Shown piece by piece: positions 1 to 64,000 of a stretch of 64,000 nt of DNA. The notes under the pieces are model-generated. The model had not been told where the DNA came from. It ran no database searches and worked only from the letters and a program-made list of their open reading frames with translations. How positions within the stretch are numbered: position 1 is the first letter of the stretch; each line of letters begins with the position of its first letter. Position numbers and translations under genes: made by a program. Source of the DNA: Cadophora sp. MPI-SDFR-AT-0126 (Eukaryota > Ascomycota > Leotiomycetes > Helotiales > Ploettnerulaceae); contig JAGMVK010000001.1 in NCBI GenBank assembly GCA_020747065.1, positions 1,984,001 to 2,048,000 on the forward strand. The letters are read 5' to 3'.

Positions 1-607
1 GATGGTGGTTCCGTAGATGTATTCTGCGCAAGTCAATTCCGTGTCGAGAAGCACATGCGTTGAGTCTAGACGTACCTTTAAATCCAGACCATCGGATAGC
101 ACTGGCACACATTGGGCACGATTCAGCATTCGTGTAAATGGAAAGTTGGCCCCAAGCAGCGTATATCTGCGACGCCGTCATGTTCTTAGCGATGAAGACA
201 GCTGTGCATGCATTTATCGCTGAGATCTCGCCGTGAATACTATGAATGTCAGAAACCCATTCTGAAGATACAGTGATGGACGTACGTAGGGTCTCCAGTT
301 CTGAAGTTTGCACCCTTGCAGACGATCGCATCTGCGGTGTGGTTGACGATGATGGTTCCGTATGCAGCGAAAGGACATGGACCACTCTGTTCGTAGAGAG
401 CTTCATTTGCCTCGATGACCTGTCACTAATCGAGCAAAATGTGGATTCGCGATGACTTACGAGTCGCATATACTTCACACGTGTGGAATACGGAATGGAG
501 TTGACCGTCAGGCCAGTCATATCTTGATCATCATTAGGGACTGTGAAAGCAGCCGTTATCGAGGAGGCAAGTAGGCCAAGAATGGAGAGCGCTTTGAGGG
601 TAAACAT
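1..607 (-). CDS. Secreted cytidine/nucleoside-deaminase-like protein (partial, 3' end outside window)
   Basis: The gene runs leftward off the window edge. Exons read on the minus strand are 607-461, 419-286, 239-76 and 23-1, with GT-AG introns of 41, 46 and 52 bp. The protein opens with a clear signal peptide (MFTLKALSILGLLASSITAA). It continues with YMRLVIEANEAL, a GPCPFAAYGTIIV core strand, the zinc/catalytic motif IHGEISAIN, and the second zinc motif SCPMCASAIRW followed by EYIYGTTI. That order (H-x-E, then C-x2-C) is the zinc site of the cytidine/deoxycytidylate and tRNA-adenosine deaminase superfamily. The motif is split by intron 2, so it appears only after splicing. Family membership is secure. 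The substrate is not visible, and the signal peptide suggests an extracytoplasmic enzyme, which is unusual for this fold. A TATAAAA lies on the minus strand at 677-671, 64 bp upstream of the ATG. Confidence 0.85.
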   Translation of the reverse strand, partial: MFTLKALSILGLLASSITAAFTVPNDDQDMTGLTVNSIPYSTRVKYMRLVSHRESTFCSISDRSSRQMKLSTNRVVHVLSLHTEPSSSTTPQMRSSARVQTSELETLRTSITVSSEWVSDIHSIHGEISAINACTAVFIAKNMTASQIYAAWGQLSIYTNAESCPMCASAIRWSGFKGTSRLNACASRHGIDLRRIHLRNHH

Positions 608-670
608 TATGAGGGCGTTTCGTGCAAGTGACAGGACAGTACCTCCAGAGCACGAGCGACAACGAGGTAC

Positions 671-677
671 TTTTATA
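671..677 (-). promoter_or_regulatory. TATA-box candidate for the deaminase-like gene
   Basis: TATAAAA on the minus strand, 64 bp upstream of the ATG at 607. Spacing and sequence fit a fungal TATA element. No transcript start is visible. Confidence 0.4.
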
Positions 678-2876
678 TCAACACATCGGTACCGACAAAC
701 TCTAGCGTTCCATCCTCACCGCTCGTATTCCTTGACCGCGACCCGAGTAAAACTAATATGTTGCATCTGGAACTGCATGACTGAATTCATTCTCCTTATC
801 TCCTTCCCTTCCATCGTTCATGAGTGGGATGTTCATCACGATTTCGAACCGGTCGGCTATCGTTCTTAGCCTTCTTGTGCCTGACTAGTTAGTATTGTCA
901 ACAAATTACCGGTACAACAAATTCGCATCTGAAGGCGAATTGGTTGATTGCAGCAAAAGTGGAAAAGCATCATCGTTGCTCGAATCATATGTTTTCATTC
1001 ATGACTGTCAGGGGAACCTGACTTGTTAGTGTCGCTTCGATAGGCAATTCCGGCGCCATGGTTCCAATCTCGTGGAAGTGCCTTGGCGTCTCCGCTCCCA
1101 AATTCTAGAATACTAAGAATTACAGTTTTGCTAGGATTTGGGTTTTATGTGACCAGTCGGTCATAATTGATGATGTGTTGCAGCTAAACCTGAATACCTA
1201 CAAGCAAGCGTCGGAGACACGCAGATGTGAATAGGAAATAGCAATTATGAAAAGAACATCAAGAAGAAATTCTAGCCTATTTAGTTCAAACCTCGATACT
1301 CACTACCGTTCTTTCAAAGCTTTCGTATTATCATTAGTTCCTGGTGGTTCCATCCCACTTTCGACTTATGCCTTGTATATTCCCCGCGATTTCCCATCGG
1401 ATTTTGCACTGTGGATAGTTGGTCATTACCTTGACCATGTAACAATTGCCTGTCGGCCATTGGCAAGGCAGATTCTCTGTCTGGAATGACAATGTGAGGT
1501 TTCACTCTTTTCAATCGGTCTCGATTTCCTCATGTTGAAGTCTTCGAGCGGCTTGGCAGCATCCCACCTTCAGAACTCCACCATAAACTTACTTCGAATC
1601 TATTCCTTGGCAAGGCCGAAAGATCATGCCGACGTCCCAGTGATAAGAAGAGATTTCTCATTTTCATATCATGTATTGACTGGCGAGTCCAGTTGTGTTG
1701 AACTGTAGCTGTTTATGGGGATGCGGGGTGCTCCCCACACTACGCGAGCTGATCGAAGGTAAACATCCGGTTGAACGCCAGCAAATTCGACGTGATCCTC
1801 TGTTAATCCTCTTAACGATATTGCATACGAATCTGAAGAATTTGTTCTTCCTAGGGGACGTCGTGCTCCCGCCAGACCATCTTTTTAGAGGACTGGCAAT
1901 TTAAACTTTGGGTGATCCAAACAGTAACGGTTCTCTTCCAGGCCATAAAGCACGGGATGCAAAGTCATCGATGAGGATTCTGGGCACTATCTCGCACATG
2001 TTGTATATAGGTAAACATTGTCCACTTGGCCATTCGTCAGAATGAACTCCATTTCCCCAAAGGAGAACATCCAGAGTGACGTGCATGAGCTGAATGGACA
2101 AGCTTGATGCGATCAGTTGCGTGTGCCAACACGCAGTATTACAGTACCATTAGTCAATTCAGAACTGTTCAAGAGACGGCAGAATTAAGATACCCATAGC
2201 TGGACTCGGATACTAGTAGGCAGCGCATCTCCTTATTAGATCCTGTCAATATGACCAACGGCCCAAGTATCAAGTTCCAAGCTGATCTGGTCAAGGCATC
2301 TGTCAAGAGGCGGCAAAGCAGCAGCGAACTCCCCGGATGAATGGTACTTTCGTTTACTGCCGAATATGATAGGCGATACTTAATTTTTTTTGGGTGAAGT
2401 GAAGTCGAATGCGGTCACTAGACGTATATTTATGCTCAGTTATTGCAAATGCAATCGGTAGCGGATGGGAAGTGCAAATTGAAACTGGCATCGTACGATG
2501 TTAGTGTATGGAACTTGCAAAGAATCTGAAGCTGGGAGGCAGTGTTGGTAGAGCGGGTGAGTTGCGCAGGGGAATCAAATTTTGATCGGCATAGGACGAG
2601 AATGTGACCGTATCAAGAAGAGGCTTGGTTTTGGTAATGGTCTGGATAGTAATCAGCCGTGACGACAGAATAAAAAAAAAGAAAAAAAAACAAACAAACA
2701 GTAAGATGCAGAAGAAACAATCGCTTCACTGATTTTCAGTAGGGAGAATGCGTTCTGGAGAAAATCTGTTTAGACCATCTGGACTCGTTGAAACTTGTAT
2801 GTTGCCTCCAAAGATTGTGTTGACCAGGCTGGGAAAATTGGGGTCAACGAGCAGTGTCTAAAGCAACGATAAGACC

Positions 2877-2904
2877 TTTTTTTTTGGGGGGGGGGGGGGG
2901 GGGG
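2877..2904. repeat. T9-G19 homopolymer tract
   Basis: Nine T followed by nineteen G without interruption, then TGGG. A G run of this length can fold as a quadruplex and is also prone to length error in sequencing. Confidence 0.9.
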
Positions 2905-3396
2905 TGGGTATTGTATCGCTTTTCGATCTGAATAAATCTCAGGGACTTGGTGGGATGCAAACAGTCTGTGAAGTCAGCCTGAAGACAATCAGGTGCTTTT
3001 GGGAGATCCTCGCTGCAAAGCGACAGGATACCAGGGGCCAGAGGAGGCGTGATAATCATAAGCCCGATGTTGCACGTGGAGTGAGATGCAGGTGTTTCGG
3101 AGTAGACCTGAGCATGGAGGGATTACCGCTGACATGCATGATGCGAAGCGACTTGGGGGGAGGCTGACCAAGAAACGTCCGCATCCAATCCGATGGCGGA
3201 ACACTTCACCCGTCGTGATCATCAATCCGTGATCATTCGGTGAGATGGGACAGATGAGCCTCAAGTACAGCACCGCAAAGCCAGGTGGTCGTTCTTCTAA
3301 CTCTGTGTGAATTCTTTCGTTCGACCGAATGCATGGAGACACTCTTTTGGCTCATGCCAGCTCTCGAGGAACAAGAGGAAGCTCCAGCTGGAAGGG

Positions 3397-5312
3397 ATGG
3401 CCGATAAAAATCCCGCGGACTCTGGTACCCTGGAGAGCAGGAACGAAAACAAAGGAGGTATGGACCTGCAATTCGTCAACATGAACACAACTTCCCAGCT
3501 TGAAAAGCAGCGGAATAAGAAAGTTATTCGGTCCATGGCAATGAAGAGTTTTCGTCGTAAGCAGACGTCGAAGAAGGCTCCAGAAAAGACAGGAAATGTC
3601 AGAGAAGTCAGCGGAGGCAGCTCGGTACCGTTTTCGTCTCAGCTTGGTCCCCAAGCTTATTCACTTCTTGATGTGGTTACCGAAGAACCGTCACCCTACA
3701 TGGCCCGCGTCGAAGACTTATCCTCGGAGACGTCTCCGTCATTTTACACATCATTGTCTTCCAGATCTTGTAGCAATAATGGTGAAAGCGATTCAGCATC
3801 GGGTTTCGATGAAAATTCTCTCCAGAGACGACTTCCTAGTCATTTGTCGACTCCAATTCCGTCCATGATTAGCAGTCCAATAACGCCTCTTGGGGCGGGA
3901 AGAGTAGATCCTTTCAGAATATACCCGGTGGGTGGGAAAAGTAATATACCAGAATTATTCGACCACTGTAAGTCAATAGCCTCCCATCAATGTCTTCTTC
4001 TAAGAGCAAGTCACACTGTTCTGACTTCAGTACCAGCTGTTGCGATTTTATGGCCAGGTCTTGGTCCCCAATCTCAGATGGCAACAGTATGGTTCCGTAA
4101 AGCATGGGAAAAGCCAATACTGATGCATGCCCTCGCATTCGGAGCCATCGTCCACATGGACGTTCTTCGAAGTCCACGGATCAGCCTTGAAAATCCTCTT
4201 CGCCTCTTCCACAAAGTACAGACAATGACTTTGCTGAAAGAGGAGATGAAGAAACCTGATGAGACAGCTTTAGATGATGTGATACTCGCTATCCTAGCTC
4301 TGAGTACCAATGAAGTCGAGACAGTCGCGAATAACATGAAAGAGAAGGTTCGCTCGCCTTTCAGCTCGCCGCTCGCGAGTATCCAGTGGCTTGATGTGTA
4401 TGGAAGTTTCACACACGTAAAGGCACATACACTCGCAATGCGATCTGTGATTGCTCGTCGAGGTGGCCTGGAACAGGTAGAGCTACCAGGATTGGCAGAG
4501 ACTTTATCGCTGTAAGCATGGACCTTGTAATTTTACAAATTCTAGAAATTGAAGACGAAACTGACGTGATACCTTGTAGTTCAGATGTCCTAGGAGCGAC
4601 TCAGAATCTTTCCAAGCCACACTTTCCTGTTCTCCTCGCCGCCAAGAATCTTCCTTCACTCGAGGTTGACCGACTTCTGAGACTTCCATTGAGGAACCTA
4701 GGTCAAGGATTTGAAAGTTTGAATCCTTTCGGAATTAATGAGCAGGCACTCGGAGTTATACGAACAATGGTGGAGCTGAGCATGGTCATCGATGGCCATA
4801 TGAGAGGAGCCAGGCCGATAACAGACATGGCAGCCTTTGTACTCAGACGAAATGCTGTCCAGCATAGTCTAATGTCGCTACCGTCTGGCCAAGAGCTCGG
4901 AGTCGGGGAAGTGAGCAGTATCTGTCTGTATGAATCCATTCGCCATGCAGTCATGATCTACAGCGTTGCTGTAACATTTCCATTACCGCCTCTGACAGGC
5001 GTATTTGGAAAGCTGGCGACGGCTTTAAAGAACGTCATGGAGACGTCGAAATTCGATCCCTGCTGGCAGCTGTGCCCCAAGACGTTGCTGTGGATATTGG
5101 TTCTGGGCGGGATTGCGGCGTCCGACACAAACGAAAGATCGTGGTATGTTCAAAATGTGGAGGCAGTTTCGGGAGCTCTGAAGCTGTCAGAATGGAACGA
5201 TGTGGTTAAAAATATTGAAGAATACCTATGGCTTGAGAGTGCCTGTGATAATGGAGGAAGGATCCTATGGGACGAGGTGGTCAACGACAGGTTCCTTCAG
5301 ATGAATCTCTAA
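3397..5312 (+). CDS. Fungal-specific transcription regulator, PF11951-type, without visible zinc cluster
   Basis: Two exons, 3397-4511 and 4580-5312, joined over a 68-bp intron (GTAAGC...TTGTAG) that removes an in-frame stop and gives SLSDVLGATQNLSKPHFP; about 615 aa. A longer frame opens at 3307, but the ATG at 3397 (MADKNPADSG) looks the more natural start. The N-terminal part has the block QFVNMNTTSQLEKQRNKKVI followed by RSMAMKSFRRKQ, a basic segment typical of this fungal family. A Ser/Thr-rich linker follows, then the long helical regulatory domain (WFRKAWEKPILMHALAFGA, RRGGLEQVELPGLAE). No Cys6 zinc cluster is present, which is common in this subfamily. It is probably nuclear, and its targets are unknown. 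No metabolic gene cluster surrounds it, so nothing in the context suggests a pathway. Confidence 0.8.
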
Positions 5313-6196
5313 GGAATTATGTGGCATTCGAAACAATTTGTATCAAGGCAAAAATTCTGACGACGAGGATACGATAGAAGAATCGGGACATACAAGAATG
5401 TGCTGACAAAACAATTTAACGGCACATAAGGCAGGAAGAGGTTTTCGTGCTTCAAAATATGAGATATGTCGTGTAGTTCAAATAAATTTGGTTGGACTCT
5501 AATCGGTCATCAATTACCAATAAGAACAGTACCACACGTATTGACATGCATGTCAGCGGGGTCGATTTCAGGACTGAAGACCAGGATGAGCAGCATCCCA
5601 ATCAGGACTAACCCGAAGCCAGGATCAGCAATGTCTCTTTTGGGCATACCTCAGATGCAGCTCGAGGGTAGCCCCCACAGAGCAGCTTAATCATCTGTGT
5701 GGCTGATTGGAATTCCAGTCTCTCGCTCCACACTCCATAGCAATATATATGGCCCTGATCGAGTAGTGCAAGAAGTCATCAGCCGAGGCTGAACTAGGAA
5801 GATCTCAATCAAGTCTCCCAAAACGGACAAAAGAGCCACCTCACACTGAAAGATGTGTCACCTTAGTCGGGAAAAGGTGAGAAAGAATATTGGACAGTAC
5901 TGATCACAGACGGTGACCGTGCCAGATTAAGCTTTCTGGCTTTCGGCACCTCTTGCACAGTTCTCTTTCACTATGTACTTTACTGGCTTGAGCCTGGTCC
6001 GTTTAGAGAGCCTGCTGAATTACAAGTTGAAAGGTGCAGCCCTACAGTTGACTGAAACTTTAATATAAATGACATTCATAGAAACCAAGCTTTTGTGATC
6101 GCTTTTCAATCTATTCTCCAGAGACTTTGATTGCTGCAAATATTCAGTCTTCGCGTAGAACTATCGATCACAACTAAAATCGCGAACTTGAGGATC
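5313..6196. other. Intergenic, promoter side of the bZIP gene
   Basis: No coding potential that I trust. An AT-rich stretch with a TAATATAAAT element lies near 6061, about 130 bp before the bZIP start codon. Confidence 0.55.
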
Positions 6197-7087
6197 ATGT
6201 CAGACATGGCTTACAACCACAACACCGAAGAAATATCTTCATTTGACTACAATGATGAAATATGGCAGACTGGGACTTCTTCATCAAGCTCAGACGTCTA
6301 CTCACCCAGCGGGCCCATGGTATGGATCACGAACAACTGCCCAGAAAATCACGAGGATACTGAATTCGGCCCCTTTTAGGATCAATCCGATGCGATGGTG
6401 AGATGGGCAAACTCCTGCCAAAACTTACTTCCATTCGACTACGAAGCGTGGCAATTCGGGGGGACAGTTCCAGACTCCGACACGAACCATCGAGAAGAGC
6501 GATCTTCGGTGAGAACTCACCCAGCTCAAAGTCGAAGTATTGAATCACTACTAATCAGTTCTAGGCTCCCATCTCAGTATGGGAAGCATCAGCCCAGAGT
6601 ATGGCAAACGAAATTTCTCGCTCAGCCCAACAAGTCCCAAGAGGTCAAAAATCGAACCTCCACCAGTCTTCGTCGCTATCTTACAACCAATCACCGGCTG
6701 ATTCACCAGCTGGCTCGGTATCGAAATCTCCTCACTCACGCAAGCATTTGAGCGAATCAGCATTGAACGTAAGAAATTCATACCAAGTCAGAATGGCCAA
6801 GGCTGATTGCTTCATAGAAACGACGGAGTCAGAATCGCGAGTCACAGCGATCGTTTCGGGAAAGACAAAAACTTCATGTGGTGTGGCTGGAGGACCAAGT
6901 ACGTGGTCTGAAAGCAAAATACAACGAATTGGAGAAAGATTACGTTCATCTGAATTGCAAGTATAGAGCACTACTCGAGAGGACTGCTGTGAACGAAGAG
7001 GCGTATACCAGCACAGATGAGATAGGATCCTGGTCTGTGGCACCTGGTTTGGAGAATTTTACCGAGCACACTTATCATTCCTCGTAG
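6197..7087 (+). CDS. bZIP transcription factor (Yap/AP-1-like basic region)
   Basis: Four exons: 6197-6319, 6380-6508, 6565-6768 and 6818-7087; 241 aa. The introns are 60, 56 and 49 bp, all phase 0. The first intron is a multiple of three and carries an in-frame TAG as part of its own CCCCTTTTAG acceptor. The last exon begins with the basic region KRRSQNRESQRSFRERQ, which has the bZIP N-x7-R spacing and the Q/F residues typical of Yap-type factors. It runs directly into a leucine-zipper-like coiled coil (LEDQVRGLKAKYNELEKDYV). The N-terminal 150 residues are Ser/Asp/Asn-rich and low in complexity, as expected for an activation region. No C-terminal cysteine-rich domain is seen, so the redox sensing of Yap1/Pap1 is not supported. 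The target genes cannot be read from the sequence. Confidence 0.85.
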
Positions 7088-7413
7088 CTGTTGGTGCTGG
7101 AATTGAGGCAAGGAATCTCGGTTTGGGGTTGCTAGAGGGGGAAAGGAGTAGGGACTAATTCAACTTGCTAGAGTATAATCAACAAAGAAATCAAAGATAC
7201 AACCGGAACCGCTGGAGAAGTAATGAAAGGTCAGAATAAGTACAACATCACTTGTTATGTATTCATCTACAAGGTAATAGTCTCAGTCCATCGACGTGCA
7301 TTATTTGCCAGCATATATTCAAAGGTCTTTGAGTAGGCAACGACGTTATCCGATACTTCGTCTTGTTGTAAAGTAATCAAACCCACAAATTCGTGACGAT
7401 CGTCCAGCCAACA
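7088..7413. other. Convergent 3' intergenic spacer
   Basis: The 3' ends of the bZIP gene (plus) and the 2EXR gene (minus) face each other across 326 bp. No further gene is visible. Confidence 0.6.
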
Positions 7414-8185
7414 CTAGAAATCTGCATAGCCAGTGGGATTTAGTCCAGGAATGTATTCGGGTCTCTTGTCATGATTAGCAGTAGCTCGCTTGAAATAGGG
7501 AACAAGCAACTCACCCTGGACTCCATCCTGGAATCAAAGCGCCACCATCAAGTACCTTCAATTCCTCTCCAGTCTTACGACTCGTAATACGGACTCGTGG
7601 ACACTCCCATCCCGGATTGTTTATCCTTGCACCTTCAAAGTCTCTGGTAAGTATCGCTTTACTGTCGCCTCTCCAATCCGTAAGAAGCCCCTCGGCGGTA
7701 TTCAATTCCAATTCCTTCAATCGCGCCATACCCATGACGACCTCCATGTTGAAATGTCCAAAGTACGAAGCATCTGCCACCTCGAGTATCATCTTCTCAA
7801 TGCTTCCAAGTTCAATATTATCAATATACTCCAGCAGATTGTCACTGCATCGGATTGTGTCTTGGCCAAACGCAACATAGATGTAGTTGGGCGCCTTCAG
7901 GGTCGTATGGTGCGGCGTATAATTGGACTTGAAAGTTGCGAAGTATGTTTTGTAGATAGACAGGGCTTCGTAACGCGATTCGCGACACACGTGTAGAGTC
8001 GGGGGAATCGGGGTACGGGAGAGAAAGGCTTTGATGAAGCGCGTTTGCTGTTGGTTCGACTTAACGACGCCTTTCTCGCAATTGATATCGACGATGCGAG
8101 GGCTAGAGTGGACGATAGCCCAGATCTTGAGCCGCAATTCGCTGGGCAGGGTCGGGAAGAGGTGGAACTCTGTGAGGGAGGTCAT
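7414..8185 (-). CDS. 2EXR-domain protein of unknown function
   Basis: The opening FHLFPTLPSELRLKIWAIV and SSPRIVDI, with the later TLHVCRESRYEALSIY, are hallmarks of the fungal 2EXR family (PF20150), whose function is unknown. The long exon is 8185-7515. The apparent stop after SPG is the TGA inside a strong GTGAGT donor. Splicing to 7462 over a 52-bp intron with a GCTAATC branch site adds PEYIPGLNPTGYADF before a TAG at 7414, giving 239 aa. A second AG two bases upstream would give a different, shorter tail, so the last exon is less certain than the first. No signal peptide or membrane segment is present, so a soluble intracellular protein is expected. Confidence 0.8.
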
Positions 8186-10796
8186 TGTCGCGTCTTGGGA
8201 CGGTCCCTGGGTACGAAGTCAGGGCTAGCCAAAAGAAAAAGGTAAAAGGAGAGCCATTACCTTCTATATGATCGAAGCGGGCTTCTTGTTCGCGATCAGC
8301 AGAGGTGTTGTCTGTAATAAGTTGTTGTGAAGCTTTTGTTTACGTCGAAGTTTAGAGCCTAAAGTGTTTGTCTGCCTGATGCTGCAAGGCTGAGGCGAAG
8401 TACCCCCGCTAATACAGTTCTACTTATTTTTCCACAGCACACAACAAGGTATGAAGGACACGGTGTAAATACTTTGCTCCAAGATGATCTTGTTCATAGA
8501 GCACCTATTTTGGGGACAGATGTATTGGTCACCGCTGGCTAACGGGAAGTTCTTCATCGCAAAATTATCGGCATCAGCAGCGATTACCCACTTCAGAAGC
8601 TCACGCTCGAAGCGAAGCCCCATCTCATACGCGGAAGTTTAAAAGCAAATACTGCGGCGGACACAGCAGGGCAAAGGGAGAAGAACTCGCGAATAACGAT
8701 AAGATGAATGGCTAATGATGGGTCTCCTTGGTAATGGCCCACCGGGGCTTTCTGCTAGATTCAAGTCGGGAGGAAATACTCACCTCGAGCACTCCTCTAT
8801 GCACATAGAGAAATCGCAGGCTGAACGCTTCGTCTGCTTTGCAATCCGCCTTTCTGGCTTCAAAGGATTACTACTACATGGCTTTCTTACCTGTCAGATT
8901 TGTCTGCTGCAGGTGCTGATCACTCATCACCCGAACAGCTGAAGGATGCCGATGGCACATGTCATTTCCCCGTTTCGGAGCTCTGTTCTTTTTGGCTCTC
9001 GCGAACTATTGTCTGGTGGAGAAAACGTGGCAGAAGCCAAAGTGGTTCTTGTTCTGACCTGAGCTATGATTTGCCGTAGCTGGAGAGCAGTCATATCCAG
9101 AAGTCCATTTAAAGGTCCAAATTCCATCTGCCATTTCTTTGCTTTGCTTTGCCAAAGAACGAGCGAATGCCCCTCCTCCAATCTTCACAGCATCTGCATG
9201 TGCGAAACAGTTGCTCCGTATTTCTTTTTGGAGTTCTGTGGCATTTGCGGAAGGTGCGCCGAGATGGACAGAATCTATGGACAGATTTCAGGAGGTCGGC
9301 CAAGACTGAACTTTATGTCACCCCATTGTCACTGTCGGCGTGTCTCTATCACATATGAAGAAGTCTCAGACGATCCTTAAAATATATCGTCCATCTAGCT
9401 TTCTCACATTCCGATCGATCTGAGATTTGATGGCATGTAGAATGTGGATACCATGGCATTGTAGAAAACAATGTCAGATCAATACCTGGTTTGGTCTATT
9501 GTGGGTTCCGCAGAGTTCAAATATCGGACTAGATTGCAACGCCATTCCTCTCTCACGGTCCCGTTCTTTGTCTTCAGTATGATCTCCACTTTCGACTCAC
9601 CATTAGTAATGCTCGCTCAGCTTCTACTTGACGGCACTACTGTGCGTGCAAAGATCTCCAAGACTAGCGCTTTGGTGGCATGTATTGCAAAACAGGAGCT
9701 ATTACATTGAGGCGCGGCAGCTGAGATGGAAGACGATATCAGCTCATGATTGGTCAGAGTAAGCGAATAGCCCTGAAGCCAAAAATCTAGCTCCGATGGT
9801 CCACCAGTCAATGAATAGGTACAGAAAACACTTGCGGCTTCGTATACATTGGCCGGAGCGATAAAACGAAGTGTCGTTCAAATCGACATTGAGACGGAAC
9901 ATGCGCCAAAATTGAAAAATATCATGGGTGATTACTATTCATTCAACAAGCGTTCACAGGAAAACATGGAGCATGAAAAACAAATACTCGCAGCCACCAT
10001 GCAATCTCACATGCAGCACTGAAGAGATTCGGACAAGTGCTGGTGGCTGGTACAGTGATGATGTCAGTGGGCGAGCTATCTAGAGATCCAATACACCATC
10101 TCAATCAAAGATGGCGCAAAGATCGACACAAGAAGCGCCAGGCGCCAATTGAAGGGGAAAACAAGCGACGTCAGATTCCGGGGAACTCCTTCAGGATCTC
10201 CGGCTTTGTAGTGTTTATGTTTGGCATTGTCTAAATATGACTTGTCAGCTTCACAATTTTCAGGATGAGAATCTCCATGAAAGTGGCATGCATTTTCAAT
10301 GCAGATCAAATGCATCTGCTCGTCATCGTTTTTGCTTTTCCGATAATCTAGACTGCGAGATTCTCAACAAGCTCCAGCGACTGTACTACGACACGACAGC
10401 CGACTGTCTTCCCCTTTGCGGTCCGAGGAAAAGGATTGTTATCGGATGTATCATTTGTGCCTTGTCGTTCATCGGGAAGTCTAGACCTGAGGGGTAAAAT
10501 ACCCCGCGGCTTTTGCTCCTCGAGTCTCATGCCCCCAATCTGCGTGGCGTTCTCAGCGGTGGCCGAGGAATGTGCCCTAAAGGCTTGGTATTCAATAGGG
10601 CGCTGTTCTGAAGCTTGTCGTCTACGGCTCTGCCCCCGATTGGAGGTCAGAAGCGAAGAGGTCATACGTGGTTGGTTTCTGCAGCAGAAATTCGAGCAGA
10701 GATCGTCTCGATTGCACAACACATGTGAGACTTTCCAGCTTCAACTGTTTTGCTCCGGATATATTCGGCATCAAAAGGCCAGGGTAGACCGCAATG

Positions 10797-10832
10797 GTAC
10801 GAAAGGGGGTTTTCAGTGGGTCTCGTCCGCCC
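10797..10832 (+). repeat. Left inverted-repeat arm
   Basis: 36 bp starting GTACGAAAGGGGG; it matches the reverse complement of 10925-10960 at 35 of 36 positions. Confidence 0.95.
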
Positions 10833-10924
10833 TTGTAAGACAGTAAGGTTGTTCTTCCAATTAAACGTCTGAAATTCTCGAATTTTCTCCATCAATTACC
10901 TCAAAAATGAAGGCAGAATACCTG

Positions 10925-10960
10925 GGGTGGACGAGACCCACTGAAAACCCCCTTTCGTAC
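10925..10960 (-). repeat. Right inverted-repeat arm
   Basis: 36 bp ending CCCCCTTTCGTAC, the partner of 10797-10832 with a single T/C difference near its inner end. Confidence 0.95.
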
Positions 10961-12386
10961 AATCGTTTCTTCGGAGTTGCTCGATTGAAGAGGTGGCAGT
11001 TTGCAATCGCGTGCCGCAAATGGCGCAGATGTATATGCAAGTAATCTCTTGCATTTCGGATGCACAAGTCACGATGAAGATACCACTGCCGTGCTGGGCC
11101 GAAAGTCGTCCGTGTTCCGAGATAACTGAGGACCTTACCAATGCTCTGATCCTTTCTCTGCAAGCGCTGTTGGTCTTCGAGAGGCACTACTGTACACATC
11201 AAAAACTTTAAGCTTAAGATTGAGGTTGTTGAGACAAGATTCGCGCCAACCCCACTGAAACACGGCGCCACCGCCCTTGACAATCATAGCTCTTGCGAAT
11301 GCAACACTACTGATGCAGTGGGCATTAGGCACATAGCCTCATTTGACCAGGCTAAGCTGCAGACGTATCTATGTTGAATGATGAGAGTAGCACCAGATTC
11401 AACATCAAGTCGGATGGAAGTTCCGGTTCACATGAGCCAATTGATTCATCAAATTGATTCCTCCCCTTGGGTGTAATAAGCAACCTCACTCATAGCGACA
11501 ATCCTGCAATCCTTACGGACAATGAGGGCCAAACTTGTGATCGTTTTTGATGCAACAGGGGTCGACAGGCTGACTTTCGTATTTCTCGTCCCTGGTCCCA
11601 GGTCGGTCTCCGAACAGGAGACCAACAATCGAGCGCTTCAAGCTTCAGTAAGCCAAGGTTCGGAAAATCAGTAGTGGGTTGCACAGCAGTTTTCTGGTCG
11701 TACAGAACCGTCGGAAGAGAGCCTCGATCTCGCTTTTTATTAAGCCGTTTTCGTACCACTATGAGTTGGACCACTCCGCATTTTATCTTCTTAATCTCTC
11801 GAGTAAAGAGACAATATGTGCTCTTTTGATCGATCTTTGTCTCTGAGGCTCTGAATTTATTTGCAAACAGAAGAGATACAGTAATTGTTCCATGCAGACA
11901 ACATTTTTTAAATTGCAATGCGAGGAATAGATTAGCCTCATATTGGTGTGGGAGAATCGTCCAGTTCAAGACAGGGTATTGAGATCTCAGGCCAAGCTTA
12001 CCGCATGCGTCGAGAAGTCTTGTGTTTGAGCCCATTGGCTCTCACTGCGAATCGAGAGCAAATGAGATGTTGGCCAACCCTGGTTGGGCTCTTGGACAGA
12101 GCCCCATTGGGGGTTGTTGGAGAAATGCTATATCAAATGACCCGGCAGACTGGTAGAATGCACCGAGTGAGAACTCACAATTTCATTCTGACCAAACTTT
12201 CGATATGCGCGCCTCTGATACCTACACACCATGTTTCTATCACTTCTCATTCATCTGGTCCACCCATATCTCTGCAAGCCTGTGGCATCCACATTCCAGA
12301 GGTCGTGTCTCCAGTCTTCCGTGTCAGGTTGCCAACAGCTCTTCTTGCCATGGCAGTCCCAGGACTATGGGTCTGGTCCACGAAGC

Positions 12387-12394
12387 TATATAAA
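12387..12394 (+). promoter_or_regulatory. TATA-box candidate for the gene at 12635
   Basis: TATATAAA lies 241 bp before the proposed ATG on the same strand. The distance implies a leader of about 200 nt, which is ordinary for filamentous fungi. Confidence 0.35.
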
Positions 12395-12634
12395 TGTTGT
12401 CCATAGCCCCAGTCTGTTGGTTTGTTGTGATTTCGAGACGTACGTGCATATTCAAAACCCGCTATCAATTCGTCGCGCTTGCTTCAAGACAGCTACCCAA
12501 CCTCCTTGTGTGGAGAATCAATATCACTACGCGTTCCCTTCTCCTCTTCCCGATTCTTTAAATCTGCACTCATTGCAGCAGAGTCACTTGTGGAACGATC
12601 TTTTCAGCAGATCGAATCCTCGAGACATCTCATT

Positions 12635-13887
12635 ATGAGGAATACCCAATCTGCGTCAACGCCAGCAATGTCAATAGAGATCAACCTAGACACTTCTGCA
12701 AGTCGGAATCCAATGGACCTCGCAAGTCTCCTCAATCCCTTACTTACCCCGCCAACATCAGAAAGTGAGGCAGATTGGGATGAGGCTGGACAAGAAGTTC
12801 ACGAGTCGGCAAATGGCTTCCATACTTGGTACTCTGCTCCTCAACCCATGGAAATTGACGGCGAGCTGCCTACGAATGTAACCTGGGAGCATTATGAGAG
12901 GGATGTGCCAACACTACCACCAATACAACTTGCCCCGTGGTCACGACAGCTCATCAATTTGGCTCATCGACCTGCGCAAAGCCCTCGCACAGCCCAAACT
13001 GTCCAGAGAACAATTGAGAGCGACTCAAGAAGAAGACACTCTTGTGTGACGCCTCGCTCACCTCATCGCCGTCATGACCTTCACGATCGCCGTGGTTCAT
13101 ATCCCCGTCTAAGCATTGCTTCGCGTCCAATGGCATCTCCATCACCGTCATTGCAGTCCGAAAGTTGTCATGAAGGGGAAGTACCCCCAGCTTGGGAAGA
13201 AGAAAAAGAGGAAGCCAACTGGAACGCACTCCAACAAGCCTTATACGCAGGAGCAACTGCATTGGCTTTGGTATGTCTGCGAAGACCGTGGCTTCAGGTA
13301 CCCAGAAATGTACCGTGCGTGGAGGATTCAATTCCCTGGCGAAACCCGAGTACCAGGGCAAGCCTTCTCCAGTCGTCTGTACCGTGAGAACTTCTATCCG
13401 ATCCTAGATGCCAACGGCAATTTCGTTCGTGGCCGTGACGGGAAGCTGAAGATCAAGGCAGTCGGAAAGCGCCGGCGAAACGAAGAAGGCAACAGAGACT
13501 ATCCTTTCAAGTTCTGGGACCATAGCCCAGAATGGGCCCTGTATTGGGACTGGGTCTTGCCAGAGCACAAAGCGATGGCACAAAAGATCCTCGAGGGGCG
13601 AGACTTGGACGAGGCTCAGCTTCGTAAGATATCCTAACTTCTCTTTACTTCAGACATTACTAACTTGGTGTACAGGAAAGGAGAAAGTCCGTCGAGCAAT
13701 CCGCATACACGAGGCGGAAAAACCGGTGAAGAAAGGATGGTTCTCCACACCAGCTCTTCATGCCGCCGCTGTCCGGGAGGCGAAAGCAAAGAATGAGACA
13801 ACGCGGTTCAGCACTTCCCCTACACCAGAAGTGGCCACTGACCAAGGTCGAGAGCCAACAACCACCTTACTGAGCTCAAGATTATGA
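12635..13887 (+). CDS. Fungal hypothetical protein with basic nuclear-type region
   Basis: The N-terminal part (from MRNTQSASTPAM at 12635) is low-complexity and Ser/Pro-rich. The conserved-looking part lies in another frame: a lysine-rich LGKKKKRKPTGTHSNKPYT, probably a nuclear localisation signal, leads into TQEQLHWLWYVCEDRGFRYP and GQAFSSRLYRENFYPILD, then DYPFKFWDHSPEWALYWDWV. The form is like the helix-turn-helix 'Y-T-x-E-Q' proteins common in filamentous ascomycetes; I do not know their function. A clean intron 13624-13675 (GTAAGA...TACAG) joins to a third exon ending at 13887 (TGA). The first frame change needs another intron. The best phase-consistent choice I found is 13046-13190, giving 351 aa, but its GTGACG donor is weak, and a frameshift or a different donor is possible. 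Confidence 0.6.
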
Positions 13888-15643
13888 TCCCGATCCGAAT
13901 AAGCACAAATTTGAATCGGACATCATAGGAAGCGGGGGGATAGCATGCGGATTGGGACTGTCAGGGACCGAGTTGAATGGCTTTTTGGAATAACTCGACG
14001 CGAAATACCCCAGTTTGTACATGTTTGGGCAATATGGAGTTAGAGTCAGTGCGCGAAACTTGTTGGAACCAGGAGTCAGACTCCACGGTCCTGCTCAAAG
14101 TCGGTTGGCTCAGTCATTAAAGTGCGTTTATCTGTAAATGACCACAATTAACGACCTTGTACAAATCATCATTGAGTGGAGTGGAAAACAACTTTCATCT
14201 TGTCATCCCTAATGCGGTATATGCTGCCGTCCCAAACATAGAGGTGACTGAGGAGCACGGAACAACCTCACGTAGCACAGAGGTCGAGTGGGCTGAAGCC
14301 CAAAATCGACGAGATTATGCAAAGGGACTTTTGATCGATGTTGTTGAGTGTACCACAGCATTCACGGGTCTACGCCCATTTTACGCCCATTTTCCATCCC
14401 TTGGTTCGCAGCCACTCCTCCACCTCCTTTTGTCTAGAGATCGGCGCTCTCAGCTGAACCAGCAGCTGCCGTTGGGGAAAAAGCAAAATACAACCACCCG
14501 ACCTGTTACAATAACGGGCATACATGGGCCACCAGGACGCGCCTGGATCATGCAAAAACCCCGTTCTAACTGCACCAACATATGACAAGGGGTTCGGCGT
14601 CGGCGCTTACCTGGTTCGATGTAGCCAGTTCTTCAGCTGCCACGTCCAACTCCCAAAGCCTGTGCTGCATATATGTTCAACAGGTACCGAATGCTCGGGT
14701 TCTTCATGGGACCGAACCCAAAATAGTGGATTTACAAAGGGTTTTGGCTGGGTGTCCCTGTCTGCTTCCCTGTACAGGTCCCGTCTCAAGAAAAAAGCCA
14801 GCGTGCCGCAGGCCGTGATCCTTTGCTTTGCCGAGCCGAATGCCTTGTCATTTGCGGGAAGAAAAGCAACTTTCAAAGCCATCGATGAGGGCGGCCCGAA
14901 GCCAATATTGTTGGGTCACATCCCGGTTCGTTCGAACCGATTATTGCGCTTCATGCGCGCAAAGCACATTGGCTGTATGGCCGTGTGGCGGAATAATAGA
15001 CATTCGGAGACGTCTCTGATGAGATCAGTGCCTGTTCAGATTCAGGGCTTTCGAAAGGCCATTTGTGTGTTGGTATTCTTCTGTGGGGTCGCACTACATG
15101 AGCATGTCACTTGAGAGTATGCAGCGAAAAAAAGATCATTGCTCTTCGAAAAAATCGTCATCAATAAATGTAATACTTCAATCAAGTGCTATTGTTGTTT
15201 TAAAAGATTTCCATTCAATGGACCTGGCAATATCGTCATGTGAAAGCGGGCAAGAAACATGGGAATGTTGAATGCCATATTCAATCTCGATCGTGTTCTT
15301 TGATCGTGCCACACCTCGACAAAATGTGATCGATGCAAGCATCCTGGAAACGACTGCAAGAGGCTTTAGGAATTTCTGCGAGGGATGAATCCCAATATCG
15401 GTGGCGTGTAGGGTGATTCTCCTTCTTGGGATTATCACGTTCAGAACTCTTGTCTCAATTTCCATTGTGTCTTCTCATGCTGCAACTAAAACCAACCTTC
15501 CCCCATCTTGAAGAAATCTCTCCCGCCCGAAAACAAAGACTAGACCCATCTCTCAACGTGCAGCAACCAAATAGAACCGAAAATACCTATAATTTCAACT
15601 TGATTGCGTGCCCTTAAGCAGTGCTCCAACGATCCAGGTGAGC
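13888..15643. other. Intergenic spacer, no supported gene
   Basis: Several open frames overlap here. The longest (plus, 14524-15114, 196 codons) has no recognisable motif, irregular composition and no splice context, so I leave it uncalled. There is a small GGTTCG/CGAACC palindrome near 14926-14939. Confidence 0.5.
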
Positions 15644-17955
15644 TCAAACAAGCTTGAAGTCCCGAATATCGACGCCCCTTTCTCTCAATCGCTCAGGCGT
15701 CAGTGCCGGATTGAAATAAGTTCGGTCGCCAGTTTGCACGTTCTGGAACCACTTCCGAGTAAGCTGGTTCTCATCTTCAGGCTCAGGCTCAACCTCGAGG
15801 GGATGCTCTTGTGTCCCGAACATGATTCTCCAACCAGATGGAAGGGCATTTATTCTTGGATCCTTCTGAGTCTTGATATTGCCTTGCTCGTAAAGAATGA
15901 AGACTCCGTTATGCCGCCGGATTTTCCGTTTTGTCCATCCTAGGGGAAGCTGACCCAGGAAGGCTTCTGCGTTCATGATTCCTGGAACCTAAAGGGTGCG
16001 ACAAGAGGTCAATCTGCTGACCCCAGGTATCTCAAACATCGGAGATTAATACGGCAGACAGGAAGGGGAAGTGATGGTACCACATTGAGATTCGCCGCAA
16101 TAGAAAGGTGTTTGAGATTTGCACTTACGTGGCATTCTCCTACCACGTGAAATTCATGCAAGCAATCCGGTCGAGGACGTAATATCAAGGGCACGCTACA
16201 CCCCAACAAAGTCACAAGAATATCGCCACATTGCGCAGAATCCGGACACATTCCGATGTGACCTCCATCTGTGTTGAAAAACGCCCGCCCACGTAACATA
16301 CTTCGCAATTCTGCCATTACAAGCTCTCTATCTGACCCATCTGATCTGTGACTTTTTCCTGGTTCCTCAAATTCCTCTGAGGCCAGGAGGACATGCTTAC
16401 AAGTTTGTGTTGTCGGGGATCTACCGGATTTCTCTGGTAATGTCTCCTGTATGCGTCCGCCCATGATGGCTTCAATGAAAGCATCCTCCATTGGAGAGCC
16501 CGTTACATATGCAGCTGAAAATGGCAAATGTTGCTTCCAAGCACGGCAAATTTCAATGAGCTCCATATCTGTGCTCTGCCTTGTAAATTCTGTCGCCAGA
16601 ACCTGTATAACCTCCGTCACTTTCACGCCATGAACTGTAAGAATGTCACCATTTTCAATGGAATGGCTAGAGTCGGCTAAGCCATCTGCCTCGTTGTTAA
16701 AGATCACTTCTGGCAAACCTTGGAAAGAAAAATCAGGAATCCAAGATGGGAGTTTCATATCTGACGGCGGGCTTTGCAATACACACCATTGCAGACTACC
16801 TAGTCTCATCTGGCTATTGATCAACGAGATGGTGGTGGCTTTATAGACGTCTTCTGTCCGTAAGGAATAGTCAGGTTTGATGTGTTGCCGATCTTCGACA
16901 CGGAGAATATCGCGGATGCCAAAAAGCCGGTCTCGTTTGTCGGAGCACGATGCCATCCTGGTCAAATGCAAGGCAGACAGTAGAAAATTTTCCATCGTTA
17001 GATTCCTGTTTGAGATCTCTAAAAACCCCTCGAGACAATTCGTTCGGGGATTCTCGATGTTTGGTGCTCCCGGTAAACTGTTAATGCGGTTAATCATCAT
17101 CCATATCCAATACACCCCAAGTCTAAAAAGCTCCCAGTCGATATAATACTCCCCCACAACCACTATTGCGGATGAAGCCAAGGCAATTTCTTGGAACACC
17201 CCTACAAAAATTGGAATCAACAACGACACTTTTGACGCTGCATACGCATTCGCATTTGCTGAGGGCGTTTACTTACAGAGTCTCTCAAACCACTCTCTTC
17301 GTAGCAGACTCCCGATGGCCACCCAACTAGGGAATTCTGCACGCAAAGCTTGCTTGTCGGATTCCAAAGTTTCGGCCCAGGCTTTGGTGTTATATTCGAT
17401 GTCATGATTTGCTGGATCATAGACGACACCTTCCCCTAAACGAGCCAAGGTCTTCAAGGCAAGAGTACTATCTTGCGAACTAGGTCCTAGCCAAACAACA
17501 ACATTCTTCGCATTGCTGAACACCGCACCCATCTGGAGCACTTCCCTGCTCTTTTCCGCGTCATTCTCTTGATTAATGCAGATAGCATCTACCCAGATGA
17601 CCCTTGTTTCCTCGGCTGTTCTGAGATGCCGCAATGCGATGGTGAGGTTGTGGGCAATTGGAAGCACCGAGAAGGAATCAGATATCCCCTTTTGCTCTTT
17701 CAAGGACATTCGATTGATCTCTTTCGCAAGGTGATCTGTCTTCTCTTTCACTTGAACGGAATCAGTTTGTTCCGGATCGCCCCAAGCGTATGACAATGCT
17801 TCATACACCAGATCCGGTGCTTTGATGGCATGGATCATCTCAACTTCGATCTTCTCGGCAGCGACGGGTCCAGGAAACAGCCTGATCAGACGAATCTCGT
17901 CCTGACTAAGGGGAGAGTACTGATAACGAGGTCTCACGACGGAAAAGGGTCCCAT
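15644..17955 (-). CDS. Heterokaryon-incompatibility (HET) domain protein
   Basis: Three exons: 17955-17277, 17201-16129 and 15988-15644; 698 aa from the ATG at 17955 (MGPFSVVRPRYQYSPL). The frame is open to an upstream ATG at 18120, which is less likely. The HET domain is complete: YEALSYAWGDP, then LRHLRTAEETRVIWVDAICI followed by NQENDAEKSREVLQM, and VVVWLGPSSQDS. Intron 1 (75 bp) restores REWFERLWVFQEIALASSA across the junction. Intron 2 (140 bp, GTAAGT) joins VVGECH to VPGIMNAEAFLGQLPLGW, the usual C-terminal block of this family. HET proteins mediate non-self recognition and cell death after hyphal fusion in some fungi; most paralogs have no known role. No frameshift or stop is seen, so this copy looks functional. 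No partner gene (NACHT, NLR) is adjacent. Confidence 0.9.
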
Positions 17956-18734
17956 GATGGTGCCAGCTAAGATTCGGTCTTCATATCGACGGTGGTGATG
18001 TGAGCAAATGGTGCAGAGGCGAAATAAAGAAGGAAACCCGCCAGCTGGCTTGCAGCCGAATCTCAGCCTCATATCCACATAGAGACTAGCGCTGCAGCAC
18101 AACAGCAGTCGAATCAGCATCAGGCCTTATCACACGGAGAATTGATACCTGGTTTCCAAATTGATTCTCAAAGAATGCTTGATCTTTTCAGACTGACAAA
18201 GGTCCCATGCTAATCCACTTCAAGAAAGTAGCACCGAGCTTTAGCGAGCCCTTGGAGTAAACAAGTCTCGAATGTTAGGTAGGCTCGCTAGTCCGCCAGA
18301 GCATGCCATACTCTTTGTAGTAGTGGGGAAGGAATGATCACTGTAATCATTACAGCATTTTCTCGCAACCTATCACCTGGCTCTGACGGAAACCTTGCTG
18401 TTCAAGAAGACGAAGAAAATACTCGAAGCCTGAATAGATTGGAACACCAGAAAAGACAGAGGCGGACAATCCCCAGTACTAAATTGTACCATGCAGAGGA
18501 CAAATCAAATCATTTATCAAGCACTGGGAAGTTCCCATTCCAACAATTACTCGAACAGATTTTTACCAAAACGCTCAGGAAAATGCCCACAAATGCCAGC
18601 CCCAAAGCAAACCAAATATCCGATCTAACGCCATGCCAATGCTGATGCTACCCATCTAGCCCAGAGCCACGAACTCATACATGTACTGTAGATCTCTTCA
18701 CAAAGGGGCCGCCCATTCCATCAAAATATAGGCA
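17956..18734. other. Spacer upstream of HET gene and 3' of glycosyltransferase gene
   Basis: The HET promoter and 5' leader lie here. A plus-strand frame at 18334-18645 has no homology signal and no motif, so it is not called. Confidence 0.5.
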
Positions 18735-21056
18735 TCAAATATCAACGGGCGGCACCCTATCCAGCAGATTATCCCAATTCCCTTCCCCATCTCCTAGCTG
18801 CCCCTCCTTCATAACAAGCAACTGCCTAACCCCACAATACCCACCCCTCTTCGCCGTCCGCTCATAATCAACATAATACCCTTCAGTTCCCCAATATTCC
18901 TTCCCTCGAACTTTTCCCAAGGTTTCCCTCCTCTCTAGCCCTCTCTCATTCTTCACACCCTGCTTCTCACCCTCTCCATCATCATCATCATCATCAAACC
19001 CCCACCCCTCCTCCGCCCGCCTAACAGCCTCCTCCTCCGTCAAATTCGAATGCACCGAAATCCACAACCGATCCTTAACATTCTGGCCCTCCTTCTCTGT
19101 CCGTCGATAATTCCACCTCGGCATATCAGCCCAGTAATTAAGCACTCTCTGGACAGGCGAGAAGAGGCGCTCGAAGCGTTTTGCAAGCCAGATGTAGCGG
19201 TGCGTACTGGCGGAGTAGGATGTGCGGACGTAGGGGTTCACTAATAACCTTGTTAGTGCCTGTCTTTGCATGAATATCCCAGAATATCAAGATCGAATCT
19301 TCTCAACTTCTCAGCTTCTCGAGAATCTCAACATCCCGTCGTTCCGAAGAAAGGGATACCAAAAAAAATCAAGAAAGACCACTTCCCTCCTCCACCAACA
19401 AACCAAACCAAACCAAACCAAACCAACAAATTGAAATAAAGCCAAAACTTACTATAAATCCCCGTATCCCAGCCATCCCCATCCCCTTCCTCACTCTTCC
19501 CCTTCCCCTTCCCCGACGTCGTCAACACCGAATCCGAATCCGGCAAAGCCATAATATCCGCATGGATCAAGCAACACTCGCTCGAATCCCAGAACGGCTC
19601 CGGCTCGCTCCTGAATCTCAAAGGGAGGCTAGGGACGCCGATGCCATTATTCGCTTTCGCTGCTTTGAGCTTCGCGATTTCATTGGCTTTTTGGGCGGGT
19701 TTCTTGGGGGCGTTTTGTGCGGGTGGATGGACTGCGATGATAGGTCAGCTGGGATGTCTAGGTTGATGTCGTAGAGAAGAGGGTAAACATGAAGAGAAAA
19801 AAAGACTGCAAATCAACAACTCGCTTCCAAAAAGGGCAGAAATGTGTGCCTTCCCGGCAGCTCTTCCCAGAGGTGACATACAGCACACTCGTATTAGTAC
19901 AATGCTCAACACTAACTTTTCTTCCACCTTCAATACCCCCTTTCGAAAAGACAAAAATCTTCACAATTTCAAAAATAAAAATAAAATACCCACCATCAGC
20001 ACTCATCCCCCCTCCCCAAAACCACCTCCCCTCAAAAGCCACCATCCCACCCCAACAACTCCTCACCCTCACAGCATCCCTCCCCTCAAGGACATCCCTC
20101 CTACTCCTGCCCTCCCCATCCGCCACGAACCACGGGAAAAGCGGCACCCCGATACTATACCCCTCTACATCCCTCGTCGCAAACGTATCGTAGAACTTCC
20201 AGCTCCGCACGAAATCGACCGCGCAAACGGCCTTGTAGCGAGCTACGCCCGTGGCGTCGAGGTTCGTGCCCCAGAGGAGACGGAGGGCTGAGCTGGGCGT
20301 GAAGTAGATGTCGTTTAGGAAGAGGAGTTTGTCGGGTTTGAGCATCGCTCCTTTGTAAAGAGGTTCAAGCACTTTATTCCTCACCTCCGCCAACCACGCA
20401 ATTCTCTTAACCCTCCTCTCCCCAGTCGGCAACACCGTCCTCCCCACGCTCTCCAAGTCCACCTTCTCCTCCTCCTCACTCACACACCACACCCTCTCCC
20501 TCTCCACGCCCACTCCCCCACTCCCAGCCAACCTCTCCTCCAAACCCCTCAACGCGTCCACCGGCCCCCCATAAACACTAACCCACACCCTGTCTTTCCC
20601 AATCCTCTCCACCAGCTCCAGCAGACTGTCGCCCCAAGCCCCGGATATCAGATCCCCATCTATGATATTCGCGGCTATGAAGACCGTCTCGTTGGCGCTC
20701 TTGCTAAGGTCGAATGGCGGTGCCGAGGAGAGGTTGTACGAGTCGTTGAAGAGCAATTGCCAGGAGAGGAGTACGGCGAAGAGGAATAGGAGGTTTAAGG
20801 GTCGGCAGAGGAGTCGGAAGAGGCGGATAGGTAGGCTTCGAGATGCGCAGCGACGGGTCTTGCGCAGGAGTTGGCGGGGGAAGCGAGGGGGGAGGAATGA
20901 TTTGTTTCTGAGTGGTGGTGGTGGGTTGTGGTGGTACTTGGAGGAGGAAATTGACTCGGATTCGGATTCGGATTCGGATTGTGAGCGTTCGCTGGAATTC
21001 GATCTTCGAGGAACAGGATCGTATCTCGAAGTACGGGGAGTATTTCGTGTAGGCAT
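18735..21056 (-). CDS. CAP59-family glycosyltransferase (alpha-1,3-mannosyltransferase-like), type II membrane protein
   Basis: Exons 21056-19994, 19731-19453 and 19240-18735; 615 aa. A Ser/Glu-repeat cytosolic N-terminus is followed by one membrane helix (LLFLFAVLLSWQLLF) and a luminal catalytic part: ETVFIAANIIDGDLISGAWG, RIAWLAEVRNKVLEPLY, DKLLFLNDIYF and RSCWGGMVAF. Across the introns come FWDSSECCLIHADIM and NPYVRTSYS. These are the blocks of the CAP59_mtransfer family, which includes the cryptococcal CMT1 and CAP59 proteins of Golgi glycan synthesis. Both introns are long for this window (262 and 212 bp) and rich in simple repeats (CCAAA units at about 19403-19426), so the second exon boundaries are the least certain part. 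A TCGGAT repeat near 20959 encodes Ser-Glu pairs. The acceptor glycan here is unknown. Confidence 0.85.
19403..19426. repeat. CCAAA short tandem repeat inside an intron
   Basis: Four to five copies of the pentamer CCAAA lie within intron 2 of the CAP59-family gene. Confidence 0.85.
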
Positions 21057-21830
21057 CGTGTCGTTCCCCTCCTTCCTACCTATGTTTCCCCCTCTATTGC
21101 CGCTCGAAAGTCGTCGCTATCCCGCGGATTTACCGATTATCTTTTCTTAGCCTTCGAGAAAAGAAGGACATGGTCATAATGGACCAGTTTCGAGTTTGAG
21201 AGTGCAAAGTTGGGGAGAAGAGAAGACATGGTGTTGTTGATTTAACCATGTCCCCTCAAGCCACAAGCTACGCATGTGCAAAACACGCGGCGTCAGGCCG
21301 CTGTGAGGCGCCCTGTCCTGTCATTAACAGACTGTACCACATGAAGGATAGGTCGAACCTTATTTGCTGCTTAAAATTCTCTGAATCTTGAGCTTGAAAT
21401 AATTTACCTACTTCTATTAATGTTGTGTATTTTCTCCTTTAAAGAATACAGATCTTGTACTGGTTTTTGCTGCCTACTCTTGAAGTTTTATTTGACAGGC
21501 GTAAGGAGTTGAATGGATTCGCAACCGGGCCGCGGTATCTCAATGTCGTGGACAGCATTCGTGGCATTCCGAGTCAGACCCAAGATACTTACCAGAATAC
21601 AAGAATGTAAGCATCACCAATTAATCAGAATGTGTACAGAAGCTCAATTTTATTTTTGTGACTTCAGCCCTAAGCTCATATCATACAGGACTGCCTCGTC
21701 GCCAATGCACGTATGCCCAGTAGCAAAGCAGCATTGATCAACCATCCATCAACAAGTCCATCATAATCATCAAAAGCAGTGGAAACAAAGACGCAAGCAA
21801 TGCCATGCCAATACACTCAACTTGATCTAT
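21057..21830. other. Spacer between glycosyltransferase promoter and CBM48 gene 3' end
   Basis: Promoter and leader of the minus-strand CAP59-family gene lie on the left side, and the 3' untranslated part of the CBM48 gene on the right. The 74-codon frame at 21513 has no supporting features. Confidence 0.5.
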
Positions 21831-24804
21831 CTATGATATGCGTAACTTGAACCCGACTATTCGAGCCAAGTAGAAATTATACATCGCGGGTGCCGAGGCA
21901 AGAACTGCAAGTGCACCGATGGCCCAAAGCCTGCATGTTGATCTGCTATCAGCATTGTCGACGAGGGGTTTTGAGACGTAGGAAACGTAGTCGCAACATA
22001 ATGCGGATGCTAGAAAAGGATTTTGGGGGGAAGTCTAATAAGTTGTGAGTATCTTACGTTTGGCGACCTCTGCCACCATTGCTATTGACGGGTTAGTGTT
22101 CGGAACTCGCAAGGTCTTGTGAGAAAATCCAGAGGACTTACCAGAGGCGAATGATCAATCCACCAATCCACTCCACAAAGACTACTCTCCAGAATGCCTT
22201 GAGGAAATTCCTAGACTGTTCCTTTCCACGCATAGAGCTGGGCGTAAGTGGTCGATCTGGAAGAGATTTCGCGGGCTGCTTCCGAGACTTCATCTGAGTA
22301 TTGTTGTTATCAATCGCCGTGGATTTTGCAGTATCCAGAGGATTCTGGCCGGCAGCTGATCCTTTAGGTGTTGCTGGATGGACTTGGATACTAGGACCTG
22401 AAGGGATTATAATCTTCTGGACCTCATCCTCGTCATGCCCAAGTTGACGATTCCCTACAACAAATGGCGTGGCTGGAACGCGGGTGGGTGATACTGATAA
22501 TGGGGTACCCTCCATGGAGCCATCGCTTGTATGTCCCAGATCAAGCTCAATATTTGGACTTGCAACTTCTTCTGCGGCTGTTCCAGCTTCAGCGTTCGTG
22601 GGTCCTTCAGCACCATCCAGGAAACGACCAATCGGATTCGTCAAAACCGGCTCAGTAATTTGCTCCGCGACAGCTGGAACTGGTCCCTGAAATGCTTCTT
22701 CAACCTCTTCCTTCAAGTTTTCTCCTTGAAGCAAGATTGGAGGGGTGGGAGCAATCTCCTTTTTCGTCTGGACGGGATCCTCGACTGTCTCCTCGACTCG
22801 CTCTTTGACCACTGTGACATTGACTTGCGTCTCCTTCAAATCGTCATCATCAGCCTCCTCAACCTTACTCAAACTCGTCAATCCATCACCATTGACATCC
22901 TCAGCAATTGGGAGTAGCTCCTGATCCTCATCATTCTCCTCTGTGATAGAAACGAGCGATGGGGATCGATCCTGGAGTGGAACATTGACACCAGGTGATA
23001 TGGGCTTTCCTGGACAGTGAATTTCTTCACCAATTGGAGAATCAACACCACCAACACAATCAGCAGTGTCGGGTGGAAGACGTTGCTGCATTAGGGTTAA
23101 TTGACGCATAATCCCTTCACGGTCTTCCGGAAACCGCTGAATTGTTGGATCGTTTGGATCGAAGACTTCGGGTTCCTCGATTCTCGACGGTCGGCGTTGG
23201 GTATCAGAGGCTCGGTGTCGACGAGACTCTTTACCTTTTGGGGGAGATATTCCACCCTCATGGGGAAACAAGGGTACCTTCTCATTTGGTGGGGTTTCAG
23301 GGAATACAATACTCTCCTATTGACGAGTTAGCAGATGCCGAATATAAGAGACATATCTCAAGCTCCTGTGACACTGGGACTTACATCATTGATGATCTCA
23401 AAGTATCCACGGGCCTCAAGAAGGTCGCCCTAAATGCCCGTTAGCCAACGTCCTTAGCGTCACGGTAGCGGTTTACTTGCGAGATCCTGCTGATCCAGAG
23501 TAGCAGCAATGTCCGCAACCTCAGCAGCTGTATCCGCAACTTCTGGGATTGGGGTGGTCGACATTCGACGATATCCAGTACGACCAGCCTCTTCGTCCGA
23601 GATAGGTGGTGTAGGAGCATCTCGGTCAAGGGTTTGCGCAATATCTGCAACTTCAGCTGCAACATCTGCGAGCTCTGGGGTATGTGAGTCTTTTCGAATG
23701 GTGGCATAATCTGGCTCTACATCTTGGGCTCGAAGGTTTTGTGCTTGTTGGCCAACTGTAGCATCAGGTCCGAAGTCGTCACCATGGCTAGGGACGTCAT
23801 CAACCTTCACTACAACGACGGCAGGAGTTTGTGAGGATCCAGCAATCTCCTCCTCCTTCTCCTCGACGTGTTCGATCTGTGGCTTCTCGACTTCCATTGG
23901 AGGAGTTGGAAGAGATTGCTCCAAGCTGACTTCAGGACTTGGTGCTTTTGCAGGGACGACGCTCTCAGCGGAGTCTACTACCTTGCTACCATTCTCCCTT
24001 GTATCTTCCGGATCCTCGACAGGCACGAGTTTGGTAGATTCCTCCTTAATATGCTTCAGATCCTCCTTCGCAAGCTCGGCTATTGTCTTCTCCATTTCGA
24101 CAGCAGGCGTAGAATGTGGTTCCTGTGGTTCAGGGGTCATTGGCAAGCTGGTATCCTTTGGTTCCTCGATATCCTTCATGATCTCGTCGGAGAATAGAAC
24201 GTCAGATGTCTCTCTCGTACCCATTGCCTCCTCGATAGGCTCTGGGGTTGCCTCTTTTGCATTCATTGTCTTTTCAAATGGCTCTGGTATTGTCTCCTTC
24301 GTGTCCAGTGACTGCGTATGCTTGCTTTCCTCCTTCTTGGTTGTATCCTCGTCTCGACTATCCTCAGTAGGTTTCGTACCAATTGTATCGTCTGTGATTG
24401 GCACCGAAAGGACGTTATTTCGATTTCCTGCGTCGTCGGTTCCTAGTCGACAATCTGTCAGTTGATTGTTCGGGAGGAAGAGGAAGAAACGGGGACGGCA
24501 GAAAAGACAAGGCTATCAGCCTCGCCTGCTCAGAAAGGTAGACACGGGCACATCGCATACCGGTAGGAGAATCCTCATTCAATATCCACCAATCTCCCGG
24601 ACCAATGCGAAACTTATATTGGTATTCCTTTCCCTGCTCGACATTCACTTCTTTGAAGAATTCATGCTCGTTATTCTCGTCCGTCGTATATTGCATTTCT
24701 TGCGGCTGCCATGCTGGATCGGAGAAACTGCCTGCGAGGTAGATGGGAGGCTGTGTTCCTGGCTTCGAGTACTTGACGGAAATGGAGACTTGTTTGGAAG
24801 CCAT
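21831..24804 (-). CDS. CBM48 (AMPK glycogen-binding-like) protein with acidic repeats and C-terminal membrane segments
   Basis: Six exons: 24804-24561, 24442-23481, 23429-23385, 23316-22142, 22081-22058 and 21930-21831; 849 aa. Residues about 1-95 form a CBM48 domain (VSISVKYSKPGTQPPIYLAG, EYQYKFRIGPGDWWILNE), closed across intron 1 by GTDDAGNRNNVL, as in Mdg1/Crp1- and AMPK-beta-type modules. The middle 650 residues are acidic, Glu/Pro/Thr-rich and repetitive, with two TAAEVADIA-type copies. Near the C-terminus are FWRVVFVEWIGGLIIRLW and, after a 24-nt microexon, LWAIGALAVLASAPAMYNFY, a likely tail anchor. Intron 2 begins GCAAGT instead of GT; only this GC-AG choice keeps the frame and gives QQDLGDLLEARGYFEIIND. 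Role: probably a carbohydrate-binding scaffold tethered to a membrane (inference). The glycan ligand is not determined by sequence. Confidence 0.85.
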
Positions 24805-26518
24805 GGTGGCGTGATTGTGGGTTTATAATGGTGCAATATTGGATGAGTGTTTTCTTTCGCTTTTTGTTTTGGTTCGTGTTTTGAGTATTGCACAGGGAAA
24901 TATATCTGCAGCGCTTTGGGAGACTTCGGCTTTCTGCCGTAGACTCAAGTGCAACAAACGAACGGAAGGAGCTGTTCACTTTAATTAGTAGAGAAGATCT
25001 GGAAAGCTCGTTCCTGAATCGACAGGCTCGTTAGCAAGTCTCCCGTCCCGTAATAACATTCAGAGAAAATGAATGTCCAAAGCGGATTGGGGACATTTAA
25101 GATCCCGGATATCATACGATCAAAGAGGGTGTGCTGCGTACCCCTCACAAACTCAAGCCGTGTAACCCCTCCAAGTCCAAACTTTCCTGCAGGATACAGT
25201 ACAATCCGCCAAATTCTTCTTCAGTCAAAAAGATGTAGCGATGTCAACTCAGGTCATTCCTCCTCATCGGATGGCAATGCTCATCTGATTTACAATACTG
25301 CTTGTGATGTCAGACAAAGAATGGCGGAGCTCTGAGGTGTCGTTGTTTCCTTGGATGGTCCCGCTACAGGGCTGTACAAGGCTGGGATGATCGGCACGGT
25401 GAAACAAGCCACAAAGGAAGAGGCCTTGATAAGACGGGCAGAATCCCAACGGTTATCCAGAGGAGGATGCCAATTAGGATCGGAATCTCGAAGGAGAGAC
25501 GAAGGAGAGAAGAAGGAGGAGGAGGTAAGGTCAAAGAAGGGGTAGAAGTTCAAGTAAGAAAAGGCATTCAGACCTATCTTCCGTCTCTCCCTTCTCATGC
25601 ACTGCAGCCACCACAGGTTCCGTGTCCAGTCCAGTCCATCCCTCGCCATACCTGGAAACAGTATCACACAAACCCAGTATCCGCCATTCCAATTACCACC
25701 CTCATCTCCTCCCCCACACCGCCAAACTGCCTTGGTAACCGTCACACCTTATGCAGCACCATCTCAATCCCAGGCAGAGGCACATGCCAATCCTCGAATG
25801 AGAGATATCCAACCCGGTTTATCTGCGCCACAGAGGAGCTCTGAGACTAGCGGACGAAGCTCCAAGCTCACGCCACAGTTCTCGGAAACGAGTGACGTGT
25901 GAGCAACGGAAAGGGATGGGAATCTTGGATAGGAAAATTATTTAAATTGAAGAGCAAGCAAGCTCACTCTTCTCAAATTGTAAATACCTCCAATCTCCCA
26001 GATCCCGGTTTCACTCGAAATTCCATCTCGTGGAGGAAGAGGAAAAGGAAGGTCTGGAACTTCCAGGTTTCTGCAGGTCAGCTTCAAGTCTTATCGAAGC
26101 GATCCTTATCGAGGGAGAGGAGCTTCGCTTAGAATATTTTGCCTGATCGATAAGACATGAATTATCAGATCGGACTCTTGCTGAGCTCCGGTCTCTTGGC
26201 AAAGATGACTAGGCGAGACCGATGTCAATAAATAGCAGAGCTACTGGAGGAGCATTTCACTCGGCATCAAAATTCTTTGCAACCATAGAAAGAAAAGGAC
26301 GACTATGTGAGCATCTCATCTCAGACGGTTATATAAAGGAATGAACGGACCTTAGATTAATCTCCAGGTAGAAGCAAGTAACGATAGCCAAAGTCTCTTC
26401 CCATTAAAACACCTATATCAACATCCAAACATCGCCCAGTCTACTCTTCCCCCTTCCCCCCCCCTTTCCTCCTTACCCCCCCTCCTCGTCCTCTCAGCTC
26501 ACATCAAACCCCGTGTAT
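24805..26518. other. Intergenic, promoter of the CBM48 gene
   Basis: Purine/pyrimidine-asymmetric stretches (GGAGGA-type at about 25500, C+T-rich at about 26400-26520) create several overlapping open frames on both strands (for example minus 25745-25290). None shows a motif, so they are treated as chance frames in leader or promoter DNA. Confidence 0.5.
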
Positions 26519-27562
26519 CTACACACCAGTAATCCCCCCACTAACAGAAATATGCTGCCCGGTAATCCAGCGACTCTTCTCCGAAACCAACAAGAGCGTC
26601 GCATCAGCAAGATCCTTCACCTCACCCAGCCTCGCCTCAGCCCTCGTCTGCGCAAACAGCGACTTCTGCATCTCACTCGGACTCCCATCGGGATTGACCA
26701 GTACATATTCCGAGAGGTCGGTCAGGATGGGACCTGGTGCGAGAGTGTTGACTGTTATGCCGTGGGTGTGGCCGAGCTGTTGGTTTTTCGATTTTCATCA
26801 GCAGCGGTTTCTCTCATCATCGAATCTACGGCATTGAGAAGTGGAAATTCTTGCAAGACTCGAACATTTGAGAGAGAGAAAGGAAAGGGAAGAAAATAGG
26901 CAAACTCACCTCCCCAGCAAACAAGGTAGTCAACGCATCCATCGCCGCCTTGGTCGTAGAATACACCGTCGGCGCCACCAGCAACTTCGACGCAATCGTC
27001 CCAATATTGATAATCCTCCCACCCTTAGGCATCTTGCCCACCTTCACAACAGCCTGCGTCATATAGATCGTCCCAAAGACGTTGACCGAGAACTCGTACT
27101 CGAGCTGTTCCTTTTTGACCTCAAGGAGCGTTGCGGGCTGCGAGGCGGCCGCGTTGTTGACTAGTATAATCTCCTGGTTAGTTCTACTCCTGTCCAACTT
27201 GTCGTCTAACTTTAACAACCACACCCACACCAAAATCAATAGCAAGGTAACAAAATCAACTAACCCAAAATATCCACCCTCTCACTCCCCAACCCTCCAA
27301 GCACAGCCCTCACCATGCCCTCCGCCCCCTCCAAACTCTCAATCCCACCACTAATAACCACCGTCTTCGTCCCAAACTCCTTCTCAATATCACCCGCCAC
27401 CTTCTCCGCCCTCGCCTTGGAAGACTCAGAGACGTAGTGGATGGCGACGTTCGCGCCGTTGCGGGCAAGTGCTCGTGCTATGGCGGCGCCGATGCCGTTT
27501 TCGCGGCCGGAGCCGGTGACGATGGCGGTTTTGCCGGCGAGGGAGAGGGTTTCGGGGGTCAT
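26519..27562 (-). CDS. Short-chain dehydrogenase/reductase (SDR)
   Basis: Exons 27562-27265, 27160-26910 and 26776-26519; 268 aa, the usual length for a classical SDR. It has the Rossmann dinucleotide motif KTAIVTGSGRENGIGAAIAR and ANVAIHYVSES at the second strand. DILVNNAAAS is formed across intron 1. The catalytic tyrosine-lysine pair is in VAPTVYSTTKAAMDALT, and GHTHGITVNTLAPGPILTDL and SRWITGQHISVSGG lie at the C-terminus. The serine of the triad is likely in IINIGTIASK. The HYVSES segment after strand 2 carries no acidic residue at the expected NAD-determining end, which leans toward NADP(H) (weak inference). It is most like the versicolorin-reductase/3-oxoacyl-reductase-type SDRs. The substrate is unknown, and no biosynthetic cluster surrounds it. 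Confidence 0.9.
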
Positions 27563-29369
27563 TTTTCTTTTTGTTTTCTTTGCTTGGGTGAGATTAGGGA
27601 TGTGGATTGTAGTAGTAAAATTGGTTGTTCTGAAGAACGGTTATTCTGAAGCAGAGGTGTTAATGGTAGATATACACACAACCTCTCCCCAGTCCAGTCC
27701 CAAACAAAACCCAATTGCTTTCAAATCCCACCTCCCCAATCCCGATTTCTAACCTTCCCCGGCTTCTACAAATTGTACAATTCCGCCAGGAACTTCCACT
27801 TGAATATTCCGGCATTTTCTTCTCAAAAATCATACTAGGTGTGTCCGTCCCAGCGGACATACGACGGTGGTTCGGTGGAGCAGGAGTGTTGACGTGTGCT
27901 GACAAAAGCATCAAGCTCCTCGCTTAGCTCTGGGCTTCGCTAGGAGTGACATTCCAATCCATACCATGCCTTACCTTGCGCCGTCTCCATGGAAATTATA
28001 TTTATTATCTTATGAATCAGGTCAATCTTACGAACGATTAAATTAGGATGTATTGGTCAAACTTTCCAGCTAGCGTTGGCGTCTAATCAGTGACGGCTGC
28101 GAAGTCACTTCATCGCCATAGCTCCTTTGTGATATTGTTCCACTTCCAGAACCATATCTCAGCTCAACAGAACACAATCCTCCCTTTAAAATCAACATTT
28201 ACATCTTCCAGTACCAATCCCATTAGATCCTGTCACAAATCACAAATCGAACCCACCAACGACAGAAAAGGGGATCCCACCCCGATGGCGTGGGCTCTGA
28301 CGTCTCCCTCGTACCACTCACTTCATGCAAAAATAGCGGACGGAACAAAATGAACAACACCTAAACACTCTCTATGCTTTGAAATCCACCTCCTTCAATC
28401 AAACCATCGACGGTGTTGCATGCTATTACGAATCGACACCGTCGGTAGCGGAAAGGCAGGGAGGGCTTGGCGATCCGACAAAGTTATAAATATTTCCCGA
28501 CTGCTTGCAACCAAACCAAACTTCGTCCACACCCCACCACGCCCCCCATTCCCCGCACCAACCCACCCACATCTCTTTACAGCCCTCCTCTTTATCTAAG
28601 TCAGAGGCAGCCTGGAACCAAGCTATGCTACTGCATTAATTTCTTTGCAGGCCCCCGTGCTTCGAAACGCATCCATCGCATAGCTGGTAGCATCTTTGAT
28701 CGCCTGTTCAGGATGGAGGGAAGTAAACACATGCCACCATGTACTCACCATGTGCTTCGAGTTCAGAGCACTTGAGCATACAGTCACTTACAAGGATGCA
28801 CAGAGAAGACTGAACAGATATCCAGGAAATGAACGAGTGTGTCCGTTCAAATTCTATGATGGATCCATCGATAGATAGATCGCCATGACCATGTCATAGA
28901 GTCCATTTCACCCAGCAGCAGTACTTTCGTCCTAGAAATACACGTGCAAGCGTTGCTTCTTGCAACTCTCAACCTAGGCTACCGCCTTTCCTTCCCCCTC
29001 TCTTCATTGGTTTTCCTCTCCTTAATCCTGTTGTCACTTCATCTCATCTCTACCACGAGGGTCCATCATACGCAAAGCTCAATACCAAGCCAGACCTTCA
29101 CCCGGCACAGGATAAAAGCCAAGGCGTCAGACAGAACCCAAAATAACAAGAAAAACAACAGCCCAAAGAGCAACGAATGAACGAATAGCTGATGTCAAAA
29201 AAGATAAAAGCTTCTGCAAAGAAAGAAGAATCAAGATGAACGCAGATGAATGAAGCTGAATCGAAATAAGCAGACACAGTGAAGAAGGAAGTTATTACAA
29301 CACAATATCCATGCAGGTATCCAAGCTCCCCAAACCCCCTAACTATCGTCTCTCCCTTGAGTCAGCCGC
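27563..29369. other. Intergenic between SDR promoter and RNA-binding gene 3' end
   Basis: SDR promoter at left; 3' region of the Nrd1/Mrn1-like gene at right. No frame with domain features was found, and the short frames at 28090 and 28467 have no support. Confidence 0.5.
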
Positions 29370-31880
29370 CTAATTGCCGACAACCTCTTCCTCTGCCCAG
29401 CCGTTCAATCCATTTATGTTCATGCCCGAGTTATCTTGAATGGCAAGTCCATAGCCGTTCGAGAAACCGTTACCATTACCGAGTCCTGAGAAAGAGCTTT
29501 GGTATTGGTGTCCACGTCTCTGTTGGTCTCCATTTTGGTTTCCATTCTCCTGCTGAGCAAACACTGGCAGACTGACAGCACGGTTGTGTTGACTGCGAGC
29601 TGGTGCCAGAAGACCGTTCATGGTTGGTGCGCCTGATTGTCCATTCTGGAAACCGTTGATGCTTGCAGATTGCTGGTGTCCCATTCCTTGGCTGTTCGGG
29701 ATGTCAAGTGCATCCAGGCTCTGAGAAGCATTGCCATACAGAGCGTTCTGTTGGGCAATGAGAACCTGTTGTTGCTGCTGTTGCAGTTGAGCTACTGAGT
29801 ATGGATCAAGGCTTTGCTGTTGTTGTTGGTGAGCTTGTTGTGAAACTTGGTTGAGGTACATCGTCAATGGGTTGTTACTTCCAGCATTGAGAATTGTTGA
29901 TGGTGTCTGAGCAGGGAAGTTCGCGCTGCCAGTGGCAGAGCCCGGGGCCTGGGAGTTGGTGGGCGAGCTGCCATTCTGACTGGGTTGAAGACCGCCGCTG
30001 TTTGGTGGAGGCGAGTTCACACCATCATTGCGAGGGGACTGTTGTGATGGCTGAACTTGACGGGGAGGGTTGCCACAACGATCCTTGCCAAAGTTGACCT
30101 TGAAACGTCTGTAATCATCCTTGCCACGAACTGCCTCAATTGCCTTGATGGCATTGGCAATGTTGGTGAAATTGACGAATGCGCAGCTCTTCTCTCGGAG
30201 AGTGTTGACAAGTTCAATCTCACCATACTCGGAGAAGTCCTGTCTCAGCCTCTCCTCGGTCCAGGATTCATCCAAGTTTCCAACATAGACGTTTCTTGAA
30301 GCACCACCGCTAACAGCAAGAGCGATAGCAGCTGGAAGTGCGCCAGAGTGCTTTCCCCACCCAATCTTCAATCTCCTGTTGTGTATCATTAGACCCTGCA
30401 AGTTGCTCAAAGCGTAGAAAGAAGCTGCTGAAGTAGGATCAATAAATGTGACAAAGCAGATGTGCTTGTCGGGTATATATCGAATGTGATGCAAAAGTCC
30501 ACCACGGACAACATTACAAATCTCCTCAATCGTGGTCTCAGGGTGGATGTTTCCGAGGTAAACGGTCCTGTTTCCAAGATTGTTGATTCCCCCAGCAGTT
30601 GTGGCAACAGCTGCTGCAGCTACTGATTGTTGAGCCAGAGCGTTGGAGATCAAGTCACGATCAGCTCCATTGAGTACATGAGCGTATCCAGGTGCAATAC
30701 CAAGGTACTGAGCTGCATTCTGCTGTTGTGTCTTGGAGACATATGCGCATCGATCCTTTCCATAGTACACACGGCGTGGTGATTGCCACTTGGACTCTTG
30801 GGGAAGTTGAGCCACAGCCTTGATGGCGTTACCAATGGAAAGGAAGTGGACGAAGCCGATTGCCTTTTCACGGACAATCTTGACCGTATCGATCGGTCCA
30901 AATTTGCTTAGATCCTCACGAAGCTCATCCTCGGTAACAGTCTCCTCAAGGTTGCCCAAGTACACATTTCTGGAAGCACCTGACTGCTGAACAGCCAGAG
31001 CAACAGAAGTTGGCACCTGCGAGGGTTTACCCCATCCAACCTTAATATCCTGACCACGAATGGAAAGCTTCTTTAGGATAGCATCAGAATGGAAATGTGT
31101 GGCAGAGCTTCCATCCAAGAATGAAATGAAAGCACAGTTCTTGTCTGGCAGAAGTCTCACAGACTCAATTTGTCCACTTCGCACATGTCCCAAAATCTCC
31201 TCTGCAGATGTCTCCGGAGGAATGTTGCCCAAGTATACTGTCCTACTTGTGCCTGAAGCCAAACCGGGAGACATTTGGACTGGAGAAGATGGCTGGATCT
31301 GCATCTGACCCATCTGGTTGTTCAAGTTTGCAAATCCACCTGTTGGGGATTGGGGGTTGTAGAATTGAGGAGCGCCATAGGTCGAAGGAGAAACGATCGT
31401 CTGGTAGAGTTGAGGGGAGAGCGGGCTCATGTTTTGTTGTTGTGCCTGCTGCTGTTGTTGCTGCTGCTGGTTATGTTGCTGGAACGAGGCGTAGTTCTGG
31501 AATTGCGGGCTCTGAAATGCGGCTGGCGTACCTGGCTGGAACGGAGATCCAAGCAGGAGCTGGGAGGGAAGCAAGGGAGTGAACTGCATGTCGAAAGCGG
31601 TACCGGGAGTAGCCATATCGTTCTGGCCCTGCTGGCTCATAGGTTGGGTGTTGATGGAAGGAATGTTGGCTCTCCGCGGATGTCTATCACCATAACCGCC
31701 CATCGAAAACTGGTTAGAGCTGTAAGCTCCGTGAGAGAATCCGGTATCGCTATTTGAGGGCTTTGAAGCGTGGCCTGGAAATCTACTGGCCGTCGCAGCA
31801 CCTGGCCCATTCTGGGCATTCTGAGTCTGTATTTCCTGCATCCCTAGAAGATGAGGTGGCAGGACAGAGCTGTCCCGCAC
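29370..31880 (-). CDS. Four-RRM RNA-binding protein, Nrd1/Mrn1 type
   Basis: A single open exon of 836 codons. Four RNA-recognition motifs lie at about residues 213-285, 304-378, 437-510 and 529-601, with RNP motifs [44 protein letters not shown] and [15 protein letters not shown]. Each pair ends with the characteristic KVGWGK/KIGWGK or YYGKDRC/NFGKDRC. This repeat arrangement is that of fission-yeast Nrd1 (negative regulator of differentiation) and budding-yeast Mrn1, cytoplasmic mRNA-binding proteins linked to differentiation and stress granules. The flanks are Gln/Asn-rich with a polyQ run near residues 137-149 and several QQQ blocks at the C-terminus. These prion-like tails are typical of RNP-granule proteins. 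The start could also be the second ATG (MQEIQTQN, codon 14). An upstream leader intron is possible. Confidence 0.9.
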
Positions 31881-34651
31881 AAGTGATGATAATACAGCCG
31901 TTTTGAAGGATTAGGAGTGCCAAAGGAGGCACTAGTTGAGGTATTGAAGGCAACGAGCACTTGTCGCGAATCGTCAGGGTGAAAGAACGAGGGATCGGAT
32001 GCAGGGAGTGCAAGTATCCGTTCCAAACAAAACAACTTTACGTCCTTCTCGATTCGTGGAGTTAATTAGGGATCGAGGGTCGTCAGCCGGTAGAATGTTT
32101 GATATAGACAAGTGCTTGTATAAATTAAGTATCCAGAGTATGTATACAAGTATCTCGAAATAGGAAGCGAAGAACACGGCGACAGTTTTCTGAAATGGAG
32201 TTCGAGGGCTTGGGACTTTCGCAGACTTCGTTCGATGAGGACTTTGATTGAAGAAGGGTTGGGTTTGATGCAACTGTTTGGTCGAACAAAGAACAGGGGA
32301 CAATGTGCCGAATTGAGCGAGCGTGGTGGTGGATTGGGGAATCCTGAATAAAGAGTATATGTAAATTGGCGTGCGAAGAAATGGAAAGCAGCAGCAAAGA
32401 AGAGCAGCTAATGAGTGTGTGAGTGACTACTTGAAGCACCAATAGCCAAAAAGCAGCTGGAATGAAGCAAAAGATGTGAAGGAGGAGGAGGTAGAGGAGG
32501 AGAGTGAAGAGGAGAAGAAAGAGAAGGAGAAGGAGAAAGTTGGTCTGAGAGTGAGGAAGGGAAGGGAAGCAATACGGAATTGGGTGAGGGCGGTTGTCCA
32601 AAAAGGGAGCTGCAATTTCAGAAGGTGCCAGGAGAGACGGCGCTAGCTGCTAGTCGTGCAGGGATGCTGGCCCTGGGATGGCACCTGAGTGTTTTTAAAA
32701 TAGCACCGTATCCAATCAGCGGACTTTGGGAGATATCTAGCATCATCAATTGGAACTTTGGACTTGCTACAAAGTGTAAAAGTTTATACAAGTGCCATTG
32801 GGAATACATAGCTTTGAAATTAGTAGATTTGTGTTGACTTTGGATAATTCCATCAATCACTCAATCAACTAAAATATCCATGTCTTTTCTCCCCTCTTCA
32901 AGACAGGGGCACCGGCTATGTTTTAGGAACAGATAGCACCAATTACAGGGCTCCACCAGCGTGATTAATTATTTATATTGGGGCATCAGATCACTCAAAC
33001 CATGATTGCAGGCACAATTACTTTCCTTGGGATTGAAATGCTCATTGTAAAGACTGAGATATATTCTTCATTTCCCAATCATCAACATTGAGATTTAGTC
33101 CTCAATCCAATTGCTCTAACAGCACTGAATAGAAATCCAAACCACAAGCCAGTTCGTTCTCTCGCTGCAGGAATGCCCTGACTCAAGAACTCCTCAACCG
33201 TGCCTCGTGCCTCACGCATCGGCTCGCCTGAGGGACGACTCACCTGAAGTCGCCTCACCTCACTCACCTCACTTCGCTTGCCTCACACAACAGTATGTAT
33301 CAGTATCATCCCATCTCACGAGACAAAACGTCAAGTTAGACATCATCTCAACACATCCAAGCCAAACCATTCAAGTCAGACGGAAAAGCCCATTCCCGTC
33401 TTGACAGCGCTACAGAATCATGCGAAGCCATCATCTGAAGTCTTGTCTCTCAAAAAGTGCAGACTTATCTTCCTGTCAGAGAAACTTCATTCCCAATAAA
33501 CTTCAATCATTCGCTTACACTTTCCAACCCCCTTTTCCTCCACTTATCCCATCAGGTATACAAGTAAGTATAAATATCGCGCCAATCATATGAAAATCAA
33601 TGCCTTATCCAAACAAAGTTATTTCGTTTGCCACTCCGAAAACCAAACAAGAGAGATTCAAAGCATATGGTAGGTCAACCTCCTCTGCTTCGCATTCAAT
33701 GTTCGACGTTTCAAGCTCTGTTCTCAGCCCCTCATCGATCTGAATCCAGCCCCTGACCCCCTGCTGACGTTTCCGCTTGCCAGACAAGACCCTACTCGTC
33801 CAAAAGAACACAACCCCAGAACGAGCAACTGCTAGTACATGCTTCCCAAGCCCCAAACATCCTTTCTCTGTTCTTCGCCAGTTCCATCATCCCGTCTCTC
33901 TTTACACTTCTTCCAATTTATCACACACCGGCTTGGCTTCATATCACACAAGTAAAACGCACATACATTTCCTATCTACCTGATCTAATGCCACAGAAAA
34001 GAACCGACTACAGTACATTCTGCACATACTCCCCTCCCCTCTTTCCTTTCCTCTCCCCCATCACAATCGCAAATCTCAAAGGTGGATCACTCTCCATCTC
34101 CATTCGGGGTTCAGTACTTCTATATCTCAGACGCGCAGCCGCGCCACCCCTGTCCTGTTCCCATCTATCTACCCTTGGCGCTAAATTCGCCTGAACCCCT
34201 TTTCCCTTCAAGATGTTTCCAACAGAGCACACACAAAGAGGGGGAGGTTTCGATCGGAGAATTGTCTTATTCCAGTATTCCGGGACCGATCGGTGCGGAC
34301 GGACGGTTTTATCGAGATGCTGGGCCGAGATAAATGATAGATCTAGAAGCCTTTTTCGGGAGGGAGGCTTTGCATGTGCACGTTTATGCCTTGGATGTTT
34401 TCATTGATTATGCTGACAGGAGTTCACGATGTGACAGGATCTTTGAATCCACGATGAGCATTACAATGAGGAAGGACGATATGTAGTAGAGAAAGCTTGA
34501 GATGATATCATTGACGCTATCCCGAGATATAAAGCAAAGCAAATCTATCTATCTGACTGACTGATTGAGGCTGATTATCTCCCGCGAAGAGAGGGACGTT
34601 CATCGGCCGCGCGTCAAAACGAAATCACACAAGCAGTGTGTAGTAAGATAT
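31881..34651. other. Long leader/promoter of the RNA-binding gene and spacer
   Basis: The first about 750 bp contain a strong GA-rich tract (32476-32545) that produces a spurious leucine/phenylalanine-rich frame on the opposite strand. A long 5' leader is expected for Nrd1/Mrn1-type genes. Nothing else in the remaining 2 kb is supported. Confidence 0.5.
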
Positions 34652-36465
34652 CTACGGCTTGCAGCGACCCATAAATCGAGGATACAGACAACAGGTACGA
34701 ACAGAGTGCTGCTTGCAGATCCAAGCAATGAATCTCTCCAGACCCAATCCGTAACCACCATGAGGAGAAGTACCATACCTATCATTTGGTTAGCAACTGC
34801 ATGTCTTTGAAGGAAGGGAGAGAGGAAAACTTACTTTCGCTGCTCAGTGTACCAGTAGTACTCCTTTGGCGAGATACCTTCTCTCTTATACGCATCCATC
34901 AACTCCTGATACCCCTCCATTCTCATCGAGCCTCCAACAATCTCCCCAACACCCGGCATAAGCACATCAACACTTTCCGTAACCCGTGGGTCCAAGGGAT
35001 CCTTCTTCATATAGAAAGCCTTGATCTCGACTGGGAAGTGGGTGAGGAGGATGGGTAGGTTGATGATATCGGTCATTCTTCGCTCGGCGGCCTCGGCGAT
35101 ATCGTCTCCAAAAACATGGGGGTTGCCTTCTTCGTTGAGGATGGGAGGGTCTTGGGCGTTCAACCAGTCGATGGCATCAGAGTATCTCATTCTCTTGAAC
35201 GGTCTGGAAGGAGGTTGGAATTCGGGGTTGAGCTCCTTGATATAGCCAGCAATCTCCTTATCCTCCAAGATGGTGGTGATGACTCTGCTGATCATCTCCT
35301 CCAAGTGATCCAGCAAGTCGTCGAAATCAATGAAATCAAGCTCGGCTTCGACGTGGGTATATTCGGATAAATGACGACGAGTCAACGACTTCTCAGCACG
35401 GAATGACTTCTCGATGCAGTAAACATTTCCAAGACTGGGGATGCCGGTCTCGAGGTACAGTTGGGATGACTGGGTCAGATATGTTTTCTCGCCATAATAA
35501 TCCAATTCAAAAAGGGTAGATCCGCCTTCAACTTGTGTTTGCACAAAAGCCGGTGGACTGATCTTGGTGAAGCGAAGCTCCTTGTATGCCTTCGCGAAAG
35601 CCCACTCAACAGCTGATCTAACCTTCATAACCGATGAAGCTGTATCTCCTCGAAGAACCAAATGGCGGTTGTCCAACATTGCAGAATCCCATTGATCTTG
35701 TTGAGCCGAGACTCTGTTGGTGATAGCATCCGCATCTGAAGGACTTGCGCCAATTACCTTGTAGTAATCGACGTGAAGCTCACGGCCATCCGGAGCAGTT
35801 TGGCCTGCCAGAACCTTTCTCATTTCACCGTACAGAGTAAGGGAGGTACCCTGGGCAAAAGTGAGAGCTTCGTAGGTCTTAGTCAAGTTGCCGGAGATAA
35901 CACATTGTAAATGCCCATACCCATCAATCAATGTAAGGAAGGTTGCTTGTTTTTGTTGTCGTAGTCTGTGTATGCGTCCGGAGACCTTAACTCGCGTGCC
36001 CTTGACATCTCCCTCGCCCAATTCAACGTTCTTGTCCCCAATTGTGATCTTGACAGCCTTGGGCAGACTCGAGTCTTCAGTGAGGACAATCTTCTTCGCT
36101 TCTTCGAGGGTCTTTAGGCGTGCCTTCTCCTTCTCCTCCTCCTGAGCGGCTTGCTGTTGTTGTTTCAGGACTTTCTTCTTGTGCGCATCCAATGCGCTTG
36201 CAGCCTTCTTCACAGCAGCTTTGGCAGGTTCTTTCCATACAAGTCTCTCTGCTGGATCACCGTCTGCACTGACTGGACCAGTCACAGATGCGCGCGATTG
36301 GTATGTCTTCCCATCACTTCCACCCTGTTGAATGTATGCATATGCCAGCGACTTGTATGGTTTTGACTCTTCTCCAGTTGCCGTCTCGTCGTCTTTGCCG
36401 GCATCTGTATCGACATAAATGGTATCCATCTTCACTCGACTTGCGAGTTCTTGTACTGTGGCCAT
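34652..36465 (-). CDS. DED81: Asparaginyl-tRNA synthetase, cytoplasmic
   Basis: Class IIb aminoacyl-tRNA synthetase charging tRNA-Asn with asparagine. Exons 36465-34835 and 34778-34652 (56-bp intron); 585 aa, the normal fungal length. There is a eukaryotic N-terminal extension with a lysine/glutamine-rich helix at about 85-125. The OB-fold anticodon-binding domain is at about 150-250 ([20 protein letters not shown]). The catalytic core has motif 2 [20 protein letters not shown] with the arginine that binds ATP, and motif 3 [13 protein letters not shown], reached only after splicing. It ends with the family signature LYPRFMGRC. It is an Asn rather than Asp enzyme by the [19 protein letters not shown] and [17 protein letters not shown] blocks. 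It is divergent with DNA ligase I over a 516-bp spacer. No mitochondrial presequence is present. Confidence 0.95.
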
Positions 36466-36981
36466 GTTCGTGGAAAGGTGTTATGTTGTTGTTCTCAATT
36501 GACAATTCTTGACTTTTTGGTGGGGGAGATACGCTGTGGTTCTAAAGACTCACCGCTTTGAGTCACCCCTCAGGGTGTGTCAGTATCCGAAACCCCTGAG
36601 ATTTTAGTGGACTGGAAGCCATTTACGCGGACTCAACGCGCCGACGCGACGAAGCATCATCGTCTTTGTCCCGCGTGTCTCCCAAGCTCGGTGTTTTGAT
36701 TTCTTGATTGCGCTTCTTCCTTTCTGCCAACTGTAACACAAATCAACAAAGCGAAGTTAAAAGAACGAAGTAGGACTTCGAATCTGCCTAAAAGTGCTAC
36801 TTTTCCAACAGCAAGCCCGACTGTTGCCTTCAGGTAGCAGGCAAGCTAATCCTCATCTCTCTTCGCCATTCTCCGATGAACTCAGTCTTCTACAACCACA
36901 ACCTCTTCATACTTAATTGTGGCTTCTCAAAGATTGATCGGCACACTCTTTACGCAGAAATTGGTTCTTAGGTCATTCAAG
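36466..36981. promoter_or_regulatory. Bidirectional promoter (AsnRS / DNA ligase I) with ACGCG cluster
   Basis: The start codons of the two divergent genes are 516 bp apart. Within it, ACGCG occurs at 36625-36629, 36636-36640 and 36644-36648, and its reverse CGCGT at 36672-36676: four copies in 52 bp. ACGCG is the core of the MluI cell-cycle box bound by MBF, which drives G1/S genes including DNA ligase I in yeasts. The full palindrome ACGCGT is not present, so binding is an inference. Confidence 0.55.
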
Positions 36982-39957
36982 ATGCCTCCCAAACAGGCAA
37001 CACTGGGGTACGTTAAAGATTCCCAAACCACCTTGGGGTGGGTCAGACTTTCGTATGGTGAAGGAATTTTGCTAATGCATATTTACAGTAAATTCTTTGG
37101 AAAACCTAATGGCACAAATGCTCCAGCCAAGCAGTCGAAGCTCTCTTTCTCTACCAAACCCACAAGTGTCACCCCTAGTTCCAGTGCGGCCAAGGAGAAC
37201 GAGGATACTGAGATGAAGGATGAGGAGTCAGATACTGAAGTTAAACCAAGACCGAAGAAAGAGGAAGTCATTGATTCGAAGCAGAATGTAAAACCTGGAA
37301 CTGGTAGGCAATTATCAGCTAGAACGTTGTTCTGTGCTGACTTAGTCGTAAACAGAGACGAAGAAGCGATCAAGATCCCCACCACCTGTAGAAGTCAAAT
37401 CGGAGAAGAAGGAAAAAGTCAAGACGGAAGACATCGAGGAGGAGGAAGACGAAGATGAGGAGCCGGTTCTGAAGCGACCTCGCCGCATTGCGGATACGAA
37501 AAAGGAAGTGAAAATGGAAGAGGAGGTTGAAGAGAAATCCGCGCCCAGATCCAAGTCAGAGCCCAAGACCAAAGCAAAGGCGAAGGCAGCCCCTATGAAG
37601 GCTTCAATGCCGCCACCAGCGAAAAACGGCAAAAAGGCGGTCAAGGAGGAAGATGAAGATGACGATGTTGATGAAGTTAGTTCAAGCTCCACGAGAAGAG
37701 CATCTAACGCTTCTTCAGTTTCTGAGGTCGAGGAAGAGATGGAGGAAGATGAAGAGGACGAAAAGCCCGAAGTTGCGGCCAAAACCCGTGAGAAGATTCA
37801 GACAACGCTTAAGGCCAAGGCGAAGGATCCATATCCAGACTGGAAACCTGGAGAGCCCGTACCGTATGCCGCTCTCTGCACAACATTTTCCCTTATCGAG
37901 ATGACTACGAAGCGACTGGTCATAGCAGCACACTGTTCGCTTTTCCTTCGTCAAGTTCTCAGATTGACACCAGACGACATGCTGCCAACCGTGCTTCTTA
38001 TGATCAATAAGCTAGCTGCAGATTATGCTGGAATTGAACTTGGAATCGGCGAATCGTTGATTATGAAAGCAATTGGCGGCAGTACCGGGCGGAGTCTGGC
38101 AATCATCAAGGAAGACCAGAAGCAAATTGGTGATCTTGGTTTGGTCGCTGTCAAGAGTAGAGCCAACCAACCAGTGATGTTCAAGCCGAAACCATTGACA
38201 GTTCGAGCTGTGCACAAAGGACTAATGGATGTTGCTACAACATCTGGAGACGGAGCTCAGGGCCGGAAGGTTGATCTGATCAAGAAGCTACTTGCTGCAG
38301 CGGACATAAACATGTCTGGCAAGGTTGACATCAATAAGGACAAGGGAGGAGCAAGTGAAGCAAAGTTTATTGTACGTTTTCTTGAAGGAAAATTACGTCT
38401 TGGTCTTGCCGAGAAAACCGTCCTTGTTTCTCTGGCACAGGCCATGGTATGCCACGAAATTGAGTCTAAGGGATCTGGAAAGGTTCCAAGTACGGAGCAA
38501 TTAGCGACGGGAGAATCAATACTGAAGGCTGTCCACAGGTATGTTAGTCCTCTGAAATTGTCCTTTTTATACTGAAGTTTGTAGTGAACTGCCCAGTTAC
38601 GATGTGATCATCCCAGCAATGTTGGAACACGGTATCTTCAACCTTCGGGATAATTGTAAACTTCAACCTGGCGTACCACTAAAGCCCATGTTAGCCAAAC
38701 CGACCAAGGCTATCACAGAAGTATTGGATCGATTCGAAAATCAAACCTTTACTTGCGAATACAAGTATGATGGCGAGAGAGCTCAAATCCACTACGTAGC
38801 AAAGGACTCCCCCCAACAATACCGCGGGCCTGCTTCAGCAGCTACCAAAACAGAAAGCGGGGGACTCGCCGCAATCTTTTCCCGCAACTCCGAGGACCTC
38901 TCCAAGAAATACCCCGATATCCTCGCCAAACTTAATACTTGGGTCAAGCCAGACACGAAGAGCTTCGTTCTCGACTGCGAGACCGTGGCATGGGACCTGA
39001 TCGAGAAGAAAGTCCTTCCCTTCCAACAGCTGATGACTCGTAAGAAGAAGGATGTCAAGATTGAAGATGTGAAAGTCAAAGTCTGTGTCTTTGCTTTTGA
39101 TCTCCTCTTCTTGAATGGAGATGCAGTAGTTGGCAAATCACTACGCGAGCGTCGGGAGCTTCTGCATGCATCTTTCATGCCTGTGGAAGGAGAGTTTACA
39201 TTCGCTACCAGTATGGATGGGCAAGAGATCGACGAGATACAGCAATTCCTCGATGAGAGTGTCAAGGCTTCTTGTGAGGGTCTTATGGTGAAGATGTTAG
39301 ATGGCGCGGAGAGTGGATATGAGCCTAGCAAGCGCAGTAGGAATTGGCTCAAGGTATGTCTCAACCGCTCTTTACCTCTGATCGCTCATCTGGGACGAAG
39401 CACTACTAACTCCCACCTAGATCAAAAAAGACTACCTCTCCGGAATAGGCGACTCCCTCGACCTCGTCGTTCTCGGCGCCTACCATGGTAAAGGCAAACG
39501 CACTTCCGTCTTCGGCGCCTTCCTCCTCGCCTGCCACAACCCCACCACCGATACCTACGAAACAATCTGCAATATTGGCACTGGCTTCAGCGAAGCCCTC
39601 CTCCTAAGCCTGCACGCGGAACTCTCCCCCTTAATCATTGACCGCCCCAAACCCTTCTACTCGCATTCTGCCGGGAGTGCGCACCAACCTGATGTCTGGT
39701 TCGAGCCTAAGGTCGTCTGGGAGGTCAAGACTGCGGATTTGACGCTTAGCCCGAGGTATAAGGCGGGATGCAAGGAGGCGCTTGAAGGAGGAGGGGACAA
39801 GGGAATCAGTCTGCGCTTTCCGAGGTTCATCAAGGTCCGCGATGATAAGAAGCCGGATATGGCGACGAGTTCGAGGCAGGTAGGGGAGATGTACAGGAAG
39901 CAGGAGAGTGTGACGAAGAGTAAGGGCCCGGCCGTTGATGACGACTTTGAGTACTGA
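36982..39957 (+). CDS. CDC9: DNA ligase I (ATP-dependent)
   Basis: Five exons: 36982-37007, 37089-37303, 37356-38538, 38585-39353 and 39421-39957; 909 aa. It joins Okazaki fragments and seals nicks in repair. The N-terminus is a PCNA-interacting motif QATLGKFF, assembled by splicing exon 1 to exon 2. An acidic, lysine-rich unstructured region follows to about residue 260 with candidate nuclear signals. Then come the DNA-binding domain (PYAALCTTFSLIEMTTKRL) and the nucleotidyl-transferase domain with the active-site lysine in EYKYDGERAQIH (about K535), motif III FVLDCETVAW, motif IIIa VCVFAFDLLFLNG, motif IV SCEGLMVKM and motif V NWLKIKKDYL, the last spanning intron 4. The OB-fold domain ends with SLRFPRFIKVRDDKKPDMAT. 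It is complete and intact. ACGCG elements upstream suit cell-cycle control. Confidence 0.97.
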
Positions 39958-41483
39958 GTGAGTATGATGATTCGACTGTGCGGGATTAGAGAAGTGAATA
40001 TGTGCTGTGCTGTGCTGTGCTGTATGGGTCTATTGATTTGTTGTTCTTGGAAGGAACACTTCTACTCGCTTGTTATGGTTGGTATGGTTGCGGATAAGGG
40101 CAGGCGAAGCGAGACCCTCATCTCATCTTTTCTATTCAGATCTGAACGGGATGGGCAATAGTGCAAGGAGTGCAAGGTTAGGCGTTACAGGCTTTGCTTT
40201 CTCATGAACCACTCTATCCGGCTCGCTGGGGAAAAGTGGGCGATTTTGTGTGCGGAGAGGGAGACAAATCATTGTATCTGGCTCTTGGCTGTATGGATGG
40301 GCATAAATAGCTTCAAAGACTTCACATCGCTTTCTTGCATATGTTCTGTCCTCGCTGAAGTTCCAGTTGCAACGTAATGCACTAAGGTAGATAGACAGCT
40401 GGTTAGCTGATTAGCTTGATATAAATAAATGACTATTTGTGTTCAGAATGTGAATGTGAATTTAAAAAATACAAGTCTCCATGTTCACTCACATATTTCA
40501 GCTCAGTCTTTACATTTACACCTCCGTAGTTGATCTTACCTGACATTATTGAATACAGGTAGGTAATATAACGCAAATGAGACCACGGAAGGAATATCAG
40601 GGTTAAATTTTTCTTCTCATCTCAGTATCATTTCACTAATCTACAACCGGCCGGTATCTGTGAATTTCTGAAGGTCTTAACATGATTGATTTACTGGAAA
40701 ACCATGCAAAGAACACGCCATTTTTTGGTTGCATGCCACGCTGCCTGCATCTGCATAGCATTGCGTAGTGTAGTATAACATAGCGTTACTGCTGTGCCTG
40801 CATTTTTCTACATCTACACATATGAACATCCATCTGTAGTGTACTGTATCTGCTCCGCAGGAAGTAAGTACAACATGAAGCCACAGCTACCGTGCTCCGG
40901 CCCATGCTAAGTCGCATATGCCTCGTTGGCACAGCGGATGTGAGTTGCAGAGATGTGGGAGTCGGGATACAGCAGGTATTCTCGGTGTGTGTTGAATGGA
41001 ACTGAATGTTGGTTGTATGGGCCAGAGGTTTCGGTACTGGAAGGGGATATGGGCTGATTCAGTTGGGTTGTTTTAGTTTGGGTTGAACGTGAAGTCGTAC
41101 AGAATCAACACCCTCTTCTAGTCCTCCACTCTTACCCAGCTTGTCTGTGTGTATATTGCGTTGTCTGAGCACGACGTCTAGATATATTGGACTAAGCTGT
41201 GAAAGGCGATTGAGCTGAGAGTCTGGACTTCATGTCGTCATGTCCGTACATGTATCTTGGCCTCGAGAAGTTGGAGATCGGTACTTTCTACCAAAGCAAA
41301 AGACATGATCCGGAATAGTCAGAATAAGTGCTTGCCGCTCGTCGAGGTGTATATGCCGGAAAATTCGGGGCCAATTGGCTACCTTGGTTTTCAAAACCCC
41401 CATTGTAAAGTCCATAGTTCATCTCCTCGACTCTTCAATCCTTCCCCTCGTTCTCGAAATGTCCACCACTACTCGACTTCCCC
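39958..41483. other. Convergent 3' spacer, 1.5 kb
   Basis: The 3' regions of DNA ligase I and the Vma22-like gene face each other. A GTGCT short repeat occurs at about 40003-40021. No gene is supported. Confidence 0.55.
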
Positions 41484-42364
41484 TCATACAGCAACCGCCT
41501 CCTTCACACCCTCCCTCACAGTCCCCGCCTCCGCAACCAATGCCTTCGCCTTATACTTCCTGGCTCGTCGAATCTGTATCTCCAGCGCTCGCATCTGCAA
41601 GCTAATACTCGCGAGGCGCGGGATGGAACTCTCGACGACTTGGATGGAAGTGGATTGAGCTGTTCGGAGAGCGCTGGGAATACTGAAGCCGAACATGCGG
41701 ATTGGGTCTGGGGTTTTGTTTTGGGAGGGAAGAGGAATTTTGGGAGGCGAGTTGTTGTCGGTGTCTGGTGAAGTGTCCTTCGAGGACCGCGTTCCGATGT
41801 TGACCTTCTCCATGCCTTCTGCAATATCTTCTGCCTCATCCTGGTCGTTGACATCTTTCTCAACCTTGTCCTCTGCCTTGTCTCCTGGAGCATCGCCCAT
41901 CGCTGCAAATGATTCCGCTCCGACCTTCACAATCTCAAAATCCACCGTCTCGTCTTCAGCATCACCCGTCACTCTGCATAGCCTGCCAGGCGTCATAGCC
42001 CTGCGATCATAAGATTCCCTCCCATAACTCACGCCTCTCTCAGCCTGGAAATTGGCTCGAGCAATATTCGCGTAGACCTAGAATACAGAGCAAAAGTCAA
42101 TATTCATTCCAGTAAAGTAAAGCAGAGTAAGCAGACATAGTGCTGAAGAGCAAAGACTAAAGAGCAAAAAGGGGATCAAGTGCCGCAAGACCCAGCCGCA
42201 AGCCGCATAGGAGAAATTTTTAGAGTTTCCGGGGAATAGGGCCATACCGAAGACTGGAGCGAGCCAAGAGAGCCACGAAGAGAGGTGTACTCGTCTAACA
42301 GGGTGAGATAGCGGACGAGCAGAGAGTCGATCTCGTCCGAGAGGGCTCGAGAGTCTGTCGCCAT
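41484..42364 (-). CDS. V-ATPase assembly factor, Vma22/CCDC115-like
   Basis: Exons 42364-42248 and 42077-41484 (170-bp intron); 236 aa. The first exon is a short helix (LSDEIDSLLVRYLTLLDEYT) that continues as VYANIARANFQ after splicing. The C-terminal block MFGFSIPSALRTAQSTSIQV, followed by a helix ending LEIQIRRARKYKAKA, is the pattern I recognise from Vma22-type proteins. These are peripheral ER factors that help assemble the V0 sector of the vacuolar ATPase. The middle is acidic and poorly conserved (DKAEDKVEKDVNDQDEAED), as usual in this family. Sequence similarity is modest outside the two ends, so the identification is likely but not certain. Confidence 0.7.
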
Positions 42365-43072
42365 TGTTCCTGTTGAAATGCTGCGTGTCTAGAGCGGCTG
42401 GAGAGTTTGCGATAGGATGTGGGATTGTGACGAGGGCTTGCAGGAGTCTAGAATTGAGGGAGGTGAGCTTAGGTTCGTGATAGCTAGCGATTGGCGTGTT
42501 GGGCCACGCGAGCGACGCGTTTGTGCTGGGATGTCCGTGTGGGAGGTTGAGAGGAGGGATTGGATGGAAGTGAAGATGAGTAGATTCTTAGAGGGTAATG
42601 GAGGATGATGCGATGGAATGTCCTTGTAGGGGAAATGAAATGAAGGTAGCTAGGAGGGAGAGGAGAGGAGAGGAGATATAAAGTTTCCTACATAACGGTG
42701 TTCTTCTCTGAGTCTCTTCTCCATACATATCAAGAACTTGAACCCCACAGCCCACCTTTTTCTCCTTCCTGCACTGCCCTTCTCTCATCACTCCAGCTCA
42801 CTTCACCGCCTTTGATATCATATCAATCCACCACTATCAATTGTGGCTGGAACTCAACAAAAGGATCATCTTGTCTCATTTCAATTCTTTAATTCTTACT
42901 GGACTTTTTCTTCGCTATCGAAATTGCCCTGGATCTAGACAGTCCGTTGTTGATCTCGGATACTACTAAGAATCCCTAAACAGGCAGCCCTCGATCGCCG
43001 TTCGTTTCACGAGCCTCTTTCTGCTGCAAACCCTTGGATCCGCCGATGATCCCTTGATCCTGAATTGTCCCG

Positions 43073-43117
<45 letters not shown>

Positions 43118-44047
43118 CAATCCCGGAACCTGCACTGTACACGAGCCGCCTTGTATTGTACCAAGGACTCTGCATATCGACTGTTGGACTGCACCAATCT
43201 GCATCAACTGTCCCAGCTGCACTGTGCTGCACGGCGGCACCTGCAAGCCATTCAACAACACTTCCAACCCCCTGCCCTATCTGCGCAGCCTCCCTACTCA
43301 ATACAGACAGACTATTGTCGCCTGGCTGCCTCAATTATTTGTACAATACGAGCACTGGACGCGTTATCGCTGCACTGCTGCGTCGACTTCCTTCTTTGTC
43401 CTCCTCCTGTTCTGAATCATTTGCTGTCTGATCCAGGATTCCCCCGATCCACTTCTCTACGCTTTCAATCCACTCGACCGGTCCCAGGAAACGACAATCC
43501 GTCGCCCGGGCCGCCTCTCTCCTATCCAATCCTTGCGACAATCAAATCAAATCAACAACCAACGTACCTCCGTACCTACCCTACTGGACCATACCGTAAC
43601 GAATGACATCCTGATCGATATTCAACCTCACCTCCTGACCTGTCTACACTCGATCCCTTCTTGTCTTCCACCGCTCGCTGAATACGGTCGCTGAACTCCC
43701 AATCCGGTCTGCTACTTCCTGCTGTGCTCAAACGCTGCTATTTTAGCCGCACTCCCACTACCTGCAGTCCAATCCCATCCAGCCCAAACCAGGCCAAACC
43801 GAAAAGGGTCAGCTCAGCTACTTATCGGCCTGGATAGCCATAACACATCTTCGTCTCGTCCTCATCCGTCGTAACATCCAACGTCGCCCATCTCCCGAAC
43901 GATCTCCCACCGACCCCCGAGTTGACCTCTCCGTGCGCAGTCAGTGAGCAGATATCACCCAAAGAGTGTAGCGGTACTTGGTTTGCGCAGTGCAGCGTCA
44001 TCGTCTCAGCTCGGCGATCGAACGAAGGAAGGGTAGACAGCGGAACA
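42365..44047. other. Promoter and long 5' leader of cdc42
   Basis: C+T-rich DNA with no supported gene. It contains an AATC tetranucleotide tract at about 43073-43115. Frames such as 43054-43431 are produced by that repeat and by skewed composition. Confidence 0.6.
43073..43115. repeat. AATC tetranucleotide microsatellite
   Basis: About ten uninterrupted copies of AATC end at ATCATCAATCCC. It lies some 930 bp before the cdc42 start codon, probably in its promoter or leader. Confidence 0.95.
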
Positions 44048-44871
<824 letters not shown>

Positions 44872-46494
44872 TGCGGTCCGATTCAGTTATCCAGTCCAGC
44901 CCTCGACGAGCGATCTTCCTTCTTCCCATCCCAATCACAAATTAGAAATCCGCTACCGATCTGTCAACACTCAATCCGTCCATCCGTCACATTCCAATTC
45001 AATACAATTCCACTTCACAAACGAAAACTTTTTTTCCGAATCCTTCAACATTCCGGAGCAGGGAAGAGTTGGGGGGCTGCAAATATGGGGGTCTTGAAGG
45101 CGATACAGTCGCACAGCAGGGCGAGTCAGTCGTGAAAGGAAGCTCAGGAGTTGAAAGCTAGGAGGGAGTGGAAGTCAAGCAAGCAAAGTTCGATCCAATT
45201 AAATAAAGAGAGTAAGAAAGACAGAAAGCAGGGAGTTCCTGGGGTCCATCATATTTTGATCTGTGTTTTTTTTTCTTGCTCTCTTCTCCCGTCCTCTTTT
45301 TTTTTGTTATCTTTTTGCATTGGGGAGTGAATTGGGTTTTTGGGAGTGTTTTGAAGGAAAGAAAGACACAGCAGGCAAGCAAATAGGGCTGGTGTGTATA
45401 CAGACTCAGGTGGTGCTGGTGCAGAATTGGAATTTTTACAATTTCTGGGTGTTCTTTCTAGTTTGTATTTTTCTTCTCGAGAGGCTATGTTTGAGATTAT
45501 GGGAGTAAGTAGTCGGAGTTGAGATGAGGGTTGGTTTTTGAGGTAGGTCAAGTTTTCTTTACACTACTTTTGTTTACCTGTGGCAGATGCTTCTCCTCGA
45601 TGCTTCTTGGTCCTTATTTCTTAGGTTCAGATCTTCATTGAGAATGGTAGCAATCGAGCTGTTGGTTCCTGCTCTAGTCGGGTTTGCTTTTGCTTTGCTC
45701 TGCTTTTAGGGAAGTAGGTAAGTATTTCCTCTCAACTTTCCGTGGCAGAGGTAAATTTAATTTCCTGATACTATCATCATGTTCTTCATTATCAATAGCT
45801 GCGATATGACATGGCCGGTTGAGTGATGGGTTCAGCCCATCTTTTTCTCTTGTTTCGACTTTTCATTCGATCTTTTCTTTCCTTTCTCAATGGTGTTTTC
45901 TTAAACTTTTTTGGTCCTTCCTTCTTTCTAATAGCCAGGCCATCTCATAGTATCGTAGGTGTGGGTGAATGGTTATCGTCCTGTATCCGTTGGAGGCCTG
46001 TTGAAGGTTGAAGTTTGAAGTTGCGGAAGATATTTCTTAGTAGAGTAGAGGCGTGGAAGTGGAGTAGCACAATATATTTATACACTTACTGTGGGTGATA
46101 AGTAGTAAGTAGTAATTAATGATACTAATCTTCTTATTTATCGGAATCGGCATGCGGTACCGAAAAAGTAAATCCACCTGTAAGTCGACAACATCATCGC
46201 ATCATAACGGCCATCGGAATACCATACAAATAGCTCCATCTCGGAATAGGCGTTCGCTTCAGAGGCCAATTCTTGTCTCAAAAGTGGGAGATACAGTACT
46301 GCCGTGATGTCTCTTACTGTACAGAGTGAGTCGGCATTCGATAAGCCATGCCCGGTGGGCCAAGTCAGTCTGATAACGTAATCGCTTCGACATTCTTTCT
46401 TCTCTCCTAATAATAACATCCATAGCTCAACACTTCTGAAATCTTACCTTTCCTCATATTCATTCTTCTTTTCGTCCTGATTTCTTTGAAGAAG
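44872..46494. other. Intergenic, cdc42 3' region and agmatinase promoter
   Basis: T-rich and G-rich strings around 45260-45500 give chance frames on both strands. No motif was found, and no RNA gene was recognised. Confidence 0.5.
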
Positions 46495-48518
46495 ATGAGG
46501 TTCTCGCCCCTCGTACTGGTAACGGTCGGTGCGGCTTTGGTGAGCGCTCATGAACACCATTACCACGGCGGAGAAGAAAAAGAAATCCCGTTGCATGAGA
46601 GGGAGTTTGTGAGGGACTCGGCGGAGGAGTTGGAGAGGAAGTGGGGGTTTGAGGTTGGTCTTTTCACTTGTTATTCTACTTCCATTGTATTATTGTTTGG
46701 AAAGTGTTTTGCAAATAGATCGGATTATTTTCGCGCTTAGACTTTTTTCTGTTCGAAGGTGGGGGCAGAAGAAGTCTTCAAGTTGGGAATTCGGAGCGGG
46801 ATTTCGTGATTTGTGCGTGTGTTGTTTGTCTTCTGGTCAATGTTGAGATCTACCTACTGCAGACTGGGATAAGTGTTATTTGTCTGCGCTGGTTCTATGA
46901 TATCCATCTCTTTTTCTTTATCTCTTGGCGAGAGTATGAATGAAAGATTCAATGCATTTGCATAACTGCTCTGGGTTGGCTTTGGCTATGTTTACGAGCT
47001 CGATCCAATGCTAGAAAGTACCTGAGGATGAACAAGCGGTGTTGTCATGTATTTACATATTTATTGGTCGTAGATAAATTTCGCCGTCTTGGTCTCTCAC
47101 GAAGGATGGAAACGGCTCCTGATCTTGCTATTAGCACTTTAGGAGAGAAGTGAACATCCCAGTATCATCTTTGCGTAGTGGCATGTTGACTTTTGAGCTC
47201 CTCAACGCCCCTTTCCTCTCTAATTTTGTCTGAGTAGTGCCTAGTCGAAGCACTCACTGACAGAATGATCACTTCCAATTTTCTTGTGATTTGCTGCTCC
47301 GTTACATCTCATTTGCAATCTTCCAACTGTGTTTGTTCACTTCAAAGATCAAAGACTAATGTGAAAGGCAGTGGGGTTTCAACGGCGTCAACTCATTCGC
47401 ACATCTAGAACATGTCAAGTGTCTCACCAAACCAGAGACACAATTTGATATCGGTATCATTGGAGTTCCATTCGACACAGCTGTTAGTTACAGACCAGGT
47501 CCGTCCTCTATCATACTTCCCCTTAGTCTTTCTAACATCAACAGGCGCTCGATTCGGTCCTCGTGCGATCCGAGCAGCTTCTTCCCGCCAAACATCTTTT
47601 CGAGGCTTCAATGCTCGGGCAGCAATAAATCCCTACTCATCATGGGCCACTATCCTCGACTGCGGTGACATCCCCGTCACTCCCCTCGACAACGCCATGG
47701 CACTCACTCAAATGACATCCGCCTACCTCGAACTCGGACACCGCGACCCCCTCTCCTCAACCCTCAAATACCCCAAACTCATCTCCCTCGGCGGCGACCA
47801 CTCACTCGCCCTCGCCGCTCTCCGCGGCCTAAATAAAGTCCACGGCGGCCCTATCGCAGTCCTCCACTTCGACGCCCACCTCGACACATGGCACCCAGCA
47901 AAATACCCCTCTCCATGGCCAAGTGACCAAGCACAGTTCAACCATGGCAGCATGTTCTGGATTGCTTCCAACGAGGGGTTGATATTGAACGGCTCGTCCG
48001 TCCATGCCGGCCTCCGCACTCGCCTCTCAGGCGACGACTGGGCCGACTTCGAAGACGACACCAATCAAGGCTTTCTGCGCATCTCTTCAGACGACATTGA
48101 CGATCTAGGTACGAAAGGAGTTATATCCTCCATCTTAAACCGCATCGGCACCACAACACCCGTCTATCTCTCCGTCGACATCGACGTGCTCGATCCAGGC
48201 CTCGCACCCGGTACCGGCACGCCCGAAGCAGGCGGCTGGACGAGTCGCGAACTGATTAAGATTCTGAGGGGCATTGAGGGGTTGAATGTTGTCGGCGCGG
48301 ATATTGTTGAGGTTGCGCCTGCGTATGATGGTATTGGCGAGCAGACTGCGTTGGCGGGCGCGCAGGTTGCGTATGAAATTTTGACGAGTATTGTTAAGAG
48401 GGGATTGGTGGATATGGGGAGGGAGAGTGAGGTGAGGATTAGAGATGGAACGGGGATGCTGGGGACGGGCGAGGTGGTGAAGGAGAAGGTCGGCGGCAAG
48501 GGGAAGGATGAACTGTGA
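46495..48518 (+). CDS. Secreted agmatinase-like ureohydrolase (arginase family)
   Basis: Exons 46495-46653, 47372-47498 and 47545-48518; 419 aa. The N-terminus [18 protein letters not shown] is a typical signal peptide, followed by a His-rich segment ([10 protein letters not shown]). The three manganese-binding signatures are intact: [22 protein letters not shown], and [27 protein letters not shown] matches the agmatinase rather than arginase subgroup, whose members cleave agmatine or related guanidino compounds to urea and an amine. Exon 1 to exon 2 reads [17 protein letters not shown], phase 0, across an unusually long 718-bp intron with donor GTTGGT. A further small exon or an alternative first exon inside it cannot be excluded. 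The secreted form suggests extracellular use of guanidino compounds, which is an inference. Confidence 0.9.
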
Positions 48519-49264
48519 GGAGTGGAGAGGTGGGAAAGGAGAAGATAGTGCGTTGGAGTGTAGATGGCTGATGAGCATCATACAGAAAAGGAGAGGTGCA
48601 AGTATTTGTAGACGAGCGGAGTTGCACTGGGTAAGAGAATATTTTATTTATCTGGCGTTTGATGATGAATGGGGCAGGCCGACAATAGTAACGGATTACG
48701 ATCTCGATGACTGTAAGTGAGAACGACAGCAACGTCTCGGACAAATTCTGGAAATAAACTAATTTATTCAAGTATCTCCGTTCTCGCAATCTTCGGTATC
48801 AACCTGTCGTAAGTTATTTTTGGCTTGCCCTTTGCTATCTCATCTGTCTCTAGTCGCTGGGAAAACAGATGAAGTTCTACAAGGCACTGCCCAATCTCTC
48901 AAACTTACAAGAATTCTTCAGAGACTGCTCAGAGGAAAAACTACAACATAATTTTTCAACTGTACTGTACTCTTGTTGTAGAAATTAGAAATATAAGTCG
49001 CATCTTCTTCGAACAAAGAGGAACGAGACTTGTCCTACGTCCATCGGATAGAAGCTGAGTGCAGCTGTCCGTTTGCAATCCTCGCTTGCGGCATTGGATG
49101 AAGCGGGCGTTTGGTACAGTAAGTTGCCCGAGGGCATTATGAGATGCAACATCGACCCACAACAGGAAGCAAATGTTCTAGAAATAAGTACTGCTGTCCT
49201 CCACCGGATTTGCGACATGTTCTGCCTACTGTTCTCTTAGACACGTCTGTCAAGTAAATTTCCA
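48519..49264. other. Intergenic spacer
   Basis: The 3' region of the agmatinase-like gene and the promoter of the next gene. No supported coding sequence. Confidence 0.5.
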
Positions 49265-50101
49265 ATGTCCGTCGAACCTTCGAAATTTCGAGATCGTATT
49301 GAAGCGAAACATGCAGTACCAAGAGACTCACCTGCTCTTGACACAACAGTCATCGACGAAAACCTCGTCGCCTCCATTTCCCGGCTCCTGACTGACCACG
49401 GCATCCCCTGCATTTTATGGGGAAATTATCTTCTTACAGTTTATGGAGTTCCGTCAATTGTTAATGTGAGTGCTTGACTTTACCCTATCTAGACCCACGG
49501 CGTTGACTTGATGTAGTCCATCGATTTTATGGTTCCCGATGAAATGGTTGCGGCATCAGTATCAGCGCTTTCAAATACTGGGTTAGCGACTTGCAGTGAA
49601 CCAAAGACATGCACTGTTGTGGCTGAATCACGGGCATCGCCACCTCCCGCAGCTCATTACCACATCATCGACTCGGAGCTTTCAGTATGCATATACCAGA
49701 AATCGTCGGCATTTTGGTTTCTCCCAAGCTTAGAACTATCTTGCACATCGAAATCTCAGCCGGCAGATATCATCTTGGCTTCTGACTCCCGCCTTCCAGG
49801 TCCACGACCGGGCAGGGGACATGGCCGTTTCAAAGCAGACACCTTCCCTGTATGCATTCCGAGTGCGCACCGTCTTTTAGAAGCATACCTTCGACTTATT
49901 GCGAAGCCACGAGAACCCGATTACGAGTGTTTCTGGATGTCTATGGAGATCTACATTGAGGAATATGTGGACAGAGATGGATATTTGGATGAAACTGCTT
50001 TGGATAGTCGGTGCAGACTGTTCTATTCAGCCTTCAAAGCCGGCAAGAAACCCATTGAGATTCTTGCAGAAATGAAGGCTAGTCCTTTATCTGTGGAATG
50101 A
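49265..50101 (+). CDS. Hypothetical protein, ascomycete family of unknown function
   Basis: Exons 49265-49465 and 49517-50101 joined over a 51-bp intron (GTGAGT...GATGTAG); 261 aa. The junction reads VPSIVN-SIDFMVPDEMV. The core HGIPCILWGNYLLTVYGVPS followed by SIDFMVPDE is laid out like the strand-turn-strand with an acidic residue of nucleotidyltransferase-fold proteins (G-x-x-x-x-x-x-G...D). However, no G-S/D-x-D catalytic motif is clear, so I do not assign activity. Later blocks are YHIIDSELSVCIYQKSSAFW and VCIPSAHRLLEAYLRLIAKP. No signal peptide or membrane span, so it is probably cytosolic. A tRNA gene follows 645 bp downstream on the same strand. Confidence 0.7.
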
Positions 50102-50745
50102 ATGATATCTTAGAAATTGTAACAACTTTCACCATGATTCATTGGTATCGCGGAGCCGAAAAAGTCGCAGCGTCTTTCGAAACAGGCACGGTACTGGCAT
50201 TGTGAGTCTTCATTTGACATACTCATGCGTGGAGAGTGGATATGAAAGGTTTGGAGGAAAGAAGATAGGGAAGGGAGGATAAACAATTAGATATAATGAC
50301 TAATATCCTGAATCTCGAGGTGATAGAGGGCAGCAATATTAAAGTATTTCAGAAAGTGAGAATCAGAGAAGCTGTTCTTGACCAGACTTGCTCTTGGCTT
50401 TCCTGCAATCTACTAGGGTCCTGTGCAGGAATCTGTGGCCGCCACCCAGACCCTGACATTACTACATAGTAGACTTGTTGAATAATTACAGAACATCCAA
50501 GCGTAGTAAAATGAGTAAGATAAAAATCATTATATACTATATCTACTTTAAGTAAGATTTACAAGAAGGTCGCGGACGTATTCAATTGTTAGAAGTAATA
50601 GAAGTTTGGGGCCGGCCCACAAATTCCGGCTGGTCCCAAGCCAAGAGCAGGGGGGGGCGACACTTGAAAAATTTTACTGAGTATAATAATTAAAATAACA
50701 AACTTTCTGCCACAAATCAGCCTCTGACTCGCTCAGTTGGCTACA
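50102..50745. other. Spacer upstream of the tRNA gene
   Basis: AT-rich DNA with a short G run near 50651. No gene is visible. Confidence 0.6.
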
Positions 50746-50784
50746 CCCTCGGTCGTCTAGTTGGTTTATGGCGTCCGGCTGTAA

Positions 50785-50796
50785 TTGTTCAGTCTC
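50785..50796 (+). other. Canonical tRNA-Tyr anticodon-loop intron
   Basis: Twelve nucleotides directly 3' of position 37, the place where tRNA splicing endonuclease acts. Removing it leaves a seven-base loop CTGTAAA. Confidence 0.8.
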
Positions 50797-50811
50797 ACCG
50801 GAATGTCGCGC

Positions 50812-50870
50812 GTAAGTGCCACATCCACAAAATACAAATTTCTCTCAGACAGCTGTTAACAGTTGTACAG
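50812..50870 (+). other. 59-bp mRNA-type intron-like insertion in the T arm
   Basis: The 5' end is GTAAGT, the 3' end TTGTACAG, with TGTTAAC 11 nt before the end as a branch-like site. Length and signals match the mRNA introns of neighbouring genes. The exact edge is ambiguous by one G. Confidence 0.75.
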
Positions 50871-50891
50871 GTTCGACTCGCGCCTGAGGGA

Positions 50892-51488
50892 CATCTCTTT
50901 TTGGATCTTTTTGGTTTGGCTGGGCTTGTGGGAATCATCCGGCAAGCGAAGATGCTTTTAGTGTGGTGTAGTGTGGGGGTGTACCAGTGAATTTAATGGT
51001 CAATAGTGGGTGCATCGGTGGCGCAGCTCAACCTTCTTATCCGTGGGCTTGATCCCTCGCTAAAGTTCTTGGGTCAACCTTACTGTTTACATCCATTTGG
51101 AGAGCTACTAGCGGCTCGTCTATCCTTCTATTTGCTATTCTTATAATTTTGGATACTCATAAGATTAAGTATAAAGTTAAATAATCCATGTTCAAATCTA
51201 TGATTCATCTCAGGTCCGCGAGGATATTGCTCGCAGTGCAGCACTGTCGGGACTATCCATTTATGATGATCACCAATCCTATCGTAATCATCACAGAACA
51301 GACAAGGAGCATCCAAATACAGATATTCATCTGCTTTGCTTCATCTTACGTTGCTCCCATAGTATTCTGACACTGCTATCCCCTACTCTAACTGATTGTC
51401 TCACGGTCACAACTCACAAGTCATATATCAAACAGGTCCATTGAATATATATCTATTAAAAGGTACATACTAATTTTTGGCACCGCGT
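50892..51488. other. Spacer with possible tRNA relic
   Basis: At about 51010-51066, TGGCGCAGC resembles a box A and GGCTTGATCCC a box B, only about 25 bp apart. No acceptor stem can be built, so at most this is a deleted tRNA remnant. The rest is 3' flank of the transporter pseudogene. Confidence 0.35.
50898..50902 (+). terminator. RNA polymerase III terminator of tRNA-Tyr
   Basis: T5 run seven bases after the discriminator base, with a second T5 at 50908-50912. Confidence 0.7.
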
Positions 51489-53639
51489 CTACGATACAAT
51501 ACCCGAATCCTCGCCCCTCGCAGACCGCCTCTTCATTACCGAGAATTGCAACCACCGCCCCAATCCTATCCTCCGACCACCCCGCTCCTCCCTAATAATC
51601 TTACCCTGCTGCCCCTTCTCAACCGTCCCACCAATAACTCGTCCCTTAACACCCTGTTCCATCTTATCAAGATCATAATTCCTCATCAGCAAGCTCAGCA
51701 AGAAGATCGGCACTGTAACGCAAATCGCGATGACGAGCAGTGTGTGCATCGTCTCCTGATACGCTCTATTGATCGCCTCGCGCTCAGGCGAGCCCATAGC
51801 ATACACAACAGCATTGTTGATATTGTTGTAGATCGCTGTTGCGTTGCTCTTTACCGCCTCGGGAAGATACTGGTTCAGTTTCGTCGGAATGTTCTTACTC
51901 CAGATTGCACCGGAAATTGCTGAGCCAACTGCACCACCGAGCTCAACGCAAGTGAGGAACACAGCTGTGGTGACAGCGACGTGCCGATGGTCTGTGCTGG
52001 TTTGGACTCCTAGTTGTGCTGGGACGTTGATCATGCCTCCGCCGATACCAACTGCAATTTGTGTGCCGACTAGAGCGCCAGTTGAGACACCCATGGTCCG
52101 GTATCTGATCATGAGACCGATGCCCATGATGTAAATGCATGTGCCAAGTAAAACATATGGCTTGTAGTATTTGGTGTATTTGATAAAGAAGGAGATGATA
52201 ATGGAGGAGACGGTTGAGGAGAAGGAGAAAGTTTGGACGATTCGGCCGGCGGATGTGACGGATTCGCCTTGTACGACGATAAGATATGAGTAGAAATATG
52301 GCTGAACGGAAAGGTAGAATACCACTACATGATGTCAGAAGTGGAGATTATACAATGCAGCGGAACTTACTGAAGTAGAAGAACCCAACACCACAGCCAG
52401 CACTGCAAGTGCGAGACTTGAGGAGATGCATTGGAATCAATGGGTGCGGAGCGAGCGTCTTAATGTTCTCCCAGAATGGAAAAACAACGAAACAACTTAT
52501 CCCGATGACAAGCATGGCGATGATTTTCCCGGATGCCCATCCAAATGACTATCTTGATGCGATAGTGAGGGATATGAGGATGAGTGCAAATGCTGCACTC
52601 AGAAGAAGGATACCGCCCATATCAAGGTCGAACCACAGATGCTTCACGACCTGCCACGCGCTCATGCCCTTGAATTGAGATTCGGTAGTCAAGCCAATCT
52701 TTTTTGCTTTGCGATTATTCAAAAACAAAGACAGCGCAAGCGGCATAAACATAACCGGCAAAATGACACACCAGATTCCATACCCCCATCTCCACGTCGT
52801 CGTGCTCAAAATATCATTCCCAATCAGCGACCCAATCCAGACCGTGATCAAGAACGGAATATCCGGTAAACTAGATCACAGCGCCCTATTCAACAGATCA
52901 CTCGTATCAGCGATGGAAATCTGCTGCAGGATCTGCAACCCCGTGCTGCCTGCCGAGTAGAAGATCTGGGCTGCGGCGAAGGTCTCGACGTTCGTGGAGA
53001 CGGCCATTTGGATGTAGCCGGGGACGTAAAGGAGGATGGTGCAGGAGAAGGCTTCGAGACGACCGAATACGTCGGCTACTTTGGCCATGGGCGTTTTGAT
53101 CACAGCTGAATCTCGTAAATATTTGTAGAACATAGAGAGGGAAATAGTAAGATCGCACCATTAACCACTCCTTGCACCACATAGACGGTCGAGATCAAAG
53201 AATGTGTTTGGAAGGAACTCGTCGCGAATACCGATACTGACTGAACTTGCCCTTCCAGAGACGTCGAGAATGCCATAAGGAAGATACCAGCAGCAGTCAG
53301 TCAACCTATCAACCAATCCTAGGAAAATGTTATTCAAAAAAAGGAGGAAAAAAAGGCACGAACGCACCTGATATAAGCAAATATCAAACCCCATTTCGTC
53401 CATGTCATGGCCACGGCCTCCATATTCCTCACACCATTCTGCGTATCTTCATCTGGTGTACTAGCCCCAGGGCTATGTATTGACTCGGCATCGAAATTCT
53501 CGACGTCTTTTTGATTAACCTGTCCATTTCCGCGGTGAGCAGTACTGCTTCCGCTTTGTACAGAAGGCTGGCTTTCGGATCGGCAGTCAGAGAGAGTGTC
53601 CATCTGGACATCTTTCTGTTCGCGTGGTGTGGGATCCAT
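51489..53639 (-). pseudogene. Siderophore-iron transporter (SIT/MirB-like MFS), disrupted
   Basis: Exons by homology-style reading: 53639-53368, 53305-53159, 53105-52371 and 52324-51489, which would give about 660 residues. It starts MDPTPREQKDVQMD, with EAVAMTWTKWGLIFAYI leading into the first helix, then FLMAFSTSLEGQVQSVSVFA, the SIT motif MAKVADVFGRLEAF, SIADTSDLLNRAL and VQPYFYSYLIVVQGESVTSA. Three lesions are visible: a duplicated 4-bp ACTG (plus-strand 53294-53301) that shifts exon 2 out of frame; a TGA at 52878-52876 between LLNRAL and SSLPDIPFL; and a TAG at 52551-52549 between TIASR and SFGWASGK. The same frame continues on both sides of each stop. The intact family exchanges ferric siderophores for protons at the plasma membrane. 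All introns keep good GT-AG signals, so decay seems recent. Confidence 0.85.
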
Positions 53640-54645
53640 CTTATGCTAACCAAACCCTGATTGACTTCAACAAGTAATCATGAGGACGAGAAACAAGAAG
53701 TGCAGAGATACATTTCAGAAAAAGAAAAGAATGTAAATCTGATTATTGTCTGGAGATCTGATAAGATGGGTGTGGAAGGCCCTTAGTGCTAGACTAGGAG
53801 ATCGTCATCCCATCGGTCCCAAGGATCTGCGAATTCGCGCGTGCAACTGCGTGCAGAGTGGTTTTAGTGATGGCGCCAGTTCAGTCCGTCGATTAGACTG
53901 TTGCAGTTTATGACGGAAGCCAACGGGAATGGCGGCAAGGAGGAAGATTGGAGGAGGGAAATGTCGGACATCATCACTGTCGCGATTTGAGACTGGGAAC
54001 TTTGAATGTTGACTTGTAGGAGCGAAGTAGTAGTCTCAAGGAATCAAATAGTGCTACCTCAATAAGTCATTGATTTGACGAGAAAAAATAAAATGGTTTG
54101 GAGGAGAGGCAAAAGGGGAAAACATTAAAGTTCATTTTGAAGAAAATAGTGGGCTGGGCTGCGGTACGCTTAATTGCCAACTCCCGGCACCATGGTAGCA
54201 AGCAGCCGTCCATCATTAGACCCATTAGTATTAGCCACGATACAATTCTGTCTTTCGTATTTCTTTCCAAGACTTTCTGATGCTGGAAACATATGTGGCA
54301 GAAAAAGTCAGAATTCAAAGAAGACTCGTAAAAACCTAGAAAATGGAAATGTATGAAAAGAAAAAGAAGACTTTATGGGGATCATTAAACGAGAATCCAA
54401 AAGCTACATCAACACAGGAGTTTAAAACAAAGAAACCACGCGTTAGAATGCCTCAGAGCACCTGCAATACCTAGAACAGGCTACCAGACTTAAGAGGTGG
54501 AAGTGTCTATCTATAAAAAGTCTATCAAAGTCTTCAACCCCTCCTCCCACGCTTCTTCCACACATAAGGCATGATATCCGTCTGATGTATTCCATGGAGA
54601 ATATCAAAACGACAATTCCACCCAGCCTATCAAAAAACCACCATC
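53640..54645. other. Spacer between transporter pseudogene promoter and MFS gene 3' end
   Basis: The former promoter of the SIT gene and the 3' region of the next gene. No further gene is supported. Confidence 0.5.
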
Positions 54646-56785
54646 TCACAACGAGTACCTAAAATACGGATTCTTCACGTCCGTCACGTCCCTCTCCCCC
54701 ATCTCCCTCCCCAACCTTTCCATCTCCTCCAAACTAATCCCACTCTCCCTCGCCATCCTCTCCCTCTTCCGATTCTGCCACATATACCATCCCCTCCACG
54801 CACAAATACACACAAACTCCATGCCCAAACAGATACTCGCCCCGATCGTCCCGGGGATGTACTGCGGCGCGTCCTTTGTCCGGAAGATCTGACTGCCGCA
54901 CATGTTGCCCACGCAGTAGCCCAGGAACGTGCTGGACGAGATGATGGTCTTCTTGGTGCGGCCGGAGATGTTGGAGGGGATAAGGGTCCAGGCTAGGAAG
55001 AGGGAGAGTACGGTGGGCACGGTCATGAAGTAGAGGCCCCATTTTGTCCATTTTAGGGAGGGGGAGGAGGGGAGGAGGGAGAGGGAGAGGAGCCCGATGA
55101 AGGGGGGAAGGGTGGCGAGGGCCATGATGTACATGCGTCTGTTGGGGACTGCGCGGGTGTAGAAGCCGACGATTACGAAGAGGATTAGGGACATGACTGT
55201 GTTGTGTTAGTTAGTTCTAAACTAGCAGACTTGCGAAAGAATGTAGATATGTGCGTACCAGAACGTGGAATTCCAACGAGGAGGACTTGGAGTTGTGTGA
55301 AGCCGAAGGATTTATACATCAGGGAACCGAAGGTGGTGATGCCACTATCAAGATCTGTTAGTTGATTTCATCTCTCTGACTCGGGAGGAGGATATACCCA
55401 TTTGGAACGGAGCTCAAGAAAGCGTTGAGCGTGGAGAAATACAAAACAGGGTCCTTCAAAGCCTCAACAACCTGATCCCAATTCCACTTCGTACCCGTGA
55501 CATCGCGGCCGGCTTTATTACTGACGATTCTCGCAGCACTGCATCTCAACTCGTCAGTCTCCACCTCCCATTTAAAACGAAGAACATCAAAGGGAAAACA
55601 CAATCGGGGGGATACGTACGCCATTCTCTTCTCATCCTGATTCATCCACCGTACCTCCTTCGGACTCCCCAACAACAAAAAGCACACCAAAGCAGCCACA
55701 ATCGTCGACGCCCCCAAAAACAGCGAAATGCACCTCCACGCCGCAATGCCCCCGTACTTCTCCGCGTGCGTCCCGATCCCGTACATCACCAGATCGGCGA
55801 TGACGCCGAACCCGGCATTGGCGGATTGGAAGAACAGGGAGCGCGAGGAGTGCTCTTCGGTGCGGTACCACGTGCCGATTACTAAGATGAAGCCTGGCGA
55901 GATCGTACACTCAAAGAACCCCTGGAGGGTGCGCAGGACCATTAAGTGTGTCCAGTTTTGGGCGGCGGCGATGCTGATTACGCAGATTCCTGTGGGAAAG
56001 AGGGGGTTTTAGTGGGTTTGTTTGTTTGTTCGGATGATGGGATGTTAAGCGAGAGAGGGGGAGGGAGGGAAGGAGGGAGAGGAAACGTACCCCAGCAGAG
56101 CATGTAGATGCTCAGGGTTCGGCCAAGAGCCCATCGTTGGAGGAGGAAGTTGGAGGGGAATTCGCCGCAGAGGTATGCGAGGTAGAACCTATTCGGATGA
56201 ATTGTTAGTGGCTGGCTCCTTTCTAATCATGCAATATAATTTAATGGTACGGGGTAGCTCACATGGTAGTCAGCCATTGGTATTGCTGGCCAACTAGATT
56301 TGTGTCTTCTCGAATTCCGAAAAGCTGGATACATTAGCTTCTAGTCAAAGCTTGAGGAGTAGGGCTTTTAGACATACCGCTTGGGTTCCGAGGGATGTCT
56401 TGTCTGTTTGCTGGATACCGTAGCATATCCACCTATTAATGTCAGAAAGTGTTTGGTGATAAGAGGAAGTGGCATACATGAGCGGCAGGAGATATCTGTC
56501 GATCTTCTTGAGCAGTTTCTTGTAGTCCTCCGGAGTGTAGTCTTGGCGGCACGTCAGCTTATATCGCAGCTTTCAAGCAAATTGTAGAACTGAAAGTAAG
56601 GGGGATGCGTTGATTGGACACATACCGGACTCTCTGATTTCATCCCCATCTTCAACAACGACAACATCGACATCGCCTTCCGAAGAACTCTTCTCATGCT
56701 TCTCGTCAATCGGGTATTTCTCATCAAGTGACGGTTGCTCCGATTGTGTTACTAGCGTCACGCCATGGTTATCTGTTGAAGCCAT
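54646..56785 (-). CDS. MFS transporter, allantoate permease (Dal5/ACS) family
   Basis: Nine exons (56785-56626, 56541-56478, 56432-56378, 56324-56263, 56188-56091, 55989-55620, 55538-55398, 55344-55259, 55196-54646) give an uninterrupted 528 aa. The cytosolic N-terminus is acidic. Diagnostic blocks are DYKKLLKKIDRYLLPLMWIC, YGIQQTDKTSLGTQA, QYQWLTTMFYLAYLCGEFPS (the family's helix-2 region), LRTLQGFFECTISPGFILVI, and NAFLSSVPNGGITTFGSLMY. About 12 membrane helices are expected. Members of this anion:cation symporter family import allantoate, ureidosuccinate, nicotinate, biotin precursors, pantothenate or dipeptides; the substrate cannot be told from sequence. Dense short introns fit other fungal members. 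In contrast to its SIT neighbour, every junction is in phase and there is no stop. Confidence 0.9.
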
Positions 56786-57759
56786 TGTGATTGCTCAAAT
56801 ACAATCAAGTCAATTGACAAAGTCCAATCACAAACCTAGAGAAGAAAGTTCGAAAAGACGACAAGCAGTAAACGACATCCCAGCAACTCTTGCTGGGTCA
56901 TACATTATATACGCAGACATCTCACCACCCTCGCCCTCGCCATCGTTATCAAAACCCAGTCCTCCAACTCCGAGATAGCGAGGATATGCCCGTAACGTAG
57001 CCGTTGCCAAGCTGATAATATGTACGTTGCCCGCCAGCCAGGCCGTCACCGTACAGCTGAAGCGGAGGCAGGGACTGCCAGGGAGGGGAGGATAAGAGAT
57101 CTTGTGGCTGGATGGCTGGCTGGCTGGCTTGGTGGTGTTGAACAGGGAGGGGTATGATCATACTATGATGAGGGTCCTTGTTATCACAGCTATCTCGATG
57201 TGGAGACCCTGTAGAGGGAACAACAAGAACAGGGCTGGCTACCACCCCCACCATCCTATCATGACCGGCAGTTTGTGTAGGTACCCCATTCTTGGCGCTA
57301 GAGTTTCGGAATTCCCGCCTGCAATTCGAGGTCTGTGTTATGTGAACAGAAGGAGGGGTGAGGCTGCAAGGGTGCGAATAAAAGAATGGCCGCGGCGTGG
57401 ATTTGTTTGGGTCCCGGAGAACTTGCTGAATGGGATGAGTGACAGGTGAAATTGTGGGGATAGATGATAATAGACTTTAGAGAAGTGATGCGCGTCGCAT
57501 CATGCAAAATGTATAATGGAGATAAGCCTTTGGTCATCACTTGGTGACACATAGAGTAGAAAGAAGGGAGAGAAACAACCGCGGCTCCCACATGCGTGAA
57601 TGCTTAGTATTGGTATTGGTACAGCCTGTCGAACCGCAATTCGCGGTTCGCGACCTGTTATATTGAAACTGCAACTCCCAATCCTGTCTTACCCCCGAAA
57701 CACCATGTCATCCGTACCTTTCTCTTGATATAATACACCTGTTCCAAATCCCAAAGTGC
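56786..57759. other. Spacer with MFS promoter
   Basis: TGGC tandem units at about 57112-57130 and a perfect 8-bp inverted repeat CGAACCGC/GCGGTTCG at 57630-57637 and 57643-57650. No gene is visible. Confidence 0.55.
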
Positions 57760-60036
57760 TTAAGAAGCACTCGACGCCGCATTCCGGTCTGCTGCTATCC
57801 TGGCATCCACCCTTTCTCGATGTTGACGATTCTTCAAGTGGACCTCGAAATTCCCAACTGTTGTTTCTGGCCCAGGCGTGTAGAGTTTGCCTGGACAATC
57901 GTGGCATCTGATGCGTGGGAGATACATCCACTTTACTCCGTCCGGTGTTGTCCCCGGTGCAGGAGCGGGGCAAGGCATCTCTGTGGCGGTATTTACAGCT
58001 GTGTACCGCATTACGCCCTCGAATCGATCACCGGGGTACTGAGTGAGAAGACCGTTAAGGCCAGCTGTAAGCCAGGACGGAGGAGGAGGCTGGAGATTGT
58101 TAGTACATAATCGAGAAATCTTTGGATGTTTTCTTTGACCGCAATCACTTGAATAGCTGCATTCGTGATAGCGAGTACTTGGGACTTAGACAAATGAAAG
58201 GATCTTGCTCACAGGGACGTGGGGAGGTTGACCTGGCGGCGGAGGAGGTGGCGCATCGACTCGGCCAATTTGGCCGACTGGCACAGGAGTCGACGGATTC
58301 TGGATCGTTTGATTCTGAGCATTAGGAGTCGAGGGAGGGCCCATGGAGCCAGGTGGAACAACTGGAGTAGCGGCAGCAGGAGTTGCTGGAGCACGAGTAG
58401 TAGGCGGCTCGGGTGGTTGTGAGGTCGAAGGACGGCTTGCTGATCTAGTGACCTCGCGATACCACTTCCTCATTCTTTCTCTCCCTGGCTTAAGCTTCAC
58501 GACCAAAGATGGAGGCTCGCTGTCGTCGCGAGTATCACGACCACCAAATCTTCTAGCAGAAGTCCTCGTTTCGTGATGGTGGAGTATGGCTGCTTCGGGC
58601 GTCTCTGACCTTCCGATATTCGCCATTCTTTGTTGGGCAGCCGTGGCAGCTCCACGCATATTTCTGGTTCTCGCTGTTCCACTCTGCAGATTTGACATTG
58701 CTGGAGATTCGGGATTAGAATCTTCGCTTTCTGATTCTTCCGAAAGATCGCCATCTCGAGCTCCAGGACGTTTCCCTTTCCCTCCAGCGCCTCCGACTCT
58801 TTTGTACAATCGACTGTCCTCAACCTTCTCAGCCGATCCAGGAATGACTGAAGATACCACCAGTGTTCGTACAGTCCGTTGCCTGTCTTTCAAATCCGGT
58901 AATGTTGGTCCACCTCTTCTGTTTACAGAGCGTTTCTGTCGCCTCTGCTCTCGTGAATATATAACTTCCCCACGCTCCAGATCCGCTTCCGTCAATTCGT
59001 ACAAGAAAGGCGTGTACTCTCGCGCCTGCTGCTGTGGTCTGAATACGGAAGGTAATGGAGATGGTAAAAATCCAGCAATCAAATCCGCATCTTCCAATGG
59101 CCGTCCATCGAACGGATGCCCCACGATGTACAGACTCCTTGTAAACAATTGGCACTGCTCCCGTATCGAATGTGCAATCGCGGTCGTGAACTCTCCTGCT
59201 AATGATAGTTCTCGAGCCAAACTCTGCGCAAACTCCTCTGGCGAGTTCAATGGGTTGTTGATCTCCCATTCAAACTTGTCTTCCAAGGTATGCGGACCGA
59301 TCGTTATGTTCAGCTTGATGAGGATTCTCATTTCCTCGTTCTTGTAAGCAGAGTATGGTAACTCTGGATCCAGCGCCTCTTCCCCAGCATATAATTGAGG
59401 ATAGAAGTCGACCAACTGTTCGCGCAATTGGTGTTGCACCTGCTCTAGAACCGGGCCGTGTGCAGGAGGAGTTAGTCCGAAATCCTCAACCATCTGTGCC
59501 GCAAAGATCTCGGGACTTATGATTCGGTCGTAATAATTCCAGGTGAATGTATCTCGAAGCTTGATCTTGTCCCAATCGATTTCCAGCCGAATAGGCACCA
59601 ACTCTTCCTCCTGTTCTGCCTGCATTGCCACATCTTTGCGCTTGATTCGCAACTTTGGGGCCTTCTTGTGCCCTAGTCTTGGTTTCTGGTGAGGATACAC
59701 CACATGCGCCGGCCCATCAGTCCTCCCATTTCCATAGCCACCATAGCCAGGCCCGTAGAGTCGACTAGGGGTGAAATACTGCCGGTATTCGTCGCGAACC
59801 TTTTTGTAATCCTCTGCCTGCTGATTCCTGAAATTGTAATCTTTCTCCCGATTGGCCTGCGTCTCTAGCATCGCAGCAGTGTGTAATAAATCATGATGGA
59901 TGTGGCTTTCGAGGAGGATCTTTTGGAAGTCTTCTTTTGTCCGCGGTCGATGGGTTAGAGAAGAAGAAGGGGTTGGATGAGCGTCGACGGCATCGGTAAC
60001 CTGGGTGTCTGAGGATGCCTGTGGATCTGGAGCCAT
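57760..60036 (-). CDS. SNF5: SNF5/SMARCB1 subunit of SWI/SNF-type chromatin remodelling complex
   Basis: Exons 60036-58213 and 58089-57760 (123-bp intron with a perfect TACTAAC branch site); 717 aa. The SNF5 domain consists of two repeats, at about residues 147-225 (VPIRLEIDWDKIKLRDTFTW, ISPEIFAAQMVEDFGL) and 232-300 (RILIKLNITIGPHTLEDKFE, NSPEEFAQSLARELSL). A SAEKVEDSR/RRGGPTLPDLKDRQRT region and a Ser/Pro-rich linker follow. The second exon adds SWLTAGLNGLLTQYPGDRFE and a cysteine/histidine cluster (IRCHDCPG...VHLKNRQHR, C-x2-C-x17-H-x5-H), which may bind zinc. It acts in the nucleus as a core subunit of an ATP-dependent remodeller. Whether it belongs to SWI/SNF (Snf5) or RSC (Sfh1) cannot be settled from this sequence alone. 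Confidence 0.92.
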
Positions 60037-60547
60037 GGCGAATGCATTCGCGACAGCTATGCGACACTACACTGTTGAGGTGGTAGGCGATAGAGCCCTG
60101 GGGGATGGGGATTGAAGGTTGGGAAGGTCGAGTTTAGATTTAGAGTTGAGTGAAGCGCGCCATGCCATGTTGACCGCATCGCGACAAGCAAGAGCCTGGC
60201 TGGCCTGGGCGTTGCAGCGGCTTTTGTCACGTGTCAGAAATCGACCAAGGACAAGACTTGGCAAAATATCCCTGCTCGCTCAACTGAAGGGGGAATGGCG
60301 GGCGGCACGGGAGAAGCTCAATGCCAGCCAGCCAGCCAGCCAACGAGTGCACGCTCGAGTCTGCCGCAAGGGACCACCACAATCATCCACATCTTCCAGG
60401 TCTCTGTCTGGCCTTCGCTAATTTCAACTTGCCCACAGTCTAACCCCTCCTTTTCCAAACAATCGACAACTTCTTACACTCCTTCATTCCATACGCGAAC
60501 CCTTTTCAAATTCAAACACTCGACGTACGACACAACCATCATCAATC
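60037..60547. promoter_or_regulatory. Divergent promoter between SNF5 and EBP1-like genes
   Basis: 511 bp between the two start codons, so both genes must be driven from here. A CCAG short tandem repeat lies at 60324-60339, and C+T-rich leader sequence precedes the EBP1-like start. Confidence 0.5.
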
Positions 60548-62142
60548 ATGGCAGACAAGAAGGAAACCGAGGAGATTGGTGAGTTGATTCCACACATTCG
60601 TTCTTCAAAGGAGGGGTGTTTTCTATTTACCCCGCTATCAGCTTCGGGAGCAGCACGACGACAAAGCTTGAAGATTATTTACTGATACATTCACGTCTAG
60701 ACTACACTCTCAACAATCCCGATACCCTTACCAAATACAAGAGTGCTGCTGCCATCTCTCAGAAGGTTTTGGAGGCTGTTACTGCTCTTTGTGTTGCTGG
60801 AGAGAAGATCGTCACCATCTGTGAGCAGGGTGACAAGCTTTTGGACGAGGAGATTTCCAAGGTCTACCGTGGAAAGAAGATCTCAAAGGGTAGAAGCTCA
60901 TACAATACTCGTGCCTTGAACAGCTCTGACATTGTCCAGGCATTTCCCACCCGACCACCGTCTCCCCATCTTCCTTTGTCACGCCATATACCCCACTCAA
61001 GTCCGATGAGGCCGAAGCTGCTGTCACATTGAAGGAAGGAGAGGCTATCAAGATTCAGTTGGGTGCACAAATTGATGGCTTCGGAACGATTGTCTGCGAT
61101 ACCATCATCATTCCTACCGCCAACAGTAAGGATGTGATCGAGGGTCGGAATGCCGATCTCCTACTGGCTACATACTGGGCAAATGAGCTTCTATTACGGT
61201 TGATGGTTCCACCTGGACTTCTGGCTACTGGTACAGATGAGGAGAAGGCAAAGGCTGCAAAGGTCAAGGCCCCAACTCAAAGCAAGATCACCAGTCTGCT
61301 AGAGAAGGTTGTGAAGAGCTATGACTGCAACTTGGTAGAGCACACCACCAGCTGGCAATTCGAGCGAAACGAGATTGAGGGAAAGAAGAAGATTATTCTC
61401 TCTCCAGGCGACGGAACCAAGGGAGAAGGCATTCCGGAGGTTGGTGAGGTTTGGGGCGTTGAGATGGGTGTTAGTGCCGGAACCGGAAAGATCAAGACCT
61501 TCGAGAACAGAACCACACTTCACAGACGTACGACACTCACATACGCTTTGAAGAGACCTAGCTCCAAGAAGGTCCTCAACGAAGTTGTCAAGAGATTCGG
61601 TGTCTTCCCATTCAGTTTGAGACAGCTTGAGGATGAGAGAGATGCCAAGGTTGGTGTTGTTGAGTGTGTACGAGGAAATGTTCTTCGTGCATATGAGGTT
61701 GCAGGAGATAAGGATGGTGCTGCTGTTGGTAGACTGTTGACCACAATCGGTATGTCCTCCATTTTCTTTGATTTAGCGAAGAGATCAATGCTTCCCGGAG
61801 CTTGTTTATTGTCTGGAGCAATCTGAGGACATTTCAGCAAGATCCTGAGCTTTCATACCGTTTGAGTCGACTCGAAATGATTACACAGTCCTGTTGTAAT
61901 CTCACTGACACCACCCAGCAATCACCAAGAACGGTCTCCAAAGAATCGCCGCCCCACCTTCCCCAGACCTCTCCATGTTCAAAACCGACAAGAAAATCAC
62001 CGACGAAGAAGTCCTCAAAATCCTCGAGCAGCCCCTAGCCAAGGAAGCCAAAGCCAAGAACAAGAATAAGAAGAAGAAGCCTGCCAAGAAGGCCGCTGCG
62101 GCTGCTGATGACGATGATGAGGAGAGCAGTGACGATGAGTAG
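60548..62142 (+). CDS. EBP1/PA2G4-type protein (peptidase M24 fold, non-catalytic), Cdb4-like
   Basis: Exons 60548-60578, 60701-60889, 60940-61749 and 61919-62142; 417 aa. After splicing: MADKKETEEIDYTLNNPDTL, YKSAAAISQKVLEAV, KGISHPTTVSPSSFVTPYTP, EGEAIKIQLGAQIDGFGTIV, VGEVWGVEMGVSAGTGK and RFGVFPFSLRQLEDERDAKV. This is the pita-bread fold of methionine aminopeptidases without a full set of metal ligands, as in human PA2G4/EBP1 and fission-yeast Cdb4. These bind RNA, ribosomes and structured DNA. The C-terminus is a lysine-rich block (KNKNKKKKPAKKA) followed by an acidic tail (ADDDDEESSDDE), as in EBP1. It is a likely nucleolar/ribosome-associated factor. Divergent with SNF5. Confidence 0.92.
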
Positions 62143-63720
62143 GTGGTCGGGATGAAATGATTGCATGATTTGACATGTGGGATGGGTACGGATGGATGAA
62201 TGGATGGGTTGGGAAATGGGCTCTGATGGAGAGCTGGATGGGATGGAATGGACTGGGCATGGGCTATTTGCACGATCTGGTCTGTTGATGTAGGTGCCTC
62301 TACCTATGTGTCAAATCGAACATCGTTCATTCACCTGCTCGCGGTCGGCAAAATATCATCCAGGCATGCATCTAATCTCGTCTTACTTTAGCCCTTGACA
62401 CACTGATCTGTTAACAAAATTGTAAAAAATTCATATTGGGCATGGCTCAAGAAACTGACTACCATACCACACTCCGAATTCAGATCTTAACTCGGTACTG
62501 ACGATAGATTTTCTCTGTATTGATGAAACCATACTGGCGTGTATTGTCACTTGTTTTCACGCTAATGTGCGGAGGGCTGTTGAGCTGGGCGAAAGGACGG
62601 ATGGCTATGCTAAGGTGAGTATGTCGCTGGTTTGGAAAGTTGGTGCTGGAGATGCATGGGATGGGGAGGAGATACAGAATTGATGGTTTTGGGGGAAAGG
62701 AAAGGACGGTTGGTATTATAGTTGTGTGGAAATCTAAACTTCAAAGAGCTAATTGCAGCAAAATCTAGAATGAATATCTCCATGAAAAGTCGAAAATCGT
62801 TACTTCGAATTCGTATGGCTGTGTATTTCCTGACTCGTGGTCAAAGTGCGTCCCTGTGTCCGGAGACAAAAGAATCGGAAAATTTTGCTTGTTAGGTCTA
62901 TGAAGCTGTTGTTAAAATATCAATTTCTTCCATGATTTCTCAACGAGGAGACCCCTTCGTAATAAGACTGCGGTTTGATCATGCAATCGATCGTTTCAAC
63001 CTCGCTGCTAATCGCCGCTTCAGATGCCCCCCCTCCCTATATCCCGGTTAGTAAAGTCTTTTATTAACATTGGTATTAGGAGCACTTAGGGAAGGATTGT
63101 TAAAGAACATGGCCTCAAGTTTTGAGGGCATTCAGCGATATAAATAATATGGTCCCAGAGTGTTATCGTGCCAAAGGAGGACTTATGAACGCCACACGTT
63201 TTAAGGTCAAAAATTTAGCTTATCAGAATTGGTCAGACTCCTCAGGCATTATATATGTGGCATGTTTATCAAGTGCGTGAAGTAAGAACAAGTTCTCGAA
63301 TATGCCTCTTCGTCTGAGGAAAAAATGGCTGATGTTGACTTCTGTCCTCAGCTTAATCGTAACATGAATTACTCCTACACCGTCGGGCTAAATAAATTCA
63401 AAACTTGACGGTACAAATCTATGGCTATTATTGAGCGGATTTCTAAGCTTTCTACTAGTTTCCAACTCTTCGGTGTTGAGTATTAAGAAATGACGCGGTG
63501 TACACACTCACCTTAGATTCGTTTGTCAAAATCGGTCACCTTTCTCTCCGACGGACAGTTTGCATGCCATGGCAGCGCCGCACTGGTGCTTGAGCGCTGT
63601 AAGATGATGGAGAACATATAAACAAGTACTCTGGCCGCGAAGATTTATTCCATATGACTTTTACTGTTCATGCAAAACCATCTTTGAAACACGGGAAAAC
63701 AAACAATATCGAATCTCAGA
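62143..63720. other. Intergenic, 1.6 kb, promoter of the right-edge gene
   Basis: AT-rich with no supported gene. A TATAAA at 63617-63622 lies 99 bp before the DUF4267 start codon. Confidence 0.55.
63617..63622 (+). promoter_or_regulatory. TATA-box candidate for the DUF4267 gene
   Basis: TATAAA on the coding strand, about 100 bp from the ATG at 63721. Confidence 0.4.
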
Positions 63721-64000
63721 ATGAGCGACCGTAAACGACCAGCCACTTCGAGTCTGAAGAGCAACTCGCCGCTCTTCTGGGTCGCTCTCGCGATACCCGT
63801 GGCCATCATTGGAATCGGCGTCAACTTCATCCTCAACCCCGTCGGAGCCTCGACAGGCTTTGGAATCCCAATCTACGATCCTGCCAGTTTCCCATTCATG
63901 TGGATCAAGGGGATCCGCGACATCTTTTCGGGCCTGGTCGTCTTGTGGTCGTTTTGGAGAGGGGATAGGCAGATCATTGCAGCGCTTTTTGCTATGGCTA
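63721..64000 (+). CDS. DUF4267-like small integral membrane protein (partial, 3' end outside window)
   Basis: An ATG-initiated frame stays open to the window end (93 codons). MSDRKRPATSSLKSNSPLFW is a basic, soluble lead, followed by a hydrophobic helix (VALAIPVAIIGIGVNFIL) and a loop GASTGFGIPIYDPASFP. The block WIKGIRDIFSGLVVLWSFWR with IIAALFAMA is the typical second and third helix of fungal DUF4267 proteins. These have four helices and about 125-140 residues in total. Their function is unknown; they are predicted to sit in a membrane. Confidence 0.75.
   Translation, partial: MSDRKRPATSSLKSNSPLFWVALAIPVAIIGIGVNFILNPVGASTGFGIPIYDPASFPFMWIKGIRDIFSGLVVLWSFWRGDRQIIAALFAMA

Follow-up and report, generated by a model that had tools for sequence, protein, structure and literature searches.

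The canonical introns of nuclear tRNA genes lie in the anticodon loop and are removed by an enzyme pathway that operates without the spliceosome (PMC13149111). In reviews from 2015 and 2026, tRNA introns are presented as substrates of a protein endonuclease and not of the spliceosome (PMC4390854, PMC13149111). Introns elsewhere in the molecule, in the D, T, variable and acceptor parts and with several to a gene, have been described for Crenarchaeota, C. merolae and nucleomorphs (PMC4090602, PMC3978253), and the text of the 2014 review among these sources (PMC4090602) contains no occurrence of 'spliceosom'. Spliceosomal introns in genes for non-coding RNAs are known from U6, whose mRNA-type intron in fission yeast and others is thought to stem from reverse splicing (PMC10484740), and from the nuclear rRNA genes of ascomycetes, lichen fungi in particular, where short spliceosomal introns are removed in vivo; a 57-bp rRNA-gene intron has also been placed in yeast (PMC8527467). 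The term tRNA has no occurrence in the latter source.

Here we describe a tRNA-Tyr gene of the ascomycete Cadophora sp. MPI-SDFR-AT-0126 that is interrupted in its T arm. It lies in the window, a 64,000-nt stretch of DNA that is part of contig C1 and in which HET and 2EXR domain genes, a content that fits a filamentous ascomycete, are also present (Pfam); the searches reported below covered the assembly of 53.96 Mb in 38 contigs. We find that the insert, at positions 50812-50870, is very probably a spliceosomal (U2-type) intron in a functional nuclear tRNA gene, and that it is one of at least 20 inserts in 18 genes. What the first-pass annotation of the window could not see is that such introns recur elsewhere in this genome, in 17 further tRNA genes and in two genes for U6.

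As in U6, what appears to be a spliceosomal intron sits in a pol III gene, and this genome has both. The two differ in that U6 is in the active site of the spliceosome and tRNAs are not, and in that the tRNA inserts are spread over 18 genes for nine amino acids, some of them within the internal promoter. With the rRNA-gene introns the inserts have in common that they are short and interrupt a fungal non-coding RNA gene; unlike the present genes, those for rRNA are transcribed by pol I. Canonical tRNA introns occur in the same genes as the GT-AG inserts but differ from them in position, in their ends and in the absence of a branch site. The non-canonical tRNA introns of other organisms are of the bulge-helix-bulge type or are tiny inserts, whereas those described here have GT-AG ends and a branch motif, with a full bulge-helix-bulge in 0 of 19 scanned. 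The kind of intron is already known, from U6 and ascomycete rRNA genes; the class of host gene, tRNA, appears to be new. The first-pass annotation knew of no fungal nuclear tRNA with such an intron, and we likewise found none in open-licence PMC texts, although an unseen report in subscription journals or preprints is possible.

Anatomy of the interrupted tRNA-Tyr gene

The tRNA-Tyr(GUA) gene spans 146 nt on the plus strand (50746..50891) and contains two introns; a tRNA-Tyr gene without the T-arm insert (L003) served as the guide to its layout. Exon 1 (50746..50784) comprises the 5' strand of the acceptor stem, the D arm, the 5' strand of the anticodon stem and the anticodon GTA, and includes, from gene position 8, a box A with one mismatch to the consensus. 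It is followed by an ordinary 12-nt tRNA intron of the tRNA endonuclease type in the anticodon loop (50785..50796), placed by ARAGORN with the T-arm insert removed and with ends accurate to within 1 base. Exon 2 (50797..50811) supplies the 3' strand of the anticodon stem, the variable region and T-stem bases 1-4. The T stem is then interrupted by the 59-nt GT-AG intron of spliceosomal type (50812..50870), to which a related insert at the same site in L002 corresponds, and exon 3 (50871..50891) completes the T arm, the 3' strand of the acceptor stem and the discriminator base. Outside the gene, on the same strand, are a TATA-like AAATAA at -53 (50693..50698), an element of a kind common upstream of the tRNA genes of this genome, and a T5 run (50898..50902) that is the probable pol III terminator.

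The insert starts with GTAAGT and ends with ACAG, and it contains a TTAAC at 50856-50860, the second A of which (50859) is at a distance of 11 nt from its end. The unspliced window gave no tRNA call with ARAGORN, and none with Rfam at the gathering cut-off. When the insert is removed, ARAGORN calls a tRNA-Tyr(GUA) with a 12-nt intron, and all 17 pairs of the acceptor, T and anticodon stems form. The first-pass annotation had recognised the gene, delimited the insert, named its three splice signals and proposed that precise removal rebuilds the T stem; on each of these points our analysis agrees. It had also described box B as intact in the DNA, and here again we concur: box B departs from the consensus at one base in the DNA and at two in the spliced form, because the last G of the intron is itself a box B base.

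Interrupted tRNA genes across the genome

In a tRNA family search of the assembly, in which 62 of 1988 candidates were scored, 48 places had E <= 0.001 and a further four had E <= 10. DNA searches with the genome's own spliced tRNAs added seven interrupted genes and one uninterrupted gene (L142), and a yeast tRNA query added three tRNA-Phe genes (L122-L124). The resulting 66 tRNA genes are made up of the 48 and the four places, the three Tyr genes, L116 and L117, L118-L121, L122-L124, and L141 and L142. Queries with yeast and plant tRNAs for Asp, Glu, His and Asn gave no genes in this genome, and the tRNA set is therefore incomplete. Both the total of 66 and the count of 18 interrupted genes are lower bounds, and the ratio between them may be biased in either direction by the way in which the genes were found.

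On this basis, at least 20 GT-AG inserts are present in at least 18 of the at least 66 tRNA genes found, about a quarter, and these serve nine amino acids. The interrupted genes are those for Tyr (the window gene and L002), eMet (L055), Ile (L053, L062 and L059), Arg TCT (L060), Arg TCG (L088), Arg ACG (L090), Ala (L087, and L141, referred to as Ala_b), Thr AGT (L089), Thr TGT (L117), Ser GCT (L116, with three inserts in one gene), Gly (L118 and L119) and Pro (L120 and L121). The other 48 genes were called uninterrupted by eye and from the layout given by ARAGORN or the covariance model. All 12 isoacceptor families with an interrupted gene also have an uninterrupted sister copy in the genome. 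In our assignment by standard tRNA numbering, the 20 insert sites fall in the 5' strand of the acceptor stem (four), the D loop (three), the anticodon stem (one), the variable region (two), the T stem (three), the border of T stem and T loop (two) and the T loop (five). An anticodon-loop intron is present as well in 11 of 17 interrupted genes, and in Ala_b.

Such genes are poorly served by tRNA finders, which miss or misread most of them. Given the unspliced sequences, ARAGORN called five of 17 interrupted genes, of which one was mislabelled and some had misplaced ends. It called all 17 of the spliced forms, two of them with a wrong anticodon label; these calls are weak proof of the junctions, since a cut shifted by 3-5 bases still gives 9 to 16 of 16.

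Splice signals of the inserts

The first-pass annotation saw in the window insert the marks of an mRNA-type intron, and the genome-wide set places this beyond chance. The ends are GT..AG in 20 of 20 inserts, for which log10 P is about -44 with random ends, equal base use and junction slips counted; the start conforms to GTRNGT in 17 and the end to YAG in 18. For ten of the 20 only one junction is possible. Every one of the 20 contains a branch motif (CTAAY, CTGAT or TTAAC) whose A lies 9-17 nt before the end, compared with 1.87 expected from shuffles. Lengths range from 50 to 65 nt in 19 of the 20 inserts. The remaining one, the T-loop intron of Pro_b (L121, C3:319990-320330), has been doubled in length to 116 nt by a long GA repeat, with its splice signals kept. 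The tRNA inserts are similar in size and layout to 16 candidate mRNA introns of the window (median 55, range 45-125 nt), which come from a rough list that contains false entries and was chosen within 45-129 nt. In their ends and 5' splice sites, in the distance of the branch site and in length, the inserts thus have the sequence features by which U2-type introns are recognised.

Compensated changes in the exons

Searches of the genome gave three places for tRNA-Tyr: the window gene, L003 on C21 and L002 on the minus strand of C38. The site is empty in L003, which lacks the T-arm insert. L002 carries a 65-nt insert (GTAAGT..CTAAC..ATAG) at the same base as the window gene. An assembly artefact, which the first-pass annotation had named as a possible source of the insert, is made unlikely by these other two tRNA-Tyr genes, one interrupted at exactly this site and the other uninterrupted there. 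At BLAST sensitivity no other copy of 50812-50870 was found in the genome. The introns of the window gene and L002 are related, agreeing in 37 of 56 aligned columns (z 7.6, 500 shuffles) with most of the likeness in the 3' half, and a single intron gain before the two genes split would therefore be the simplest history.

The exons of this pair differ at six of 75 bases. These six are three anticodon-stem pairs that have changed on both sides, and none is broken. Three compensated pairs alongside diverged introns constitute our main evidence that the interrupted Tyr gene is a working one. At the level of sequence, the comparison establishes that selection has acted on the exons since the gain of the intron, and it contradicts, for the window gene, the earlier suggestion of a dead copy with a reverse-splicing scar, the compensated changes having arisen since the split from the C38 copy.

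The other interrupted genes present a similar picture. Counted over the acceptor, T and anticodon stems of the 18 spliced forms, 302 of 306 pairs are made and four are not. Compared with the uninterrupted sisters, 32 pairs are unlike: 23 have changed on both sides, nine on one side with pairing kept, and 0 are broken, these counts being summed per gene so that a change common to two copies is counted twice. Most of the compensated changes outside the Tyr pair could predate the intron. In the Gly pair, the Pro pair and one Ile pair, the exons are identical and the introns, at one site, are hardly alignable (z 2.3-2.9); selection, gene conversion or recent parallel gains could each explain this. 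Stems have thus been kept after interruption, as seen in the compensated changes of the Tyr pair and in the lack of broken pairs in all 18 genes, and pseudogenes would hardly be expected to yield such a pairing record.

Promoters and terminators

A T5 run lies within 80 nt downstream of 17 of the 18 interrupted genes, the eighteenth, Pro_b, having a flank of 11 nt only, as against 44 of 47 uninterrupted genes. A TATA-like match within 75 nt upstream is present in 13 of 18 interrupted genes (in one of these only TATATA at -10) and in 37 of 47 uninterrupted ones (L017-L064, L122-L124 and L003), as scanned with a loose motif set and without a chance control. No TATA-like motif was seen upstream of the other five interrupted genes, three of which have flanks of less than 50 nt. 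The upstream match of the uninterrupted genes is often AAATAAG, an observation that suggests TATA-led pol III transcription in this fungus.

Boxes A and B were scored against consensus strings. An insert cuts box B in five of the 18 genes, namely Arg TCG (L088), Arg ACG (L090), both Pro genes (L120, L121) and Ala_b (L141), and the full box B of these genes exists in the spliced RNA only. The best box B remaining in their DNA has 3-4 mismatches in Arg TCG, Arg ACG and both Pro genes, and two in Ala_b. Uninterrupted sisters have 0-3 mismatches, the three being found in Ile, so that the mismatch count alone is no proof that box B has been lost. In the other 13 interrupted genes, box B in the DNA has 0-3 mismatches, like that of uninterrupted genes. 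Introns in the D loop lie inside box A of Thr AGT, Thr TGT and Ser and bring at most one extra mismatch. Since box B is cut in five genes, their transcription may lean on the upstream TATA-like element; the cut could also mean that these five are transcribed weakly or not at all. In Arg ACG and Pro_a, a cut box B is combined with the lack of an upstream TATA-like match. TFIIIC-independent, TATA-led pol III transcription has been suggested for C. merolae (PMC3978253).

Other RNAs of the pol III class

Three introns in all were found in two of three clear U6 genes. One gene (L139:1-601, corresponding to C11:486400-487000) has two GT-AG introns, another (L138:700-900, plus strand) has one, and L137 has none; a diverged U6 copy without a T run lies on the minus strand at L138:153-259. 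The 26 matches to 5S rRNA that are dispersed in the genome measure 119-125 nt, none with an intron-size gap. SRP RNA gave a single full-length match, 280 nt against a model of 293 positions, and therefore has no large insert. A 5.8S query had no match in the genome. The intron gains fall on tRNA and U6 genes and spare the 5S genes found.

Proposed processing and alternative explanations

In the account that we favour, pol III would transcribe the tRNA-Tyr gene from the upstream TATA-like element together with boxes A and B and would stop at the T run; removal of the T-arm intron would fall to the spliceosome, that of the 12-nt anticodon-loop intron to the tRNA splicing endonuclease. The anatomy of the gene, the splice and branch signals and the exact rebuilding of the tRNA are shown by the sequence; the polymerase, the removal by the spliceosome and the order of the steps we infer. 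The first-pass annotation had left three options side by side, a spliced intron, a scar in a dead copy and an introner-type insertion, and the spliced intron now appears the best of them.

That the interrupted genes are instead pseudogenes, the introns having landed in redundant tRNA copies that are no longer expressed, we consider quite improbable. Every interrupted isoacceptor does have an uninterrupted sister, which leaves none of the interrupted genes demonstrably essential, and the cutting of box B in five of 18 genes would also fit with loss of expression. Against this stand the 23 doubly changed and 0 broken pairs, the two Tyr genes whose exons differ by three compensated pairs only while their introns have diverged, the identical exons with diverged introns in an Ile, a Gly and a Pro pair, and the retention of T runs and, in all 20 inserts, of splice and branch signals. 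The cut box B also bears on the idea that the genes work but that some, above all those five, are transcribed by pol II or within longer transcripts, and two of the five are without a TATA-like match. This, too, is unlikely in our view, given that T5 runs (17 of 18) and TATA-like matches (13 of 18) occur much as they do at uninterrupted genes and that box B in the other 13 genes is as good as in uninterrupted ones.

Two further explanations concern the inserts themselves. They might be tRNA-type introns outside the canonical position, with a bulge-helix-bulge motif, in which a 4-bp helix lies between two bulges of 3 nt, as the place where the tRNA splicing endonuclease cuts, and introns of the T and D arms do exist in other eukaryotes (PMC4090602, PMC3978253). 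In a scan for the motif, the GT-AG inserts scored a mean of 6.58 of 10 compared with 5.95 for random places, and canonical introns themselves reached only 7.22, the scan being crude, with a modest separation and with some control ends derived from ARAGORN wrong. The full 4-bp central helix was present in the best layout of 0 of 19 inserts, however, compared with 10 of 27 anticodon-loop introns, and GT-AG ends and branch sites, which have no role in that pathway, are nonetheless present in all 20; we regard this explanation as extremely improbable. Introners give rise to many similar intron copies in one genome, and the many gains seen in this single genome would agree with the spread of one such family into tRNA and U6 genes. 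When 18 of the 20 tRNA inserts were searched together, the U6 introns, Pro_b and Ala_b being outside the query, the 16 places matched at BLAST sensitivity were all their own genes, and beyond the gene pairs with an insert at the same site the inserts are alike, by eye, in their splice signals only. An introner origin is very improbable on these grounds, and the earlier proposal of one finds no support.

Origin and implications

With spliceosomal introns in working tRNA genes as the preferred explanation, their origin would lie in repeated, separate gains of ordinary introns, a point that is more weakly inferred than the splicing of the genes. One possible route, already proposed for U6, starts with reverse splicing into an RNA, after which come reverse transcription and recombination. 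The introns of U6 are explained by its position in the active site of the spliceosome; gains in tRNA genes therefore need a broader route, for example reverse splicing into abundant RNAs. Dating the intron sites across related species would make such a route testable. If the introns are spliced, tRNA genes also provide a clear mark for the study of intron gain, since the tRNA must be rebuilt exactly.

Textbooks exclude the mRNA splicing machinery from the making of tRNA, and the many intron-bearing tRNA genes found here suggest otherwise; if splicing occurs, the rule that only the endonuclease acts is broken by about a quarter of the tRNA genes found. The genes with a cut box B raise the question of how pol III finds them. 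As a tentative extension, which we would rate as possible but somewhat short of probable, the spliceosome might be in routine use in this lineage as a second machinery for tRNA splicing, acting on about a quarter of the tRNA genes detected, with gains in tRNA and U6 genes continuing through reverse splicing and return to DNA, with TATA-led transcription of the cut-box-B genes in place of the usual contact between TFIIIC and box B, and with tRNA supply tied to the capacity of the spliceosome.

A hairpin at the probable tRNA-Tyr branch site

The 59-nt intron of the window gene contains a 7-bp hairpin on the plus strand (50849..50866, RNAfold), with the likely branch adenosine, 50859, in its TTAA loop. 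RNAfold of both Tyr inserts places the branch site in the loop of a 7-bp hairpin that is kept in the two, with two differences that preserve pairing. This conserved hairpin around the branch site might regulate splicing.
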